A DNA stretch of 64,000 nt from Candidatus Obscuribacterales bacterium. GTDB taxonomy: Bacteria; Cyanobacteriota; Vampirovibrionia; Obscuribacterales; Obscuribacteraceae. The notes under the pieces are model-generated. The model saw only the letters and a program-made list of their open reading frames with translations, was not told the DNA's origin and did no database searches. Positions within the stretch are counted from its first letter, which is position 1, and the number at the start of each line of letters is the position of its first letter. Of this stretch, positions 1 to 64,000 are shown piece by piece. The stretch lies in NCBI GenBank assembly GCA_019744775.1, contig JAIETZ010000002.1:248001-312000 (forward strand), read 5' to 3'. A program made the translations under genes and the position numbers.

Positions 1-1666
1 AATAACCTCCTTTGCCAGTAGTGCCCGACAAATTGATATTGCCTAAGCTAAGTCCATTTGTCGAGACAGCATTGACATTGCCACCTGTAACACCAGTAGC
101 AGTGATACCAGTTGTTGTTATAGAACCATTGGTAGCAAGTAATGCAATTGAGCCGCCTTGTCCTGTGGCACCTCCGGTTGAACTAAGAGCGCCTAGAGAG
201 ACAGCGCCTCCTGTGGCACGGACATCGATGACTGCACTAGCAGCAGAAGAATTGGCACCACTTACTGTGATATCTGCCAAGGTGACGTTTCCAAATGATC
301 CCGAGCCATTGGCAGTCACTGAAACTTGATTGTTGTTTGTCAGAAGGCTGACGGTAGACATGTTCACATTACCACCCGAGCCGCTCGTGCCTGTGATGTT
401 GTAGTTGGCAGCACAATTCGTACAAGCTATTGGACTGGTACCGCCTGTTGTTGTAAAAGTTGCACCGGCTGCTAAGACAATTTTGCCGCCGGCAGCACTG
501 CCACTGGAAGCATCAATCACAGCATTGCCCGGAGCCGTGCCGGCAGTAATACTGCCCGTGGCCAATCCGACAAAGTCGCCACCGGATGTGGAAAATGTCG
601 AGCCGCCGGAAAATAATCCGCTCAAATCAAGATCGCCACCTTGAGCATAGTAAACAGGATCGCCTGTAAGATTCATCGAGGCAATAGATAAGTTGCCGAC
701 TTGCGAGCCAACGATGGCTGTTCCACCAGAAACGTTTACCGGTCCATCCAATTGACCGGCATGCACATTTACATGTCCATCCGGACTTACGAAGTGAAGA
801 GAACTTCCTGAAACAACTCCACCGTCAAAAGAAATACTTGCCTTGGATAAATAACTGCCATCAGGATTTTTGATTGAGGCTAATGTTTCAAAGCTTACTT
901 GATCATGAGCTCTTATTTGACCAAGGATATTACTAATTGCCAGATTAGTACCCATCATGTTTTTTACACTTAAGCTTCCTTGCATTGCTTGCAACAAACC
1001 GGAATTCATCAAGTTGCTCGTGGCTAATGAGATTGAGCCAAGTTGCGCGCTTATCTGTGCAGTATTGGCTAGAGTCGCTGCTGTTAAATTAACGTTATTC
1101 AAAGCAGACAAAATGCCTGTATTAGTTATGGAGCTAGCTTGCATGGACAGATTGCCGGCACTGGCAATTGTTCCGGCGTTAACGATGCTGTTTAATGCGT
1201 TGAAGTTGAGACTGAAGTTACTGACCAGCGAGCTCATGTCCAAATTCAATCCGGCAATACCGCCTTGCGGCAAGATTGATGTAATTAATGCGCCGGCATT
1301 GTTCAAAATGTTATTGGCGTTGAAGTTGCCGACGGTAATGTTTGGATTTGTCGAGTAGGCGTAGATATTGCCACTGTTGGTTAAGTCGCCTGCAAGATTT
1401 AAGTGCCCGCCCAGGTTGGCAAAGTCAATCACCAAAGTTTGGTTAGGATTGACGACAATGCTTGAAGCAGCAGCGGCACCTGCTGCATTTAATACAACCG
1501 GACTTGCCTGACTGGCGGCAGCGGCCGCAGTTGTTGCAGCGGCTTGGTCATTGGCAATCTGTACTTCGGGATTTGGAACGGCTTCCTGCGCCCAAAGTTG
1601 AACTGGGAAGACCAATTGAATTCCCAGAAGAAGACTTAGGATGCTGCCGCAATTAACCCTAATCAT
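1..1666 (-). CDS. Haemagglutinin-like secreted protein, 5' part (runs off left edge)
   Basis: The frame stays open for 555 codons from ATG at 1666 to the window edge, so the C-terminus lies outside. The product opens with a signal peptide (MIRVNCGSILSLLLGIQ, then a hydrophobic run ending LWAQ). An Ala/Thr-rich linker follows, then hundreds of residues rich in Gly, Asn, Ser and Thr with recurring patterns such as N-I-x-N-x-G and GDLTNSGNIYA. Such composition is typical of filamentous haemagglutinin or autotransporter beta-helix passengers (family knowledge). No transporter domain is in view. Several smaller plus-strand open frames over the same bases have Pro/Val/Leu-rich antisense composition and are shadows. 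Likely role: exported or surface adhesin-like protein; the exact function is unknown. Confidence 0.8.
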   Translation of the reverse strand, partial: MIRVNCGSILSLLLGIQLVFPVQLWAQEAVPNPEVQIANDQAAATTAAAAASQASPVVLNAAGAAAASSIVVNPNQTLVIDFANLGGHLNLAGDLTNSGNIYAYSTNPNITVGNFNANNILNNAGALITSILPQGGIAGLNLDMSSLVSNFSLNFNALNSIVNAGTIASAGNLSMQASSITNTGILSALNNVNLTAATLANTAQISAQLGSISLATSNLMNSGLLQAMQGSLSVKNMMGTNLAISNILGQIRAHDQVSFETLASIKNPDGSYLSKASISFDGGVVSGSSLHFVSPDGHVNVHAGQLDGPVNVSGGTAIVGSQVGNLSIASMNLTGDPVYYAQGGDLDLSGLFSGGSTFSTSGGDFVGLATGSITAGTAPGNAVIDASSGSAAGGKIVLAAGATFTTTGGTSPIACTNCAANYNITGTSGSGGNVNMSTVSLLTNNNQVSVTANGSGSFGNVTLADITVSGANSSAASAVIDVRATGGAVSLGALSSTGGATGQGGSIALLATNGSITTTGITATGVTGGNVNAVSTNGLSLGNINLSGTTGKGGY

Positions 1667-2129
1667 TTAGCTGATTTACCTGAAATCGGTTCCAAAATCA
1701 GAGGACCTTTGGTAGCTAGAACGTAAGCCAGTTACAAGACAAAGAAAGACGGGGCAACTTGCCCCCTCTACATGGCTTACCTTCGCTTCCGACTCAGGTA
1801 ACGGCCGTCTCTAGCTCCAAACTTTTTATGCCCGTCAGAGGGAGAAATTAAACTTCAAGTGAAGAACAGGTTTTATTTATCTATTTATGCGGCTCAAAGA
1901 TTTTTGCCGTCCTAAAACCCCACCCCTGTTTGCATTTCAAGTCTTTTCGCCAAGACAATTCATGTCGAGCAAGCCCAAGCTCAAAAAACAGCCGAAAAAT
2001 TCAACTAGATGTTGAGAGACTCCTTATATATATCCCTCTGCCCATCGGCGTCTTAGCATTTTCAAGCAGTTAGAATTGAGCCACTGCCAAAGGCAATTTT
2101 TGGCGGTATTTCACGAGGAATTCAGAACG
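1667..2129. other. Intergenic region between divergent genes
   Basis: This 463-base gap separates the minus-strand exoprotein from the plus-strand AhpD-like gene, so it should hold both promoters. It contains the folded element at 1747-1810 and an AT-rich TATATATA stretch near 2025-2035 that could be a -10 region for the plus-strand gene. No convincing protein-coding frame was seen; the open frame from 2076 is only an upstream extension of the AhpD-like gene. Confidence 0.5.
1747..1810 (-). ncRNA. Candidate structured leader RNA (three-way junction)
   Basis: On the minus strand, upstream of the exoprotein gene, three perfect helices can nest. The outer one is AGACGG (1810-1805) with CCGTCT (1752-1747). 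The second is TTACCT (1801-1796) with AGGTAA (1782-1777), closing a 13-base loop. The third is GGGGCA with TGCCCC, at about 1751-1765. Together they make a compact three-way junction roughly 80 bases before the start codon. I could not match it to a riboswitch class I know (c-di-GMP-I, c-di-AMP, cobalamin and manganese types were considered). It may be a regulatory leader or a chance fold. Confidence 0.35.
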
Positions 2130-2711
2130 ATGACCTGGATTAAGACCATCCCCATGACTGAGGCAACGCCTGAGCTGGGACAAGCAATTGAAGGACAGAT
2201 GAAAATGTATCCTCCGGAATACATGACCCCTGTCGAAAGCTTGATGACTCACGAACAACAAGATGCGGGACCGGCAATTATCATGGCGCACAGCCTCTTG
2301 CCGAATACTCTGTATCACACGTTTGCTACATTCGGTACTCTCTTATCGCCGGATTTGCCACTTAGCCGTAAGCAACACGAGATGATTGCATCAACGGTTT
2401 CATCTCTTAATGCCTGTCATTATTGAATAGAGTCGCACGTAGAATTTCTACGTCGAGTGACTCTGGATGAGTCGCTATCAAACGCAATCAAGAAAGACTA
2501 CAAAACCGCTGATCTCTCCAAAGAAGATCGCGCCATGCTCGAGTACGTCGAAAAGATTACCTTGAGCCCGGCCAAAATTCAGCGCGAGGATGTCGAGAAG
2601 CTGAGAAACTTTGGCTTTGATGACACAGCTATATTACAAATCAACCTCATTGCTTCCTGGTTTAACTACATAAACAGGGTTGCCGATGGGCTTGGTGTTG
2701 GTCGTCCTTAA
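2130..2711 (+). CDS. AhpD-like peroxidase-related protein, probable selenoprotein (in-frame TGA at CxxC)
   Basis: The frame runs 193 codons and is interrupted only by TGA at 2424-2426; it continues open for 95 more codons to TAA at 2711. The product belongs to the AhpD/carboxymuconolactone decarboxylase fold. It shows LSRKQHEMIASTVSSLNACHY before the TGA and IESHVEFLRRV after it, and ends FNYINRVADGLGV. Relatives read CxYC-V-E-S-H here, so the TGA replaces exactly the second redox cysteine of CxxC: C96-H-Y-U99 if read as selenocysteine. The start ATG 2130 has GAGGAA nine bases upstream and matches the family start MTWIKTIP. Expected role: thiol/selenol peroxidase or disulfide reductase in the cytoplasm. 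The OsmC-like gene follows, forming a peroxide-defence pair. The alternative is a nonsense-mutated pseudogene, but the position of the TGA, the intact downstream frame and the adjacent stem-loop argue against it. SelA/B/C/D genes are not in this window. Confidence 0.8.
2429..2464 (+). promoter_or_regulatory. SECIS-like stem-loop directly after in-frame TGA
   Basis: Two bases after the TGA an imperfect 36-base hairpin forms. The lower stem is AGAGTC (2429-2434) with GACTCT (2459-2464). There is an asymmetric internal loop (GC against CGAGT), then an upper stem ACGTAGA (2437-2443) with TCTACGT (2447-2453) and a three-base loop ATT. Bacterial SECIS elements lie in the coding region just downstream of UGA, with the apical loop about 15-35 bases away and usually a G at the loop start. 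If the last two upper pairs open, the loop begins with G2442. The placement fits; SelB binding is inferred. Confidence 0.6.
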
Positions 2712-2806
2712 GCTTTTCTTGACAAAACTACTATTGGCTAAAAGACCGGTTAAGATTGCCTTGATCGGTCCCAGAACTGGCACGCTCGTGCCTGGAGGAA
2801 ACGTAA

Positions 2807-3232
2807 ATGGCTGAAGTTGTAGTCACAAGCAAAGCGCAAAAATACCAACAAGAAATCAAAGTTGGCAAACATACATTCCAATCAGACATCACCGTTGAAT
2901 CCGGCGGGCAAGATACGGCTCCTGGTCCGCATGAATTGCTTTTAGGCGCACTAGGTTCATGCACTTCCGTCACTGTGCAAATGTTTGCAGAGCGCCGCGG
3001 CTGGGATCTCAAATCCGTCTCGGTCAAACTGACAGAAGAGAAGATTGACGATCCAAATAATCCGGGAGTCAAAATCCCAAAAATCGTCCGCAATATTGAA
3101 GTGTCCGGCAACCTCACGGGCGAACAGCTGGACAGCTTGAAAGCAATTGCCGACAAGTGTCAGATTCACAAACTTCTGACTGGACCAAAAGAAATAATTA
3201 CCGACTTGAAGAGCACTCAACCGGTTAGCTAA
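2807..3232 (+). CDS. OsmC-family peroxiredoxin-like protein
   Basis: The 141-residue product has the OsmC/Ohr fold signature: HELLLGALGSCTSVTVQMF carries the first redox cysteine and ADKCQIHKLL the second. Both cysteines are present, so it should be active in reducing organic hydroperoxides with a dithiol partner. The short form with GxxGW after the first helix resembles the YhfA/OsmC-like subgroup. The start ATG has GGAGG eight bases upstream. A GGCACG-CT-CGTGCC hairpin sits immediately before the ribosome binding site. It lies 95 bases after the AhpD-like selenoprotein candidate on the same strand, which suggests joint service in oxidative-stress defence, though co-transcription is not shown. 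Confidence 0.9.
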   Translation: MAEVVVTSKAQKYQQEIKVGKHTFQSDITVESGGQDTAPGPHELLLGALGSCTSVTVQMFAERRGWDLKSVSVKLTEEKIDDPNNPGVKIPKIVRNIEVSGNLTGEQLDSLKAIADKCQIHKLLTGPKEIITDLKSTQPVS

Positions 3233-3244
3233 TTTCTTCCGTTT

Positions 3245-4483
3245 TCAGCCACCTAGCTGTTTCAAACGCAACCTCAATTCATGTTCTTCCTGCAGGCGTT
3301 TCTTGCTTTGAGCGATTTCTGCCAGCAATTTCACACCGTCACGTGAATTGTAATTTTGCAAAACAGCTGTCGCAGCTTTTGCTTGGGCGTCATCTATCCG
3401 TCCGGCTTTAAAATCAATTTGCGCCTGAGACAGCAATGCTTCATTGTCTACTTTTGCCGGTTCTGTTTTTGTTACCAGAGCCAAAGTGTCTTCGTCGACA
3501 ACACTAGATACAGTCCGCTCGATCGAACCCTTTTTACCGCACCAGACTCTGTGCAAGGCAATAATGAACTGTCCGTTGCTGTTTTCATCAGCAAAGCCTG
3601 CCAGATCAACGCTTATGTCATAGAACCTATCAAGCAATGCTTCAGCATCGGCATATTTACCTTTGTCGACTAGCACATTGACTAAATTAGCAACTTTGGC
3701 CGCGTCCGAATCGGGTTTAAATCCAAGGACATATTTGTCGTCTGGTCCAACCTTGGCGGAACGATCAACCAAAATCTTGAAAATGTGATCAGCTCTTGCT
3801 TCTAACGCATCAGACTGTGTTTGTTTGTTTTGCCGCGCCAAAAACGAGGAGTAGTCCCACATCAAATTAGCCTGATCAAAAAGCACTAGATCCGTTCTTT
3901 TGTCTTCAGGAATACTCTGCTGACCGGCATCAGCATCAATTGCCAATTGATAGAAGAGTTGCGCTTGTTCTTTATTGTTGAGTGATTCATACGCGCGAGC
4001 CAATTTGCGCAGACAATTAATGGTTGTGTCAGGCGACATGCTCTGTTGCATGACAGCAGCGCGCAATAGATAATCAATTGCTTCTTTGTATTTCTTTTGA
4101 TCGATATAGCAATCGGCAATTTCAATTAGAACGTGCGCTAATTTCAAATGACGCTTCTTATCAATTGTTTCTTTGATTTCCAATAAAGTAGTTAGAGGGA
4201 AAATCGCCTTGTCCGCCTTGCCGTCATAGCGATATAGCTTCCCTAAAGCTGACAAACACCGGCTTTCCAGATACTGCTCATGTGATCCTGAGGAGGAATT
4301 TTCAATTCGCTTCAACTCTTCTTCAAGAAGACCCTCGGCTTTTTCTACATGACCTCCATCAAGCGACTGGCAAAGCCGCGCCTGGCATTCAAGCCATTGG
4401 CGCTCTTGAGAATCGTTAAATGTACAACTGGTGACGCTTGCAGTGACAAGCGCTATCATAACTGCTGAAGTCAGGTATTTCAT
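3245..4483 (-). CDS. TPR-repeat lipoprotein
   Basis: The product starts MKYLTSAVMIALVTASVTSC, a lipoprotein signal with a lipobox cysteine at residue 20, so it should be membrane-anchored. An upstream GTG-type extension of 26 codons is open but would bury the signal peptide, so ATG 4483 is preferred. The body is helical with several tetratricopeptide-like units (LGKLYRYDGKADKAIFPL, IADCYIDQKKYKEAIDYLL, LARAYESLNNKEQAQLFYQ, near residues 80-190) and another near the C-terminus (AQIDFKAGRIDDAQAKA). TPRs are protein-interaction scaffolds; no partner can be named. It is divergent from birA, with only about 20 bases between the starts. Confidence 0.8.
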   Translation of the reverse strand: MKYLTSAVMIALVTASVTSCTFNDSQERQWLECQARLCQSLDGGHVEKAEGLLEEELKRIENSSSGSHEQYLESRCLSALGKLYRYDGKADKAIFPLTTLLEIKETIDKKRHLKLAHVLIEIADCYIDQKKYKEAIDYLLRAAVMQQSMSPDTTINCLRKLARAYESLNNKEQAQLFYQLAIDADAGQQSIPEDKRTDLVLFDQANLMWDYSSFLARQNKQTQSDALEARADHIFKILVDRSAKVGPDDKYVLGFKPDSDAAKVANLVNVLVDKGKYADAEALLDRFYDISVDLAGFADENSNGQFIIALHRVWCGKKGSIERTVSSVVDEDTLALVTKTEPAKVDNEALLSQAQIDFKAGRIDDAQAKAATAVLQNYNSRDGVKLLAEIAQSKKRLQEEHELRLRLKQLGG

Positions 4484-4503
4484 TTTTACTCGTCTTTGTT
4501 CAC

Positions 4504-5370
4504 TTGGCTTTTCTGCGACGCCTTGTATTCTACAAGCATTTTGGAAACAACCAATTGTCAACTATCAAGCTTGATCTAAGCAAAATAGAGTCTTACCTTA
4601 CGACAAGCATTGTCGGACGGTCCAAAGCTAATGAACTTTGGCCGGAAATCGACTCAACCAATACTCGCGCTACACAGCTGGCGAAAGACAATGCGCCTTC
4701 AGGCACTATTGTGCTTGCCCGCAAACAAACGGCCGGTCGCGGGCGGCAAGGAAAAATCTGGCAATCGCCGCAAGATGCAGGCATTTACGCTAGTTTTCTA
4801 CTTAGACCAACGTGCGCCAAAGAGGATATTCCGCTCTACACGTTAGCCCTGGGAGTAGCCGCCAGTCGCGCAATTTTGAGTGTTACCGGAGTGGAAGTCG
4901 GACTTAAATGGGTTAATGATTTGGTTGTCGGACAAAAAAAGCTCGGCGGCATATTGGCTGAACTTATAAGTTCCGATTCGCCGGCTCTAATTTTAGGCAT
5001 TGGCGTCAATCTTGAATTGCAAAAAAAGGACATTCCTGAAGAACTTATAAATCACATAGAGTGGCTGACTAACATTACCGGATCACCTGTTGATCCAAAT
5101 CACTTAATTGCGGAATTGGCGCAAAATTTAGAGGAAGTCTCCAACATTATTTCGGACGGAAACAAGTCACAAATCTTGGATGCTTGGCGGACGCACTCGG
5201 TGACGCTGGGCAAAGAGGTGCAAGTCATTTCTGCCGCCGGTAATAAAACAGGCACCGCTCTCGATATAGACGAAAGCGGCGCCTTAATTGTTCAAACTGT
5301 AAGCGGCGAGCGTTTAACTCTTCATGCCGGCGAGATAAGCATTCGCAATCTCGACGGCTCCTACTCGTAG
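4504..5370 (+). CDS. birA: Biotin--[acetyl-CoA-carboxylase] ligase, no DNA-binding domain
   Basis: It makes biotinyl-AMP and transfers biotin to carrier lysines of carboxylases. Visible motifs: STNTRA near the N-terminus, the biotin/ATP loop GRGRQGKIWQSP, KWVNDLVV and GGILAEL, followed by the small C-terminal SH3-like domain. The N-terminal winged helix of E. coli BirA is missing, so it is a group I enzyme without repressor function. The frame opens with TTG at 4504 and has no ATG before the catalytic domain; TTG 4555 (before STIKLDLSK) is an equally good start. The stop codon TAG lies inside the dispersed palindromic repeat. A BioY-like biotin importer is found at 53332-54150. Confidence 0.93.
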   Translation: MAFLRRLVFYKHFGNNQLSTIKLDLSKIESYLTTSIVGRSKANELWPEIDSTNTRATQLAKDNAPSGTIVLARKQTAGRGRQGKIWQSPQDAGIYASFLLRPTCAKEDIPLYTLALGVAASRAILSVTGVEVGLKWVNDLVVGQKKLGGILAELISSDSPALILGIGVNLELQKKDIPEELINHIEWLTNITGSPVDPNHLIAELAQNLEEVSNIISDGNKSQILDAWRTHSVTLGKEVQVISAAGNKTGTALDIDESGALIVQTVSGERLTLHAGEISIRNLDGSYS

Positions 5371-5390
5371 GGGCGCATTGCATGCGCCCG
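5367..5390. repeat. Dispersed palindromic repeat, copy 1
   Basis: A 24-base element of the form GTAGGGGCGCATTGCATG then CGCCCG can fold on GGGCGCA/TGCGCCC arms. The same 24 bases recur at 10227-10250 and 23093-23116, each time preceded by TC, and always at the 3' end of a gene. Here its TAG is the birA stop codon. It also lies between convergent birA and apt and could act as a bidirectional transcript end. Confidence 0.85.
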
Positions 5391-5942
5391 TTAGTAGTGA
5401 ATTATCGAGAATATCTCGACACCTTTTGGCAAATTATTTCTACCGCTGAGGAAATCCAATTCAACTAAGAAGCTCATGCCTGCTACTTTTGCGCCAATCT
5501 TTTCGACTAGCTGGCAAGCTGCATGCGCAGTGCCGCCGGTTGCGAGCAAGTCATCAATGATGAGCACCCGCTTGTCTTTTTCAGCAGCGTCAACATGTAT
5601 TTCCAATGTGTTGGAGCCATACTCCAAATCATAGGAAATCTTCTCAACGGTGTGCGGAAGTTTGCCTGGTTTACGAATTGGAATAAAACCAATGCCCAAT
5701 TTGTGTGCTACAGCCGGAGCCAGAATAAAGCCACGGGCCTCGATTCCGGCGATATAATCCGGCTTTAAGCCACGTGCATTTTCCGTCAACGCTTCAACGA
5801 CAAAATTGAAAGCCTCGTGATCATTGAGCAGTGTCGTCAGATCCTTGAAGATAATTCCCTTTTTGGGGAAATCCGGAATGTCACGAATTTTGCTCTTGAG
5901 CCAATCTACTTTGTTCTGGTTGATCATAGTGCCCGAAGTCAT
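5391..5942 (-). CDS. apt: Adenine phosphoribosyltransferase
   Basis: This purine-salvage enzyme converts adenine and PRPP to AMP in the cytoplasm. The product has the family start (IRDIPDFPKKGIIFKDLT), the adenine-binding GIEARGFILAPAVA segment, the flexible loop region RKPGKLPH and the PRPP-binding motif VLIIDDLLATGGTA. The start ATG 5942 (MTSGTMINQ) is chosen because a perfect AGGAGG lies four bases before it; ATG 5927 is a weaker alternative. The 5' end overlaps the 3' end of recJ by about 62 bases in another frame, so the ribosome binding site lies inside recJ and the two are probably translated from one message. Confidence 0.95.
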   Translation of the reverse strand: MTSGTMINQNKVDWLKSKIRDIPDFPKKGIIFKDLTTLLNDHEAFNFVVEALTENARGLKPDYIAGIEARGFILAPAVAHKLGIGFIPIRKPGKLPHTVEKISYDLEYGSNTLEIHVDAAEKDKRVLIIDDLLATGGTAHAACQLVEKIGAKVAGMSFLVELDFLSGRNNLPKGVEIFSIIHY

Positions 5943-8451
5943 CGGTCCTCCTCGCATTTTCTTTGTGTAGTTCTACTTTGTTTAGCGCAAGCGCTTGTTG
6001 AATCTCTTTAAATTCGCTGTCCTTCAGCCAGTTTCTAAATTCGTAGACTTCCTTTAGAGAACTAGCTAAATGGCGAAACTCCGCAATATTTTCCGGCTTT
6101 TCTTCCGGCTCACCGGTGATATCCAGATAGATAACGCCATCTTCGGCAAACCATTCAAGGACGCCCATCTTATTGAGCATCGTCAATCCCAAGGCAACGC
6201 ACATTTTGGTTGTGCCTAAGGCGACAGCCAGCTTTTCACCCGGCACTTTGCCTTCCATTTTGTTTACAGCAAAGCGCACGAAGCCCAAAAGCTTCTTGAG
6301 AAAAGCTTTGGTGTCTTCAGACTCAATAGGTACGCCACCAACGATATAAACTTCACGAACAGATGAACCAATTAAATCGCGAAATACTTTTAGACTGGGC
6401 GGATATTGCCAGAGAAGTAAATTCTTTGCCGAACCAATTGCCGTTCTATCAGCAAAGTCGATGCCCGGAATTTTCAAGCAAGATTCGCCAAAGATTGCCA
6501 CTGTCGAACCCAATTTGCGCGCGGCGGATTCGACCAATCCTGTCGGTGAATTATGATCACGTAAATCTTTGAAGTTCAATTTCACAGACCGCACTGAAGG
6601 CACTGCAGCCGAATCAGCTTGAGCATTGACGCTATCTGTAGTTTTCGCTTCAACAGGTTGTGCAACGGCGGCAACTTGTGATCTCTTAGCAGCATCAACT
6701 ACGGTTGATACCGGCAAAAGTGTTGAACTGTCATCATCGTCGACGCTATCAGCTTCGCCGACTGGGCGCCAATCGACTAAAACCAGTTGCAAACGCTTGG
6801 TGCCGTTGTACTCGTTTATCTCCGGGATGAAAGCAACATCAATTTGCTGGCCGTCGGCAGGAATTCTGCCGCGACTATTCCACATTACAGCTTCAAATGG
6901 CAATGACTCTTTTGTATCGCGCAACATCAAGCGGCTATGCTTGCCTTCTTTACCCAGCGCGCGCACTCCAACGCATGTAAGTTCACGCATTACTAAAACA
7001 GGCTTTTTATTGGCCATGCCAAATGGAGCGATTTTCGCAACAAGGTTAGCCAAATCCATGGTTACATCTTTAGCCGCAACTTGTGCGTCAATATCGAGAG
7101 TGGCTGCGCGCAGTTTGCCATTGAGCATGCGATTGCAAGCTTCGGTAATTCCTGAGCGAAGCGCTTCAGCTTTACCTACTTCTACGGCGAAGCCTGCGGC
7201 CATCTTGTGCCCACCCCACTTCTGAAGCAGGTGCTCGTTTTCTTTCAGCACAGCGTAAAGATCGACTCCGTCGACACTGCGTGCCGACCCTTTCACCATA
7301 CCGTCTTCTTTGTGCAATTCACCAATGAAAACAGGGCAGTTGTACTTTTCGACTAAACGCGAAGCAACAATACCAACAACACCGTGGTGCCAGCCTTCGT
7401 CGTAGATGACTATGGCTCTATCATTTGCCAAATTAACTGTTGAGGCAACCATTTGGTCAGCGGCGTAATTGATCTTTTCGCAAAGTTCCTGGCGACGCTC
7501 ATTTTCACGTTCAAGTTGCTTGGCTAACTCTTCGGCTTTAGCTTCGTCGGCAGTCGTCATCAATTCCACAGCCAAATTGGCGTCAGCTAAACGACCTACT
7601 GCGTTAATGCGCGGGGCAATACCAAAGCCGACAATGTCCGTGCCGCTGCCCTTTGACTGAGACAAAAGCGCTTTTATGCCGGGACGTTTGGAAGCAACCA
7701 ATTTAGGCAAGCCTATTTGCACCAGATAACGATTCTCGTCAATCAATGGCACCAAATCCGCAATCATGCCCAAGGTTACATAATCAAGCAGTTCATCAGC
7801 TTTTTCCGGCATGCCTTTTTTAATGAGCAGTGCTTCGCATAATTTGTAAGCCGCGCCCACACCGGGAAGGTTGTACAACGGGTGCTCTTCGCGCAGAAGT
7901 TTCGGATGAATTGTTGCTGAAGCCGGAGGCAAAAGCTCAGGCATTGTATGGTGATCAACAACAACTGTGTCCACACCTAGTGATTTGGCAAAGTTTATTT
8001 CGGCAAAGTTCGATACGCCACAGTCACAAGTGATAATGAGCTTAGTGCGATTCTTACTGGCAAGAATGCTGACTGCTTTTAGATTGAGTCCATAGCCTTC
8101 ATTGGTGCGATGCGGGATATAGAAATCAACTTGCGCGCCGAGATCTTTCAAGACTGTTAGAAGCACTGATGTAGCAGTGACGCCATCTACATCATAGTCG
8201 CCATAGACGGTTATCTTTTCTTGTCCGTCGATAGCTTTTTCTATGCGCTCCAAGGCACGTTCAATGTTAGGCAATTCAAATGGACTGGTTGCCGTGTATT
8301 TTGCGGCATCAAGAAATGTTTTCGCTGTCTCTGCGGTTTTAAGCCCACGCCTTACCAAGAGCTTTGCTAAAAGCTCCGAGCCAAAAGCCGCCTCAATCAA
8401 AGATGCATCAACAGATATATCAGGTGGAAACTTCCAGGATTTCTTACTCAC
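5881..8451 (-). CDS. recJ: Single-stranded-DNA-specific exonuclease RecJ
   Basis: RecJ is a 5'-3' ssDNA exonuclease used in recombination and mismatch repair. The DHH phosphoesterase core is clear: DYDVDGVTATS (motif I), ITCDCGVSN, VVDHHTMPE (the DHH signature) and the DHHA1-domain glycine motif KWGGHKMAAGFA. An OB-fold part follows (near residues 460-570). At 856 residues it is far longer than the ~570 of E. coli RecJ. After a low-complexity linker (about 570-625) there is a C-terminal region like the RecJ C-terminal domain seen in some Gram-positive and cyanobacterial proteins. The start is GTG with AGGTGAGGA upstream. The 3' end overlaps apt. Confidence 0.94.
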   Translation of the reverse strand: MSKKSWKFPPDISVDASLIEAAFGSELLAKLLVRRGLKTAETAKTFLDAAKYTATSPFELPNIERALERIEKAIDGQEKITVYGDYDVDGVTATSVLLTVLKDLGAQVDFYIPHRTNEGYGLNLKAVSILASKNRTKLIITCDCGVSNFAEINFAKSLGVDTVVVDHHTMPELLPPASATIHPKLLREEHPLYNLPGVGAAYKLCEALLIKKGMPEKADELLDYVTLGMIADLVPLIDENRYLVQIGLPKLVASKRPGIKALLSQSKGSGTDIVGFGIAPRINAVGRLADANLAVELMTTADEAKAEELAKQLERENERRQELCEKINYAADQMVASTVNLANDRAIVIYDEGWHHGVVGIVASRLVEKYNCPVFIGELHKEDGMVKGSARSVDGVDLYAVLKENEHLLQKWGGHKMAAGFAVEVGKAEALRSGITEACNRMLNGKLRAATLDIDAQVAAKDVTMDLANLVAKIAPFGMANKKPVLVMRELTCVGVRALGKEGKHSRLMLRDTKESLPFEAVMWNSRGRIPADGQQIDVAFIPEINEYNGTKRLQLVLVDWRPVGEADSVDDDDSSTLLPVSTVVDAAKRSQVAAVAQPVEAKTTDSVNAQADSAAVPSVRSVKLNFKDLRDHNSPTGLVESAARKLGSTVAIFGESCLKIPGIDFADRTAIGSAKNLLLWQYPPSLKVFRDLIGSSVREVYIVGGVPIESEDTKAFLKKLLGFVRFAVNKMEGKVPGEKLAVALGTTKMCVALGLTMLNKMGVLEWFAEDGVIYLDITGEPEEKPENIAEFRHLASSLKEVYEFRNWLKDSEFKEIQQALALNKVELHKENARRTDDFGHYDQPEQSRLAQEQNS

Positions 8452-8768
8452 GACAAAACATCCTCACCTGACGATACAAAGGGGAAGAATTCAAGTGCGG
8501 ATATTACAAGGACAATTGAGGAATATCCGGCACTTGCCAACAGACACCTTTTTAGGCATCATCCAAGAGAAAATTCCCACACCTCTTGCGACGCAACTAG
8601 CATACAAGAAAGGCATTATCGCAAGGCATTAAATCTAGACTGCACTGGCATCGACAGCGCTCCCACAATAATTAAAGATACTCAACTTTGTTTCGCATTG
8701 AGCTAGCTGATACTCTACTTGGACTTATCTATTTATACACTTGGCAGCAGCCATGCGGAGGCAACGTC
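8452..8768. other. Intergenic region between recJ and M20 peptidase genes
   Basis: A 317-base gap between divergent genes. It must hold both promoters, but no -35/-10 pair stands out. Two plus-strand open frames cross it: one is antisense to recJ, the other is an upstream extension of the peptidase gene that would bury its signal peptide. No RNA fold or repeat was recognised. Confidence 0.4.
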
Positions 8769-10208
8769 ATGAATTGGAAAAAACTAGGGCTCAGCTCTTT
8801 GGTTATTGCCGTTGCCGGAAGCACCACATTTAGTGTCGCTGCTAATGCTGTTGCTAAAGGCGTATCGAAGCCCCTTTCTTTTGAACAAGCAGGCACGGAA
8901 GCTACGCGATATTTAGTCGACTATTTGAGAATCGACACGAGCAATGGACCAGGCATTGCCGCCAATGAAAAAGCCGGTGCTGATTATCTTGCTTCGATTT
9001 TAAAGGCTAACGGTTTTGAACCACAAGTATTCGAATCAGCTCCTGGTCGGGCTTGTATTTATGCTCGGCTTAAAGGCAACGGCAAAAAGAAAGCAATAAT
9101 TCTTTTGAGCCACATCGATGTTGTGCCGGCTAAAGCAGAAAACTGGCAACATGGCCCTTTTTCAGGAGAGATTCACGATAACGAACTCTGGGGACGCGGC
9201 TCTCTCGATATGAAAGGCATGGGCATTGCCGAATTGGAAACAATGCTTTTGCTCAAGCGCTCGGGACGCATACTCGACCGTGATGTAATTTTCCTCGGCA
9301 CGGCCGATGAAGAACAAGGCGGAGCAATGGGTGCAAAGTGGTTTGTCGATCACCATCCAGAACTAATTAAAGATGCAGAATACCTTTTGACGGAAGGCTT
9401 CTACATTGATTCAACAGAAGACGGCAAAGCTCGTTATTGGGGCATTGACGTTGCCGAAAAGAATTTGCTGTGGCTAAAGCTAACTGCAAAAGGCGCTGCC
9501 GGACACGCTTCCATGCCTATTGCCAATTCAGCACCAAATAAATTAGCGCGTGCTTTGCAGAAGCTTGTTGATTCGCCAATGAAACCAATTGTTTTGCCTG
9601 AAGTGCGCGAATACTTCAAATCAATTAGCGTTGCTGAAAAAGGACAATTGAAAACAGCATTTGCCGACATCGATGCTGCAGTGAAAAACCCGGAGACACT
9701 AAAGACATTGCAGAAAGACAGCATGAAAGCTGCCATGCTGCAAAATACATTTTCATTGACCATAATTAAAGCCGGCTACAAGACAAATGTAATTCCATCG
9801 GAAGCAACTGCAGAATTAGATTGCCGCTTATTGCCTTCAATAAATCCGGATAACTTTGTGACCGAGATAAAATCAATCATCAATGATCCTCAAGTCGAAG
9901 TAACCAAACTTGATTGGATTAAGGCTGAGCCGTCCCCATTCAACACGGAATGCATTGAGACAATTAAGGCAGTAGCTGCCAAAGAAGCGCCTGGAGTGCC
10001 TGTTGTACCGGTAATTATCCCCTGGTTTACTGACAGTCATTGGTTTAGAGATTTAGGAATCACGTCATACGGCTTTTTGCCATTTCAAATAAATGAAAAG
10101 CAAATTGGTACCGTTCATGGCATAAACGAAAGGATACCGCTTGCCGAATTCAGCAATGGTATTCGTCGTATGTATCTAATGGTAGAAAAACTTTGTTCAT
10201 CGAAATGA
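8769..10208 (+). CDS. Secreted M20-family zinc peptidase
   Basis: The 479-residue product is a metallo-aminoacylase/carboxypeptidase of the M20 (ArgE/DapE/CPG2) family. Metal and catalytic motifs are present: LLSHIDVVP (His ligand), GRGSLDMKGMG (bridging Asp), ADEEQGG (catalytic Glu pair), a dimerisation lid with GHASMP, and the late histidine in GTVHGINERIP. The start ATG 8769 is chosen because GGAGG lies seven bases upstream and the protein then begins with a signal peptide (MNWKKLGLSSLVIAVAGS to about residue 30), so it probably acts in the periplasm on peptides or N-acyl amino acids. A longer frame opens at 8688. The dispersed repeat follows 18 bases after the stop. Confidence 0.9.
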   Translation: MNWKKLGLSSLVIAVAGSTTFSVAANAVAKGVSKPLSFEQAGTEATRYLVDYLRIDTSNGPGIAANEKAGADYLASILKANGFEPQVFESAPGRACIYARLKGNGKKKAIILLSHIDVVPAKAENWQHGPFSGEIHDNELWGRGSLDMKGMGIAELETMLLLKRSGRILDRDVIFLGTADEEQGGAMGAKWFVDHHPELIKDAEYLLTEGFYIDSTEDGKARYWGIDVAEKNLLWLKLTAKGAAGHASMPIANSAPNKLARALQKLVDSPMKPIVLPEVREYFKSISVAEKGQLKTAFADIDAAVKNPETLKTLQKDSMKAAMLQNTFSLTIIKAGYKTNVIPSEATAELDCRLLPSINPDNFVTEIKSIINDPQVEVTKLDWIKAEPSPFNTECIETIKAVAAKEAPGVPVVPVIIPWFTDSHWFRDLGITSYGFLPFQINEKQIGTVHGINERIPLAEFSNGIRRMYLMVEKLCSSK

Positions 10209-10226
10209 AACCATTTACATAATTTC

Positions 10227-10250
10227 GTAGGGGCGCATTGCATGCGCCCG
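10227..10250. repeat. Dispersed palindromic repeat, copy 2
   Basis: Identical to the copies at 5367-5390 and 23093-23116. It lies between the peptidase stop codon and the TPR gene, and may end or stabilise the upstream transcript. Confidence 0.85.
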
Positions 10251-10278
10251 AATCACCTTCCACAAATAAGGACATCTC

Positions 10279-11364
10279 ATGAAATCACCAGTTGTAATAG
10301 CCTTAGCTTTCACCCTAGCCCTGTCTGTCCAGCCAATGCTTGCTGCACCAACCTGGCAAAGCGTTTTTAAAGATGCTCAAACTCAATACAGCATGGGCGA
10401 TTTTAGAAGTGCCGAAAAGAGCTTTAGAGATGCAATAGGCAGAGCCCAATCAGCAGGAATTGGCGACAACACACAATTACAGATGATCCACGGCTTGGCT
10501 GACACATTAATGGCCGAAGGCAAATTGGCCGACGCTGAAGCTCAATACATACACTGCCTTCAGATGACCGAAAAAGCCCATGGAGCTGCCAACCCATCAA
10601 TTGCTGAAATTTGCGAACGCATCTCCGGTATTTATTTTCTCAACTCACGCTACGCTGATGCCGATGGCTATTACATCCGTGCCGTAGATATTCGCCGCAA
10701 AGGCAAACCAGTAGACAACGTAGCAGTTGCCGCCGACTTGAATAACTTAGCTGCTTCGGCTATTTATCAAAACAAATATCCCGATGCAGAAAAATACATT
10801 ACAGAAGCAACGACAGCGATGTCCACGGAAAGGAAAATAGGCGACCAGGGCGTCAATGTGCACATTCTGCGCACTAAAGCCATGCTTTTGGAAAAGCAAG
10901 GCAAAATGAAAGAAGCCGAAGAAGCCCTAAAAAAATCACTCTCAATTGCCGAGACCTGCACATTTGAAAATGATTCTTTGCTGGCTGCCAGCTTCAATGA
11001 ACTCGGTCGCTTTTACATCAAGCAAAAGAACTACGCAGAAGCGCAATCGGCTCTAGAAAGCGCCGTGCAAATTGCTGATCAATTGAAGTTCGGCGCAGAA
11101 CACCCAATTCTTGAAACAAGCCTTGCCAATTTGGCTGCCGCTTACATCGATGACAACAAATACGAGAAGGCTGAATCACCTCTTTTACGTGCCATTGCCA
11201 TCAATGAAAAATTCGGTGACATGGGCAAGGATGCATTGAAGGGTAACCTCACCGACTACGCCAAAATTTTAGAAGCCACGCACCGCACAAAACAAGCAGG
11301 TGAAGTAATTGAGCGCTTAAACAAACTAACCGCTTCTCCAGCCAACGAACCAACAAAAATGTAG
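10279..11364 (+). CDS. Secreted TPR-repeat protein
   Basis: It starts with a signal peptide (MKSPVVIALAFTLALSVQ, cleavage near LAA-AP). The rest is a ladder of tetratricopeptide repeats of about 42 residues in the kinesin-light-chain style (LADTLMAEGKLADAEAQYI, ISGIYFLNSRYADADGYYI, LNELGRFYIKQKNYAEAQ, LAAAYIDDNKYEKAES). It resembles many TPR proteins of cyanobacterial relatives. It probably serves as a periplasmic scaffold; no catalytic domain is visible. The start lies 28 bases after repeat copy 2, with AAGGACA upstream. Confidence 0.85.
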   Translation: MKSPVVIALAFTLALSVQPMLAAPTWQSVFKDAQTQYSMGDFRSAEKSFRDAIGRAQSAGIGDNTQLQMIHGLADTLMAEGKLADAEAQYIHCLQMTEKAHGAANPSIAEICERISGIYFLNSRYADADGYYIRAVDIRRKGKPVDNVAVAADLNNLAASAIYQNKYPDAEKYITEATTAMSTERKIGDQGVNVHILRTKAMLLEKQGKMKEAEEALKKSLSIAETCTFENDSLLAASFNELGRFYIKQKNYAEAQSALESAVQIADQLKFGAEHPILETSLANLAAAYIDDNKYEKAESPLLRAIAINEKFGDMGKDALKGNLTDYAKILEATHRTKQAGEVIERLNKLTASPANEPTKM

Positions 11365-11366
11365 AC

Positions 11367-11774
11367 TTAGACTATCAATCTGTTGATATCTATTCTAAAA
11401 CGTTTCGCTAATCGCTTCGCCTGCTCTAGACTAAGACGTCTTTCGCCCGCCAAAAATTCACAGACGCGGCTAGGAGCACCAAACTCGCTTACTAAGTCCT
11501 TTTGTGATAAATCATTTTGATTCATGAGATATTCAATAAGGTTTCGAGGAGACATTTTTGGGAGGTCACTATCCCATTTCGATTCATACTTCAGTATTAA
11601 ATCGCTAAGCACTTCCAAATAATCAAGCTCCGACTGACTTAGCTCGCCCATGCGATCGGTCAGGCTATCACAAATCTCCGCCGCAAGGTCATTTTGCTCG
11701 TCATTACGAATCGGGCGCAAAGGAAAGCGCTTGATCAACTTTTCGTATGTCTTGTCGTGTGCAGTTGCGGGCAT
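11367..11774 (-). CDS. higA: HigA-type antitoxin (helix-turn-helix)
   Basis: The 135-residue protein ends with an XRE-type helix-turn-helix (LIEYLMNQNDLSQKDLV, GAPSRVCEFLAGERRLSLEQAKRLAKRF). It has the N-terminal helical part typical of the long HigA antitoxins that accompany HigB of the PF09907 type. It should bind and neutralise HigB and repress the operon through the two palindromes upstream of higB. It lies eight bases downstream of higB, so toxin comes before antitoxin, as is usual for HigBA. Confidence 0.88.
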   Translation of the reverse strand: MPATAHDKTYEKLIKRFPLRPIRNDEQNDLAAEICDSLTDRMGELSQSELDYLEVLSDLILKYESKWDSDLPKMSPRNLIEYLMNQNDLSQKDLVSEFGAPSRVCEFLAGERRLSLEQAKRLAKRFRIDINRLIV

Positions 11775-11782
11775 TACCTTAC

Positions 11783-12070
11783 TTACCTTTTCCAGTTACC
11801 TTTATCGTACTCCTCATGTGTCAGCACGTGCCGGATATAGAGTTTTCCATTTTCAAATTGAGCTATGGCGATCAGTCTAAAGTCATTTCCTTTGATATCA
11901 AATACGATTTTTCCTTCTACCCAATCGGCTGTTGTAAAACTCTTTCGTACATCTGCAAAGTTCTTCCACTCCAAGGACTGAACGGCTGTTTTCCATGATT
12001 TAAGCGGCGCTTCGGCTGCTCTGTGCTTTCGAAAGAATTGCCGGGCACGCCCCCAATGGATGACTTTCAT
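11783..12070 (-). CDS. higB: HigB-type mRNA interferase toxin
   Basis: A 95-residue RelE-superfamily toxin. It starts MKVIHWGRARQFFRKHRAAE, has W-x-x-A-V then the FADVRKSF segment, VFDIKGNDFRLIAIAQF, and ends IRHVLTHEEYDKGNW, all typical of the PF09907 HigB group. It is expected to cut mRNA on the ribosome when free. The start ATG 12070 has AGAGGT just upstream; GTG 12076 would add two residues. Operator-like palindromes lie 25-71 bases upstream. Confidence 0.9.
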   Translation of the reverse strand: MKVIHWGRARQFFRKHRAAEAPLKSWKTAVQSLEWKNFADVRKSFTTADWVEGKIVFDIKGNDFRLIAIAQFENGKLYIRHVLTHEEYDKGNWKR

Positions 12071-12094
12071 TCCCACCTCTTGGCTCCCTATATA

Positions 12095-12141
12095 TTCCCA
12101 AAATGGGAAGTTTTGTCAACATTATTTTCCCAATCCGGGAA
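12095..12141. promoter_or_regulatory. Paired palindromes, probable HigA operators
   Basis: Two copies of TTCCC-N5-GGGAA lie upstream of higB, at 12095-12109 and 12127-12141. They are 32 bases centre to centre, about three helical turns, which fits two antitoxin dimers on one DNA face. They flank the likely promoter region of the higBA operon. Autorepression is inferred from how the family works. Confidence 0.65.
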
Positions 12142-12394
12142 GAATTAATGTGTTTTGGAGCAATTATTATTGAGAATCTAGACGGCGCGTCAAAACGTAT
12201 CCAATTGGAGAAATAATCACACCGCCGCGAAAATCGCCCCCTGGTACATAATGTGCGACAGTGTAGAGGTAGACTAAACCGCTGTAAATACGGTTAGCAC
12301 AATCGCGTACAAATAGCTGCAAGGACAGGGATGACCAACGTTTCCCCGATCGTCGTTTATTTCAATAAAAACTATATGATTCTGAATGCCAATC
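12142..12394. other. Intergenic region upstream of higBA
   Basis: No clear gene. On the minus strand a short frame is open from after a stop at 12362-12364 to TAA at 12167-12169. It reads in part LQLFVRDCANRIYSGLVYL and YVPGGDFRGGVIISPIG. It has no ATG and no ribosome binding site, so it may be a gene remnant or chance. Confidence 0.3.
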
Positions 12395-12700
12395 TCATTT
12401 ATTCAGCTCTGGCGGTCTGACGTGAATGACTTTGCCGGGCTTGCCGTCTTTCATCCATTGCTGCAAATCGATTTCGATTATGGTTACGTCGACTGGTGAC
12501 TTTGGCCAGGGAAGCATCCAACCGGATGCCCAAATTACTGGAAAGAATAAGACATGCAAAGAGGCGGCAACCCAAAAGGCTTCTATTAAAGGTATTTGAT
12601 CGACTACCCATGAGCGGGCCAAGCCGCCAAGCCAATGCAGCCGGTTTATCTTCTTAGGCATGAAATCGGCGGTCTGGCTCACGTTACTCCCCGGCGGCAT
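12395..12700 (-). CDS. Small single-pass membrane protein, TonB-N-terminus-like
   Basis: The 101-residue product has one hydrophobic segment near residues 40-65 (IEAFWVAASLHVLFFPVIWA), followed by a short periplasmic tail with PVDVTIIEIDLQQW and RPPELNK. The pattern of one N-terminal helix followed by a V-x-x-V-E-I-D-type strand resembles the start of TonB-like proteins, but no proline-rich spacer or C-terminal TonB domain follows, so it is truncated or a different family. GTG at 12682 (after GGGGAG) is an alternative start. It is divergent from the secreted protein at 12747. Confidence 0.55.
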   Translation of the reverse strand: MPPGSNVSQTADFMPKKINRLHWLGGLARSWVVDQIPLIEAFWVAASLHVLFFPVIWASGWMLPWPKSPVDVTIIEIDLQQWMKDGKPGKVIHVRPPELNK

Positions 12701-12746
12701 TGGTCTATAAGTGCTACTATTTGCCTAAGTCCAAGCATACACGATT

Positions 12747-13523
12747 ATGACAAGCCCCCGAATCGCTACAAAATTTAGCTTAGCTTGTTTGATTGCAAGC
12801 CTTCTTGCCAGCGGAGCAAGCGCGCAAGATGTCACCAGTGACGATATCCTGCGCAAAACGGCAACACCATTCGGTCCACCCGTTGCGCACAGTAATGATG
12901 CCACGCATTTAGACGAAGTTCAGTTAGCAATGCCTGAAGGTTCTATGAGGTTGCCTATGGCAGGGGCAATTGGAGAGACTGAAAAGCCGGAACTAAAACC
13001 GATTGCAATAAGCAAATTAAGTTCACGACTTTCAGTATCAAGCTTGAGTGATCGACTGGTATCAGCCAAAGTTTACTTGCCCGATCATATGGTGTTGGGC
13101 AAAAATGCCGAATTTACCGTACGCGCTAAACCCGGACAGCAAGTAGCACTGGCAATGGCCGACAAAGATACAGGAGCATCGCCAATTTACGGTCACAAAT
13201 TGCGTCTTGGTGCTGACCGCAAAGTGGTAGCAATTGGCACAATCGACAATGATGGATCGGCAAAGCTCGTTGTAACTACACCCATTCAAGGTGATTTGGT
13301 CGGACAGTATCTTTATTTTGAAGCGGCAGTTTGGACTAAGCCTGACTTTAGCGATGTTCTGCTGGCAGCACCAGTTGCGCTTTCAGAGAATCAGGAAGTA
13401 GTTAACGGCGTGCTTGTGCAAGCAGAGACCGGACAGAAGAAGCGCCTGCAATTTATGACTGCGCCGGCAGTGCCGATGGGACAGACTTCTGATCCAAGCA
13501 ATTTGAATTCAGGACAGCCCTAG
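12747..13523 (+). CDS. Secreted protein of unknown function
   Basis: It starts with a clear signal peptide (MTSPRIATKFSLACLIASLL, cleavage near ASA-QD). The mature part begins with a low-complexity stretch and continues with a beta-rich domain from about residue 110 (SAKVYLPDHMVLGKNAEFTV, VVAIGTIDNDGSAKLVVTT, GQYLYFEAAVWT), which suggests an immunoglobulin-like fold. I do not recognise the family. It is followed ten bases later by the DUF4127 gene on the same strand, so the two probably form an operon. Confidence 0.7.
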   Translation: MTSPRIATKFSLACLIASLLASGASAQDVTSDDILRKTATPFGPPVAHSNDATHLDEVQLAMPEGSMRLPMAGAIGETEKPELKPIAISKLSSRLSVSSLSDRLVSAKVYLPDHMVLGKNAEFTVRAKPGQQVALAMADKDTGASPIYGHKLRLGADRKVVAIGTIDNDGSAKLVVTTPIQGDLVGQYLYFEAAVWTKPDFSDVLLAAPVALSENQEVVNGVLVQAETGQKKRLQFMTAPAVPMGQTSDPSNLNSGQP

Positions 13524-13533
13524 AAAGACGAAT

Positions 13534-14985
13534 ATGAAATTAGCTCTCATTCCCATAGATAATCGCCCGGTTACGTATCATTACCCGCAATTGGTAGCTC
13601 AGGTTGCCGGAATTGAACCGCTTGTGCCGCCGCGCGAGCTTCTTGGATCGCTCAATGAACCGGCCAAAATTGATGAGATTTATTCATGGCTTGATACGAC
13701 AATCAAGAACGAAAAACCGGAAGCATTGATTATTTGCCTCGACACGCTTTTGCACGGCGGCTTAATTACTTCGCGGCGTAGCGAAGAAACACTTGATCAA
13801 ATACTTGCCCGCCTGAACAAACTTATCGAATTGGGCAATGGCACTAAGTTGTCTATCCTTGCTCAATCCAGCATCATGCGCATATCAGACAATTACGACA
13901 ACACGGAAGAAAAAACCTACTGGAAAGAATTTGGTCGGGAGCTTTTTGCCTGGTCTTCGGAATTGCACAAAGCAGAGCTTGAGAAAGAAGCGTCAAAAAA
14001 TGTGGCTCTTCTAGAGAGCAAAATTCCCAATGACATAAGACAAGATTATCTAGCAACGCGCAAACGCAATCACGCCATTAATTTGCAATTAGTGGAGCAG
14101 ACGGAGAAAGGACTGTTCTCCAGTCTTATATTTAGCCAAGACGATTCGGGCGAATTCGGATTAAACGTTTCAGAAAAACAACAGTTGCAAACACTTAGCC
14201 AGGAAAAAAACTTAGCAAATTCCATCTTTGCTTACGCTGGAGCTGACGAAGTTATTTGCACTCTCATTTCAAGATTTCTTGCAAGCAAATTGCCGACTCC
14301 GCCAAAAGCGCTTGTCCGCTTCAGTACAAGTGGCGTCGTCAATTGCAAGAGCCGTTACGAAGGTCAGACAATAGGCGAAAGTGTGACTAATCAATTAAAT
14401 GCAGCCGGAATAAGCCGTGTCAGTGGCGCTGCCGACTTCTTTGTTATTGTGCACGGCAATGAAGATGAGCAAGGCGATCACATAACCCTTCCTAACCTTG
14501 CAGACAAGTCGCACTTAAATACAGCTCGCTCTGTCAAACAGACTCTCGATTACATCGCCACATCACAATATCCTTGCGTCATCTGCGACGTGGCTTATGC
14601 CAATGGCGCCGACCCGATGCTTATAGCGGAACTTTTAGAGCGACCGGATTTATTGAAAAAACTTTGGGCATACGGAGCATGGAACACATCCGGCAACACA
14701 ATTGGCTCCGTATTAGCTACGGCTGCCGCACGTCATTATGCAAAAGCCTCAGAGGCTCAAACGGAGGAATTTGCCCAAAAAGCTTTGTTTGTAAGACTTA
14801 TGGATGATTGGGCTTATCAAACACAAGTTCGTCCGCAACTTAAAGGACAAGCGTCAGCAGATAAGCTGGAAAAGCTAATGCGTCCTTACGCAAAACAACT
14901 TGCCAAAGCATTGGAATACGAACCTGGCGAACTCAAGTTCACATTTCCCTGGCAACGCACCTTTGAAGTCGAAGTATCTTCGTAA
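13534..14985 (+). CDS. DUF4127 family protein
   Basis: The 483-residue cytoplasmic protein matches the DUF4127 family from its first residues (LIPIDNRPVTYHYPQLVA, LVPPRELLGS, LDTLLHGGLITSRR, FAYAGADEVICTLISRFLA, GAWNTSGNTIGSVLA). The family function is uncharacterised. The conserved Asp, Arg, His and Asn patches suggest an enzyme, but no reaction can be assigned. No signal peptide. It lies directly after a secreted protein gene. Confidence 0.85.
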   Translation: MKLALIPIDNRPVTYHYPQLVAQVAGIEPLVPPRELLGSLNEPAKIDEIYSWLDTTIKNEKPEALIICLDTLLHGGLITSRRSEETLDQILARLNKLIELGNGTKLSILAQSSIMRISDNYDNTEEKTYWKEFGRELFAWSSELHKAELEKEASKNVALLESKIPNDIRQDYLATRKRNHAINLQLVEQTEKGLFSSLIFSQDDSGEFGLNVSEKQQLQTLSQEKNLANSIFAYAGADEVICTLISRFLASKLPTPPKALVRFSTSGVVNCKSRYEGQTIGESVTNQLNAAGISRVSGAADFFVIVHGNEDEQGDHITLPNLADKSHLNTARSVKQTLDYIATSQYPCVICDVAYANGADPMLIAELLERPDLLKKLWAYGAWNTSGNTIGSVLATAAARHYAKASEAQTEEFAQKALFVRLMDDWAYQTQVRPQLKGQASADKLEKLMRPYAKQLAKALEYEPGELKFTFPWQRTFEVEVSS

Positions 14986-15014
14986 GTGCAACGCACTTTC
15001 AATCCGATGTATTT

Positions 15015-15051
15015 GTAGGGGCGCCTTAGCCTAACAACTAATCTGCGCCCT
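15015..15051. repeat. Diverged relative of the palindromic repeat
   Basis: It begins GTAGGGGCGC like the dispersed repeat and ends GCGCCC, but the 21-base centre is unrelated. It sits in the gap between convergent genes (DUF4127 and the minus-strand secreted protein), so it may be a degenerate copy acting as a shared terminator. Confidence 0.45.
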
Positions 15052-15063
15052 TTTACTGGCGCG

Positions 15064-16788
15064 TTATTTTAAGCAACTATTACAACGCGACGCCACATGT
15101 CTTGAAGCGCCCGATTCATCATCAGGATGTCCCATCTGGAATAGTCCGCCCTTGGATCTGACAAGGGACAAACTCGCTGCTGTCTTTTCCATTTGTGCGG
15201 ACAATTTCTTTTCCTGTGGAGTATTTGCGTATGCACGGAAAGCAGTAACTAACGGCTCATGCACAACTATATCGCCGACGGAGACATCGCTTACAGTAAC
15301 ATGACCCAAAGCATCAACCTTTCTTATGCTGATACCGCGATGACCAACTTTGTGCACATCATAGACATCAACAACATCAGGCATTTTCTCCGTAATCATT
15401 AGTTCCTGCCCCGGAGCAATTCTCATTGTGTTTTTACCGGCAGTGACTCTTACTGATCTTCGGTGCATGTCGCCCAAGCTAATAATCTTCAGCCTGTTGT
15501 CATCGTTTTTGAAAAGAACCATTGCTCCGCCTTCAACAGTAGTGACTACGTTGTCAGCTTTAACTTTCAGAGGCTTTTTGGCGTAGACGAGCAATTTACC
15601 ATTATAGAGTTCATAGGACGGCATACCTACTTTTGGCTTGTCTTGATTAAGTAGGCTTTGCCCATCGGTAATTACATAGTGCAACTTATCGAATGACATT
15701 ACCTTGAAGGCTTGGTTGTCACCGATTTTGCTGGCAACCTTTTCAAACTTCATTGCTTGTTTGGTCTTGTTTGCAGTTGTCTTTACAGGAACACTGTGCG
15801 GGCCTCGCGCGAGCTGTGCAAACTCTGCCTGCTTAGCGGAGTAATCAAGTATATTGCCGTAAGTATATTTGAGCAGAGTCGTTGGATAATCACTGCCTTG
15901 GCTAATCTTCCGGCAACCAAGAGACAAATCGTAGTCAGCCATTTGCGCCAAGGAGAATTCCCACATGCGCATTTCCGGAGCTAGTTTTCCGTTGGCATCA
16001 CTTACCAAGGGGCGTCTGGCTATACCATCGCTTGCTTCAAGTAGAGCAACCGATGCACCATTTGCAGCGACACCAACCTCTTGTCCAGGCTGGACATTAA
16101 CAGCGTCAGCGCCACCAACCATAGACACAGTCATACCGGCGGCTTTAGCTGTTTTGTCAGCTGATAGACAATAAGCTCTGGTGATACCATCACCAGCTGT
16201 TTCTACAATTGCAGATGCGCCAGAGGCGACGAGAACCTTGGCACCACCGGCATTAACTTGAACAGGCACCCGGCTGGAGATTACAAGCATTCTTCCTTTA
16301 TGTAAGGTCAAATGCGTATAAGTCTCAACGGAATAAAGACTTCCTCTTAGAGCAAATATGACAAAGCGTTTTTGACTGTCGGTTAAACCATAACAACTGC
16401 TGGTGCAAAGCGAAAAGGTTCCCGGACTTACCCGAATATAGCCGCCCGGACTTTCATAATCGTCGTTTGGTTTGTTGACGCGAGTGACATCTGTTGAAAC
16501 GGGAATCTGCGGACCGGTTACACCTGGAGCCGAAAATGGCTCCCAGTCCGGCTGCAGAAACATGTTGTAGGCCCGCTCGTTGGCATCACCTGCCCAATTT
16601 ACCGGCTTACGCGGTGGTGGTGGCAGTTGCGGAAAGAAGTATCTGCTTTTTGTCTGGTAGATCTGATTGAGCTGCATAAACGGAAGTGCCGCACTGGGAT
16701 TTGCGTCATTTTGCTGGGCAAAAACCTGTGTTGACGAACTCAACATTGCACCTGTTGAAATTAATGCCACCAGTATGTGACGCTTCAT
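15064..16788 (-). CDS. Large secreted protein with two FecR-like modules
   Basis: The 574-residue product has a signal peptide (MKRHILVALISTGAMLSSST, cleavage after VFA). It then has a Pro-rich stretch (FFPQLPPPPRKP) and two similar beta-rich modules. In the first (about residues 140-210), LHKGRMLVISSRVPVQVNAG leads into a V-x-x-G-A-x-A-x-V-E pattern. In the second (about 370-425), YNGKLLVYAKKPLKVKAD leads into VEGGAMVLF. Each is followed by a V-x-P-G-Q-E motif. Such modules resemble the FecR-type beta domain. The C-terminus carries two cysteines (RCNSCLK). The function is unknown; extracytoplasmic location is likely. Confidence 0.75.
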   Translation of the reverse strand: MKRHILVALISTGAMLSSSTQVFAQQNDANPSAALPFMQLNQIYQTKSRYFFPQLPPPPRKPVNWAGDANERAYNMFLQPDWEPFSAPGVTGPQIPVSTDVTRVNKPNDDYESPGGYIRVSPGTFSLCTSSCYGLTDSQKRFVIFALRGSLYSVETYTHLTLHKGRMLVISSRVPVQVNAGGAKVLVASGASAIVETAGDGITRAYCLSADKTAKAAGMTVSMVGGADAVNVQPGQEVGVAANGASVALLEASDGIARRPLVSDANGKLAPEMRMWEFSLAQMADYDLSLGCRKISQGSDYPTTLLKYTYGNILDYSAKQAEFAQLARGPHSVPVKTTANKTKQAMKFEKVASKIGDNQAFKVMSFDKLHYVITDGQSLLNQDKPKVGMPSYELYNGKLLVYAKKPLKVKADNVVTTVEGGAMVLFKNDDNRLKIISLGDMHRRSVRVTAGKNTMRIAPGQELMITEKMPDVVDVYDVHKVGHRGISIRKVDALGHVTVSDVSVGDIVVHEPLVTAFRAYANTPQEKKLSAQMEKTAASLSLVRSKGGLFQMGHPDDESGASRHVASRCNSCLK

Positions 16789-16963
16789 CGTCGTTCCTCT
16801 TCCCGATTATTAGACATTGCGAGTTTACAAACCCGCCACCAGCGCCAGTTTATTCTTGCCAGATCAAAATGTCTACTTAAATTGTCCTGCCAAGATATCG
16901 ATAATTGAGAGTAAGCTCTATAGAATTGAACGAATACGGATAACTTACCGCTATGGAGGGCGC

Positions 16964-18853
16964 ATGAGCAAATCACGCAACACTTTGTTGATCTCACTGG
17001 TATCGCTTTTGGTGACAACCGGATGCGCGCAACAAAAAAGTGATCATGCATCAAGTTCTGTACAGCCATCTGGACAAGGTCAAAGCAACAGCGCCTTACC
17101 GCTTGTCAATCCACAATCTCCCGGACCGTACAAAACTGTGATGTTTGAAGATGCGGAAATTCGCGAAGGTCGTTTTCCCGTAGGTAAATTTGGTGGCTCC
17201 CTAATAAGACCACTTGTCGGACACGATCCCAAAACCTTTAACCCATGGGTAGCATCTGATGTCGATTCGTCGCAATTAGCCGGTTTAATGTTTTCATCGA
17301 TGCTTGATATGGATGGCTACTCAGGAGCAGTCGTTCCAGGATTGGCCGCCGAGGTCAAGATGGAACCGGATGGTCTCACTTACACAACAAAACTACGCAA
17401 GGGACTTAAATGGTCGGATGGCAAACCGATTACATCCGAAGACGTTGCCTTTACTTGGAACACCATTATTGCTCAAGGGTACGGCAACAGCTCTTTGCGC
17501 GACATAACATCCATCGACGGAAAATCGCCGGTTGTTACCGTTGTTGACGAATTGACCAACAAGTACGTAACACCAAAACCTTTTGCTCCTTTTGAACGAT
17601 TGCTGGGTATGGCAATCGCGCCAAAACATATTTTTGAACCAATTATCAAGGGAAAAGATGGTAGAGCCGCTTTTCAAAGATTCTGGTCGACCAATGTCGA
17701 TCCAAAAACATTGGTCACCAACGGTCCATATGTTTTATCTCGCTACGTACCATCTCAGCGTGTAGAATTTGTCCCCACAAAAAATTACCCAATGGTCAGG
17801 GATGGCAAAAGACTTCCATATATTTCCAAACTAACGTATCTAATTATCCCTGATCCCAACACGACACTACTTAAGTTTCGTGCCAAGGAGCTTGATCTAA
17901 CACATATCCGTCCGCGCGACGTTGTCGATCTCATTCCCAAGCAGAACGAGGAGAATTTCAAGCTCTACAACCTTGGTCCGGATCTGGCAACATCGTTCAT
18001 TATGTTCAACATGAATCGCCGGAATAACCCCAAGACAAACAAGCCTTATGTTCCTACCTACAAGTCTGCCTGGTTCAACGATACAAATTTCCGCCAGGCA
18101 GTTAACCATGCACTCAATCGTCAAAACATGGTGGCTAATTACTTGAAGGGTGTCGGTTTTCCTTTATATACATCTGAATCGTCGGCAAGTTTGTTTTTTA
18201 ACAACAACTTAAAAGGCTTTCCAGTCGACTTGGATTATTCCAAATCATTGCTTGAAAAATCCGGATTCAAAAAACATGATGATGGTTTTCTCTATGATTC
18301 CACCGGTCACAAAGTTGAATTTACCCTGATTGCCGGTTCCGGCAGCAGTTACAACGAAGCAGTTGGCGCGATGATCGCAGACGACCTCAAAAAATTAGGC
18401 ATGAAGGTTAACCTGCAACTGATCAACTTCCATACGCTTGGCGATCGCGTTGAAAGCTCGCTTGACTGGGATGCCTGCATGCTAGGCTTCGGCGGTGGCG
18501 ATCCTCTTGAGCCAAACAATGGCGGCAATGTCTGGAAATCGGACGGTCGTTTACATTTATTTGATTTGCGTAAAGCAGACGAGAAAGGCAAAGTGACCGT
18601 AACCGATGCCCGCCCATGGGAGAAACGCATTGACGAGCTTTATAGCTTGGGCGCCACCACCATGGACAAGGCAAAACGCAAAGAGTATTACCAGGAAGCA
18701 CAAAAGGTCGTTTACGAAGAAGCGCCGTTTATTTATTTGGTTAGCCCGATGAATATAATGGCCGCCCGCAATACTCTAGGCAACTACGATCCAACACCAC
18801 TTACGCAGACAAGCGATGGTTTGCACAACCTTGAGGAAATCTATAAGAAGTGA
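16964..18853 (+). CDS. Peptide/nickel-type ABC transporter substrate-binding lipoprotein 1
   Basis: The 629-residue SBP family 5 (DppA/OppA-type) lipoprotein starts MSKSRNTLLISLVSLLVTTG with lipobox cysteine next. ATG 16964 follows GGAGGG; the frame is open further upstream, but that would hide the signal peptide. Family marks: KTFNPWVASDVDSSQ, LRKGLKWSDGKPITSEDVAF, FRQAVNHALNRQNMV and a late DWDACMLGFGGGDP segment. It should capture oligopeptides or similar solutes at the membrane for the permeases downstream. Its stop overlaps the GTG start of the second binding protein by four bases (GTGA). Confidence 0.92.
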   Translation: MSKSRNTLLISLVSLLVTTGCAQQKSDHASSSVQPSGQGQSNSALPLVNPQSPGPYKTVMFEDAEIREGRFPVGKFGGSLIRPLVGHDPKTFNPWVASDVDSSQLAGLMFSSMLDMDGYSGAVVPGLAAEVKMEPDGLTYTTKLRKGLKWSDGKPITSEDVAFTWNTIIAQGYGNSSLRDITSIDGKSPVVTVVDELTNKYVTPKPFAPFERLLGMAIAPKHIFEPIIKGKDGRAAFQRFWSTNVDPKTLVTNGPYVLSRYVPSQRVEFVPTKNYPMVRDGKRLPYISKLTYLIIPDPNTTLLKFRAKELDLTHIRPRDVVDLIPKQNEENFKLYNLGPDLATSFIMFNMNRRNNPKTNKPYVPTYKSAWFNDTNFRQAVNHALNRQNMVANYLKGVGFPLYTSESSASLFFNNNLKGFPVDLDYSKSLLEKSGFKKHDDGFLYDSTGHKVEFTLIAGSGSSYNEAVGAMIADDLKKLGMKVNLQLINFHTLGDRVESSLDWDACMLGFGGGDPLEPNNGGNVWKSDGRLHLFDLRKADEKGKVTVTDARPWEKRIDELYSLGATTMDKAKRKEYYQEAQKVVYEEAPFIYLVSPMNIMAARNTLGNYDPTPLTQTSDGLHNLEEIYKK

Positions 18854-20751
18854 GAAATATCCTCGCTTTAAGTTGCGCCTCAGCGATGCTTCTAACTGCT
18901 TGCTCAACCGCAGGCAAAAAGGAAGTTTCATCGTCGTCCAGTTCCAAATCTCTGGCATTGGAATCAAAATATCCGGACCCAGGTCCGTTTAAATTGGTCA
19001 CAAATTCAGATGGCGAAGAGCTATGGCAGTCGCGTGGCGAAACGGGAAAACGCGGCGGTACTTTTACAGTATCTACATTCGGTTCCGGACCCAAGACCTT
19101 TAATCCTTGGGCTGCAGCCGATGTAGAAAGTGACGGAATAGGCTATCTCATGTTTGAGCATTTGGTTGACACCGATGCCTGGACAGGAAAGCCTTACGGT
19201 CGACTAGCAAAATCAATCGAGATAAGTCCTGATAAAAAAGACTATGTGATTACCTTACGCAAAGGACTTACTTGGTCCGACGGCAAACCAATAACCGCCG
19301 ATGATGTTGTCTTTACGATGAATACACTAATCGGCAAAGGCTTTGGTAACAGCAGCAGACGAGATGTCCTGTCTGTTTACGGAAAGTTTCCCACAACTAC
19401 CAAAGTAGATGACCTGACAGTCAAGATCCACACCGATGTTCCATTCGTGCCGTTCTTAAATAGCTTGTCCGGTGTACCAATTGGTCCCAAGCACATTGTC
19501 GAGCCAATCACCAAGAAAAACATGAAAGAGTTTCAGTCCTTCTGGGATGTTAACTGTGATCCCAAAACACTAGTTACTAGTGGACGTTTCAAACTACTGC
19601 GTTATGTGCCTGGTCAAAGGGCAGAATTCTTACGCAACGAAAAATATGGCATGGTCGACAAAGAAGGGACAAGACTCCCCTATCTGGATAAATTCGTCTA
19701 TGCGATTGTACCTGATCAAAATACGCAAATATTGAAATTCTACGCAGGCGAACTAGATTTGCTGGATATTCGCTCCGTCAAAGGTCCAGATGCAGCATTG
19801 ATGAAACAGCGTGAGAAAACCGGCAATTTTACAATGCATGGTTTAGGTCCTGATGACGGCACGATGTTCATCATGTTCAATATGAACAGAAGAAAAGATC
19901 CGGAATCAGGAAAATACTATGTCGATCCTATAAAACAAAAATGGTTCAACAATCTCAATTTCCGTCAAGCAGTCAGTCATGCATTGAACCGCCAGCGCAT
20001 AGTTAACAACGTACTGCGCGGAGTAGGACTCCCTCTATATACTGCCGAATCTGAAGCATCACCATTTCTCAATAAAGATCTCAAACAATACCCACAAGAC
20101 TTAGATTTAGCAGCTAATTTGCTCAAACAAGGCGGTTTTGTCAAAAAAGCAGACGGACTTTATGACGCCGATGGACACAAGGTCGAGTTTTCACTTCTAA
20201 CGAATTCAGGCAACATTATTCGCGATGCAGTCTGCATCATAATCATGGACGAATTGAAGAAGCTCGGCATCAAGGTCAACTATCAACCAATTGATTTCAA
20301 TATCCTCATAAGTAAAGCCGACCACTCATTAGACTGGGAAGCCATCGTAATGGGGCTAACAGGTCCACGCATCGAGCCCTACGATGGAGCCAACGTCTGG
20401 AAATCTGATGGTCGCCTACACATGTTTGACCAACGCAAGCCAGACAGCACTGGAAAAGTTATCGTCCCTGATAGAAGAGACTGGGAGGCAAAAATAGATG
20501 AGCTTTTCGATAAGATGGCCACAACATTTGATGAAACCAAAAGACATGAATATTGCAACGAATACCAAGCAATTGTTTACGAACAGCAGCCATTCATATA
20601 TTTGTATACGCCACTACTTTTAACTTCAATCAAAAACTCTGTCGGCAACTACAAGCCACTACCACTGGGAATTAACTACACGCCTCTGGGTTCCATGCAC
20701 AACCTGGAAGAAATATATTTCTATAGCAATCAGCCAAAGGGAGCCAACTAA
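18850..20751 (+). CDS. Peptide/nickel-type ABC transporter substrate-binding lipoprotein 2
   Basis: The 633-residue product is a tandem paralogue of the preceding gene, with the same signal-lipobox arrangement (MRNILALSCASAMLLTAC), KTFNPWAAADVESDG, LRKGLTWSDGKPITADDVVF, FRQAVSHALNRQRIV and DWEAIVMGLTG. The start is GTG at 18850, overlapping the stop of gene 1 as GTGA, so translation is coupled. The first permease starts two bases after its stop. Two binding proteins feeding one permease pair suggest a widened ligand range (inference). Confidence 0.92.
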   Translation: MRNILALSCASAMLLTACSTAGKKEVSSSSSSKSLALESKYPDPGPFKLVTNSDGEELWQSRGETGKRGGTFTVSTFGSGPKTFNPWAAADVESDGIGYLMFEHLVDTDAWTGKPYGRLAKSIEISPDKKDYVITLRKGLTWSDGKPITADDVVFTMNTLIGKGFGNSSRRDVLSVYGKFPTTTKVDDLTVKIHTDVPFVPFLNSLSGVPIGPKHIVEPITKKNMKEFQSFWDVNCDPKTLVTSGRFKLLRYVPGQRAEFLRNEKYGMVDKEGTRLPYLDKFVYAIVPDQNTQILKFYAGELDLLDIRSVKGPDAALMKQREKTGNFTMHGLGPDDGTMFIMFNMNRRKDPESGKYYVDPIKQKWFNNLNFRQAVSHALNRQRIVNNVLRGVGLPLYTAESEASPFLNKDLKQYPQDLDLAANLLKQGGFVKKADGLYDADGHKVEFSLLTNSGNIIRDAVCIIIMDELKKLGIKVNYQPIDFNILISKADHSLDWEAIVMGLTGPRIEPYDGANVWKSDGRLHMFDQRKPDSTGKVIVPDRRDWEAKIDELFDKMATTFDETKRHEYCNEYQAIVYEQQPFIYLYTPLLLTSIKNSVGNYKPLPLGINYTPLGSMHNLEEIYFYSNQPKGAN

Positions 20752-20753
20752 CG

Positions 20754-21722
20754 ATGTCCGTTCCCGTATATATTCTCAAAAGAATTCTGCAAGCGCTACC
20801 ACTTCTTTTCATTATCTCGGTAATGAGTTTCACGATGTTGAAACTAGCTCCAATTGATCCGCTGGCGACACTTCGCGCCAATCCGGCAATTTCGGCAGCT
20901 GCCATTAAAGCTGAAGAAGAAAGACTGGGATTGAACAAGCCTCCAGTTATTCAATATGGAATTTGGTTGAGTAATCTACTGAGAGGCGATCTGGGAGTTT
21001 CCACGTCTGGAAGTTCGGTTTTTGTTCTTCTCATGCAAAGAGCAGGCAACACACTTTTACTTGGCGTGCTAACAATTTTCTTCACCTGGCTGATTGCCGT
21101 TCCACTTGGAGTATGGGCAGCAGTTCACCGAGGGCGATGGCAGGATAAGTTGTGCAGCATGATAAGCACTACAGGCATGTCCATGCCTACATTTCTTATG
21201 GCTCTTTTACTCCTCATGTTTGCGTTAGCAACACGAGTGCTGCCTATTGGTGGCTTAACCAGTCCTGACTTCTTTGAGCGCGACGCGCTAGGACAGGCAC
21301 TGGATATGGCACAGCATTTGATAATCCCTGTGACTGTTTTGACTTTTGTCGGACTAGCCGGCATTCAAAGACAAATGCGCGCTAATTTGCTCGATGTGCT
21401 GCGCGCAGAATATGTGCGCACAGCTCGCGCCAAGGGACTACCGGAAAATTCCGTTATCTATCATCATGCTGTGCGCAATGCCATAAATCCACTTATTACT
21501 TTGCTCGGTTTTGAATTTGCCGCACTGTTAAGCGGAGCAGCGCTAACAGAAACCGTGCTTGCCTACCCAGGACTCGGGCGACTGACGCTTGAGGCTGTGC
21601 TAACCAAAGACATGAATCTCGTTATGGCATCAATAATGCTTGGTGGAGTCATGCTCATTATGGGTAATCTTATCGCCGACATCTTGCTTAAGGTTGTCGA
21701 TCCCCGCATAACACTTCAGTAG
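20754..21722 (+). CDS. ABC transporter permease, DppB/OppB type
   Basis: The 322-residue inner-membrane permease has about six helices. The N-terminus (YILKRILQALPLLFIISVMS), LRGDLGVSTSG and the EAA loop (EYVRTARAKGLPENSVIYHH) are characteristic of DppB/OppB. It forms the channel with the following DppC-like permease. It lies two bases after the second binding protein. No ATPase (DppD/DppF) gene is nearby. Confidence 0.93.
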   Translation: MSVPVYILKRILQALPLLFIISVMSFTMLKLAPIDPLATLRANPAISAAAIKAEEERLGLNKPPVIQYGIWLSNLLRGDLGVSTSGSSVFVLLMQRAGNTLLLGVLTIFFTWLIAVPLGVWAAVHRGRWQDKLCSMISTTGMSMPTFLMALLLLMFALATRVLPIGGLTSPDFFERDALGQALDMAQHLIIPVTVLTFVGLAGIQRQMRANLLDVLRAEYVRTARAKGLPENSVIYHHAVRNAINPLITLLGFEFAALLSGAALTETVLAYPGLGRLTLEAVLTKDMNLVMASIMLGGVMLIMGNLIADILLKVVDPRITLQ

Positions 21723-21731
21723 GTGCACACA

Positions 21732-22850
21732 ATGGAATCGACCTTACTAACAGCAGAAGCACCAACAGCATTGCCGCCAATTCGCAAGACGCCCTGGCAG
21801 CGACTCTGGAAAGACAAAGTTGCTCGGGCAGGACTTATTGTCTTGTGCGTATTGTACTTCTGCGCAGCTTTTGCTGACCCCTTAACACCATATAGCATGT
21901 ATTTCAGTGACGCAGACCTGGCAAATGCGCCACCCACGCCGGTGCACTTTGAAGATTCAAACAACGAACTTACTTGGCCGTACGTTTACCAGGTGGAAAG
22001 AACATTTGATCCGGCAACTTTTCGCCAGACTTATCAAGAAAAAACAGACAAGAAGTTTCCACTGAAACTATTTGTTAAAGGTGAGTCTTACAAAATCTTC
22101 GGCATCATGCCAGGCGATATTCATTTGTTTGGCGTTGAAAGCCCAGCCCAGATTTTTCTTTTGGGTAGCGATATTAATGGTAGAGACAATTTCTCCCGAT
22201 TATTTTTCGGCGCGCAAAAAAGTCTGACAATTGGATTTCTTGGTTTACTTGTAGCTTTTCCTCTCGGTATTCTTTACGGAGGCATTGCTGGCTTTGCCGG
22301 TGGCGTCGTCGACAATGTGATGATGCGCGTTGCCGAAGCGATTATGTCTATTCCTAGTTTTTACTTGTTGATAGGACTGGCGGCAATTCTGCCACCAGGT
22401 ATGTCGAGCTCTGAAAGATTTGCCCTTATCACTGTCATTCTTTCCATGATTGGATGGGCAGGACTGGCAAGAATAATTCGCGGCATGGTTTTGTCTATTC
22501 GCGAAGAGGAATTTGTGCAAGCCGCCTTAGCAAGCGGCATGCCAGAATTTACAACAGTTGTGAAACACGTTTTGCCACAGACTGCAAGTTTTGTAATTGT
22601 CGCTGCCACTCAGGGTGTACCTGGATTTATTCTTTCCGAATCAGGTCTTAGTTTCATCGGACTGGGTATTCAGCAACCCGATGCAAGCTGGGGCAATATG
22701 CTCAAAGCAGCTTTGGATAACGTCAATGATTTGGTCAATCAACCATGGCTTATAGCGCCCGGCATTTTCATATTCATTACTATTCTCTGTTTCAACACAG
22801 TTGGCGATGTACTGCGTGACGTTTTGGATCCAAAGACTCAAGGGACTTAA
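21732..22850 (+). CDS. ABC transporter permease, DppC/OppC type
   Basis: The second permease subunit has an N-terminal helix (RAGLIVLCVLYFCAAFADPL). A long periplasmic insertion follows (about residues 60-140, including FDPATFRQTY). Then come the LLGSDINGRDNFSRLFFGAQ segment, typical of DppC/OppC, and the EAA loop (EEFVQAALASGMPEFTTVV). ATG 21732 is preferred over GTG 21723 because AGGTG lies about nine bases upstream. It ends the four-gene transporter operon. Confidence 0.92.
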   Translation: MESTLLTAEAPTALPPIRKTPWQRLWKDKVARAGLIVLCVLYFCAAFADPLTPYSMYFSDADLANAPPTPVHFEDSNNELTWPYVYQVERTFDPATFRQTYQEKTDKKFPLKLFVKGESYKIFGIMPGDIHLFGVESPAQIFLLGSDINGRDNFSRLFFGAQKSLTIGFLGLLVAFPLGILYGGIAGFAGGVVDNVMMRVAEAIMSIPSFYLLIGLAAILPPGMSSSERFALITVILSMIGWAGLARIIRGMVLSIREEEFVQAALASGMPEFTTVVKHVLPQTASFVIVAATQGVPGFILSESGLSFIGLGIQQPDASWGNMLKAALDNVNDLVNQPWLIAPGIFIFITILCFNTVGDVLRDVLDPKTQGT

Positions 22851-22904
22851 GTTTTTGGCTTCGCATGATCAAGTACAATATGCCATTCTATATAAGGTAA
22901 GTGC

Positions 22905-23096
22905 ATGTCGTTAATAATGCTCGCCATTATTGCAATAGCCGCGCTGGTGGTTACTTTCGTAGCCGTCAAGCAGTATCGCGGTGAGCGCTATCTTTGTGAC
23001 GATTGTCAATTCAACAGCCCGGAAAAATGCCATAAGAAGGAACGTCCGCAAGCTGTTGAATGTTATGCCTATTTGCCAGAAGAAAAAGCTTCGTAG
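22905..23096 (+). CDS. Small membrane protein with cysteine-rich tail
   Basis: The 63-residue product has one N-terminal transmembrane helix (MSLIMLAIIAIAALVVTFVA) and a soluble tail with four cysteines in the order C-D-D-C, then C-H-K-K, then E-C-Y. This could bind zinc or an iron-sulfur centre; the function is unknown. AAGG lies upstream of the ATG. Its last codon and stop (TCG TAG) come from the start of repeat copy 3, so the repeat may have set the present C-terminus. Confidence 0.6.
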   Translation: MSLIMLAIIAIAALVVTFVAVKQYRGERYLCDDCQFNSPEKCHKKERPQAVECYAYLPEEKAS

Positions 23097-23116
23097 GGGC
23101 GCATTGCATGCGCCCG
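23093..23116. repeat. Dispersed palindromic repeat, copy 3
   Basis: Identical to the copies at 5367-5390 and 10227-10250. As in copy 1, TCG TAG at its left edge is the last sense codon and stop of the preceding gene. Confidence 0.85.
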
Positions 23117-23130
23117 TTTAAAGTATCAAC

Positions 23131-23180
23131 AAAAAACCAGGTCCCCTTGCCGGTTCACTCACCGGTCACAAAGGGACCTG
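23131..23180 (-). terminator. Rho-independent terminator (minus strand)
   Basis: The arms CAGGTCCC (23180-23173, minus strand) and GGGACCTG (23145-23138) pair, extended by two A-T pairs past a single bulge. An inner CCGGT/ACCGG stem lies within the loop. The minus strand continues TTTTTTG. It ends a transcript coming from the gap to its right, because no minus-strand gene lies between it and mazE. Confidence 0.7.
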
Positions 23181-23358
23181 CTCCTATATCCTTTTTTCGC
23201 CTTCCATTAAACGATCGTTGCCGCCTTAAACGCTTATCGTTGTGAGACTCAGTCGGGGTCCAACACTTGGTGTGCCCGCTCGTTACGAAGCCATCGTCGG
23301 TCGATCCTATTATCTACATACCCGGCTGCCAAGCACCTAAACCTATCGGACTCTTCTT
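23131..23358 (-). ncRNA. Candidate small RNA ending in an intrinsic terminator
   Basis: No protein-coding frame is convincing between 23117 and 23428, yet the minus strand ends in a strong terminator (next entry). About 185 bases upstream of it a long helix can form: GGTTTA then GTGCTTGG pair with CCAAGTGT then TGGACC, with one bulged G and several G-U pairs, enclosing about 58 bases with further short stems. A TACAAT hexamer (23370-23365, minus strand) could be the -10 of its promoter. The size (about 230 nt) and isolated transcription fit a trans-acting or housekeeping RNA, but I could not match it to 6S, SRP, tmRNA or RNase P. Confidence 0.4.
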
Positions 23359-23381
23359 TGGCAAATTGTAAAGAGATTGTG

Positions 23382-23412
23382 GTAATATAGTAATACAGTA
23401 TTACCATATTAC
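23382..23412. promoter_or_regulatory. 31-bp near-perfect palindrome, probable MazE operator
   Basis: GTAATATAGTAATAC (23382-23396), one central A, then GTATTACCATATTAC (23398-23412): the arms match at 14 of 15 positions. It ends 16 bases before the antitoxin start codon, where AbrB-type antitoxins of mazEF modules normally bind to repress their own operon. It would also overlap the -35 region of the putative minus-strand RNA promoter. Confidence 0.7.
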
Positions 23413-23428
23413 GGAAAACACCCAAGCC

Positions 23429-23653
23429 ATGTACGCTTCCAGACTTACGGAAAAATATCAGGCAACGATTCCAGCGGAAATTCGCAAACGCCTCGGTCTA
23501 AAACGCGGAGATTTAATCGGCTTTTCAGAAGTAAAAGGACAAGTCATCTTGGTCAAAGCGACTCCGTTAGATTTGACCTACGCCAAAGCTGTTGAGACAA
23601 CACTAGCTGAGTGGAATTCAGCAGCTGATGAAAAAGCCTATGGCAACTTATAA
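23429..23653 (+). CDS. mazE: MazE-like antitoxin (AbrB/SpoVT swapped-hairpin fold)
   Basis: The 74-residue protein starts with the AbrB-type DNA-binding barrel (SRLTEKYQATIPAEIRKRLG, GDLIGFSEVKGQVILVKA), followed by a toxin-binding tail (AETTLAEWNSAADEKAYGNL-like). It should neutralise the MazF-like toxin and repress the operon through the palindrome upstream. It overlaps the toxin gene by 14 bases. Confidence 0.88.
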   Translation: MYASRLTEKYQATIPAEIRKRLGLKRGDLIGFSEVKGQVILVKATPLDLTYAKAVETTLAEWNSAADEKAYGNL

Positions 23654-23972
23654 GCAAGCAGACGTAGTGGTGGTGCCTTTTCCCTTTGCCGACCGCAAAG
23701 CGCAAAAGCGCCGTCCGGCGCTCGTAGTATCAAAACCCGCATTCCAGGACAGCCACGGCCACATTATTCTGGCGATGGTGACAAGTGCAGAAAATAGCCC
23801 GTGGCCATCAGACATAACCATCACTGATTTAAAAACATCGGGATTGTCGGCACCTTCGGTTGTGCGCTTGAAACTATTTACTCTTGATGAACGACTAATC
23901 CTATCCAAGTTAGGCATTCTCGGACCTCACGATCAAAAACGTGTTTGGCAAAAACTAACCGAAGTTATCTAG
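23640..23972 (+). CDS. mazF: MazF/PemK-like mRNA interferase toxin
   Basis: The 110-residue protein has the CcdB/MazF barrel: YKQADVVVVPFPFADRKAQK, KRRPALVVSKPAF, ILAMVTSAENSPWPSDI and SVVRLKLFTLDERLI. It is expected to cleave RNA at short sequence motifs. ATG 23640 is preferred because MATYKQ is where homologues begin; ATG 23628 would add four residues. The overlap with the antitoxin gene ensures coupled translation. Confidence 0.9.
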   Translation: MATYKQADVVVVPFPFADRKAQKRRPALVVSKPAFQDSHGHIILAMVTSAENSPWPSDITITDLKTSGLSAPSVVRLKLFTLDERLILSKLGILGPHDQKRVWQKLTEVI

Positions 23973-23998
23973 CGCGTTTTAAAAGCCTTTTCCCAATC

Positions 23999-26900
23999 TT
24001 AACCGCTGTCACTCTTTTGAGTTGCTTTCGTCGATTTTGCTTCCTTATTTACCATGCTCAAAAATAGTTTGACCAATCTTGGGTCCCATTTCTTGCCGGC
24101 GCCTTCTTCTATAGCCTTAACTGCTTCTTCGTGGCTCATAGCTTTGCGCCATGGACGATCGGAGGTCATCGCCACATAAGCATCAACAAGCGATATGACG
24201 CGCGATTCTAATGGGATGGATTCGCGGGCAACACCATTGGGATATCCTGTACCGTCCCAGTTTTCGTGATACGACTCAATAACGGAGGCTACTCTGTGCA
24301 AATGTTTAGCGGGCTCCAAAATCTTGGCCCCAATGACTGGACTTTGTTGCACGATTTTTCTTTCTTCATCAGTAAGTGGCCCCTGCTTCTGCAAAATCTC
24401 TTCGGGCAGAGCAATTTTTCCTACATTGTGAAGAATTGCCGCCAAAGATATAACAGTCGTTTGATCTTTTGACAGATGCAATGCTTGCGCCATCTTGCCG
24501 GCAAATTCCGCCGCACGCGGAGAGCGTTCATTAGTGTAAGCGTCACGCGCTTCAATTATTTTGATAATTGCGCCCAAAATTCCCAATATGCCGTGCTCAG
24601 CAATGAGATTTAAATCAATAGAAGCCATTTCTTGCGCTTTGTGCTTAATTGCTTCCTTTTGAATTTCCAGCGCTTCTTCACCACGTTCCTTTAAGCTGGG
24701 CATCAAGTCATCTGAAACGGAACAGACTCTATTACGTCCTCTGTGTTTGGCTAGATAAAGCGCTTGGTCGGCTAATTCCGTTAGCTGATCTCTGTCTTGC
24801 GCATCATCAGGAAAAGTTGCTACTCCCACGGAAGCTGTAACAATTCCAACGCCTTCTACTTCCTTAGCTCGAATGGCTGCGCATAATCTTTCAGCGGCAA
24901 TTCTGGCAGCATATGTGTCGGTTGCCGGCAATAGAATTACAAATTCTTCTCCACCATAGCGTGCGGCAGTATCGACATCTCTCACATTGCGTTTCAAAAC
25001 ATTGGCAATATGCTTAATTGCTGCGTCACCGAACTGGTGACCCAATGTGTCATTTATCTTCTTCAAATAATCAAGGTCGATGATGATGTAAGAAAACGGT
25101 GTTGGTTGTCGTCCGAAACGATCCATTTCTTTGGAAAACTGCTCTTGAAAATGGCGCCTGTTAAATAAGCCCGTCATAGGATCGGTAATTGCCTGCAATT
25201 CAACTTGTTCAACAAGTTCTTTGTGGGTAATGGCTCCGGCAACCATGTAAGCCAGATCTCCTACCATCTTCATATCTTTGTCCGAATAAGGCACTTGCCT
25301 GAAACTGGATAACATACACAAAGCAGCCTTAAGTGAGCCGCCGTGCACCAAAGGAACAACAGTTGCGGACTTAACTCTTTCAGGAATCAGCGCGCCTTTT
25401 GCGGCAAGCAGTTCTTCAATTTCTTTTGCGCCCAAGAATACAATCTCATCTTTTTTGAGTCTGTCGATGAGACCCATCATCAATAATTCGCCTACATTTG
25501 GCGCTGTCTCGGCTGAAACAGAACCTTCAGGCGGTGCTAATTCACCGGCAAATTTAGATTTGGTGTAGTCTTGCGATTGACCATCAACCAGTGACACTGC
25601 GGAAAGCGACAAACTAAAGTATTCCTGCAGCGCCGCCACCAAGGTCTCAAGAATCTTGTCGACGTCCTTCCAATTCTGTCTTGTTTCCGTAGCCACCCTG
25701 TTGATTAGTGACTCGCGGGCTCTGTCGGCGCGAATTTGCGCAATGGCATTGTCTGCACGAATGAAACTGACTAACTGTGTCGCAATTGTCAAAGCCAGTG
25801 CGGCATCTTGCTCGGCTAATTGTCTCGGGTTAGGCAGTCTTGTCCAAAGACCAAGGACGCCTATAATTTCGCCTTCTGCTAAAAGTGGTATCACAAGAGC
25901 AGAGTCATGTCCAAAATACGGATCAGGCTTGGGATTCACTTCAGCATTGATTATCTTCGGACGCCCCGACTCGTAGACAATTACGAATGGATTATCCTTA
26001 ACGGCAAGATTTACAGGCGAATGCTTCACATCAAGCATTTGCGGCTCAAGGAGACCTTCTTCCGGGTTGTAGAGATAAAGCTGAGCATTCACAAAGCCCA
26101 TGTGATCGGCAACCAGTTTTACCGATTGGGCTAGTGTGTCTTTTTCCTTCTCTTTCTGTCCACCGGATGCTCTAAACAGAGTGGCAATTTCATTAATCAG
26201 TCTCTTCTCTTGAGCGTCAGCGGCAATTTTTGATTGGTCGGATGCTTCTTTCACTACAACCGACAACATTTCCGCCACACTTTGCATAATGGTTGCATCT
26301 TCTTGCGACCAGTAACGCGGCTTGCCACATTGCTGCAATTCAAGGAAGCCCAAGACCACGCTTTGACTGCGCAACTGGGCAACCAATCTTGCTCTCACTT
26401 CACCAAGCTCCAACAGCGACCAGAGAGTTTGCGATAATTTGTGCAACTTTGTATCGGTGCGAATGTCTGTGATGCTTATTACACCAAAACCTGTTTCATC
26501 CGGAAAGCGTGAAATGAATTCACTGGCAATTGCTGATGACTCTTGTGGGTTCAAGTGCGTTCCCACAAAAGGTGTGTTCTCATTTTGTGCGTATTCATTA
26601 GTAACAGCAAGCTCATCGCCGACAATTTGCCAAATCAATCCTCTATCTGCAAGACCAACATGGACCAACTTTTCAATTGCCGCCTGCAGAATTTCTGTTA
26701 AGTCACTTGATTGACGCAACTTGCCAATTATGTCTTTGATGATTTCTTGAGCCGCCAAAGGAACAAGAGACGGTCCTTCCGGTTCGGCAGACACTACATC
26801 CGCCATTGATGGTGATGGCGGCAGAGGCTGTTCGTCTTCGGGCTTCATCAAATTTGCTAATACGCTTTGATCCGGTTCGTGAACTTCAGATGTTCCTAAG

Positions 26901-27607
26901 TCTGATAGCTCCACCGGTTTATTTGCAACCGGCATGTCGCTTTTGATGATAGGTATTACCACCTTAGACTTCGGTGCCGTAGGTCGCACAAACGCCGGAT
27001 TAACGGCACCAGTTACAGGGTCAACCGGCCCAGATGGTTTTAAAATTTGTCCATCAGCCGCAGGTGCAGTTTTTATCACCGGCCATTCGTTGCGGCAAAT
27101 TTGTGCATTATCCGGTGTAGTTGTGCAAGTACCTAAATTTGTCAAAGCATCCTGAACAGCATTACTCTCAGCAAAATCTTTCTGTTGCCAAATGGGCAAC
27201 ATTCTGTCAAAAGCTTGACGGACAAGATCCGGATCCACCGTACCGACACATTGAAAGCGTCCCGGTTCATCCGTCTCTTGTGCATACACTATCGTACAGA
27301 GAAGCTGGCTCATAACTAAGAAGCACCACTCATCCGTAGCATCTTGCAGGTCTTCTGAAAAGAGCGATAAGTGAAAAGCTTCGCGCATCAGTTCGCGATA
27401 TTTTTGCTCAGATGGCAAAAGCCGATTAGCATCACGACTGGACCAGTAGACAATTACAGGCGTCAACTTCTCATCCAGAGTTAGTTGCTCGATTTTCTGC
27501 AGGAATTCTTTAGCTTCAGCAAGCGTCGGATTGCTCAACGAAAGCAAGCCGGGACCGGCCTGCTTTAAGAGCATCATCTGCAGTTGTGTTCGGCTTACTC
27601 CGACCAT
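23999..27607 (-). CDS. Multidomain signalling protein: GAF repeats, GGDEF, degenerate HD-GYP
   Basis: A 1202-residue cytoplasmic protein with no membrane segment. Residues 1 to about 190 form an unrecognised N-terminal region, followed by a Pro-rich linker. About 290-800 contains three GAF-like sensor domains. GGDEF (about 830-990): DPMTGLFNRRHF, DLDYLKKINDTLGH, an I-site RDVD and the active signature RYGGEEF, so diguanylate cyclase activity with feedback control is expected. HD-GYP-like (about 1020-1190): HNVGK replaces HDxGK, SYHENWDGTGYP lacks one His of HHE, QQSP replaces the usual HP, and DAYVAM lacks the second Asp. The domain is therefore probably not a working phosphodiesterase. ATG 27607 follows AAGGTGG; GTG 27643 is an alternative. 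It is divergent from the methyltransferase gene. Confidence 0.9.
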   Translation of the reverse strand: MVGVSRTQLQMMLLKQAGPGLLSLSNPTLAEAKEFLQKIEQLTLDEKLTPVIVYWSSRDANRLLPSEQKYRELMREAFHLSLFSEDLQDATDEWCFLVMSQLLCTIVYAQETDEPGRFQCVGTVDPDLVRQAFDRMLPIWQQKDFAESNAVQDALTNLGTCTTTPDNAQICRNEWPVIKTAPAADGQILKPSGPVDPVTGAVNPAFVRPTAPKSKVVIPIIKSDMPVANKPVELSDLGTSEVHEPDQSVLANLMKPEDEQPLPPSPSMADVVSAEPEGPSLVPLAAQEIIKDIIGKLRQSSDLTEILQAAIEKLVHVGLADRGLIWQIVGDELAVTNEYAQNENTPFVGTHLNPQESSAIASEFISRFPDETGFGVISITDIRTDTKLHKLSQTLWSLLELGEVRARLVAQLRSQSVVLGFLELQQCGKPRYWSQEDATIMQSVAEMLSVVVKEASDQSKIAADAQEKRLINEIATLFRASGGQKEKEKDTLAQSVKLVADHMGFVNAQLYLYNPEEGLLEPQMLDVKHSPVNLAVKDNPFVIVYESGRPKIINAEVNPKPDPYFGHDSALVIPLLAEGEIIGVLGLWTRLPNPRQLAEQDAALALTIATQLVSFIRADNAIAQIRADRARESLINRVATETRQNWKDVDKILETLVAALQEYFSLSLSAVSLVDGQSQDYTKSKFAGELAPPEGSVSAETAPNVGELLMMGLIDRLKKDEIVFLGAKEIEELLAAKGALIPERVKSATVVPLVHGGSLKAALCMLSSFRQVPYSDKDMKMVGDLAYMVAGAITHKELVEQVELQAITDPMTGLFNRRHFQEQFSKEMDRFGRQPTPFSYIIIDLDYLKKINDTLGHQFGDAAIKHIANVLKRNVRDVDTAARYGGEEFVILLPATDTYAARIAAERLCAAIRAKEVEGVGIVTASVGVATFPDDAQDRDQLTELADQALYLAKHRGRNRVCSVSDDLMPSLKERGEEALEIQKEAIKHKAQEMASIDLNLIAEHGILGILGAIIKIIEARDAYTNERSPRAAEFAGKMAQALHLSKDQTTVISLAAILHNVGKIALPEEILQKQGPLTDEERKIVQQSPVIGAKILEPAKHLHRVASVIESYHENWDGTGYPNGVARESIPLESRVISLVDAYVAMTSDRPWRKAMSHEEAVKAIEEGAGKKWDPRLVKLFLSMVNKEAKSTKATQKSDSG

Positions 27608-27684
27608 CAGCCACCTTAATTTTCCTTGCTTTCTCCATACCACTCATTGAAGAGTATTAATCGTAGCCTTAGACTATTAGCATC

Positions 27685-28365
27685 ATGCCAAGCGAAAATT
27701 CCAAATTGCCGTCCGAATTGACAAAGGATACGGACATTTACCGTGAAAACGTGGACTTCTGGGAAAAAGCCTGGAGTCCGGTCAAGACTGCTTATACGCA
27801 GATGCCCGATCTGCCCTATCTGGAAAGCATTCCAGCAGCTCTGAAAACACACGGCTGTCAAACAGTTCTGGATTTGGGCTGTGGCTCAGGATGGTTATCA
27901 ATCTACTTAGCACGGCTAGGATTCTCAGTCACTGGGATTGATATCGCTCATCAAGCGATTCATCTAGCTCGCTCTTGGGCAAAGGACGAACACCTCAAGA
28001 TAACTTTTGAAACTGGTGATATCACCGATATGAGTTACGTCGAGGACACCTTCGATGCAGTTGTCGCCAACTCTATCTTCGAGCATCTCACCTATCACCT
28101 AGCCGAGCAAACTATCAAAGAGCTCTATTCGTTCATTAAACCAGGTGGTGTATTTTTTGGTTGTTTTGACCTCGTCGGCACTGGGCCCGGTGAATTTTTC
28201 GAGCTGGCTGATAAGACTCATGTCTACACGGATAAAGGTCGCAAAGGCATGCTCTTGCGCTGCTTCAGCGATGAGGAATTGCAAGCTCTTTTTACCAATT
28301 GGGAAATTATCTCGCTCAAGACAATAGAAACCGGCAGCAGGCTGCTTTGGGCTAAGCGAATCTAG
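27685..28365 (+). CDS. SAM-dependent methyltransferase, class I
   Basis: A 226-residue Rossmann-fold methyltransferase. The SAM-binding motif I is VLDLGCGSGWLSIYLARLGF, the acidic residue follows in TGIDIAHQAI, and later motifs are FETGDITDM and FDAVVANSIFEHL. The overall type is close to UbiG/small-molecule methyltransferases, and the substrate cannot be told. No signal peptide. Confidence 0.85.
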   Translation: MPSENSKLPSELTKDTDIYRENVDFWEKAWSPVKTAYTQMPDLPYLESIPAALKTHGCQTVLDLGCGSGWLSIYLARLGFSVTGIDIAHQAIHLARSWAKDEHLKITFETGDITDMSYVEDTFDAVVANSIFEHLTYHLAEQTIKELYSFIKPGGVFFGCFDLVGTGPGEFFELADKTHVYTDKGRKGMLLRCFSDEELQALFTNWEIISLKTIETGSRLLWAKRI

Positions 28366-28492
28366 ATTAAATCAGGGCTCAAAGAGTCCATTTTTGGGTA
28401 TATTTCGAGCATCCAGGCGTCATTTAATCCGGATATGCTCGAAGGTTTTGTTATGCCATTACCAAAATCCTGCAAAGAATAGGAGATACACA

Positions 28493-29641
28493 ATGGTCGA
28501 GAAGCACAGTCAACCAGAAAAAAGTGATGATCAACATGTGCAGGGTGAAGCAAGCAAAGCACACGCAAAACTGCTTGGTGAAGCTAGTCTCGGCAAACCA
28601 AAACCACCTGAAAAGGCTGATTCTAAAATATCCACGATTGAATGGCCGGGTGGTGGCAAACGTGCTATTCATCGCGAAAATGACGGACAGGTTGCAAAAG
28701 TTTTAGAAAATGACGGCACTCGTTACGAGCGAGAGACGCCAGGAGTTAATATTTTCAATCATATGAAAGGTGACACCGTCATTTCAAGCGGCTCAATTTC
28801 CGTAAACGAAAAAACTAAAGAAGTGCAATATACAAATACGGACAACTGGACAATTACGACATTGAAGAGCGACGGCTCATCCCTTGTGCAAAAACACATT
28901 GCCGGACAAGCTAATGACAAATGTCCTGTCCTTGAAATTCACAATCCGCCGAAAGCCGATGGCACCACTGGCGACATTCGGAAATTCACCTATGACAATG
29001 ACGGGCACCTAACGGGCTATCAAGTTGTAAGCTCCAACAAGAATCTTTGCTCCAGCTGGAAAACAAATGATGGAGTTCACTGGCGCAAGGTCGATGAAAA
29101 AGGGAACTTCATCAAGGACGCAGACAAAGTAAAAGACGAAAAGAATGTCTTGGTCGGACGTATGTATATAAGTCCAGACGGCGTCTTTGCTTTTGACAAT
29201 CAACGCAAAGCTCCTGATGAGACTCCTCATTGGACAGTCGTCTCAAAAGACGGTCATAGACACGAACGAATAACCAACTTGGATAAGCCGAAACTTGCTT
29301 CGGCTAAACCAGCCGAAACTGCGTCCATCAAAGAGACGCTTAAGGCAACAGACGAAGTGCGAGATCTTCAAGCAAATGTAGTGAAAGCGCACTTCGATGA
29401 AATTAAGCCCAACAATCCAGTCGGCTGGATGGGCTATATCGGCAAGGACGATTTGGATCTTGTTCTTAAGGACTCAAATAGATCTGCTGAGCAAAAACTA
29501 GCGGCGGCCATTTTGAAAAAATGCATGGACATTCACGGGATAGGACTCATACATTCAAATGAACTCAATGGCAAAGTCTTCCAAGAGACTCTCGCAAAAA
29601 TGACCTTGGATGATATCGCTTATGACCAACACAAGAGTTAG
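28493..29641 (+). CDS. Unrecognised W/DG-motif protein, paralogue A
   Basis: A 382-residue, highly hydrophilic protein with no signal peptide or membrane segment. It opens with a disordered Lys/Glu/Ala/Pro-rich region. A middle region of short beta units follows, with recurring W, DG and G positions (IEWPGGGKRAIHREND, NWTITTLKSDGSSL, WKTNDGVHWRKVDEKGN). A helical C-terminal part comes last (from about residue 280; AEQKLAAAILKKCMDIHGIG). The repeats recall YD/RHS-like or MORN-like beta units, but the family was not identified. ATG 28493 has AGGAGA six bases upstream; the frame is open further upstream without support. It is clearly related to the next gene. Confidence 0.75.
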   Translation: MVEKHSQPEKSDDQHVQGEASKAHAKLLGEASLGKPKPPEKADSKISTIEWPGGGKRAIHRENDGQVAKVLENDGTRYERETPGVNIFNHMKGDTVISSGSISVNEKTKEVQYTNTDNWTITTLKSDGSSLVQKHIAGQANDKCPVLEIHNPPKADGTTGDIRKFTYDNDGHLTGYQVVSSNKNLCSSWKTNDGVHWRKVDEKGNFIKDADKVKDEKNVLVGRMYISPDGVFAFDNQRKAPDETPHWTVVSKDGHRHERITNLDKPKLASAKPAETASIKETLKATDEVRDLQANVVKAHFDEIKPNNPVGWMGYIGKDDLDLVLKDSNRSAEQKLAAAILKKCMDIHGIGLIHSNELNGKVFQETLAKMTLDDIAYDQHKS

Positions 29642-29650
29642 ATATTTAAT

Positions 29651-30934
29651 ATGACCGAAAACGATACTGAAAAGAAGCTGGACGCAACAGTTTCAAATAC
29701 ACCGGCCAAACCGGACAATCTTTCAACTAGCGGATTGCAGGAAATGCAGACGTTGTCTCAACAGGGGCAATTAAATACTGTCCTTGATGGGAAGACATCT
29801 CTCACTCCAGATACCCTTGTTACGGAAGACAGCTTGGTGATACCACACCTCGAGACGGCCAATGACGTCCAGACAAGCCTAAGCGATAAGCCGACTGCCG
29901 CCATTGAACAGCCAACTGAAAAGCAAAACAAACCGGAACCACATGAGGGAAAACCTCATACAGAAAAATATGGCAACGGCACTACTGCTGAGCTGGACAA
30001 GCATGGGCATCTGACAAAACTCACTTATTCAAACGATCAAGGTTACAACTACGAGTGGGTACAAGGCCAACTTGTTTCGATTGATTCATTCGATAAAGCT
30101 GGAAATGTCAAACCCTGGCTGGAAAAGAACAATGATGGTACGTGGACACAATTTGATGAAAAACAAGATCAAATTTGGAATTCGGAACTTACCGTCAATC
30201 CTCGAGGAGACCTCACTTGGACGCACAAGACAGGCGATGTCGAAATTCATCGCACGGACGGTTCACATACAACCATAAGCAAAGCTGATCACTCTTGGAC
30301 AACAAAGTATCCCGATGGTGAAGAGCGCAAAGTTGTATACGATGAGAAGACAAACAACCCTTGCGAGTACTGGGCACCTAAGCCGCATAGTTCCCATTGG
30401 AAATCATCGGATGGCCTTACCTGGCATCAAATAGGCAAAGACGGCAAGCCACTCAGCAAACCACCGATGATTGGAAAGTTTATTACAGACAATGAATCTG
30501 GTGGATTTAGCTTTGTCAATCTTGGTGAGAAAAACAACCCGCACATAACAGCCTATGACAGCACCGGTTCCTCGGTAAAACAGAGCGAGCACGATACGGC
30601 AGCAAATATGGTTGCCGGCATGGTCGAAAGATACGCCGTCAAACATAGTACCGGCGGCAAGGTAATTCCCAAAGAGCAATTCGAGAAAGACAGCAAAGAT
30701 GAATCTCTTAGCGTCGACGATCGAATAGCTGCACGAGTACTGCAAAAACTAGTTGAGGATTATAGAGCCAGCAATATAAAAGACAATGTCGCCAGTGCCG
30801 GTGACATTGTCTCTGCCTTCATTAATTTAGCCAACCAGGCCGAATCGGGAAATACAACCGTCAACGAACACATCTATCAAGCGATGCGCCATGAAGACGA
30901 AGAAGAGGCGAAAGAGAAAAAGGACATCAGCTAA
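29651..30934 (+). CDS. Unrecognised W/DG-motif protein, paralogue B
   Basis: A 427-residue paralogue of the preceding gene, starting nine bases after its stop. It has the same layout: a disordered N-terminal region, a beta-repeat middle (YGNGTTAELDKHGHLTKLTY, WTQFDEKQDQIWN, WKSSDGLTWHQIGKDGKPL) and a helical C-terminal part (DDRIAARVLQKLVEDYRASN). Sequence similarity to paralogue A is clearest from the W-K-x-x-D-G-x-x-W motif onwards. Tandem duplication with strong divergence is likely. No signal peptide is visible, so if exported, an unusual route would be needed. Confidence 0.75.
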   Translation: MTENDTEKKLDATVSNTPAKPDNLSTSGLQEMQTLSQQGQLNTVLDGKTSLTPDTLVTEDSLVIPHLETANDVQTSLSDKPTAAIEQPTEKQNKPEPHEGKPHTEKYGNGTTAELDKHGHLTKLTYSNDQGYNYEWVQGQLVSIDSFDKAGNVKPWLEKNNDGTWTQFDEKQDQIWNSELTVNPRGDLTWTHKTGDVEIHRTDGSHTTISKADHSWTTKYPDGEERKVVYDEKTNNPCEYWAPKPHSSHWKSSDGLTWHQIGKDGKPLSKPPMIGKFITDNESGGFSFVNLGEKNNPHITAYDSTGSSVKQSEHDTAANMVAGMVERYAVKHSTGGKVIPKEQFEKDSKDESLSVDDRIAARVLQKLVEDYRASNIKDNVASAGDIVSAFINLANQAESGNTTVNEHIYQAMRHEDEEEAKEKKDIS

Positions 30935-32017
30935 TTACGAACACTTCAATTCAGTCCACAAGCGATCGTAGAGAAAGAGCAGTTGTCCTACATCACCTAT
31001 TTGATCGCAACGATCCAAAACCATGTCATCAGGGTATAAGTTCTTATCCCCTAAAAGTTCGGCTTCAATCATCGGCAAAGCTTTTTCATTGGGCGTTGAA
31101 TAGCGAGTGTAATTGGAATTTGCGGCGGCAATTTCCGGCTCAAGCATGAAATTTATCCACAGATAGGCATTGTCCACATGCGGAGCCGCTTCAGGGATAC
31201 TCAAATTATCCGTCCACAAGGACGTTCCTTTTGCCGGAATTACGTAGCGGATATCCTTGTTATCTCTTGCCGCCTGATAGGCATCACCGCTGTAGACAAG
31301 TGATAACAAACTGTCACCACTGGCTAACTGTACGATGACTTGATCGGATGTATAACTCATTGTTAGCGGCTTCTGAATTTTCAGATCGTCATAGGACTCA
31401 CGAATTTCCTGCTCGTAAGTAGTGTTGTAGGAATCCCCTCTGCGTTTCAAAGCCATGCCAATTGTTTCGCGAGCATCATCCAACAAAGTCATGCGCCCTT
31501 TTAATTTCTTGTCCCAGAAGATGTCCGTACTATCAGGTAACTTCCCTCGATCAAAGGCTTTTTGATTGAACCCAATGCCCGTTGTACCCCATGTATATGG
31601 CACAGTGTGCTGACACTGCGGATCAAAAGGCGGATTGATAAACCTCTTGCTGATATTCTTGAAATTCGGCAAGCGTCCGTGATCCAGACTCTTGATCAAA
31701 TTCATACGACTTAGGTGATGAATCACATAACTGGTCGGCACGATTACGTCATAATCGGAAGCGCCGGTTTGCAATTTGGCCAAAAGCGATTCGTTGGAAG
31801 CAAAAGTGTCATAGACGACTTTAATTCCGTATCGCTTTTCAAACTGAGGAATTACTTCCGGATTGATGTAATCGGCCCAGCTATAAATATTTACCTGCTT
31901 CTCACCATGCTTTTCAGCGCCGCCAATTTCTTTGGCGGCAGGCATACATCCTGTGAGCAATCCCGATGCTGCAGCTGCAGCACCAATCAAAAACTCTCGT
32001 CTGCCGATATTGCGCAT
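30935..32017 (-). CDS. potD: Spermidine/putrescine-binding protein PotD-like
   Basis: The 360-residue substrate-binding protein starts MRNIGRREFLIGAAAAAS, a twin-arginine-like signal, with a lipobox-like LLTGC. Polyamine-binding family marks follow: INIYSW-type NIYSWADYINPEVIPQF, GIKVVYDTFASNESLLAKL, DVIVPTSYVIHHL and VPYTWGTTGIGFNQKAF. It should capture polyamines outside the inner membrane for the PotA-driven importer. It starts directly after the potA stop codon. The potB and potC permeases are not adjacent. Confidence 0.9.
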   Translation of the reverse strand: MRNIGRREFLIGAAAAASGLLTGCMPAAKEIGGAEKHGEKQVNIYSWADYINPEVIPQFEKRYGIKVVYDTFASNESLLAKLQTGASDYDVIVPTSYVIHHLSRMNLIKSLDHGRLPNFKNISKRFINPPFDPQCQHTVPYTWGTTGIGFNQKAFDRGKLPDSTDIFWDKKLKGRMTLLDDARETIGMALKRRGDSYNTTYEQEIRESYDDLKIQKPLTMSYTSDQVIVQLASGDSLLSLVYSGDAYQAARDNKDIRYVIPAKGTSLWTDNLSIPEAAPHVDNAYLWINFMLEPEIAAANSNYTRYSTPNEKALPMIEAELLGDKNLYPDDMVLDRCDQIGDVGQLLFLYDRLWTELKCS

Positions 32018-33157
32018 TTATACAACAGCTAATTCTTTGGGCCGTGGATGAGCCGCACCATCAGCCAGGACATATGCCGAATCGGCTTCAATTACAACAG
32101 CGACCTCATCATCGAGTTGAAAATTGGATTCGGCCGATGTATTTACGGAAGTTCTCAAAGTGATTCCGCAATCAAGCTTTAGCCAATAGTCTGTGACATG
32201 ACCTTGATAGCTCTTTTGATCAATTGTTGCCGTCAGACAGTTTGTATTGGCATCAGCAGCAGGCGCTTTTGCCAATGGCACAACTTTAGGCACTTGTGTT
32301 CGCAAGACTACATAGACAGGATCGCCTATTTTGCTCGGACCACCTTCAAGCAGGTCCCTAACCCAGAGAAAAACATTGTCGGCAATTTTTACTCGAATAT
32401 GACTTGTTTGTCTTTCTACAACTTGCCCATCAAGTAAATTTGTCTGCCCTATGAAACTTGCCACAAAAGCGGTTTTAGGTTGTTCGTAAATTTCTTCAGG
32501 AGTGCCCACTTGCTCCAAATTGCCCTGGTAAAACACAGCAACTCTTGTAGATAAAGCAAGAGCTTCTCCCTGGTCATGAGTGACCATGATAAAAGTGATA
32601 CCAAGTTCTCTTTGTAAACGGCTCAACTCTTCCTGCATCTGATGGCGAATCTTCAAGTCGAGTGCGGACAGTGGTTCATCGAGCAAAAGTACTTGCGGAC
32701 GTTTTACTACAGCTCTGGCAAGAGCGACACGTTGTTGTTGTCCACCGGACAATTGCGATGGATAACGCTCACCATAATCGCCTAAATGCACCAATTGCAA
32801 GGCTTCCTTGACCTTGCCGGCAATATTGCCTGCCGCTTCTCCTGCTGCTTTTAATCCAAAGGCAACGTTTTCAGCAATAGTCAAATGAGGGAAAAGCGCA
32901 TAGCTTTGAAAAACCATATTCACCGGCCGTTTATGCGGCGGCACTTTGGTCATGTCCTGATCTGAAACCAAAACACATCCTGTTGTCGGAGTTTCAAATC
33001 CGGCAATCATGCGCAAGAGAGTTGTCTTGCCGCATCCAGATGGTCCCAAGAGCGAGAAGAATTCTCCTGAGCCGATGGAAAGGTCTAATGGTTTTACTAC
33101 TTGGAGGTTTCCGAAGCTCTTGCTTATATTGACAGCTTCGACTGCAGGTCGATTCAA
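32018..33157 (-). CDS. potA: Spermidine/putrescine ABC transporter ATPase PotA-like
   Basis: A 379-residue ATPase with Walker A GPSGCGKTT, Q-loop VFQSYALFPH, signature LSGGQQQRVALARA, Walker B LLLDEPLSALD and the H-loop TMVTHDQ-like VTHDQGEAL, plus a C-terminal TOBE-type domain (about 240-379). The start is TTG 33157, whose TTGA overlaps the pucR stop, so translation is coupled. Together with PotD it implies polyamine import; the permeases must be encoded elsewhere. Confidence 0.92.
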   Translation of the reverse strand: MNRPAVEAVNISKSFGNLQVVKPLDLSIGSGEFFSLLGPSGCGKTTLLRMIAGFETPTTGCVLVSDQDMTKVPPHKRPVNMVFQSYALFPHLTIAENVAFGLKAAGEAAGNIAGKVKEALQLVHLGDYGERYPSQLSGGQQQRVALARAVVKRPQVLLLDEPLSALDLKIRHQMQEELSRLQRELGITFIMVTHDQGEALALSTRVAVFYQGNLEQVGTPEEIYEQPKTAFVASFIGQTNLLDGQVVERQTSHIRVKIADNVFLWVRDLLEGGPSKIGDPVYVVLRTQVPKVVPLAKAPAADANTNCLTATIDQKSYQGHVTDYWLKLDCGITLRTSVNTSAESNFQLDDEVAVVIEADSAYVLADGAAHPRPKELAVV

Positions 33158-34797
33158 CTCTGTGATATCCCCTTCATGTCTTTAATCATGAGCGCGATCT
33201 GCAAGTTTAGCAAAACATCCTGTGAATCGATATCCACCTTAAGAATCTCAGCAATTTGCTCAAGGCGGTAACGCAGCGTGTGGCGGTGGATAAAGAGCGC
33301 TCTGGCAGCAGAGTTTAAATTCGCTCCATGTTTCAAATAAACGGAAATTGTCGGTACCAGCTCCGTTTCCCATTCGGCATCATACTCTTCCAGCGGCTGC
33401 AGAATTTCCTCACAAAACCTGTCGAACTCAGCGTGATCGATCATCAAATAGAGAAGACGTCTGACGCCAAGGTCACCGTATCCCATGAGGAATTCGTTAT
33501 CGCCTTTGGTCATCGAGCCGATGATTAGAGCTTGTCTTGCTTCTCTGTAGGCATCAGCCAACTCGAGAGCATTTTCCACGACGCGACCTGCTCCAAACTG
33601 AATCGTCAGCTCGTCATTATCTTTGCGCAAATATTGCTTCAAGGCTTCGGCTTCTTGCTGCCAGGTCTTACTGGACTTCTTGCTTACTGGTATGACAAAA
33701 ACACGAGTGCCTTCCACATCAACGGTGACGTAACGCTGTCCGACAAGTGCCTCAAGTTTTTCTCCAGGCAATTCGCCTGTTAGTACTTGCACTGCCAAGA
33801 CAAGCAAGCCGTCGCAAATATCAAAGCCATAATGACGCTCCAGTCTATCCAAATCGGTCGAAGAAAGAGTTCGTCCAGACAAGAGATCTTTCAAAAGGTT
33901 TTGATAGGTAACAGCAAAAGCAGACACTTCCTTGCTGCGATGACTGAAATCAACCATAGCCGCCAATGCAACAGGAGAGAGAAATTCGAACATGGCTTCG
34001 ACATCGTCATTTGGTCTGAGCATGGCTGAAAGATAACCGACAACAAATCCCTTATTCAAAATAGGAATTGCCAATCTTCTACCAACACGAACAGGCTGTC
34101 GAAATACAAGAGGCTCGTCTTTGGATTCTTCGTCGCTCAATTGCTTAGCTAAAAGTTGATTGACTTGATCAGTCAATGCACGTTGCTGATTAGCTGGTGT
34201 CGGTCCCATATTTTGCGCAGCTAAAACTCGAAAATCCGCAGTCTCAATTACCAAAGGGCGCGACAAATGCTCGGCCATTTCATCGACCAGTCCGGATAAT
34301 CCTTTGTCGAGAACCAGAGCTAAAAGATGCGCGTGTTGGCGAGAGCTGGTACGCTTTATCTCGGATAAAAAAGCTTGCCTTATGTCTTCCGCCATCTGTG
34401 CGGCATCACCAAATCCCGGCATGAGCACCAGAGGAATTTCCACTTCCTCAGCTGCCTTAATAAGCTTTTTCAGCTCGGAGTCAACAGCAGCTAATGAGCC
34501 GGCCGCCGGAGCACGCGTGCCACCCATTCCGGAAGCTGCCGGCAAATCAGGAGAAACAACAAAGGGTTTAATGACGATGACACCGGCCAAACCGTCAAAG
34601 GCGGATAAGTCTTCCTTCGATAACGACCCGGCACGCACTACAAGCAGGCTGTTATCCCGCGGCGTCGGATTGAGGCTGGTGACTACCTGGCTTATCTCCC
34701 GGTCCAAGAAATCGTCACCAACCAGCACCTGCGCCTCTGAAAGGGCGTCGGATGCCAAAAGATGGCGGAGTGATGGTTGGGCTAAAGGATTCAACAT
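33154..34797 (-). CDS. PucR-family transcriptional regulator
   Basis: A 547-residue regulator. The N-terminal PucR domain (residues 1 to about 160) opens LNPLAQPSLRHLLASDAL, then a GAF-like middle section. The C-terminal PucR-type helix-turn-helix includes YLKHGANLNSAARALFIHRH then TLRYRLEQIAEI (about 490-535). Such regulators sense metabolites and control nitrogen or purine/polyamine genes. Being the first gene of a pucR-potA-potD unit suggests it responds to polyamine or nitrogen status (inference). Confidence 0.87.
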   Translation of the reverse strand: MLNPLAQPSLRHLLASDALSEAQVLVGDDFLDREISQVVTSLNPTPRDNSLLVVRAGSLSKEDLSAFDGLAGVIVIKPFVVSPDLPAASGMGGTRAPAAGSLAAVDSELKKLIKAAEEVEIPLVLMPGFGDAAQMAEDIRQAFLSEIKRTSSRQHAHLLALVLDKGLSGLVDEMAEHLSRPLVIETADFRVLAAQNMGPTPANQQRALTDQVNQLLAKQLSDEESKDEPLVFRQPVRVGRRLAIPILNKGFVVGYLSAMLRPNDDVEAMFEFLSPVALAAMVDFSHRSKEVSAFAVTYQNLLKDLLSGRTLSSTDLDRLERHYGFDICDGLLVLAVQVLTGELPGEKLEALVGQRYVTVDVEGTRVFVIPVSKKSSKTWQQEAEALKQYLRKDNDELTIQFGAGRVVENALELADAYREARQALIIGSMTKGDNEFLMGYGDLGVRRLLYLMIDHAEFDRFCEEILQPLEEYDAEWETELVPTISVYLKHGANLNSAARALFIHRHTLRYRLEQIAEILKVDIDSQDVLLNLQIALMIKDMKGISQS

Positions 34798-35022
34798 GTG
34801 TTTTCAGCTCATGGACTTCCCTAATTATCTCAAGCCCAGCAAGCCAAGTGGTTGGTCATTAAATATTGGGTTGATCTCAAAAAATAATCACTTAGGGCCT
34901 TGAGGTTAAGAATAGTTTGAGACAGAATTAATTCACTCAAAAAACCAAATAACCCGTTACTAAAAACCCGCTAAAAACGTGGCTAGGGCTCGTTTTAGCT
35001 TATTTGCCTAAGGAGGCGCTTT

Positions 35023-35184
35023 ATGAGAGAACTTATTGAAGCCTTTGACGAAAGACTCCGTGGTTTGTTCGAATCTAAAGCCGCCGAACTCATACGGTAC
35101 GGCGAAGTTGAGCCAACCAAGGCGGGTGTGACCAATTACCTTGCTGACATTTATCGTGAGCTAGCCGAAGCAATCAGCCACTAA
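35023..35184 (+). CDS. Small helical protein (53 aa)
   Basis: A short gene of 53 codons with a perfect AGGAGG six bases before its ATG. It reads MRELIEAFDERLRGLFESKA, then AELIRYGEVEPTKAGVTNYL and ADIYRELAEAISH: acidic, strongly helical and free of cysteine. The strong ribosome binding site, codon use like its neighbours and the terminator-like hairpin 50 bases downstream all support a real, separately transcribed gene. The family is unknown. Confidence 0.65.
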   Translation: MRELIEAFDERLRGLFESKAAELIRYGEVEPTKAGVTNYLADIYRELAEAISH

Positions 35185-35233
35185 CAGCATCTCTTTACCT
35201 GTCCACTCCTAACGAATCCAACCACACCTTCTG

Positions 35234-35259
35234 AGGGGCTGGTCTAATGACCGGCCCCT
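35234..35259 (+). terminator. Terminator-like hairpin after small gene
   Basis: The arms AGGGGCTGGTC (35234-35244) and GACCGGCCCCT (35249-35259) pair over 11 bases with one G-U, closing a TAAT loop; TTAGATTTTGG follows. The U-tract is short, so termination strength is uncertain. Confidence 0.55.
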
Positions 35260-35291
35260 TAGATTTTGGTTTGGTTCGTGAAACCACCATG

Positions 35292-35347
35292 CCGGAAGTC
35301 AACAAGCAGTGGTATCCTACTTGCTGTTATAAGAACTTGACTTCCGG
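35292..35347 (+). promoter_or_regulatory. Long hairpin in the leader of the small membrane protein gene
   Basis: The arms CCGGAAGTCAA (35292-35302) and TTGACTTCCGG (35337-35347) pair perfectly over 11 bases around 34 bases, in which a second short helix (GTGG with CTAC, AGC with GCT) can form. It ends 14 bases before the ATG at 35362, so it can occlude or expose the start. It may be an attenuator or protein-binding leader. Confidence 0.45.
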
Positions 35348-35361
35348 GCGGTGCAACTTTC

Positions 35362-35622
35362 ATGGACGAGATAACCAATACGATCGGGTTGGTAATTGCA
35401 CTAGCCACACTTATAGGTATTGCCTATCCGACAATCTTGTTGCCAAGACTTAGACCGCGCACGATTAAAGTCGGCTCGGCCTATTGGGGTGTATACAAGG
35501 GTCAGAGCACAAAGCAGCCGGAGCATTTGAAAACAGTCGAAGTCAACGTTGCCGATGAGGCAACTCACAAAGTCGTTGCCGGCAGCGCCATGTATGCATC
35601 CGGTAGAGCTGTTGGAGGCTAA
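35362..35622 (+). CDS. Small membrane protein (86 aa)
   Basis: One N-terminal transmembrane helix (NTIGLVIALATLIGIAYPTI), then a basic segment (LPRLRPRTIKVG) and a short soluble tail with a beta-like stretch. The family is not recognised. The Shine-Dalgarno match is weak and the start sits just behind a long hairpin, so expression may be controlled. A second frame over the same region (from 35247) is Cys-rich and judged a shadow. Confidence 0.55.
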   Translation: MDEITNTIGLVIALATLIGIAYPTILLPRLRPRTIKVGSAYWGVYKGQSTKQPEHLKTVEVNVADEATHKVVAGSAMYASGRAVGG

Positions 35623-35662
35623 AGCGTTAGAATTACCCTAGTAATAACGCGGGGACGCTTTA

Positions 35663-36205
35663 ATGCCTGATGAACAAAACCGCGAGGAGCTGATAATTAC
35701 TATCAACTCCTTGAATAAACTGATGCAAGAGTCGGTTGGACAACTGGCCGGGCGCATGGAGCGCCTTGAACAACAGATTCAAGAAAACACGATTGCGCCT
35801 GGATCAACTGTAAGTGCCGGTCAACCAGCAGATAGCGGCGACCTCTTAAAAGAATTGCAAAACCAGGTTCTCTATTTGGAAAGCCAAATTAACCGTACAA
35901 CTAACGACATCAAGAGCAAACAAGACGAAAAACACAATCAAATTCGTGATCGACTAGATGCGCAAGTTAAGGTCTTGGAAAAATTGTTCGATGAGAACAA
36001 GAAAGAACTTAACAAGCACGCCTTCAATTTCGCATTGTTGGTACTTATCATTATCGTGATTGGTTCGTTCATTATGAAAAGCGGCCTGGATCACCTGACG
36101 AATTACGTAACCGTCCAGCTGGATCATATTCACATACAGATGGACAAGATTATGGAAACAGTGCAACCTCCCTCAGAAGCACCCGGATCAGAGCATTATA
36201 GATAA
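35663..36205 (+). CDS. Coiled-coil protein with C-terminal membrane anchor
   Basis: A 180-residue protein: coiled coil at about 10-45, a flexible linker (TIAPGSTVSAGQPADSGD), a second long coiled coil at about 60-115 (heptads around LYLESQINRTTNDIKSKQDE), then one transmembrane helix (FALLVLIIIVIGSFIM) and a short tail. The topology suggests a cytoplasmic scaffold tethered to the inner membrane. The function is unknown. It lies 40 bases after the small membrane protein gene and probably shares its transcript. Confidence 0.7.
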   Translation: MPDEQNREELIITINSLNKLMQESVGQLAGRMERLEQQIQENTIAPGSTVSAGQPADSGDLLKELQNQVLYLESQINRTTNDIKSKQDEKHNQIRDRLDAQVKVLEKLFDENKKELNKHAFNFALLVLIIIVIGSFIMKSGLDHLTNYVTVQLDHIHIQMDKIMETVQPPSEAPGSEHYR

Positions 36206-36288
36206 TGACATCGCCGGCTAACTAACCAGAATCCCCTGCATGAATTCATTCACATTAAGGGCAAAGTCGCAACGGATCTCATCAGAGC

Positions 36289-36294
36289 TATAAT
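36289..36294 (+). promoter_or_regulatory. Possible -10 box of the tolC-pair operon
   Basis: A consensus TATAAT lies 27 bases before the first tolC start, followed by a T-run. The -35 at 17 bases upstream is poor, so this rests on the -10 alone. Confidence 0.35.
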
Positions 36295-36321
36295 TTTTCT
36301 GCTGAGACGCGAGTAGAAATA

Positions 36322-37878
36322 TTGATTCGTTCCCGGACATGTTGGGAGACCATCCCCAAACGCGATTGCAAGTTCGCGCTGTCTTTACTTACGCTTTTGA
36401 GCCTTAGCTGTAATCCGGCAATGGCTGAATTAGATGTAATTGGGACGGAATCAGCCAAGACACATGAAAAGAATAAGACTCTGCCCATGAGCGCATTGCG
36501 ACTGCACTCGTCTGTTTCACTCTATTCTTTTAAGTCCGTAAGACAAGAAGTCGGCTACGACGAGCCTATCACTCTTGAGCAGGCGCTCGATTACTCGCTG
36601 GACAACAATTTGGGAATCAAGATTTCCAAAGAAAGCGTCAACTATCAAAAATACGTTTTGCTCGGCAACCTGGCATCAGCCTTACCAAGCTTTTCCATGG
36701 CCTACAACGTCACTCGCACGGATATTCTTAATGAGAAAATCCGATCAATGGCGCGTGTCAATCTAGTTCGTATCAACTATCCTGTTTTCCAAGGCGGCAG
36801 CATCATGTATGGCGCACTTGGACAAGCCTTCAGAACAAAAGGCTGGTCTCATGCCTATCAAGCGACATTGAATGACACTATGTTGCAGGTTTACCAGAGC
36901 TACAATAATTTGCTTCTGGCAAGAATACTTCTGCAAATTCGTGCTAAAGCAGTAGAAGTTGACGAAGAGCAATTGCGTGTCAACCAGCAATTAGAAGCTC
37001 ACGGCACCGGCACACGCTTTGCTGTAATGCAATCAGATGCGCAATTAGCAGCAGATAGACAAGCCTTAATTCAACAACAAGTCGGCGTAAGAATTGCCGC
37101 TCTTGGACTGAACTTTGTTTTGAACTATCCAATGCTGGCCAATTTAATTCCTGCTGAAGAAACAATCACAGAGCAGTCTCTCTGGCAGACTGACGCGAAG
37201 ATAGGCGATATAGTAAATATAGCCATAAAGCGTCGTCCTGAACTTAGAGAATATGAAATGTTCAAATTTGGAGCGGCAAGAAACCTGCAAGTTGCAGCCG
37301 CTCCGCTCTACCCATCGCTGTCCTTTTTTACAGTTGCCTCGACAACCAATACAACAAGTCAATTCACGGATGCTGCAGCTGCTGCCGAAAGCACAGCAGC
37401 TGCAGGCGGCGAGACAGCCGGCGCAGGTGTGTTTAGTGGACTTTTCCGCACAGTGCAAAACGGCATGGGCCTTACCTGGAACCTGAACGGCATGGGCTTG
37501 GTAAACGCAGCCAATATTATGGGCGCGCAGTCACTTAATCGCCAAGCAGGAATTCAAGCCAACCAAGAATTGCAAACCGTATTTCAACAAGTACGCTCGG
37601 ACTATCTCAATTGGCGAGCTGCCAGAGAACAAATTGACAATGCAGCTTATGGCTCTGCGGTGTCGGAAGAAGAATTAAGACTAGCTCTCATTCGTTTGCG
37701 CCAGGGCGTGGGCACCAACCTAGAAGTCATACAAGCGCAACGGGACTATATCAATGCGTTGACGACGCAAGCTCAAGCAATTGTCGGCTCCAACAATGCT
37801 CAAGCGCAACTGCTTCACGATACTGGACTAATAAGCAAAGAAACCCTACTTCATGGGTTTAAGGGAAGTTTGGATTGA
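36322..37878 (+). CDS. TolC-family outer-membrane protein 1
   Basis: A 518-residue protein of the TolC outer-membrane factor family: a signal-like N-terminus (FALSLLTLLSLSCNPAMA), the opening ITLEQALDYSLDNNLGIKIS, long helical hairpins, and the typical ends of the two repeats (RLRQGVGTNLEVIQAQRDYI, ALTTQAQAIVGSNNAQAQLL). It should form a trimeric channel-tunnel for efflux or type I secretion. The start is TTG 36322. It overlaps the second tolC gene by four bases (TTGA). No membrane-fusion protein or pump gene lies next to it. Confidence 0.85.
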   Translation: MIRSRTCWETIPKRDCKFALSLLTLLSLSCNPAMAELDVIGTESAKTHEKNKTLPMSALRLHSSVSLYSFKSVRQEVGYDEPITLEQALDYSLDNNLGIKISKESVNYQKYVLLGNLASALPSFSMAYNVTRTDILNEKIRSMARVNLVRINYPVFQGGSIMYGALGQAFRTKGWSHAYQATLNDTMLQVYQSYNNLLLARILLQIRAKAVEVDEEQLRVNQQLEAHGTGTRFAVMQSDAQLAADRQALIQQQVGVRIAALGLNFVLNYPMLANLIPAEETITEQSLWQTDAKIGDIVNIAIKRRPELREYEMFKFGAARNLQVAAAPLYPSLSFFTVASTTNTTSQFTDAAAAAESTAAAGGETAGAGVFSGLFRTVQNGMGLTWNLNGMGLVNAANIMGAQSLNRQAGIQANQELQTVFQQVRSDYLNWRAAREQIDNAAYGSAVSEEELRLALIRLRQGVGTNLEVIQAQRDYINALTTQAQAIVGSNNAQAQLLHDTGLISKETLLHGFKGSLD

Positions 37879-39869
37879 AGATTGGCTCGCTAATTCTTAT
37901 CCTTGCGTTTTTGGTTGCACAACCTGCTTTCTCCTATGAAGAATTATCAAAACACGAACTGGATGACTTAGCAGGCAAATTAGTTGCCAGCGAAGACACG
38001 GGTGACAAAAATTCCGACGACAAAAAACCTGATGACAGTGAAGTGCCTCCTGGACCTCCTGCCAGTACGACCACATCAATTGAAACCAAACCCGAATTTG
38101 AACAGACTAAATTAATTGAACCAATAACTCTAGCTGAAGAAACTCCGGCTAATCATGAAGCCAATAAGACTCTTGATCTCAATCCGCTTTATTTAACTAC
38201 AGCTATCCAGATGAACTCATTTCGAGACTTACGATCAGAATCCAGTTACGATCAGTCAATCAGATTGCGTGACGCCATCAATTACGTGCTTGATCAAGGC
38301 ATGCAAGTGAAACTCTCGCGCGAGGCTCTCATCTATCAACACTGGGCAACAATGTCTCTCATGGGTTCGATTCTGCCCAGTTTTGTAATGCAGTACAACT
38401 TGCGATCTGCCAATGTCTACAATCTGGATACAACATCCATTTCCAGGCAATTTTTTACCGGCGTTTTTATGCCGGTATTTGCCGGTGGCAGCGTTGCCTC
38501 CAATATACTTTCGCAGTACTACCGTGAAAAGGCTTGGCGCAGTGCTTACCGCGGAACCTTTCAAGACGTATTTCTGACTGTCTATCAAAAATACACAGAC
38601 CTTTTATTGCAAAGAGTTCTATTGCAGATTTGGGCAAAGTCGGTAGAAGCCGATCAAGAACTAGTAAGAGTGGCCAACCTCCAGCTGCAAAACGGCACAG
38701 GGACCAAATTCGCCGTATTACAAGGAGAAGCGCAATTAGCAAGGGACAGACAACAATTTCTTAATCAACAAGTAAAAATGCGCCAGTCAGCGCTCACTCT
38801 TAACGCCACCTTGAATTATCCGATGGACGTCAATCTAATTCCCGTAGAAGAAACGCTCACGGAAGCAAATATGTTTTCTGATTCGGTCGGCGTCAAAACG
38901 CTCTTGCACGACGCCATGAATCACCACCCCGGACTTCGACAATATGAATACTTTAGACTGGTTGCTCGTCGTTACATGCAAGTGGTGGCATCAACCGTCT
39001 ATCCTGCCGTGAATTTCTTTGTAGGCTATACGGCAAGCAACACGACCGTCGACCCGCCGACAAACGGCTTTGCCTTAGGCGGCGTAGCAACGACTTCAAT
39101 CACTTCCTTTCTCAACTCAACATTTGCCGGACGAGTAAGCAATAACGCGCTTGGTCAGCAACAAGGCTTCAGCCCAACAGCCGGTACCACCGCATCACAG
39201 GGTGCCAACACCGCACCAATTGCCTTGCCGGCATCTTCAGGCGGCATTCCTTTATATGCTCTGCAATCAGGCTCTGCAGTTTCTTCCGGTGCTGTTGCTC
39301 CTTCTACTTTCGGCGGCGGCGCAGGCATATTCTCATCAGGACCCAACCAAAACGGTAGCTTCCAGGCACCAGCCGGAATTTTCCCTGGGGTATTTAGACA
39401 AGTTCAATTGGGCTTCCAACTCAACTGGTCCTTGCCCAACGGCGGAGCATCAACGGCCGCGCAAGTTCTACAAGCTAAGAGCCTTGCGCGACAGGCAATG
39501 ATGCAATGCAATCAAGAACTTTCGCTTGTCGAACAAAACGTCCGCACAGATTTTCACAACATCAAGTCAGCCAAACAAGTAATTGATAAAGCAGCAGCTG
39601 CCGTTACCGCTTCACGGGAAGCTTTACGCCTGGCGCGCATTCGCTTGAGCGCCGGAGTAGGCACTAGCCTTGATGTGATTAATGCCCAAAAGGATTATGT
39701 GAGCAACTTATCCACCAAAGCGCAAGCAATTGTCGCATCGAATGTGGCACAAGCACAACTATTACACGACATCGGTATGATCAACGCCACAACACTTACA
39801 CAGGGTTATAAGCCGGGAGTTTATATCGAACCTACTCCCAGCAAGAAAGTAAATTGGGTATTCCCGTAG
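37875..39869 (+). CDS. TolC-family outer-membrane protein 2
   Basis: A 664-residue tandem paralogue of the preceding protein. Signal peptide (MKIGSLILILAFLVAQPAFS), then an acidic Pro/Asp-rich linker of about 80 residues, then the TolC core (RLRDAINYVLDQGMQVKLS, RLSAGVGTSLDVINAQKDYV, STKAQAIVASNVAQAQLLHD). An extra Gly/Ala/Ser/Gln-rich insertion at about residues 395-500 enlarges it. The start TTG at 37875 is coupled to the previous stop. The partner pump is not in the window. Confidence 0.85.
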   Translation: MKIGSLILILAFLVAQPAFSYEELSKHELDDLAGKLVASEDTGDKNSDDKKPDDSEVPPGPPASTTTSIETKPEFEQTKLIEPITLAEETPANHEANKTLDLNPLYLTTAIQMNSFRDLRSESSYDQSIRLRDAINYVLDQGMQVKLSREALIYQHWATMSLMGSILPSFVMQYNLRSANVYNLDTTSISRQFFTGVFMPVFAGGSVASNILSQYYREKAWRSAYRGTFQDVFLTVYQKYTDLLLQRVLLQIWAKSVEADQELVRVANLQLQNGTGTKFAVLQGEAQLARDRQQFLNQQVKMRQSALTLNATLNYPMDVNLIPVEETLTEANMFSDSVGVKTLLHDAMNHHPGLRQYEYFRLVARRYMQVVASTVYPAVNFFVGYTASNTTVDPPTNGFALGGVATTSITSFLNSTFAGRVSNNALGQQQGFSPTAGTTASQGANTAPIALPASSGGIPLYALQSGSAVSSGAVAPSTFGGGAGIFSSGPNQNGSFQAPAGIFPGVFRQVQLGFQLNWSLPNGGASTAAQVLQAKSLARQAMMQCNQELSLVEQNVRTDFHNIKSAKQVIDKAAAAVTASREALRLARIRLSAGVGTSLDVINAQKDYVSNLSTKAQAIVASNVAQAQLLHDIGMINATTLTQGYKPGVYIEPTPSKKVNWVFP

Positions 39870-39888
39870 CACGGCCCAGGAGGAACAA

Positions 39889-40647
39889 ATGGGATTTCGT
39901 CCACAAATTGCAAATGCGCTGGCAGCACTAATTTCACTAAGTGCTTTCATTCAGCCGGCTTCCGGGCAGACGTTAAAGGGTCCAATTACAGAAACAAAAG
40001 GCACCACCGACATACCCGGCAGCAATCCGGATTCAATGGCCGGACTAGGAGCGCCAGGTGCTGATGCCGTCATGACGCAAGATATGCTCATGGTCAATCC
40101 AACGGATAAAAGCAAACCATCTTTGCCTGTAACAGGCTACATCGGTATGACACTCAAAATGGATGTCGATCGCCAAATAATCAAATTCAAAGATTTAAAA
40201 GGTCTTTCAGTGACCGTTTCCAACCAAACAAACAGACCGCTAGTTATAAGCGCCGATGAAGCGGTGGCAAAGCTTGGAGAGAAAGCTTATAAGTGCTCTA
40301 CTCTCGTTGACGTGCAAATGACTGTCCGCCCGCCGACGACACTTAAGAAAGCAGCTGTCGATCTAGTTACTGAGGTTGCACCGGCAGCAGCATCCGTGGG
40401 ATTGGTTCCCACAGTCGAAGATTTCTACAAATACAGCAAGCCGCCACTTACACGCTACGGCAAAGATCAAGAAAGACGAGTTGTTGAATCATCACGGTTT
40501 GCCAAACGTATTCTCTGGCCCGGTGAAAAGACTCAAGGCATAATTTACTTTGACAGCAAGGCTGCTATCGAGAAAGCAACAATTGAAATTCCTGTTGCCA
40601 CTTTGTTCGATAAAAAAGACTCGGGGATTCTCGTTTCGAATCCCTAA
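39889..40647 (+). CDS. Secreted protein of unknown function
   Basis: A 252-residue protein starting MGFRPQIANALAALISLSAF with cleavage near ASG-Q. The mature part has a beta-rich section (ITGYIGMTLKMDVDRQ-like, LSVTVSNQTNRPLVISADEA) and a later LWPGEKTQGIIYFDSKA strand pattern, as in proteins with an immunoglobulin-like surface domain. AGGAGG lies seven bases before the ATG. It follows the tolC pair by 19 bases on the same strand and may share their transcript. Its 3' end overlaps the convergent hydrolase gene by four bases. Confidence 0.7.
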   Translation: MGFRPQIANALAALISLSAFIQPASGQTLKGPITETKGTTDIPGSNPDSMAGLGAPGADAVMTQDMLMVNPTDKSKPSLPVTGYIGMTLKMDVDRQIIKFKDLKGLSVTVSNQTNRPLVISADEAVAKLGEKAYKCSTLVDVQMTVRPPTTLKKAAVDLVTEVAPAAASVGLVPTVEDFYKYSKPPLTRYGKDQERRVVESSRFAKRILWPGEKTQGIIYFDSKAAIEKATIEIPVATLFDKKDSGILVSNP

Positions 40648-41201
40648 TGAATAAGCCTCTGCACTGCCTTGAATTTTTCGGTTCCGGCCTCAACGAGCAT
40701 TTCCAGCAAAGCCATCTCAACGCAAGAGCGAACAACTCCTGAGTCAATCATTTTTTCAACTGCAATATCACGATTTTTCGGAAAGCGGCTGGAAATTGCA
40801 TCGACAATGAGATGCACATCGTATCCGTTAGCTAATAGATCATGTGCAGTTTGACTAATACAAGCATGAGCTTCAATGCCGCAAAGTATTACCTGCTTAC
40901 GCTTAGTTTCTTTGAGCGCATCCATAAATTTGTCGGCACCGCAGCAGCTAAAGCAAAGCTTGTCGAACAATTCGTGATCAGGCAAGCAAGCTGCAATTTC
41001 AGGAACAGTCTTACCCAGTCCCTGCGGGTATTGCTCAGTTACAAAAATAGGCAATTCAAGAATTTTGCCGGCTTCAACAAGAATGGAAATATTACGCGTC
41101 AGGTTAGGCACATCCGGAAGCTTTTTGCGAAACGCTTCTTGAACATCGACAATTAACAATACCGCTTGTTGACCGTTCAGTAATCGTTCGTGGCGCTTCA
41201 T
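40644..41201 (-). CDS. Isochorismatase-family cysteine hydrolase
   Basis: A 185-residue hydrolase with the catalytic triad visible: Asp in LLIVDVQEAF, Lys in ELFDKLCFSC, Cys in GIEAHACISQTAHDL. The non-proline cis-peptide region VILCGIEAHA matches YcaC/nicotinamidase-like members. The substrate may be an amide or carbamoyl compound and cannot be named. It is convergent with the secreted protein gene and divergent from the radical SAM gene. Confidence 0.87.
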   Translation of the reverse strand: MKRHERLLNGQQAVLLIVDVQEAFRKKLPDVPNLTRNISILVEAGKILELPIFVTEQYPQGLGKTVPEIAACLPDHELFDKLCFSCCGADKFMDALKETKRKQVILCGIEAHACISQTAHDLLANGYDVHLIVDAISSRFPKNRDIAVEKMIDSGVVRSCVEMALLEMLVEAGTEKFKAVQRLIH

Positions 41202-41267
41202 ATAATTTGTATATCCTACTTGCTAGCATGTACCAGAATATCGTAAAGGGCTAATATACTCAAAAGC

Positions 41268-42266
41268 ATGCCCCCATTTCTAGCTAATTACTACCTGACT
41301 TACAAGTGCAATTCCCGTTGCACCTACTGTGACATTCCGGTAAAAGCGGAAAATGTCGGTATTAAGGAAACGCCTGTAGAAATCGTCATCGAAAATTTGG
41401 CTGCGCTTAAGCGCCTGGGCGTCAAAGTTGTAGACTTCACCGGCGGTGAGCCGCTTATCTACAAAGAACTACCGAAAGTCCTCAAAGCTGCCAAGAAAAT
41501 GGGTTTCTTTACCAGCTTGGCCAACACCGGCATTCTCTATCCAGCTAAAGCCAAAGAATTAACCGGGCTAGTGGACGATCTTAAATTCTCCCTCTCCACA
41601 ACCGTCCAAGAAAGCTACAAGAAGGAAAGAGGAGTAGACGGGTATGAAAAGGTCGTTGAAAGCATAAAGCTAGCCAAAAAATTGGGCGAAAAGCCTTCCA
41701 TTATTGCCACTGCTACACCGGAATCAATTTGGGGTATAGAAAGTGTAGTGAAGCTCGCACAGGAATTAGGCGTGGTCGTACTGCTGGGTCCTGTTTTTGA
41801 TTATTGCGGCAATGATCTGCTTGATGAAGCAGGCATGAAAGAGTTAAACCGGCTGGCAAAAATGGACAATGTGACCATGAATGAGGCATTTACAAAATTT
41901 GCCGCCGACGGTGGCAATCAAATAGATGCGCCACGTTGCCGAGCAATAAGCTCGACAATCGTCATCTCACCGGATGATCATTTGCTTTTACCGTGCTATC
42001 ACATGCATGATGAACGTTTGAAAATCACTCACGAAAACGGTGTCTCTAACCTGGATGAATTATGGAGAAGCCAACATGTCCAACAAAAACGCAAAGAAGA
42101 AGGCAGTTGGAGTTTTTGCCAGGGTTGTACTATCTGGTGTTATTTTGAATCATCTTTCCTTTGGCCGCCCGACGAGTATTTCTGGTTGAATATAAAAAGC
42201 AAAGTTCGCTGGGCAAGTCAGAAACTAAAAATGTCTACAAAATCGGACAAGGAGGTCCTTATATGA
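41268..42266 (+). CDS. Radical SAM protein with C-terminal SPASM-like cysteines
   Basis: A 332-residue radical SAM enzyme: [4Fe-4S]-binding CNSRCTYCDIP near residue 15, the GGE motif in VDFTGGEPLIYKEL, and a second cluster of cysteines near the end (LLLPCYHMHDE, FCQGCTIWCYFE). This resembles SPASM/twitch-type enzymes that modify peptides or cofactors. Its stop overlaps the ATG of the next gene (ATGA), so it is translationally coupled to a secreted three-repeat protein. That pairing might mean the protein is a substrate, which is inference only. Confidence 0.87.
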   Translation: MPPFLANYYLTYKCNSRCTYCDIPVKAENVGIKETPVEIVIENLAALKRLGVKVVDFTGGEPLIYKELPKVLKAAKKMGFFTSLANTGILYPAKAKELTGLVDDLKFSLSTTVQESYKKERGVDGYEKVVESIKLAKKLGEKPSIIATATPESIWGIESVVKLAQELGVVVLLGPVFDYCGNDLLDEAGMKELNRLAKMDNVTMNEAFTKFAADGGNQIDAPRCRAISSTIVISPDDHLLLPCYHMHDERLKITHENGVSNLDELWRSQHVQQKRKEEGSWSFCQGCTIWCYFESSFLWPPDEYFWLNIKSKVRWASQKLKMSTKSDKEVLI

Positions 42267-43081
42267 AACTCTCGGCAAGTGCCATGGGCTTGGCTCTCAC
42301 AATTGCGTTGAGCACATGTTTGCCTATGTCAGCGCAAATGCCGGCCTTTGATGCCGCTCAATTCGCAGCTCGTCAGAAGAGCCTCTCCTTGCGTATCGAT
42401 GATGCCGTTTTAGCCGGCCGCTTATCCAACAGCGAAGGCGATGATTTTCGCGCAAGACTCAAGAAAATTGCCGACACCGAAGCAAAATTCAAAGACGACG
42501 GACTGATGAGCAACTGGGAAAGTGTCGTCCTCAGTTTTCAAATGGACGGCTTAAGTAAAAAGCTCGAGGCGCAATTGCGGCAAAGACAAACTCCATCACA
42601 AAATGTCGACGGGCTTTCAGTTGATCTCAACCAACGTATTGATGACGCACAAGATGCCGGACAATTGACGGACAAAGAAGCGATGGCCTTCAAGGAAGAC
42701 TTAGACAAAGTGGCCAGCAAAGAAGAAAAATTCCGCCGCTCTGAAGGAACTTTGTCTGAGGCAGAAAAACTTGAGCTTTCAGTTGATCTCGATCTATTGA
42801 GCAAAACAATTGAAGACAAATTGGCTAACCGATTAGTTGATTTGCCAAATATAGACAAAAGCAAAATGGATCTGCACAACCAACTTGTACAAGCAAAAGA
42901 CGGTGGCAAAATCAATCAAGCGCAGTATCAACAATTGACTAATCAGCTTGATCGCATATACAAATTAGAAGCAGATTTAAAAGCATCCGAGAACAAATTG
43001 ACCACAGAAGAAGCAGCGATATTGGCCCTGGAGTTTGAACAGGTGGGTAACAGCCTCAACCAGCTAACCAAGGGGAAATAA
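42263..43081 (+). CDS. Secreted helical three-repeat protein
   Basis: A 272-residue protein with a signal peptide (MKLSASAMGLALTIALSTC, cleavage near SAQ-M). It has three repeats of about 70 residues, each following L-x-x-R-I-D-D-A-x-x-A-G-x-L-(S/T)-x-x-E followed by a second helix ending L-x-x-I or V-A and a segment with LS-x-x-E. Examples are LSLRIDDAVLAGRLSNSE, LNQRIDDAQDAGQLTDKE and LHNQLVQAKDGGKINQAQ. The acidic loops recall EF-hand-like turns but lack a full calcium loop. ATG 42263 follows AGGAGG and overlaps the radical SAM stop. The same repeat is found once in the gene at 43376. Confidence 0.8.
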   Translation: MKLSASAMGLALTIALSTCLPMSAQMPAFDAAQFAARQKSLSLRIDDAVLAGRLSNSEGDDFRARLKKIADTEAKFKDDGLMSNWESVVLSFQMDGLSKKLEAQLRQRQTPSQNVDGLSVDLNQRIDDAQDAGQLTDKEAMAFKEDLDKVASKEEKFRRSEGTLSEAEKLELSVDLDLLSKTIEDKLANRLVDLPNIDKSKMDLHNQLVQAKDGGKINQAQYQQLTNQLDRIYKLEADLKASENKLTTEEAAILALEFEQVGNSLNQLTKGK

Positions 43082-43170
43082 GGTTTAAATACCTTTAAAT
43101 CCTTAAGGCCTAAACTCGAGACGCACCCTCATGGTATCCTGCAAAGTGAACTAGGGAAGAATTTCCTTAT

Positions 43171-43243
43171 GGGGCGTTAGCGCAGTTGGTAGCGCGCTTC
43201 AATGGCATTGAAGAGGTCACCGGTTCGACCCCGGTACGCTCCA
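43171..43243 (+). tRNA. tRNA-Ala (anticodon GGC)
   Basis: A full cloverleaf is visible. The acceptor GGGGCGT pairs with ACGCTCC and includes the G3-U70 wobble that marks alanine tRNAs. D-arm GCGCAGTTGGTAGCGC, anticodon stem CTTCA/TGAAG with loop ATGGCAT (anticodon GGC), T-arm with GGTTCGACC, discriminator A at 43243. CCA is not encoded. It reads GCC/GCT codons. It sits alone between two unrelated-looking protein genes. Confidence 0.97.
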
Positions 43244-43273
43244 AATCTTACACCTTAAATATCAAACAGAGAT

Positions 43274-43330
43274 GGGCTTTCCGCGTTTAGCCCAGACTCT
43301 AATCTGGGCTATCGGGAACCCCGAATAGCC
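43274..43330 (+). promoter_or_regulatory. Three mutually exclusive hairpins before the repeat protein gene
   Basis: Three stems share arms. GGGCT (43274-43278) pairs with AGCCC (43289-43293). AGCCCAGA (43289-43296) pairs with TCTGGGCT (43303-43310). GGCTATCGGG (43307-43316) pairs with CCCGAATAGCC (43320-43330, one bulged A). Only alternate stems can form together, the arrangement of an attenuator. The last hairpin may instead be the tRNA terminator, though its U-tract is weak. Confidence 0.45.
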
Positions 43331-43375
43331 TACTGACGTCTTTAAAATTAAACACCCAGCTTGGTAGGACTGACT

Positions 43376-43768
43376 ATGCAACCCATTGCCTTAGCTACTA
43401 CTTGCTTCATGCTTGTTGGACTTATTGTTTCATCAGTTCTACCGGCAGATGCTCAATTTAGACAACGCTCTTTCGAACGCTTCAGCACTGGCGACTACAT
43501 GGCTCGCAACAAAGAACTGCAACGGAGAATTTCCGATGCTCGCAGACAAAGACTAATAACCGTTGACGAAGCTAATAGCCTTGAAAATGCTGTAAGACAA
43601 CAAGCTCACAACTTCAGAATAATGAGACAGTCTGATGGTTTTCTCAGCGGTGATGAGTTAACCGCTCTAGAAACACTTTTGAGCAGAACCGCTGCTTCGC
43701 TAGACAATATGATCTCCACCAGACCGAGTCCAAGACGATTCTCTTACAGAAATACTTACTGGAGCTAA
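43376..43768 (+). CDS. Secreted single-repeat helical protein
   Basis: A 130-residue protein with a signal peptide (MQPIALATTCFMLVGLIVSS, cleavage near ADA-Q) and one copy of the helical repeat found three times in the gene at 42263 (LQRRISDARRQRLITVDEAN, then DGFLSGDELTALETLL). The C-terminus is Arg/Ser-rich. ATG 43376 follows AGGA; TTG 43361 would extend the signal peptide. The tRNA-Ala gene separates it from its relative. The function is unknown. Confidence 0.78.
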   Translation: MQPIALATTCFMLVGLIVSSVLPADAQFRQRSFERFSTGDYMARNKELQRRISDARRQRLITVDEANSLENAVRQQAHNFRIMRQSDGFLSGDELTALETLLSRTAASLDNMISTRPSPRRFSYRNTYWS

Positions 43769-43778
43769 GCTCAACCAG

Positions 43779-44585
43779 CTAGTAGCCGTGAGAATTCTTG
43801 TCTAAGCCGATATCTTGGCTACTGATACGCTCAACGCCTGTCTCAATGACGCCATCATCATTGAGACGAAGCCATCTGTACCCGGGCATTGCCGAATCCA
43901 CTGTAAATGATGAGCACTGTGGCTTGAATTGCACGCATGTCGAAGGTGAGGACATAAGCTTTACGGAATTGCGCTGACCCACAAATTCCTGATGCACATG
44001 ACCGTAAGTAATTCCTCTGACTTGACTGTGTTTATCCACGACAGCAAAAAAGTCGTCGGGATTATCAAGAGCGATGCCATCCATCCAGGTCGAACCAACA
44101 GGCATAGGCTGATGGTGCATAGCAATTAACGCATGATGATTTGGATATTTAATTAGGCAATTGTCAAGCCAGTCCAATTCTTCTTTGCGCAAGTGTCCGG
44201 CGACGCGTTTAGGTTCAGCAGTGTTCAAAAGCACGATTTGCCAATTACCAACAATGAACGATCGCTCCAAGGAAAAGCCGGCTGTCTTCTCGGAAGCCAC
44301 CTTTAAACCATCACCTTGATCGTGATTGCCCGGCAGGCAATAAGCCTTCGCCTGCAACTTCTGCAAGCCTTGCGACAAGCGCAAGTAGGACTCTACGCTT
44401 TCGTCTTGCGATAAGTCACCGGTGACAAGAACGGCATCATGCCGTCTACCGCTGTCCAAAACGGTACTTAATACCGTCTCGAATGTCCAGCCGGTGTTAA
44501 TGCCCATCAATCGGCCCGTATCATCGGCAAAGAGATGGGTATCGGAAATCTGCAGTATCTTTACAGGTCCCTGGTTTTGCGACAT
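43779..44585 (-). CDS. CpdA/Icc-like metallophosphoesterase
   Basis: A 268-residue calcineurin-like phosphoesterase with all metal motifs: ISDTHLFADDTGRLMGINT, VLVTGDLSQD, CLPGNHDQ, ALIAMHHQP and TYGHVHQEF. The first motif with GRLMGINT matches the Icc/CpdA 3',5'-cAMP phosphodiesterase group, so cAMP hydrolysis is the likely role. The substrate is not proven by sequence alone. Confidence 0.88.
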   Translation of the reverse strand: MSQNQGPVKILQISDTHLFADDTGRLMGINTGWTFETVLSTVLDSGRRHDAVLVTGDLSQDESVESYLRLSQGLQKLQAKAYCLPGNHDQGDGLKVASEKTAGFSLERSFIVGNWQIVLLNTAEPKRVAGHLRKEELDWLDNCLIKYPNHHALIAMHHQPMPVGSTWMDGIALDNPDDFFAVVDKHSQVRGITYGHVHQEFVGQRNSVKLMSSPSTCVQFKPQCSSFTVDSAMPGYRWLRLNDDGVIETGVERISSQDIGLDKNSHGY

Positions 44586-44653
44586 TCATTCATTGTCGCT
44601 TATGATTGCGGTGGATACAATAAGGCAATCACCAAGCGAAACTCAAAAACTGC

Positions 44654-45472
44654 GTGTTAAACACAAAGAGAAACTGGAAAAAGCAAATATTGCCTCTGAC
44701 GGTCATTATCATTGGCTTCCTCTTTATCCTCACGCAGGTGGTCACCAACTTCAGTACTTACTTGAAGGCAGCATTTACTCGGGTGGATTATCCATCTGAG
44801 TATCAATTTGCTACTTACAATCAAATTCTCAACAAATACGTTCATGATGGATTGGTCAACTACAAAGGCTTATCTGAGTCTGCTGAAATAAACAAAGCGG
44901 TTGATGAATTGGCCGGCGTAAGTCCCGAGCATTTTGCTGATAACAATCAAAAGCTTGCCTTTTGGATCAATACCTACAATTTGCTGATTCTCAAAAATGT
45001 TACTAGTCATTACCCACTTAAAGAACGCAGCTCGCTTATACGAGACTTGAGCCTGCGCAAATTCGTCATTGGCGGTCAAAGTATTGCCACAGATGACATT
45101 CGCACGATTAAGATTTACCCGCTTATAGATTTGCGAGATCCAAGAAGCATTTTCCTTACTTGTGGTGGGGCCTTGGGCTATCCAAAACTTTTAAGCCATG
45201 CAATTGCCAAAGAGACGATGGAAGCAGACATGGCGGAATCAACTAATGAATTTATCAGCAGACCAGACAATGTAATCTACCGCGAACGAAGCGGGACATT
45301 TTTCCTCTCTCAATTCTTCAAATGGAACGAGGCTCTCTTTAACCCAACGCCGTTTGTCTATGTAAATAATCTGCTTCCCAAGCAAAAGCGCGTTGATTTC
45401 GACGACTTTCACACGAAGACCAGTTACCTGGGACTATTTAACTGGACGCTAAACGAAGAGGTGAGCAAATGA
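44654..45472 (+). CDS. DUF547 family protein with N-terminal membrane anchor
   Basis: A 272-residue protein: one N-terminal hydrophobic helix (ILPLTVIIIGFLFILTQVV), then a DUF547 domain with LAFWINTYNLLILKNV, IDLRDPRSIFLTCGGALGYP and a late RSGTFFLSQFFKWN. DUF547 proteins are uncharacterised, with a His/Cys-type catalytic look in some members. The start is GTG 44654. Its stop overlaps the amidase start as ATGA, which suggests a linked periplasmic or cell-wall role. Confidence 0.82.
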   Translation: MLNTKRNWKKQILPLTVIIIGFLFILTQVVTNFSTYLKAAFTRVDYPSEYQFATYNQILNKYVHDGLVNYKGLSESAEINKAVDELAGVSPEHFADNNQKLAFWINTYNLLILKNVTSHYPLKERSSLIRDLSLRKFVIGGQSIATDDIRTIKIYPLIDLRDPRSIFLTCGGALGYPKLLSHAIAKETMEADMAESTNEFISRPDNVIYRERSGTFFLSQFFKWNEALFNPTPFVYVNNLLPKQKRVDFDDFHTKTSYLGLFNWTLNEEVSK

Positions 45473-47322
45473 AACGTGCACTATGGTTGGCCATTACACT
45501 TTCGCTTGTCTCCACCGCCTGCGTACGAACAAGTGCCGTGCAAACTCTAGCGCAGGCACAAAAACCCGCTGCTGTAGAAAGCCCTGAAGATAGAGTATTG
45601 AACGAAAACGGTATTATCGTCGCCTACCCCAGAGGCACAGCAGAAATAGACGCACCGTCAACTTTTCTCATTGGCACCTGCAAGTCAAAAACAGGCTTAA
45701 CCGTCAATGGCTCGCCCGTTCACTTAAACGCGGACGGTTATTTTGCTCACGTTGTACCACTTGCTTATGGAGTCAATAAATTTGTTTTTTCCCGTGCAGA
45801 CAATTCGGGGAAAGTCAGTTTAACGGTATTACGTAAATCACCGGCAAAAGCATTGCCGGAAAGCCCCTTAAAAATAGACAGGCAAAGTATCAAACCAGCA
45901 GAAAGCCTGGGCGTCTCAGCAGGCGATATGGTTGAGTTATCCGTGCGGGCAACACCAAAGTCGCAGGTTACCGCCCATCTAGCCAATCGCGCAATTAAAC
46001 TAAACGCGCCCAATCCCAATATAAATAATGGACAGAATACGTCCTATGGGGTTGCTTACCAGAACCACAGCGCCAATGTCAGGGATCTCTATACAAGTTT
46101 CTATCGCATACAAGCCGAGGACCACTTTCACGATCTCCGACCGCGTATTGTTTTGGCAAAAGGCAACGCACACATAGAAGACACAAGCGAAAACAAAATA
46201 ACCGTTGTTGATCAACCACGATTGGCTCATACATTGCATGACGACACTATCGTTCGCTTTGGCCCAAGCCTTGCTCGCTCAACGCCTTTAGCTCAAGGGG
46301 TACGATTGCTCGTGGATGGCTGGCAAGGCAAAAACATGCGTTGCCTGCTCTCGCCCGGCAAACATGTTTTCATCGCTTCAGATGATCTGGAATTCGAAGA
46401 AAGCAGCATGCCGCCTTATTCTGTAGTACGTACAGTAAATATAAGCAATGAACCAATGAGTTCACCAGATGCGCGAGTAGTGGTACCGCTTACTCAACGT
46501 TTGCCATATCAAATTGAGCAGTCACTTACACCAAACAAACTGACACTGAAAATATTTGGCGCCACAGCAGACACTGATTGGATTATTCCAACTCCCGGCT
46601 CGACAGTCGATGACCTAATTGACCGAGTCACTTGGAGCCAAAGAACAGACAAGCTCTACGAACTCACAGTGAATCTAAGACAAAAACGCCAATGGGGATT
46701 CTGGGTCTCTTACGAAGATAATAACCTTGTTCTCCACATAAAATCCGCTCCCAAAATCGGTCCCAACTTAAACGGACTAACAATTTGCATTGATCCCGGG
46801 CATGGTGGCAACGAATCAGGTTCGATCGGTCCCAATGGCGTCAAAGAAGGCGAAATAAACTTCGCCATTGCATCCAAGCTAATACCGTTGCTGCAAGAAG
46901 CCGGCGCCAAAGTAATTACAACAAGACCAACTGAAACAGACGGTCCGTCATTGCAAGAGCGCGTAGCAATTGCCATCAACAACAAATGCGATCTACTTCT
47001 GTCTATTCACAACAATGCTCTGCCGGATGGACGTGATCCCATTGCAGAACATGGCACATCGTCCTATTACTATCACCCACAATCGCAAGAGCTTGCTCGC
47101 GTATTGAAAGACAATGCCCTTAAGAAACTATCGTTTCCAGACCGCGGTGTCTTTTACCAAAACCTGGCACTTTGTCGTCCCAGTCAAATGCCTGCCGTAC
47201 TCGTCGAAGTCGGCTTCATGATAAACCCCGATGAGTTCTCGCAGCTCAGCCGTCCTGAAATTCAAGACAAAGCAGCCCATGGCCTTCTAAACGGCATCAA
47301 GCAATATTTGCAGTCTGATTAG
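45469..47322 (+). CDS. N-acetylmuramoyl-L-alanine amidase (Amidase_3) lipoprotein
   Basis: A 617-residue protein. Lipoprotein signal (MKRALWLAITLSLVSTAC), an N-terminal section of about 400 residues with beta-sandwich-like and AMIN-like parts, then a zinc amidase domain (about 425-615): ICIDPGHGGNESGS, KEGEINFAIASKL, LLLSIHNNALPDG and AVLVEVGFMINPDE hold the three zinc ligands and the catalytic Glu. It cleaves the amide between MurNAc and L-Ala in peptidoglycan, for example in cell separation. It is coupled to the DUF547 gene by a four-base overlap. Confidence 0.92.
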   Translation: MKRALWLAITLSLVSTACVRTSAVQTLAQAQKPAAVESPEDRVLNENGIIVAYPRGTAEIDAPSTFLIGTCKSKTGLTVNGSPVHLNADGYFAHVVPLAYGVNKFVFSRADNSGKVSLTVLRKSPAKALPESPLKIDRQSIKPAESLGVSAGDMVELSVRATPKSQVTAHLANRAIKLNAPNPNINNGQNTSYGVAYQNHSANVRDLYTSFYRIQAEDHFHDLRPRIVLAKGNAHIEDTSENKITVVDQPRLAHTLHDDTIVRFGPSLARSTPLAQGVRLLVDGWQGKNMRCLLSPGKHVFIASDDLEFEESSMPPYSVVRTVNISNEPMSSPDARVVVPLTQRLPYQIEQSLTPNKLTLKIFGATADTDWIIPTPGSTVDDLIDRVTWSQRTDKLYELTVNLRQKRQWGFWVSYEDNNLVLHIKSAPKIGPNLNGLTICIDPGHGGNESGSIGPNGVKEGEINFAIASKLIPLLQEAGAKVITTRPTETDGPSLQERVAIAINNKCDLLLSIHNNALPDGRDPIAEHGTSSYYYHPQSQELARVLKDNALKKLSFPDRGVFYQNLALCRPSQMPAVLVEVGFMINPDEFSQLSRPEIQDKAAHGLLNGIKQYLQSD

Positions 47323-47341
47323 AACAGTTAGAACAAGATTC

Positions 47342-47542
47342 TTAGATCTGTCTTGCCGGCAATGGTCCTAATGGATCCTGACGGAACATCTTCTCGAGTT
47401 CAGACCGGTATTTTAAATTCGTTAGAGCTTCTTGAGAGTAAAGCTCATCTTCGATGTAACTTGTTTCGCGACCCTGTAGCTCTTCAATGCGCTTCATTAA
47501 GCTAACCGGCAGTTGCCCGGTAGCGCCGTTATCCCCTTGCAT
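47342..47542 (-). CDS. Small acidic protein (66 aa), unknown
   Basis: A 66-residue product beginning MQGDNGATGQLPVSLMKRIE with a helical middle (TSYIEDELYSQEALTNLKYR) and a Pro-rich tail (RQDPLGPLPARQI). ATG 47542 has GGGGA four bases upstream. A longer frame opens at 47848, but its extra part has the Cys/Trp-rich composition of a shadow and overlaps the divergent gene. It is convergent with the amidase gene. The family is unknown. Confidence 0.5.
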   Translation of the reverse strand: MQGDNGATGQLPVSLMKRIEELQGRETSYIEDELYSQEALTNLKYRSELEKMFRQDPLGPLPARQI

Positions 47543-47774
47543 CCTATCCCCGATTCTAGCCAAATAACCACACCTAACACTCAAAGTGTAGTAAATACAG
47601 GCAAAAGAACAAGTATTGACTTTCGCTTGAAAGCCGCTCCATGCCGTAATTATCGGCCTCTCGATCATAAAAAGATCACACAAGTCAAGCAGACTATTGC
47701 CGTCCCATATAAACCCGTATGCGAAAACGCTCGAATTGCATATATAATGAAGCCAAGAGATAAGGAGTTGAGCC

Positions 47775-48080
47775 ATGCACCTGAAGATGCGACTCGAAGG
47801 ACTTTGCGATACGCGGGCTTGGACCAAGTTGCACTTTGCCGACGGCACATCCCTTACAGGTCGCGTGCTACGGGTCGGACAAGACTATATTGAACTCGAG
47901 TGTTATGGCGACGCCGACAGGCCAGGCAACAGAGATTACGCAAAGCATTTAGTTCCTCTACAACTGGTTAAATTCATTACCGTTGAATCAACGAATTTTG
48001 CCGAAGCGGAACGTCGCAGGCTCAATTACCTTTCGGAAGCTGAAAGCGCACCGGAAAGCTTGCCCGATCTGGAAAAGTAA
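47775..48080 (+). CDS. Small protein with Sm-like/SH3-like beta barrel pattern
   Basis: A 101-residue cytoplasmic protein. The strand pattern WTKLHFADGTSLTGRVLRVG, DYIELECYG and LVPLQLVKFITVE resembles LSm/SH3-like barrels, followed by an acidic helix (ESTNFAEAERRRLNYLSEAE). Such a fold may bind RNA or a peptide, but the family is not identified. AAGGAG lies nine bases upstream of the ATG. It is convergent with glmU. Confidence 0.65.
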   Translation: MHLKMRLEGLCDTRAWTKLHFADGTSLTGRVLRVGQDYIELECYGDADRPGNRDYAKHLVPLQLVKFITVESTNFAEAERRRLNYLSEAESAPESLPDLEK

Positions 48081-48088
48081 TTACTTAG

Positions 48089-49510
48089 TTAGACTTGCGC
48101 AGCTTTGCGCTTCTTAAAGGCAACCCAGTCGGCTCTATTTTCTTGTCGAGCGCGGCCAACAGCAAGGCATTCATCAGGTACGTCTTTGGTAACCACAGTA
48201 CCGGCTGCCACTACGGCATCTTTGCCGATAGTCGCTGGAGCAACAATCACCGAATTGCTGCCGGTTGAAGCACCGTCTTTAATAACAGTACGGTTTTTCG
48301 TTTTGGAAATATGGTCATAGTTAGCGGTAATTGTGCCGGCACCGATATTGGCATTGTGACCAATTTCAGCATCCCCCACATAACTCAAGTGCGAGACATT
48401 TGTTTTCTTGCCCACATTTGTCTTTTTCAATTCGACAAAATTACCAATGCGGGACATATCACCAACGGAGCTGTTAAATCGGATATGGGCAAATGGACCA
48501 ACTCGGCAATCAGATCCAATTTCCGAATCCGTAATTAGAGATTGAATGACGGCTGTGTTGTCGCCAACTTTTACGATACCATTCATTGTTGTGTGTGGTC
48601 CGACACTGCAATTGTTTCCAATTTGAATGTCACCTTCGAGGAAACACCCAGGCAATATTGTTGTATCCGATCCAATTTTTACTTCAGGTGATATCCATGT
48701 AGAGTCAGGATCAACAATTGTCACACCGTGTTCTAGAGAAAGCTCGTTGAGTACTCTGTCGCGCAAAAGCGAGCCCGCTTCCTGCAACTCAATGCGTGAG
48801 TTGATTCCGCCTACTTCCTTCCAATCGGAAGCAATGGCTGACGCCATCTTTAATTTTTCCGAAACGGCCCAGCCGATTAGATCAGTCAGGTAATACTCGC
48901 CTTGTTTGTTGTCGTTTTTCAGCCCTGTTAGCCCTGGTTTTATTTCCGGCCACTGGAAGCAATAAATTGCCGGATTTATTTCCTTAATCTGTTTTTGCTC
49001 TTCGCTTGCATCTTTGTCTTCGACAATTTTTTGAATGCGCCCTTGTCCATCCCTGACAATGCGTCCATAACTTTTAGCATCGGGCACAACTGTTGTAAGC
49101 AAACTAACGACAGCTTTATCGTCTTTGTGCGCAGCTAATAAGTTGCCTAATGTCTTGCTTGTAAGAAGTGGTGTGTCGCCACAAGCAACAAGCACGGTGC
49201 CGTTGAATGTAGCCAACGCCGGTGCCACCATTGATAGTGCATGACCTGTGCCCAACTGCGGCTTTTGCAAATGAGTTGACCAAGGGGTTTTTGGTGGATT
49301 GCTTTCCAAATAGGCTTGTACGTCATCCGCTTTATGCCCGACGACGATATGAATGTGTTCCAGATTTAGTCCATCAAGAGCAGACAACACTCTTGCCAAA
49401 ATGGTCTTGCCCAATACCTGGTGCAGCACCTTGGGAAGCTCCGACTTCATGCGCTTACCAAGTCCGGCCGCTAAGACCACTGCTCGAGTATTTTGACCGC
49501 CCTTTGTCAT
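48089..49510 (-). CDS. glmU: Bifunctional UDP-GlcNAc pyrophosphorylase / GlcN-1-P acetyltransferase
   Basis: It makes UDP-GlcNAc for peptidoglycan and lipopolysaccharide. The N-terminal uridyltransferase has VVLAAGLGKRMKSELPKVLH and a VACGDTPLL metal site. The C-terminal left-handed beta helix (about 250-460) has hexapeptide repeats, the acetyl-CoA site GNFVELKKTNVG, the catalytic His in NVSHLSYVGDA and GAGTITANYD. Length 473 is normal. Its ATG overlaps the preceding SGNH-like gene stop by four bases (49507-49510), so the two are co-expressed. Confidence 0.96.
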   Translation of the reverse strand: MTKGGQNTRAVVLAAGLGKRMKSELPKVLHQVLGKTILARVLSALDGLNLEHIHIVVGHKADDVQAYLESNPPKTPWSTHLQKPQLGTGHALSMVAPALATFNGTVLVACGDTPLLTSKTLGNLLAAHKDDKAVVSLLTTVVPDAKSYGRIVRDGQGRIQKIVEDKDASEEQKQIKEINPAIYCFQWPEIKPGLTGLKNDNKQGEYYLTDLIGWAVSEKLKMASAIASDWKEVGGINSRIELQEAGSLLRDRVLNELSLEHGVTIVDPDSTWISPEVKIGSDTTILPGCFLEGDIQIGNNCSVGPHTTMNGIVKVGDNTAVIQSLITDSEIGSDCRVGPFAHIRFNSSVGDMSRIGNFVELKKTNVGKKTNVSHLSYVGDAEIGHNANIGAGTITANYDHISKTKNRTVIKDGASTGSNSVIVAPATIGKDAVVAAGTVVTKDVPDECLAVGRARQENRADWVAFKKRKAAQV

Positions 49511-50748
49511 AAGGCTTTTTCCTTTGCTTTTCTCTGTCCAATTGACTTTACACTATTTGCATCGAGAACTTCAGCAATCTTTGATGACTTGGAAAGTTCA
49601 AGCACTAGTTCATCTAAAACCTTTTTGCCGCCGACAGGATTGACGTGCACTGTGTCTAGAAAGTCATCGGCAACAAAGAGGCTCTTGTTGGAAAGATCAA
49701 CATAGGTGGCGCCGTATTTCTCAGCATAAAACGCCAGGTCTGACTGATAGCGCTTGAATAATGTCGTGGGAATTAGTTCTCTATTTGTCTCAGTGATAGG
49801 CATATTTACAACAACTACTGCAATATCCTTTTGCCTGGCTGCTTCCAGCAAATGCCCTAGTCTTTCCAATTCCTGCTCATAGCGCAAGTGATTGGGCGGA
49901 TTATAGCGACGCTTGTAGTCTTCGATGTGCCAGGCTTCGTATCTGGCTTTCGTCGGACATATGTGTTCATTGGCATCTTTTACCACTGCAACCGGAATGC
50001 CTCCACTTGTATTAGTCTCGGCTTTTGAATTGGCAGCAACTGTCGGTCTAATCAAGTCCTTTGTCAGTTCAGAGAAATACAACGACCAATCTGCACGCTT
50101 GCGATAGCAATTGGACGATGATTCAAGCATAAGTTCGCGTATGGTATCAGTGGAAAAACTGTTTGGTAGATTTCCTGATAATGACGGCCAGTCAGCCAGC
50201 GCGTTGAAGGCAGGCGTGCGCCCAATCTCCGGCACCAGATTATCCATGAAGTCGCGCGGACCAAAACCAATCACCATTAGCTTTGGTTTCTTCTTCAGTT
50301 CAAGTACTTTGGAAAAAATCAAAGAGGCATCCGATGGCATGCAAGCGGCACTGGTGAAATTGAAAACGGATACTTTGTGATTAATGAGATCGCTCAGCTG
50401 TTTTTCTAGATAGACTCCGCGGCAATAAGCTTGAAAGGTACTGAGATGATGTTTGAGAGCATCATTATCGGCCTCTGTTTGCGGCTGCCACTGGTTATCA
50501 CAATAGCGAATGGCGGCCATCGGCAAAGATGAGCCAAGCACTAAGACATCAGGAGCATTCGGCAGGCGGCGCAAACAGTCGGCTTTGTAGGCAAGCGCTT
50601 CTTGCGTTAGCTGATTGGGGCGCTGCTTTTCGTGGGCTATGTCGGCTAGAGGAACTAAGCCCTGAGCAAATATTTCCACTGCAGCAAGCAGCAGAAGCAT
50701 CCAGAGAAGGGTGCTTTTGGCTAATCTCACACTCAGCTTGGCAACCAC
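49507..50748 (-). CDS. Membrane-anchored SGNH/DUF1574-like protein
   Basis: A 413-residue protein with one N-terminal membrane helix (STLLWMLLLLAAVEIFAQGL). A periplasmic-type SGNH-hydrolase-like domain follows: block I DVLVLGSSLPM (Ser in GSS), a later VVVVNMPITETN, and DFLDTVHVNPVGG near the end with Asp and His spaced as a catalytic pair. Such proteins often acetylate or deacetylate surface polymers. The coupling to glmU suggests a link with amino-sugar or cell-wall chemistry (inference). The start is GTG or ATG at 50748, read here as the family start. Confidence 0.72.
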   Translation of the reverse strand: MVAKLSVRLAKSTLLWMLLLLAAVEIFAQGLVPLADIAHEKQRPNQLTQEALAYKADCLRRLPNAPDVLVLGSSLPMAAIRYCDNQWQPQTEADNDALKHHLSTFQAYCRGVYLEKQLSDLINHKVSVFNFTSAACMPSDASLIFSKVLELKKKPKLMVIGFGPRDFMDNLVPEIGRTPAFNALADWPSLSGNLPNSFSTDTIRELMLESSSNCYRKRADWSLYFSELTKDLIRPTVAANSKAETNTSGGIPVAVVKDANEHICPTKARYEAWHIEDYKRRYNPPNHLRYEQELERLGHLLEAARQKDIAVVVVNMPITETNRELIPTTLFKRYQSDLAFYAEKYGATYVDLSNKSLFVADDFLDTVHVNPVGGKKVLDELVLELSKSSKIAEVLDANSVKSIGQRKAKEKAL

Positions 50749-50832
50749 CCGACAACCGCTCCAGACGACGATATTCAGCCACTTAGTGACCTGATCTTAT
50801 AACTCTCCCAATTCTCCACAACTACATAAAAT

Positions 50833-50862
50833 AAGTCCTTAGAATTCGCATCCTAAGGGCTT
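50833..50862 (-). terminator. Terminator-like hairpin in divergent intergenic region
   Basis: AAGTCCTTAG (50833-50842) and CTAAGGGCTT (50853-50862) pair over 10 bases around a 10-base loop. On the minus strand TTATTTTATG follows. As the flanking genes diverge, a terminator here implies a short minus-strand transcript from about 51008, discussed in the findings. Confidence 0.4.
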
Positions 50863-51036
50863 AATTTCTACTTCAATTTAAGTGTCCGCAGTGTTGGTGC
50901 TGCCCCAACGAGCTCGATCCCTCGTGCTCCTCTACTGGAGTTTCTGCGATAACGGGCGTCCGACCTTCTTTGTACACTGGTTAAGTACTGGTAAGTCGAA
51001 CATTTAATATTTCCTTTATATCTGCGCAGTGATGCT

Positions 51037-51951
51037 ATGTTGGATGAAGGTGCTTCAAGGCAACTCAACCAACAAGTAATTGACAAGATGGGAAGAGGCT
51101 CAAATTTGTTCCGGCAGACTACTCTACTAACGCTAACACTGTCGACGGTGGCAGGTCTATTTTCTTTGAACAATGCAGCGCAAGCACAGTTTCGTTCTTA
51201 CGCCACACAGCCGGCACCCTCGCGAGGACAAGCCGTTCAATATGGCGGTGGAGTTGTCTATCCGGAATTCAAAAATCGCATGGGCAGCATTCGCTGGATC
51301 AAAGATCAAATGCCATTGAAAGTCTATGTTTCCAACGGCAAAGCAATAGACGGTTTTATTGATCCGGAACTTGCCGCACCCTATGTAAATGTGAACAATC
51401 TCGATAACTGGCCAGATGTAGTTGCCTGGATATTGGAAGATCCGCAAAGAGTAGCTCAATTGCCTACAGCCGAGGGATTTGTTCCAGAGCACTATCAGGC
51501 AGCTTTACAAGGCATCAACATGTGGAAACCCTTTGAAAAAGAAGGACTTTTTTCCTATCAAATAACAAACGACCCAACTGATGCTGATATACACGTATTT
51601 TTCATCAATCATTTTGTCGACAAGCTAGGCCTTGGTCTTTTTGCCGGCGACATCCGCGGCTATACGGCAAAACGCTGTTTTCCCTTGAAGCAAATAATGG
51701 CCGGCGGGCATGCCAATTTCAAACCGGTGGTTGTTATTCTGAGAACTCTTGATACCACAGGTGTGCCTATGCCGTTTAACAAAATGAAAGCATCTGCCGG
51801 TCACGAGTTCGGTCATGCACTTGGAATTGACGGTCACTCAACTAATTCAAATGACTTGATGAGCGGGTATTATGGTCGAGGTGTTCTATCAACCAATGAT
51901 GCCGCCACAATACGTTACCTCTATCATTTGACACCGGATCTAATACCATGA
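51037..51951 (+). CDS. Secreted matrixin-like zinc metalloprotease
   Basis: A 304-residue protein with a hydrophobic signal segment (TTLLTLTLSTVAGLFSLNNA, cleavage near AQA-Q). Near the C-terminus is the extended zinc site HEFGHALGIDGHS, followed by SNDLMSGYY, a Met-turn. This is the metzincin/matrixin pattern, so it should be a secreted endopeptidase. ATG 51037 gives a long charged start; ATG 51088 places the signal peptide at the N-terminus and may be the true start. Its stop overlaps the next gene as ATGA. Confidence 0.85.
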   Translation: MLDEGASRQLNQQVIDKMGRGSNLFRQTTLLTLTLSTVAGLFSLNNAAQAQFRSYATQPAPSRGQAVQYGGGVVYPEFKNRMGSIRWIKDQMPLKVYVSNGKAIDGFIDPELAAPYVNVNNLDNWPDVVAWILEDPQRVAQLPTAEGFVPEHYQAALQGINMWKPFEKEGLFSYQITNDPTDADIHVFFINHFVDKLGLGLFAGDIRGYTAKRCFPLKQIMAGGHANFKPVVVILRTLDTTGVPMPFNKMKASAGHEFGHALGIDGHSTNSNDLMSGYYGRGVLSTNDAATIRYLYHLTPDLIP

Positions 51952-52418
51952 GCCAATCATTACGACGAGCAAATCTCGAGCCGGATAAGAAAGAATCAAA
52001 TCCACTGGCGGCACTTAGTCAGTTATTACTTTTGGTCGTCACACTTGCCTGCGGCGGTCTAGCTTATTACTGGCTATCCAGCGATGCCAGCGGTGAATAC
52101 ATTGGACAAAGCTCCGAGCTTGGACAAGTGACAATTGCCATGACAAGAAAACCGGCCAATATCGTAGGCGATCTGACATATGGTCGCGAACAGCCGGTGC
52201 CGATAGTTGAAGGGCAAATAAAACCCGACGGGCAAATAGCTCTGAAATTTCAACAACCAGGTCAAGGATTTCAGGCAGCAAACTGTGTTTTTCAGGGCAA
52301 ACTAAAAGACGAAGCCCTTAAAGGACAACTATATTTGGACGGCGCCGAATATCGCATCTCGCTAGAGCGCAATCCCTTAGCTACCCTGCACCGCCGTATT
52401 CAGGCGATACTTCCCTAA
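51948..52418 (+). CDS. Membrane-anchored protein with small beta domain
   Basis: A 156-residue protein: a short cytoplasmic part, one transmembrane helix (LSQLLLLVVTLACGGLAYYW), then an extracytoplasmic domain with regular beta strands (GQVTIAMTRKPANIVGDLTY, IKPDGQIALKFQQP, KGQLYLDGAEYRISL). The function is unknown. The four-base overlap with the metalloprotease gene suggests they work together, for example as a chaperone or inhibitor (speculative). The 3' end overlaps the convergent phosphoesterase gene by four bases. Confidence 0.72.
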   Translation: MSQSLRRANLEPDKKESNPLAALSQLLLLVVTLACGGLAYYWLSSDASGEYIGQSSELGQVTIAMTRKPANIVGDLTYGREQPVPIVEGQIKPDGQIALKFQQPGQGFQAANCVFQGKLKDEALKGQLYLDGAEYRISLERNPLATLHRRIQAILP

Positions 52419-53332
52419 CCGTTGCAAATAACTTCCAGAACTGTGGCATGTGGCGGGCAAAAGAGTCTGAAATTGGTGCGCGGATCAGCACCTACGCCAC
52501 GCGATATATGAAAGGCTGTGTCGCCTCGATAGAAAAGTCCGGAGGCTTCTCTTCCCGGCAATTCTGAATCGGTGATTATTGCACCATAACCGGGGATGCG
52601 GATTTGTCCACCATGAGTATGCCCGCCAAAAGCCAGATGGACACCTGCTTTTGCATATGAATCCAAATTTTGCGGGACATGGAAAAGAGCCATCAAAAGA
52701 TGCTCGGGATGAGCTTTAGCCGACATGTCCAGCAAATGTTGTTGAGACACACCAGGGTAGTCGACACCGATAAGATGCAGCCCTTCATCCGGAAAACTAA
52801 CGGTGGCATTTTGCAATACTTTAAAGCCGCCTGATTCCAGCGCTTTCACAAGTGGTTTAACATCACGCTTTTCGGCAGGATGTCTAAACTTGCGCACGAT
52901 GCGTCCGAATGTTTTGTGCCAGAGATTGTAGTCATAATAATCGTGATTGCCCAATACGGCATACGCGCCCAAACGTGGTTCTCGCGATAACAAGTCTCTC
53001 ACGTAAGGAACACCCGTTTCGTTTTCAAAAATGTCACCAGTCAAAATGACGAGATCGTACTCGTCGTCAGTAACTCTTTTTAGAAACTCTATTTTGTGAG
53101 ATTCAGGATGACACAGGTGCAGATCAGAGATGTGCAAAATTTTCAAAGGTCTCAAAAAGCGACGTTGCGCTCCACCGTTGATTGCCACCCTTACCTTTTC
53201 TAATTGATAGCGCCTGGCTTCGACATAGCTTGCATAAAGATAAGTGCCGACACCGGCACCAACGGCAGCTCCTGTCAGAAGTCCTAAAAGCTTCCAGGGG
53301 AAATTCTTCTTTTCATTTTCCGATTTCGACAC
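52415..53332 (-). CDS. YkuE-like membrane metallophosphoesterase
   Basis: A 305-residue protein. N-terminal membrane helix (KLLGLLTGAAVGAGVGTYLY), then a calcineurin-like phosphoesterase with ILHISDLHLCHPESHK, LVILTGDIFEN, AVLGNHDYYDY, LMALFHVP and FGGHTHGGQIRIPG. This matches the YkuE/YaeI group, which cleaves lipid-linked or other phosphoesters outside the membrane. The start is GTG 53332, sharing one base with the stop of the preceding gene, so it is the last gene of the secA operon. Confidence 0.87.
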   Translation of the reverse strand: MSKSENEKKNFPWKLLGLLTGAAVGAGVGTYLYASYVEARRYQLEKVRVAINGGAQRRFLRPLKILHISDLHLCHPESHKIEFLKRVTDDEYDLVILTGDIFENETGVPYVRDLLSREPRLGAYAVLGNHDYYDYNLWHKTFGRIVRKFRHPAEKRDVKPLVKALESGGFKVLQNATVSFPDEGLHLIGVDYPGVSQQHLLDMSAKAHPEHLLMALFHVPQNLDSYAKAGVHLAFGGHTHGGQIRIPGYGAIITDSELPGREASGLFYRGDTAFHISRGVGADPRTNFRLFCPPHATVLEVICNG

Positions 53333-54150
53333 TAGAGTAAATCCTTGAATTTTTCGCCCGCTTTCTGCTTAGAAGCAATATCGGGAGCAATAAGTGTTGC
53401 AACCAGCCATCGGAATGGAAAACCCAATCCAATTGCCACAACGGATAAAAGTATGTCATAGGGCAAAACATACCAGGTCAAATTACGCACTTCTTCGAAG
53501 ATCCATGGCTGCCAGAAAAATTGCGCGCCGGCATCCCCCGGTTGAGCACCAAAAGAGGAAATCAAGGCAGCTATAAGCATGTAGCCGATGCCGAATAAAT
53601 GCACCGACAAAAGTCCGCAAACTACAGCCAGACATTGTCTTTTACTGGTTCTATTCTGCACCGTCAGGCGTCCTGTCACCCAGCAAGCAACAACCATTCC
53701 CAGAAGATAACCGAAGCCTGGCTGTTTAAAATACTCGATACCACCACCTGACGAGAAGGCGAAAATGCCCAAGTGCGGTCCTAGAAAACCAATTACCAAA
53801 AAGACAATTGCCGATATAGGGGCAAGCAGAGGTCCTAATACATAGCCGACAAAAATTGCAACAGGGGCTTCCGGAACATAAATGCTCATGCGAATTGGCT
53901 CTGAGCCGTAAGCTAATTCCGGCACATTGTGCTTAAGTTCGCTGCCGATTTGTCCCGGCAGTCTCGCCACCAGATTTTCGGAAGCCTGGCGGACATAGCG
54001 AATTAAATTGCCTTCTGTCGCAGTCGGCAAATTCAAGCCAAGAAATGTCGCTAGGAACAAAAGCTGCGTACCGATTAAGACAACGACCAATTGTCCGATT
54101 CTCGATTTGCGGCGCATGTTCTGCGATTTACCAACTAGTGTCAGCGGCAT
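53332..54150 (-). CDS. bioY: BioY-family biotin transporter S component
   Basis: A 272-residue inner-membrane protein with about six helices. The central part PVAIFVGYVLGPLLAPISAI and FKQPGFGYLLGMVVACWVTG match the BioY pattern, with the conserved Gly-rich substrate segment FSSGGGIEYF between. An N-terminal extension of about 80 residues (one helix, then a soluble stretch) is longer than usual. It captures biotin alone or with a shared ECF module (not in the window). BirA in the same window uses biotin. It overlaps rimI by 10 bases. Confidence 0.78.
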   Translation of the reverse strand: MPLTLVGKSQNMRRKSRIGQLVVVLIGTQLLFLATFLGLNLPTATEGNLIRYVRQASENLVARLPGQIGSELKHNVPELAYGSEPIRMSIYVPEAPVAIFVGYVLGPLLAPISAIVFLVIGFLGPHLGIFAFSSGGGIEYFKQPGFGYLLGMVVACWVTGRLTVQNRTSKRQCLAVVCGLLSVHLFGIGYMLIAALISSFGAQPGDAGAQFFWQPWIFEEVRNLTWYVLPYDILLSVVAIGLGFPFRWLVATLIAPDIASKQKAGEKFKDLL

Positions 54151-54698
54151 GGCAAGCCCCCTTCACCGGACGACATATTGAATTTTCTCTCTTTATCGAG
54201 AAGTTCTTTTTCCTTTTCATCAACCAGTTTTTGATAAGAAGGGTTTTCTATATTTTCAGTCCAGAGCACAAGCGCATCTTCGCCATTATCTTGATAGTAA
54301 CTGCGTCTTTGTCCCAGGTTTTTAAATCCATATTTGAAGTAGAGATTTTGCGCCCATTGATTGGACACTCTGACTTCTAAGGTTATCCAGCGCGCACCGA
54401 GCTTTTGAGCTGCGCGAATATCGTGTATAAGCAGTCTTTCACCAACCGATTGGCGTCTAAAATCCGGATGAACGGCAAGCGTAGTGATGTGTGCTTCCTC
54501 ACCAATGAGCCAAAACCCTGAATAACCAATAAGTTGATTTGTGTCCGTATTCCATGCCGCAAAGTACTGTCCCGACATATTGTTCAATTCATTGACAAAA
54601 GATTGGTACGACCAGTGGTGATTGCCGAAGGCAACCGGCTCAATAGCCATTACTTGGTCAAGGTCCAGTAGTGTCAATTGCCTTATCTGTATTTCCAC
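54141..54698 (-). CDS. rimI: Ribosomal protein alanine N-acetyltransferase RimI
   Basis: A 185-residue GNAT-family enzyme: the acetyl-CoA site HPDFRRQSVGERLL after ITTLAV, and ARWITLEVRVSNQWAQNLYF typical of RimI with YFKYGFKNLGQRRSYY. It acetylates the N-terminal alanine of ribosomal protein S18. The C-terminal tail is about 35 residues longer than in E. coli. It follows tsaB by seven bases, the usual tsaB-rimI partner order. Confidence 0.9.
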   Translation of the reverse strand: MEIQIRQLTLLDLDQVMAIEPVAFGNHHWSYQSFVNELNNMSGQYFAAWNTDTNQLIGYSGFWLIGEEAHITTLAVHPDFRRQSVGERLLIHDIRAAQKLGARWITLEVRVSNQWAQNLYFKYGFKNLGQRRSYYQDNGEDALVLWTENIENPSYQKLVDEKEKELLDKERKFNMSSGEGGLPCR

Positions 54699-54705
54699 GA
54701 CTTAC

Positions 54706-55443
54706 CTACTTAGCTGTTTTAAGCGTAATGGAGGGACCGCGTAGATAAAGAGGCGCAACCTTAGCGAACGGAAACTCTTTAGCCATCTCAGCTCTTTTTT
54801 CAGCTGAAAGACCGCCGGACAAGTCGCCAAGTCCACCTAAAGATAACTTATCTTGTGCTATTTGCGCCTGGATTATGGCAATATTTTCAATCTGGGGCAA
54901 TTGCACAAATTGACCGTCCATTTCTTCAATCAATGAACGGCAATCACTTTCGCCGAACCAGTCATTGAACTCACCAAGAACTGCGCTTAGTCTTTCTGCC
55001 GGCAAATAACAAGGCTCAACTTCGGTAATGACGCCTTTGTCCGATGTACCATAGCCTGCCACAAAGTAATGCATGATACCTCTATTGGTGCCGGCCTTAA
55101 GCACAACAGCCGCCGGCAACTCCGGCTCAAGAACTCTGCTCAGGCAATCTAATTTGCTCACACCGACAACAGGCAGATTCAATGCTTGTCCAATTGTGCG
55201 AGCTGTCACTATGCCTGAGCGAATGCCTGTAAAACTGCCGGGACCAATGCCCACCACCAAGACATCAATGCTATTTTTCTGCCAGCCGGCATTTTTCAAA
55301 GCACTATCAATGGCCGGCAGAAGACTGCTGGCAATAGCCTGACGACTTTCAGCACTTGCTTCTGCCTTAGTCTCAACTACCTGGGAATTCTCCATCAGGC
55401 ATAAGCGAAGATCAGCGCTCGTGTCAAAAGATAAAAGACGCAT
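54706..55443 (-). CDS. tsaB: tRNA threonylcarbamoyladenosine synthesis protein TsaB
   Basis: A 245-residue member of the ASKHA superfamily: the opening MRLLSFDTSADLRLCLM and the segment VGIGPGSFTGIRSGIVTART are diagnostic. With TsaD and TsaE it makes the t6A modification of tRNAs reading ANN codons. Its ATG shares the last base of the secA stop codon (TAATG), so translation is coupled. Confidence 0.93.
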   Translation of the reverse strand: MRLLSFDTSADLRLCLMENSQVVETKAEASAESRQAIASSLLPAIDSALKNAGWQKNSIDVLVVGIGPGSFTGIRSGIVTARTIGQALNLPVVGVSKLDCLSRVLEPELPAAVVLKAGTNRGIMHYFVAGYGTSDKGVITEVEPCYLPAERLSAVLGEFNDWFGESDCRSLIEEMDGQFVQLPQIENIAIIQAQIAQDKLSLGGLGDLSGGLSAEKRAEMAKEFPFAKVAPLYLRGPSITLKTAK

Positions 55444-58430
55444 TAGGTGGCTACCGGTGGTTTTGGATCCGTTGCACTTAAATCGACTTCCTGCCCCGTA
55501 TCAGCCAACAGGTCCTCGTCAATGATTTCATTCAATTCGTCCAGGTCAACCATTACCGGTTGCGCTCTGAAGACCAACTGAATGGATTCTTGTTGAATGG
55601 AGCGGAGAAGCTGGTTGAACATATCAAAGGCTTCGCGCTTGTATTCCTGCAACGGATCACGCTGACCATAGCCACGCAAGCCGATGCCATCACGCAAGAT
55701 GTCGATGTTGTGCAAGTAGTCAACCCACTTGCTGTCAATCGTGCGCAAGAGCACTTGTCTTTCCAATTCGCGCATGGTTTCTACGCCAATATGTTGTTCA
55801 CGCACGTCATAGGCAAGACGCGCCGACTCGATAAGTTTGCTACGCAACTCATCGTATGAAAGTCCGGACAATTCTTCCAGACGAAGATCACTCAGCATGG
55901 GAATATCGGTTGCCAGAACATTCATCACTTCGGGAAGACCTGCTTCTTCCCACATTTCAGGTGGTGACTCAGGATCAATAAATGTTCCCAGAGCAATATC
56001 GATGTGCTCATCGAGCATATCCAAAATTGCCTCTTTCAATTGAGCACGCTCAAGGATACGTCTACGTTCGCGATAGATGACTTCACGTTGCGTGTTTAAA
56101 ACATCGTCGTACTGCAAAACGTGTTTACGTGCATCAAAGTGATGCGCTTCCACTTTCTTTTGCGCGCCTTCGATAGAACGTGTGACCATGCCGGATTCAA
56201 TCGGCATTTCCTCATCGACTTGAATGAGATCCATCAATCCGGCAATCTTGTCGCCGCCGAAGATGCGCATCAAATTATCTTCAAGGGAGAGGAAGAAGCG
56301 CGTTGTACCGGGGTCGCCTTGACGGCCGGCACGACCTCTTAACTGGTTATCGATACGACGAGATTCGTGGCGCTCGGTACCAATGATGTGCAAGCCGCCC
56401 AATTTGACGACCTCATCATGCTCGGCATCGGTTTCACCCTTAATGCGCTCGTGGAGTTCCTTAAAGCGTGCTTCCCATTGCGGGTCATCTTGGGCAAGTC
56501 CTTCTTTAGCAAGTTTTTCCTTAGCTAGGAATTCGGAATTTCCACCAAGCAATATGTCGGTACCACGACCAGCCATGTTGGTAGCAACCGTGACAGCACC
56601 TTTTCTGCCTGCTTGCGCCACAATCATCGCTTCTTTTTCGTGATGCTTAGCATTCAGCACATGGTGTGAGATGCCGCGGCGAATAACGGCAATTACGCGA
56701 GCTGTCTTAGCTACTGAATAAAAGCGTTCAATCAGCTCTTCTTGCTTGGGGTATTCCTTCTCAATTTGCTTGCAGACTTCTTCAAACTTCTCCGGATCAA
56801 TAAGTCCCGGGCGCTCAAAATGCTTCTTAGCCGCTTCAATAGAAGCCCCTTCCAATTTGTGCTTCTTGATGAACTCCATCAGCTTGGTTATTTTGCGAAT
56901 CAGGTATTCGCCCATTTTCTGCGGCTTGGACAATAGCTCATCAACAATTTCTGATTTTTCAATTGAGGTTGTACCAACAAGAGTAGGTCTTCCTTGCTCG
57001 TGCATTTCAACAATTTCTTCAACCACAGAATAAAATTTCTGCGCTTCAGTTTTGTAGATAACGTCAGCCGAATCCTTGCGGATGTTTTCTCTATTGGTTG
57101 GAATTGAAACAACATCCAGGTTATAGATCTTGTTAAATTCGGCAGCTTCCGTCATAGCGGTACCTGTCATACCGGAAAGTTTTGGATATAGGCGGAACAA
57201 ATTCTGATAGGTAATAGAAGCATAGGTCAACGTCTCTTCCTGAATAGGAACGTTTTCCTTAGCTTCAATGGCTTGGTGCAAACCATCTCCCCAGCGCCTG
57301 CCGACCATCATACGACCGGTGAACTCATCAACGATGACGATTTCCAATTGCCCTTTCTCATTCGGGCGAATTACATAATCGGTATCAAGCTTGTAGAGCT
57401 CTTTAGCGCGCAACGATTGTGACAAGTGGTGGGCAAAATTGTATTTTACGTCATAGAGGTCGCTTACACCGAGCATCTTCTCTGCATTCATAATGCCGCG
57501 TTCGGTTAGAAGCACGCTCTTTGTCTTTTCATCAGCCCAGTAATCGCATTCCTCGTCATCCTTGTCCTTACCGCGCTCAAGATGCGGAGCCAATTGCGCC
57601 ATACGCTTATAGAGTTCAACGAAGGACTCGGTTGGAAATCCGGAAATTATTAGAGGGGTTCTTGCTTCGTCGATGAGAATATTGTCCACTTCGTCGACAA
57701 TGGCATAGTAGTAAGGACGCTGCACCAATTGATCCAAAGACGTGCGCATGTTGTCGCGCAAATAGTCAAAGCCGAATTCATGGTTAGTACCGTAAGCAAT
57801 ATCGGTTCTATAAGCTTGGTACTTCTCATGATCCGGTTGATGCGAATAGATAAGTCCCACAGAAAGTCCCAAGAACTTGTAAATCTGTCCCATCCACTCA
57901 GCGTCACGGCGAGCCAGGTAGTCATTTACCGTTACAACATGGACACCACGACCAGCCAAAGCATTGAGGTAAGCAGGCAAGGTTGCCACCAATGTCTTAC
58001 CTTCACCTGTACGCATTTCAGAAATCTTGTTGAAGTGCAAAGCAGCGCCACCCAAAAGCTGCACATCGAAATGGCGCATTTTGAGAGTTCTCTTACCTGC
58101 TTCACGAACGGTTGCAAAAGCTTCCGGCAAGAGGTCTTCCAGAACCTCAGCCAGAACCTTGTCTTTTTGGTTACGAAATTGCCCCGGCATTTTAGGCGCG
58201 TCAGCCGGCATCAAGGCATAGTCCTCAACACCTGATAACGCATTGTCTATTTTTTGGCGGAATTCAGCTGTTTTGCCTCTTAATGCCTCGTCACTCAAAG
58301 CTTCCATCTGGGGCTCAAACTGGTTAGCTCTGACGACGTAGTCTTTGAGAACCTTAACTCTTTTTTCATTTGTGTCACCAAATAGTTGCTTCAACCATTG
58401 GCGCATGCGTTCATCAAAGCCGTCGGACAT
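55443..58430 (-). CDS. secA: Preprotein translocase ATPase SecA
   Basis: A 995-residue motor that drives exported proteins through SecYEG. Motifs: MRTGEGKTLVATLPAYLNAL (Walker A), DEVDNILIDEARTPLIISG (motif II region), the preprotein cross-linking domain and TNMAGRGTDILLGG, then QLRGRAGRQGDPG. An extra stretch of about 85 residues (roughly 503-588, Lys/Glu-rich and helical) is inserted between IEKSEIVDELLSK and ISHHVLNAKHHEKEA. The C-terminal zinc finger is absent; the tail is Asp/Pro-rich. First gene of a five-gene operon with tsaB, rimI, bioY and a phosphoesterase; divergent from rlmN. Confidence 0.96.
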   Translation of the reverse strand: MSDGFDERMRQWLKQLFGDTNEKRVKVLKDYVVRANQFEPQMEALSDEALRGKTAEFRQKIDNALSGVEDYALMPADAPKMPGQFRNQKDKVLAEVLEDLLPEAFATVREAGKRTLKMRHFDVQLLGGAALHFNKISEMRTGEGKTLVATLPAYLNALAGRGVHVVTVNDYLARRDAEWMGQIYKFLGLSVGLIYSHQPDHEKYQAYRTDIAYGTNHEFGFDYLRDNMRTSLDQLVQRPYYYAIVDEVDNILIDEARTPLIISGFPTESFVELYKRMAQLAPHLERGKDKDDEECDYWADEKTKSVLLTERGIMNAEKMLGVSDLYDVKYNFAHHLSQSLRAKELYKLDTDYVIRPNEKGQLEIVIVDEFTGRMMVGRRWGDGLHQAIEAKENVPIQEETLTYASITYQNLFRLYPKLSGMTGTAMTEAAEFNKIYNLDVVSIPTNRENIRKDSADVIYKTEAQKFYSVVEEIVEMHEQGRPTLVGTTSIEKSEIVDELLSKPQKMGEYLIRKITKLMEFIKKHKLEGASIEAAKKHFERPGLIDPEKFEEVCKQIEKEYPKQEELIERFYSVAKTARVIAVIRRGISHHVLNAKHHEKEAMIVAQAGRKGAVTVATNMAGRGTDILLGGNSEFLAKEKLAKEGLAQDDPQWEARFKELHERIKGETDAEHDEVVKLGGLHIIGTERHESRRIDNQLRGRAGRQGDPGTTRFFLSLEDNLMRIFGGDKIAGLMDLIQVDEEMPIESGMVTRSIEGAQKKVEAHHFDARKHVLQYDDVLNTQREVIYRERRRILERAQLKEAILDMLDEHIDIALGTFIDPESPPEMWEEAGLPEVMNVLATDIPMLSDLRLEELSGLSYDELRSKLIESARLAYDVREQHIGVETMRELERQVLLRTIDSKWVDYLHNIDILRDGIGLRGYGQRDPLQEYKREAFDMFNQLLRSIQQESIQLVFRAQPVMVDLDELNEIIDEDLLADTGQEVDLSATDPKPPVAT

Positions 58431-58588
58431 TTTACTTCCCCCAAGGAGGCAAGACTATGACAGCTGCCCCCGCAAGATTTAGATATACATATATTTGACC
58501 TATAATTTTAACATGGTAGGTAGCCAGATTTCCGCCCGCTGGGTGTGGTTTTCAGGTGTTTGCCGACAATTCTTGATATCATGGGCGC

Positions 58589-59629
58589 ATGAAAACCCCG
58601 TTGTCTGGCAAGTCGCTTCCGGAGCTGACCGAGTTCGTCCTCGAACTTGGCTTGCCCGCCTATCGCGCCAAACAGCTCCATAGCTGGATTTATGCCAAGT
58701 GGGCAAAATCTTTTGAAGAAATGACCGACCTGCCTGCCGACTTGCGTGTCAAACTTGAAGAAGTTGCGCAAATTTCCCTGCTCAAACTTGCGCACATGCA
58801 GGTAAGCAAAGACGGCACGCGCAAATATTTGTTTGAATTGCCCGACGGCAAGTTCGTCGAATCAGTACTTATGTCATTCAACGATAGAGAAAGTTTGTCC
58901 GCTTGCGTGTCCACACAAGTCGGCTGCGCCGTTGGTTGCACATTTTGCGCCACCGGATTCCTAGGCTTTACGCGTAATTTGACTTCGCAAGAAATCGTCG
59001 ATCAAATAATGTGCATTCAGAGAGAATCAGGCAAACGCGTAAGCAATGTTGTTTACATGGGGCAGGGCGAACCTCTTTTAAATGTCGAGGAAGTAATCAC
59101 TTCCATTCATACAATTTCTCAATCAGTGGGTATAGGCTGCCGCCATCTGACAGTTTCCACATCAGGAATTATCCCGGGCATCAATCGCCTGGCTGAAGAA
59201 GGATTGCCCATTGTGCTTGCTCTTTCACTGCACACACCGGATAGAAAAACTCGTGAAGAAATTGTGCCAATAAGCAAAAAATACCCACTGCCTAAGTTAA
59301 TGCAAGCACTTGCTGATTATGCAGAGGCAACTAAAAGACGCGTAACTATCGAGTATGTGCTTCTTGCCGGAGTTAACGACACTGATGAGCAAGGACGAGA
59401 ATTAGCGCAACTAGTACGCAATGTGCCTTGCATGATCAATCTCATCCCGTACAATCCAACAGAAACACCTGATGGCGTAACCCCTTATCAGCGCCCATCA
59501 ATAAGAGCGCAACAACGTTTCAAGCATTTAGCTGAATCGACAGGTAAGACTGTGACCATCCGCTTAGAGCGCGGCACAGACATTGACGCAGCCTGTGGGC
59601 AATTGCACAATACGTACAATCAGCGATAA
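58589..59629 (+). CDS. rlmN: 23S rRNA/tRNA adenine C2 methyltransferase RlmN
   Basis: A 346-residue radical SAM enzyme that methylates A2503 of 23S rRNA and A37 of some tRNAs. Motifs: GLPAYRAKQLHSWIY, the cluster-binding VGCTFCATG (CX3CX2C), VYMGQGEPL, and the late DIDAACGQL holding the Cys that carries the transient methyl group. Length and motif order are normal. Confidence 0.95.
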   Translation: MKTPLSGKSLPELTEFVLELGLPAYRAKQLHSWIYAKWAKSFEEMTDLPADLRVKLEEVAQISLLKLAHMQVSKDGTRKYLFELPDGKFVESVLMSFNDRESLSACVSTQVGCAVGCTFCATGFLGFTRNLTSQEIVDQIMCIQRESGKRVSNVVYMGQGEPLLNVEEVITSIHTISQSVGIGCRHLTVSTSGIIPGINRLAEEGLPIVLALSLHTPDRKTREEIVPISKKYPLPKLMQALADYAEATKRRVTIEYVLLAGVNDTDEQGRELAQLVRNVPCMINLIPYNPTETPDGVTPYQRPSIRAQQRFKHLAESTGKTVTIRLERGTDIDAACGQLHNTYNQR

Positions 59630-59637
59630 GTCCGTTC

Positions 59638-60594
59638 TCAATGAACCAAGACCAACAAAAGCGCTATTTCTATTGTATACAAGGCTAAAATTATCGCAAA
59701 TCCTTTTGCGTTGGCTGATACACCAGTCTCAGATGGATACAACCACTTGTCGAATTGTTTTACCGCAAACGGCATGAGGAACCAGGACATAATCATTACG
59801 CTTGCGAGATTACTTAAAAAAGTGACAATCTCGGAAGGCAATGCCTCCAGCAATGGCCTGACATATTTAAATTGCAAAACAGCCATCGGATATAAACATA
59901 AAAGAACAAGCATTGCTGTTTTCCAGCGAGCCGGCGGTCTGCCCTTCTTGTCGACAGGAAACCAACCGGGAAATGACGACACAGGCAGCGCATGATAGTC
60001 CGTTGACTTAACGTACTGCTGCCCTTCTAAAACCAATTCATTGCGCTCTTTTGAATTGAACCAATTATCGAGATTGGCGGGTGTATCGAAACGCAGAAGT
60101 GTCGTCCAATTGTCTATACGATTGTCCATCGGAGGCTGAAAATAAGTGCCGCGATAGCCGGGGAATTTAGACTGAGCAATTTTTATTCGCGAGGCCCATT
60201 CTTGATATTCTTTTTCCTTGCCCGGCTTTATAGCAGTGATAATCGCTGTTGCTACACTGCCTCTGGTACCTGCTTGCTCGGTAATTTCTTCTTTTAGGGT
60301 GAGACTTCCTTCGGCAAACAAAGTGGACAACTCTTCTTTCAGTTGAACTCTATCGGAAGATGCTTGCCAGTTGAACAAGTCCTCATTGGTGCGAAACCAT
60401 TCCACCAAAAACCACTGCGGATCATTTTCGGAAATAGACGGAATAATTTCAGCACTTAGAAAACCGGGATATTTCGCTGCCCCCATCATCATTTTGACGA
60501 GCCACGCAGTTAACTTATCTGTGTCTCCTGAATGAATCTGCACCGTTAGTACTAAAGCAGACACCTTAGATATTTGTGCCGAGTCCATAAGCAT
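59638..60594 (-). CDS. Two antibiotic-monooxygenase-like domains with membrane tail
   Basis: A 318-residue protein. Two ABM-type ferredoxin-like domains (about 10-105 and 108-205; VLTVQIHSGDTDKLTAWLVK, AIITAIKPGKEKEYQEWASR, YFQPPMDNRIDNW) are followed by a Pro-rich link and two to three membrane helices (MLVLLCLYPMAVLQF, IVTFLSNLASVMIMSWFLMP, GFAIILALYTIEIALLLVLV). Such double-ABM membrane proteins are widespread but uncharacterised. It is convergent with rlmN. Confidence 0.8.
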   Translation of the reverse strand: MLMDSAQISKVSALVLTVQIHSGDTDKLTAWLVKMMMGAAKYPGFLSAEIIPSISENDPQWFLVEWFRTNEDLFNWQASSDRVQLKEELSTLFAEGSLTLKEEITEQAGTRGSVATAIITAIKPGKEKEYQEWASRIKIAQSKFPGYRGTYFQPPMDNRIDNWTTLLRFDTPANLDNWFNSKERNELVLEGQQYVKSTDYHALPVSSFPGWFPVDKKGRPPARWKTAMLVLLCLYPMAVLQFKYVRPLLEALPSEIVTFLSNLASVMIMSWFLMPFAVKQFDKWLYPSETGVSANAKGFAIILALYTIEIALLLVLVH

Positions 60595-60722
60595 CCACCT
60601 GAATTGACCATCACTACTTTACAAAGGCTGAGCCTATTATGCAATTGATTTATTATGCTATTGAATCGTTATAATTGTGACGGTATCAATTTATCAACAT
60701 CTACCGGCAGCATTAACAACAA

Positions 60723-62249
60723 TTGGCAAGATTCGATAAATGGCTATTTTTGCTGGCGATATTAGTCACCCTGGCTGGTGGCTTTTTTCGAACCTATAAC
60801 TTGGACAGCAAAATTTGCTGGCTGGACGAATCCTATACGCTTTTGAGGATTTCCGGTTTCACCGTTGAAGAAATTCTGACTGAAGCAAAAAACGGACACA
60901 TCTCAAGAGTTGGCGATCTGCTTAAGTTTCAGCAGTTAAACAAAGACCGACATGCCGGTAACACAATATACACAGCGGCAGTCGGAGATCCACATATTCC
61001 TCCGCTCTATTACTTACTTGAGAGATCTTGGTGCAGTTTCTTTGGTGACAGCTTAGCGGTTATCAGAGGATTATCTGCCGTTTTTAGCTTACTCTGCCTG
61101 CCTCTTGCTTGGCTTGCGGCAATCGAGATTTTTAGCAATAAACGAGTAGCGGCTGTTGCCACGATCCTTATGGCTTTGTCACCAATTCAAGTTTTGTATG
61201 CGCAGGAAGCACGTCCATATAGCCTCTGGTGCTTGGCTATTCTTGCCATGAGTATTTGTTGCCTGAAAGCAATGAAACTGGGCACAAAATGGTGGCTTAT
61301 GTATGCGCTTGTTAGCGGCATCGCCCTCTGGATTCATCCCCTATCCATTTTTGTTTTGTCGGCACATGCGCTTTACGTAATCATTCTGGCTTTGAAAGAC
61401 AACAGTTATGAAAACTTGCCGCCGCTGGCAATGTCCGGCGCGACCGCTCTAACAATTTTCAGTCCCTGGATTTACGTCATGATCACGCATATGGAAACCA
61501 TCAAAGCTCGTACAAACTGGACCACCGCCTCGACAGACAATCAGGCTGACTGGCTATTTGATCTTAGTTATCCTTTCATTGATCTACCGACAACTGAATA
61601 CTTTGCCATGTTAGCCATCGCTATTCCACTGCTGCAATTATTTGCGATTGCAGCGTTCTTGTATTCAAAGCAAGGCAAACCATTTTTATTCATTGCCTGC
61701 CTGGGATTAATTCCAACCTTATCCCTTTTAGCACCTGATCTTTTCTTAGGCGGAATGCGATCTTTTATTCCGCGTTACCTCTTCCCACTTTATCTAAGCT
61801 TGTTGCTTTCTCTAGCCTACTTAATTGCCACTTTGCTTTCGTCAAAACGCCTATTGAATGCCATCGGCATTGTGCTCTTATCTATATTCCTTTTTGTTGC
61901 CGGCCGATCCGACTGGTTGATGCTCCACGAAAAGACCTGGTGGAACAAAGAACACAGCAACTACCTAATTCCTATTGCAGAGACAATCAACAACACCGAA
62001 AACGCCTATTTATATTCAGCTGCTGGTGTCGGCACAATGCTCGTTATGAGCCATCTTTTGAAACCGGAAATACCAATTACCCTTTTATCTGTTCAGCCAC
62101 TGAAACAGTTTTCCGCTGCAGCCAAAACCGCCGGCGACATTTTCTTGCTAAACCCGACACCTAAACTTCTGCTTGATCTAAAGTTAATTGGAAATTTGAC
62201 ACCTCAAGATCCGGCTGGGCATTTATGGAAGATTGAGCCTACAAAGTGA
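60723..62249 (+). CDS. Membrane glycosyltransferase, GT39/ArnT-like
   Basis: A 508-residue multi-pass protein with about 10 helices. The N-terminus reads GGFFRTYNLDSKICWLDES, with an Asp-Glu in the first periplasmic loop as in GT39/PMT-type lipid-phosphate-sugar transferases, followed by a loop with IPPLYYLLERSW, and QVLYAQEARPYSLW typical of the family. It probably transfers sugars to lipid or protein outside the inner membrane. The start is TTG 60723, the only start before the first helix. Confidence 0.82.
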   Translation: MARFDKWLFLLAILVTLAGGFFRTYNLDSKICWLDESYTLLRISGFTVEEILTEAKNGHISRVGDLLKFQQLNKDRHAGNTIYTAAVGDPHIPPLYYLLERSWCSFFGDSLAVIRGLSAVFSLLCLPLAWLAAIEIFSNKRVAAVATILMALSPIQVLYAQEARPYSLWCLAILAMSICCLKAMKLGTKWWLMYALVSGIALWIHPLSIFVLSAHALYVIILALKDNSYENLPPLAMSGATALTIFSPWIYVMITHMETIKARTNWTTASTDNQADWLFDLSYPFIDLPTTEYFAMLAIAIPLLQLFAIAAFLYSKQGKPFLFIACLGLIPTLSLLAPDLFLGGMRSFIPRYLFPLYLSLLLSLAYLIATLLSSKRLLNAIGIVLLSIFLFVAGRSDWLMLHEKTWWNKEHSNYLIPIAETINNTENAYLYSAAGVGTMLVMSHLLKPEIPITLLSVQPLKQFSAAAKTAGDIFLLNPTPKLLLDLKLIGNLTPQDPAGHLWKIEPTK

Positions 62250-62267
62250 ACCGCTTTGTGCGTGACT

Positions 62268-64000
62268 CTATTCTTTAAAGCATTTATCAAACAGAACCGC
62301 GGCAAAAGCAATAACTATCAAGACAAGCAAACCGACAAATGCAATGGCAAGCGCTGTTTTTAAACTTGTCGGCTCATAGAGAAACTCGACTGCGTGCTTG
62401 CCTTCCGGCACAAAGACACCTCTAAGCAAGCCGTTGGCACGAAAGATGGGGATTTGCTTCGAATCCACCTTTGCTATCCAGCCGGGATAAAAATGATCGG
62501 TTAAGACAAGCAGTCCGGGACTTGACGAGCTGACTTCCAATTGAACTCGATTAGCTGAGTTGTCCAGCCACTTAATGTCTTGCTTTGGAAGCTTTTTACT
62601 GGAAGGCAAGGGCATCGACTCGCTGTTATGCTTTTCCAGCAACGTTTCTTTTGCGGGATCAAAGAGTGTTGTCTCAGCATTTGTAATAGTCTTCAGAGCT
62701 TGGTCCTGAGAATTTAACCACTGCCACCTATAACTTAAGTAGGCGCGGGGCATAGGATCTTTGACTCTATAAACTCTTTCATTCCATGACGGATCTTCCA
62801 CCAGCAACTCAAAATAGTTCGGATCGAGCAAACCTGTTTTGGAAAACTTGCCGAAGGTAAATTTATCTATAAGACCAAGAGCATATGCAGTTGATGTTAT
62901 TTGGCAGAATCGATAAAAAGGCAAATCAGTTTTCATAGAGATGCCATCTTTGCTAATGAGTTTCTTGCCGCTTACGTGTGACTTGTTAATCGTATCGACA
63001 TAGAGATTACGATAATCGTTGGTTTCAGCCAGAAGGTAACCCCATGAAGATGCATAGTGCTGGTGAAAATATGAACTCATATACAAAACTTGGCGGTTTG
63101 CTTGATAGTGAGCGATTGTTTTTTGCACGGCATCACCCGTCTCCAGTCCATTAGGTTGCAAAAGACCAGCGATGTACATTGTTATGAATCTCTCGCCATT
63201 TAAATTCTCCAATTTGGAAAGATCTCTTCCCTGTGCTTTCAATTGTCTTTCCAAATAGCACTTTTGCTCAAAATAATCGGGATTTGCAGGATGATAAGCA
63301 AAAGCAAACGCGTGATACAAAAACAAAGCACACGTGGATACCAGGACGGCTGCAGAAAATATGCCGGCACCTATTTTGTTAACTTGCTTCAACCAACAAA
63401 TGAAGCAAGTAGTTAATCCTACGGCAGCCATGGTCAAAAAAGCCTTACCAATCAGTTGCTGTGCATCCAGAATAAGTTGTAGGGCAAATTTCAGGCGAAG
63501 AAAAGTAACGGCATTGGGCAACATATCTGCAATGAGCGGCACTTGTACAAACACAAGAAGTAGTCCGGTTATTAATAGAATTGCCCACATAAGAACGCTT
63601 GTTATCTGAACTGATTTGGGTACGGCCCCTTGAAAAACAACGAACAGCCCACGCACAGCAAAGAGAATCAAGCAGAAAACCGGAAAGAACAAAAGTTTTA
63701 CCGGATATCTAAGCACGCCAACTCCCGGAACGGCATACAGCAGAAATTCACCCAAAGGAGTAAATCGACCGGCAGCAAATATCAGGAAACTTACTAAGAG
63801 GCAAAGCAAATACCAACGTGGTCTAAATTGTCTGTCGCACATGCCTACAAGAGCAAGGGTGATAACGATAGGTCCTATAAAGGCGGAAGCAAAATAAGGT
63901 TCTAATCCAGGATTAGCCAGAGCCAGGTTGGCAAATGGATTTGTACGCAAGTACAAATCCCCTAAAGGTTGTGGCAAAACCAAGCATAAAAAATCGTACC
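62268..64000 (-). CDS. YfhO-like multi-pass membrane protein, C-terminal part (runs off right edge)
   Basis: The frame stays open from TTG 63983 to the window edge, so the N-terminus is outside. The visible 577 codons have several helices and a large extracytoplasmic part (about 270-520), then GLLVLTDHFYPGWIAKVDSK, EGKHAVEFLYEP and a final helix pair, the pattern of YfhO proteins. In Gram-positive bacteria YfhO glycosylates lipoteichoic acid; here a sugar-transfer role near the GT39-like gene is likely but not proven. Confidence 0.8.
   Translation of the reverse strand, partial: YDFLCLVLPQPLGDLYLRTNPFANLALANPGLEPYFASAFIGPIVITLALVGMCDRQFRPRWYLLCLLVSFLIFAAGRFTPLGEFLLYAVPGVGVLRYPVKLLFFPVFCLILFAVRGLFVVFQGAVPKSVQITSVLMWAILLITGLLLVFVQVPLIADMLPNAVTFLRLKFALQLILDAQQLIGKAFLTMAAVGLTTCFICWLKQVNKIGAGIFSAAVLVSTCALFLYHAFAFAYHPANPDYFEQKCYLERQLKAQGRDLSKLENLNGERFITMYIAGLLQPNGLETGDAVQKTIAHYQANRQVLYMSSYFHQHYASSWGYLLAETNDYRNLYVDTINKSHVSGKKLISKDGISMKTDLPFYRFCQITSTAYALGLIDKFTFGKFSKTGLLDPNYFELLVEDPSWNERVYRVKDPMPRAYLSYRWQWLNSQDQALKTITNAETTLFDPAKETLLEKHNSESMPLPSSKKLPKQDIKWLDNSANRVQLEVSSSSPGLLVLTDHFYPGWIAKVDSKQIPIFRANGLLRGVFVPEGKHAVEFLYEPTSLKTALAIAFVGLLVLIVIAFAAVLFDKCFKE

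Follow-up and report, generated by a model that had tools for sequence, protein, structure and literature searches.

Does an in-frame TGA that interrupts an otherwise open gene of an Obscuribacterales bacterium mark a broken gene, a genuine end of translation, or a site of selenocysteine (Sec) insertion? The locus lies in a stretch of 64,000 nucleotides, here called the window, and its features are collected in Table 1. The evidence laid out below indicates that the TGA is almost certainly a selenocysteine codon and not the scar of a broken gene. At a probability of about 0.96, translation yields a full-length selenoenzyme of the AhpD-like, peroxidase-related kind, the UGA being decoded by SelB and Sec-tRNA(Sec) by means of a downstream stem-loop.

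Table 1 Features of the AhpD-like locus and related genes. Positions are those of the window; entries with the prefix G000 lie outside it, elsewhere in the same genome
Feature	Position	Strand	Description
AhpD-like, peroxidase-related (TIGR01926) selenoprotein gene	2130..2711	+	193 residues, Sec at 99; TIGR01926, PF02627, AF2 and PDB fold matches
Selenocysteine codon UGA, U99 of CHYU	2424..2426	+	TGA in 87/89 distinct homologous loci, TGC in 2
Hairpin 1	2437..2453	+	ACGUAGA-AUU-UCUACGU; UGA-to-loop 17 nt, -6.8 kcal/mol
Hairpin 2, probable SECIS	2456..2476	+	AGUGACUC-UGGAU-GAGUCGCU; 8 bp, UGA-to-loop 37 nt, -11.0 kcal/mol
OsmC-like gene (Cys form), downstream	2807..3232	+	PF02566 57.8 bits
SelW/T/H-family gene, likely second selenoprotein (L134)	G000:C3:196280-196480		one in-frame TGA
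Cys paralogue of TIGR01926 (L122)	G000:C1:177475-177957		91.5 bits, CQYC, no stop

The reading frame and the selenocysteine machinery

Translated with TGA as Sec, the frame runs from its ATG to a TAA with this one codon as the sole internal stop, in the context ...LNACHY-U-IESHVEFLRRV..., just as a sequence-only reading of the locus, made without database searches, had described it. The start codon is backed by an upstream GAGGA and by W3 and I4, which are invariant in homologues. That reading had also placed the TGA at the second cysteine of a CxxC motif, and solved relatives do carry Cys at the position of U99, as in the segment 'NHCYYCLTAH' of 3c1l. The window has 33 open stretches of 100 codons or more that end on TGA; 2 of these continue in frame for at least 90 open codons, the second of them being antisense to the OsmC gene. 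Other open reading frames in the window end normally on TGA, in line with the standard code that had been concluded from the sequence; on this ground, and with SelB and tRNA-Sec present, we rejected a reassigned TGA code.

The genome that contains the window (4.1 Mb, 98% complete) encodes the complete Sec machinery. Profile searches returned selB (368.5 bits), selA (502 bits) and selD (359.7 bits), each above its curated cut-off, and a tRNA-Sec with anticodon UCA scored 72 bits. All four components named in the sequence-only reading are thus present, including the selB and tRNA-Sec on which it had made its case hinge. The same genome holds a second TGA-containing gene, of the SelW/T/H family (TIGR02174, 48.8 bits, above cut-off), with the motif CGA-U and a hairpin that fits the bSECIS model (its AGGUU loop 21 nt downstream of the UGA), so the machinery is not kept for the AhpD-like gene alone. 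A Cys form of the TIGR01926 family also coexists with the Sec form in this genome (Table 1).

Protein family, active site and conservation

The protein matches TIGR01926 (peroxidase-related enzyme) with 113.5 bits against a cut-off of 81.8, and PF02627 with 28.9 bits against 23; all 36 aligned homologues match the TIGR01926 model as well. An AF2 model with Cys in place of Sec (mean pLDDT 93.3) has the all-helical AhpD fold, and its best fold matches in the PDB, 6k40, 3c1l and 2pfx, are AhpD-like peroxidase-related proteins. We rejected NF041238 (AhpD-related CFYUT) as the family, the score being 63.5 bits against a cut-off of 175, with an alignment confined to the second half of the model's 357 positions.

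The active-site pattern CxxC/U-x3-H, with a Glu placed 12 residues ahead of the first Cys, is present, and the proton-relay residues are complete (E84, C96, Y98, U99 and H103). We take U99 to be the equivalent of Cys133 of M. tuberculosis AhpD, which is the peroxide-attacking cysteine of that enzyme; at this position of U99, C96 would resolve the selenenic acid. The predicted product is an AhpD-fold helical protein in which U99, the resolving C96, E84, Y98 and H103 would make up a proton-relay redox site, after the relay described for AhpD, including its Tyr variant in PA0269 (PMC3141380). Such a selenoenzyme would most likely reduce hydroperoxides or hand electrons to a peroxiredoxin, and a role in peroxide defence is plausible from family membership. 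The sequence-only reading had drawn support for this role from the OsmC-like neighbour. The identity of the neighbour stands (Table 1) and the two genes are possibly co-transcribed, but their adjacency is seen only within the same genus, a linkage too local to carry weight, and we therefore down-weighted it as functional evidence.

How far the TGA itself is conserved bears directly on the competing explanations. The AhpD-like gene occurs in 15 of the 194 relatives' genomes searched (the window's own genome counted), and another 80 loci were drawn from genome contigs carrying the labels Obscuribacterales, Acidobacteria, Armatimonadetes/Chthonomonas, Planctomycetota, Latescibacterota and others, some of which overlap with the first set; 89 distinct loci were compared. 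Several phyla are represented among the 87 loci with TGA at this codon, the remaining two having TGC. E84 and H103 are invariant throughout, and C96 is found in 88 of the 89. The relatives therefore carry TGA at precisely the U99 codon and not the scattered stops that had been named beforehand as the mark of a pseudogene. A nonsense mutation, or a TGT or TGC miscalled through sequencing or assembly error, could well leave a lone stop in an otherwise intact frame. This explanation is refuted by the recurrence of the same TGA across several phyla, in genomes that were assembled independently, and we regard it as practically negligible. It is further opposed by strong purifying selection downstream of the TGA: compared with a same-genus, 98%-identical relative (farther comparisons were saturated at synonymous sites), dN/dS is ~0.01 before the TGA and ~0.02 after it, and both halves are thus strongly constrained.

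The same conservation weighs on the reading of the TGA as a true stop, by which a truncated protein of 98 residues would be made, along with a separate chain from the downstream 84-codon ORF starting at GTG 2457. A mechanical ORF call indeed yields exactly these two pieces, the split that had been foreseen for automatic annotation. However, the stretch between the TGA and GTG 2457 (IESHVEFLRR), which includes H103, is among the most conserved parts of the protein, and in a genome that lacks the Sec machinery the homologues run on uninterrupted, with Cys; a true stop is thus very improbable, if marginally less so than a pseudogene or an error. That the UGA is read as Sec remains by far the best account, and the distribution of the machinery agrees with it. 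Both TGC loci (L037 and L039) belong to a single relative, G008, in whose genome searches found no selA, no tRNA-Sec and no SelB above cut-off; here Sec may have been lost and then replaced. By contrast, selA is present in all 11 TGA-bearing genomes that the selA search covered, and tRNA-Sec scored above cut-off in 13 of 14; the one genome without a match, G002, is an 88% complete draft in which selA is present. This is the co-occurrence expected for a Sec codon.

Two further observations concern the relatives. One of the two Cys-form copies in G008 reads THYC, its first CxxC cysteine having been lost. In addition, of 27 same-family genomes that have selA, 16 (e.g. G005, G006, G009, G014 and G015) are without the AhpD-like gene, some of them incomplete drafts, so that Sec is presumably used in other proteins.

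Candidate SECIS hairpins

Bacterial Sec insertion signals have been modelled as hairpins with a loop of 3–9 nt bearing G in the first two positions, a stem of 4–16 bp, a loop 16–37 nt from the UGA and an MFE of at most -7.5 kcal/mol (bSECIS model; PMC13188914 Fig. 2). Hairpin 2 alone among the hairpins after the UGA agrees with this model, its spacing being at the far edge of the range, while hairpin 1 fails the loop rule, its AUU loop having no G. The sequence-only reading had proposed a SECIS search over 2424–2470. A model-fitting hairpin does follow the UGA, but that range would clip it, as it ends six nucleotides further on, at 2476. By the same rule, 3.9% of the TGAs across the whole window are followed by a comparable hairpin; the hairpin alone therefore proves little, and its conservation outweighs the match.

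That conservation differs between lineages. Codons 111–114 (ACT CTG GAT GAG) are identical in 12 of 12 Obscuribacteraceae-type sequences, and a sliding window over these sequences places the peak of excess synonymous conservation at hairpin 2 (z 4.8, the maximum of the gene). Hairpin 2 also folds beyond what synonymous recodings do (mean z -3.8 over 12 relatives). In an Acidobacteria-dominated set (n = 61), by contrast, the frozen stretch is codons 103–108 (CAC GCA GAG TTT CTG CGT; z 4.8), which form the counterpart of hairpin 1, CACGCAGAGUUUCUGCGU, with loop GUU and a spacing of 17, and hairpin 2 is absent (folding z +0.5 in 30 of the 61 sequences, mostly acidobacterial). Counts of base-pair covariation added no support: cells were paired in 84% of cases against 27–46% when the hairpin was slid, a figure that is not above column shuffles, in part because hairpin 2 hardly varies. 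The pattern TGA-N28-38-ACTCTGGATGAGT, sought in 60 genomes, returned the AhpD-like gene in relatives and one match in G009, where another in-frame TGA lies within 14 codons and which we took as chance. An Rfam search of 1900–3300 gave nothing relevant, with one sub-threshold match to SraC/RyeA.

Judging from these comparisons, the SECIS for this UGA is most likely hairpin 2 and not the hairpin nearest to the UGA. SelB carrying Sec-tRNA(Sec) would decode the UGA under the guidance of this stem-loop, which lies within the coding sequence 3' of the codon and would be the site bound by SelB. Alternatively, Sec might be inserted with the help of hairpin 1, or of a long 38-nt hairpin right after the UGA, hairpin 2 being frozen for some other purpose. 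This contests the assignment of the hairpin and leaves the status of the selenoprotein untouched. Hairpin 1 does show a moderate folding excess in the Obscuribacteraceae-type lineage (mean z -1.9) in addition to being frozen in Acidobacteria, and trimming the 3' side also leads to the prediction of a 16-bp hairpin that begins just past the UGA. Yet the synonymous sites of hairpin 1 are conserved no more than expected in this lineage, the hairpin is weakened in some relatives and lacks the loop G in the window, whereas ACUCUGGAUGAG is invariant. We thus consider an alternative SECIS unlikely, though a far more serious contender than the explanations that deny Sec insertion altogether.

With hairpin 2 as the probable SECIS, hairpin 1 may be an auxiliary element, a remnant or an alternative SECIS, corresponding to the hairpin frozen in Acidobacteria. 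One scenario, to which we give even odds, is that the SECIS has moved within a single selenoprotein family, Acidobacteria and others using hairpin 1 at 17 nt and Obscuribacteraceae hairpin 2 at 37 nt, with the old hairpin kept in between; the retained hairpin 1 perhaps folds away the extra distance from UGA to loop in the latter. If this is true, the two forms would record a relocation of the SECIS and open the spacing requirements of SelB to testing. More generally, these results suggest that one and the same codon is recoded through different hairpins in different phyla, the simplest reading being a SECIS in a different hairpin in each of the two lineages, with hairpin 1 preserved here in a weaker form.

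Comparison with known selenoproteins and AhpD-like structures

As the sequence-only reading had stated, Sec-containing AhpD-type proteins are known in other bacteria. AhpD-like TIGR01926 proteins with CxxU are a catalogued selenoprotein family, exemplified by MCB9421940.1 (PMC13188914 Table 1), and AhpD-like CXXU sequences, filed under COG2128, were reported from the Sargasso Sea (PMC1088965). Obscuribacterales are placed by NCBI in Candidatus Melainabacteria. Our search of the literature, mostly open and with few subscription journals, found nothing joining selenoproteins or selenium with Obscuribacter or Obscuribacterales, or selenocysteine with Vampirovibrion- names, and among the papers naming both selenocysteine and Melainabacteria, none has a title and abstract that deal with the use of Sec by these bacteria. 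This weakly suggests that the AhpD-like selenoprotein, a member of a known family, is unreported in this non-photosynthetic lineage of cyanobacterial relatives in the open literature searched. The gene adds a clear Sec-decoding lineage among Melainabacteria (Obscuribacterales), and its reading as a single frame corrects what automatic annotation would split in two.

With the catalogued TIGR01926 CxxU family the protein shares a match to the same model above cut-off, the same CxxU motif and Sec at its second position; it differs in coming from the Obscuribacterales/Melainabacteria lineage and in a probable SECIS placed differently from that of acidobacterial members. The Sargasso Sea sequences, described as AhpD-like (COG2128), may belong to the same subfamily. 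The NF041238 CFYUT (seleno)protein has a related AhpD-type domain and the Sec motif C-F-Y-U, but that family is set apart by the score far below its cut-off and by the partial alignment given above. Finally, the solved structures from D. radiodurans (6k40), M. loti (3c1l) and P. aeruginosa (PA0269; 2o4d, 2ijc and 7xw1) share the helical fold and the E-x11-C-x-Y-C/U-x3-H spacing, and PA0269 has Tyr at the middle position as here (PMC3141380), whereas all of them carry Cys at the place of Sec and are 22–33% identical to the protein in the fold search.
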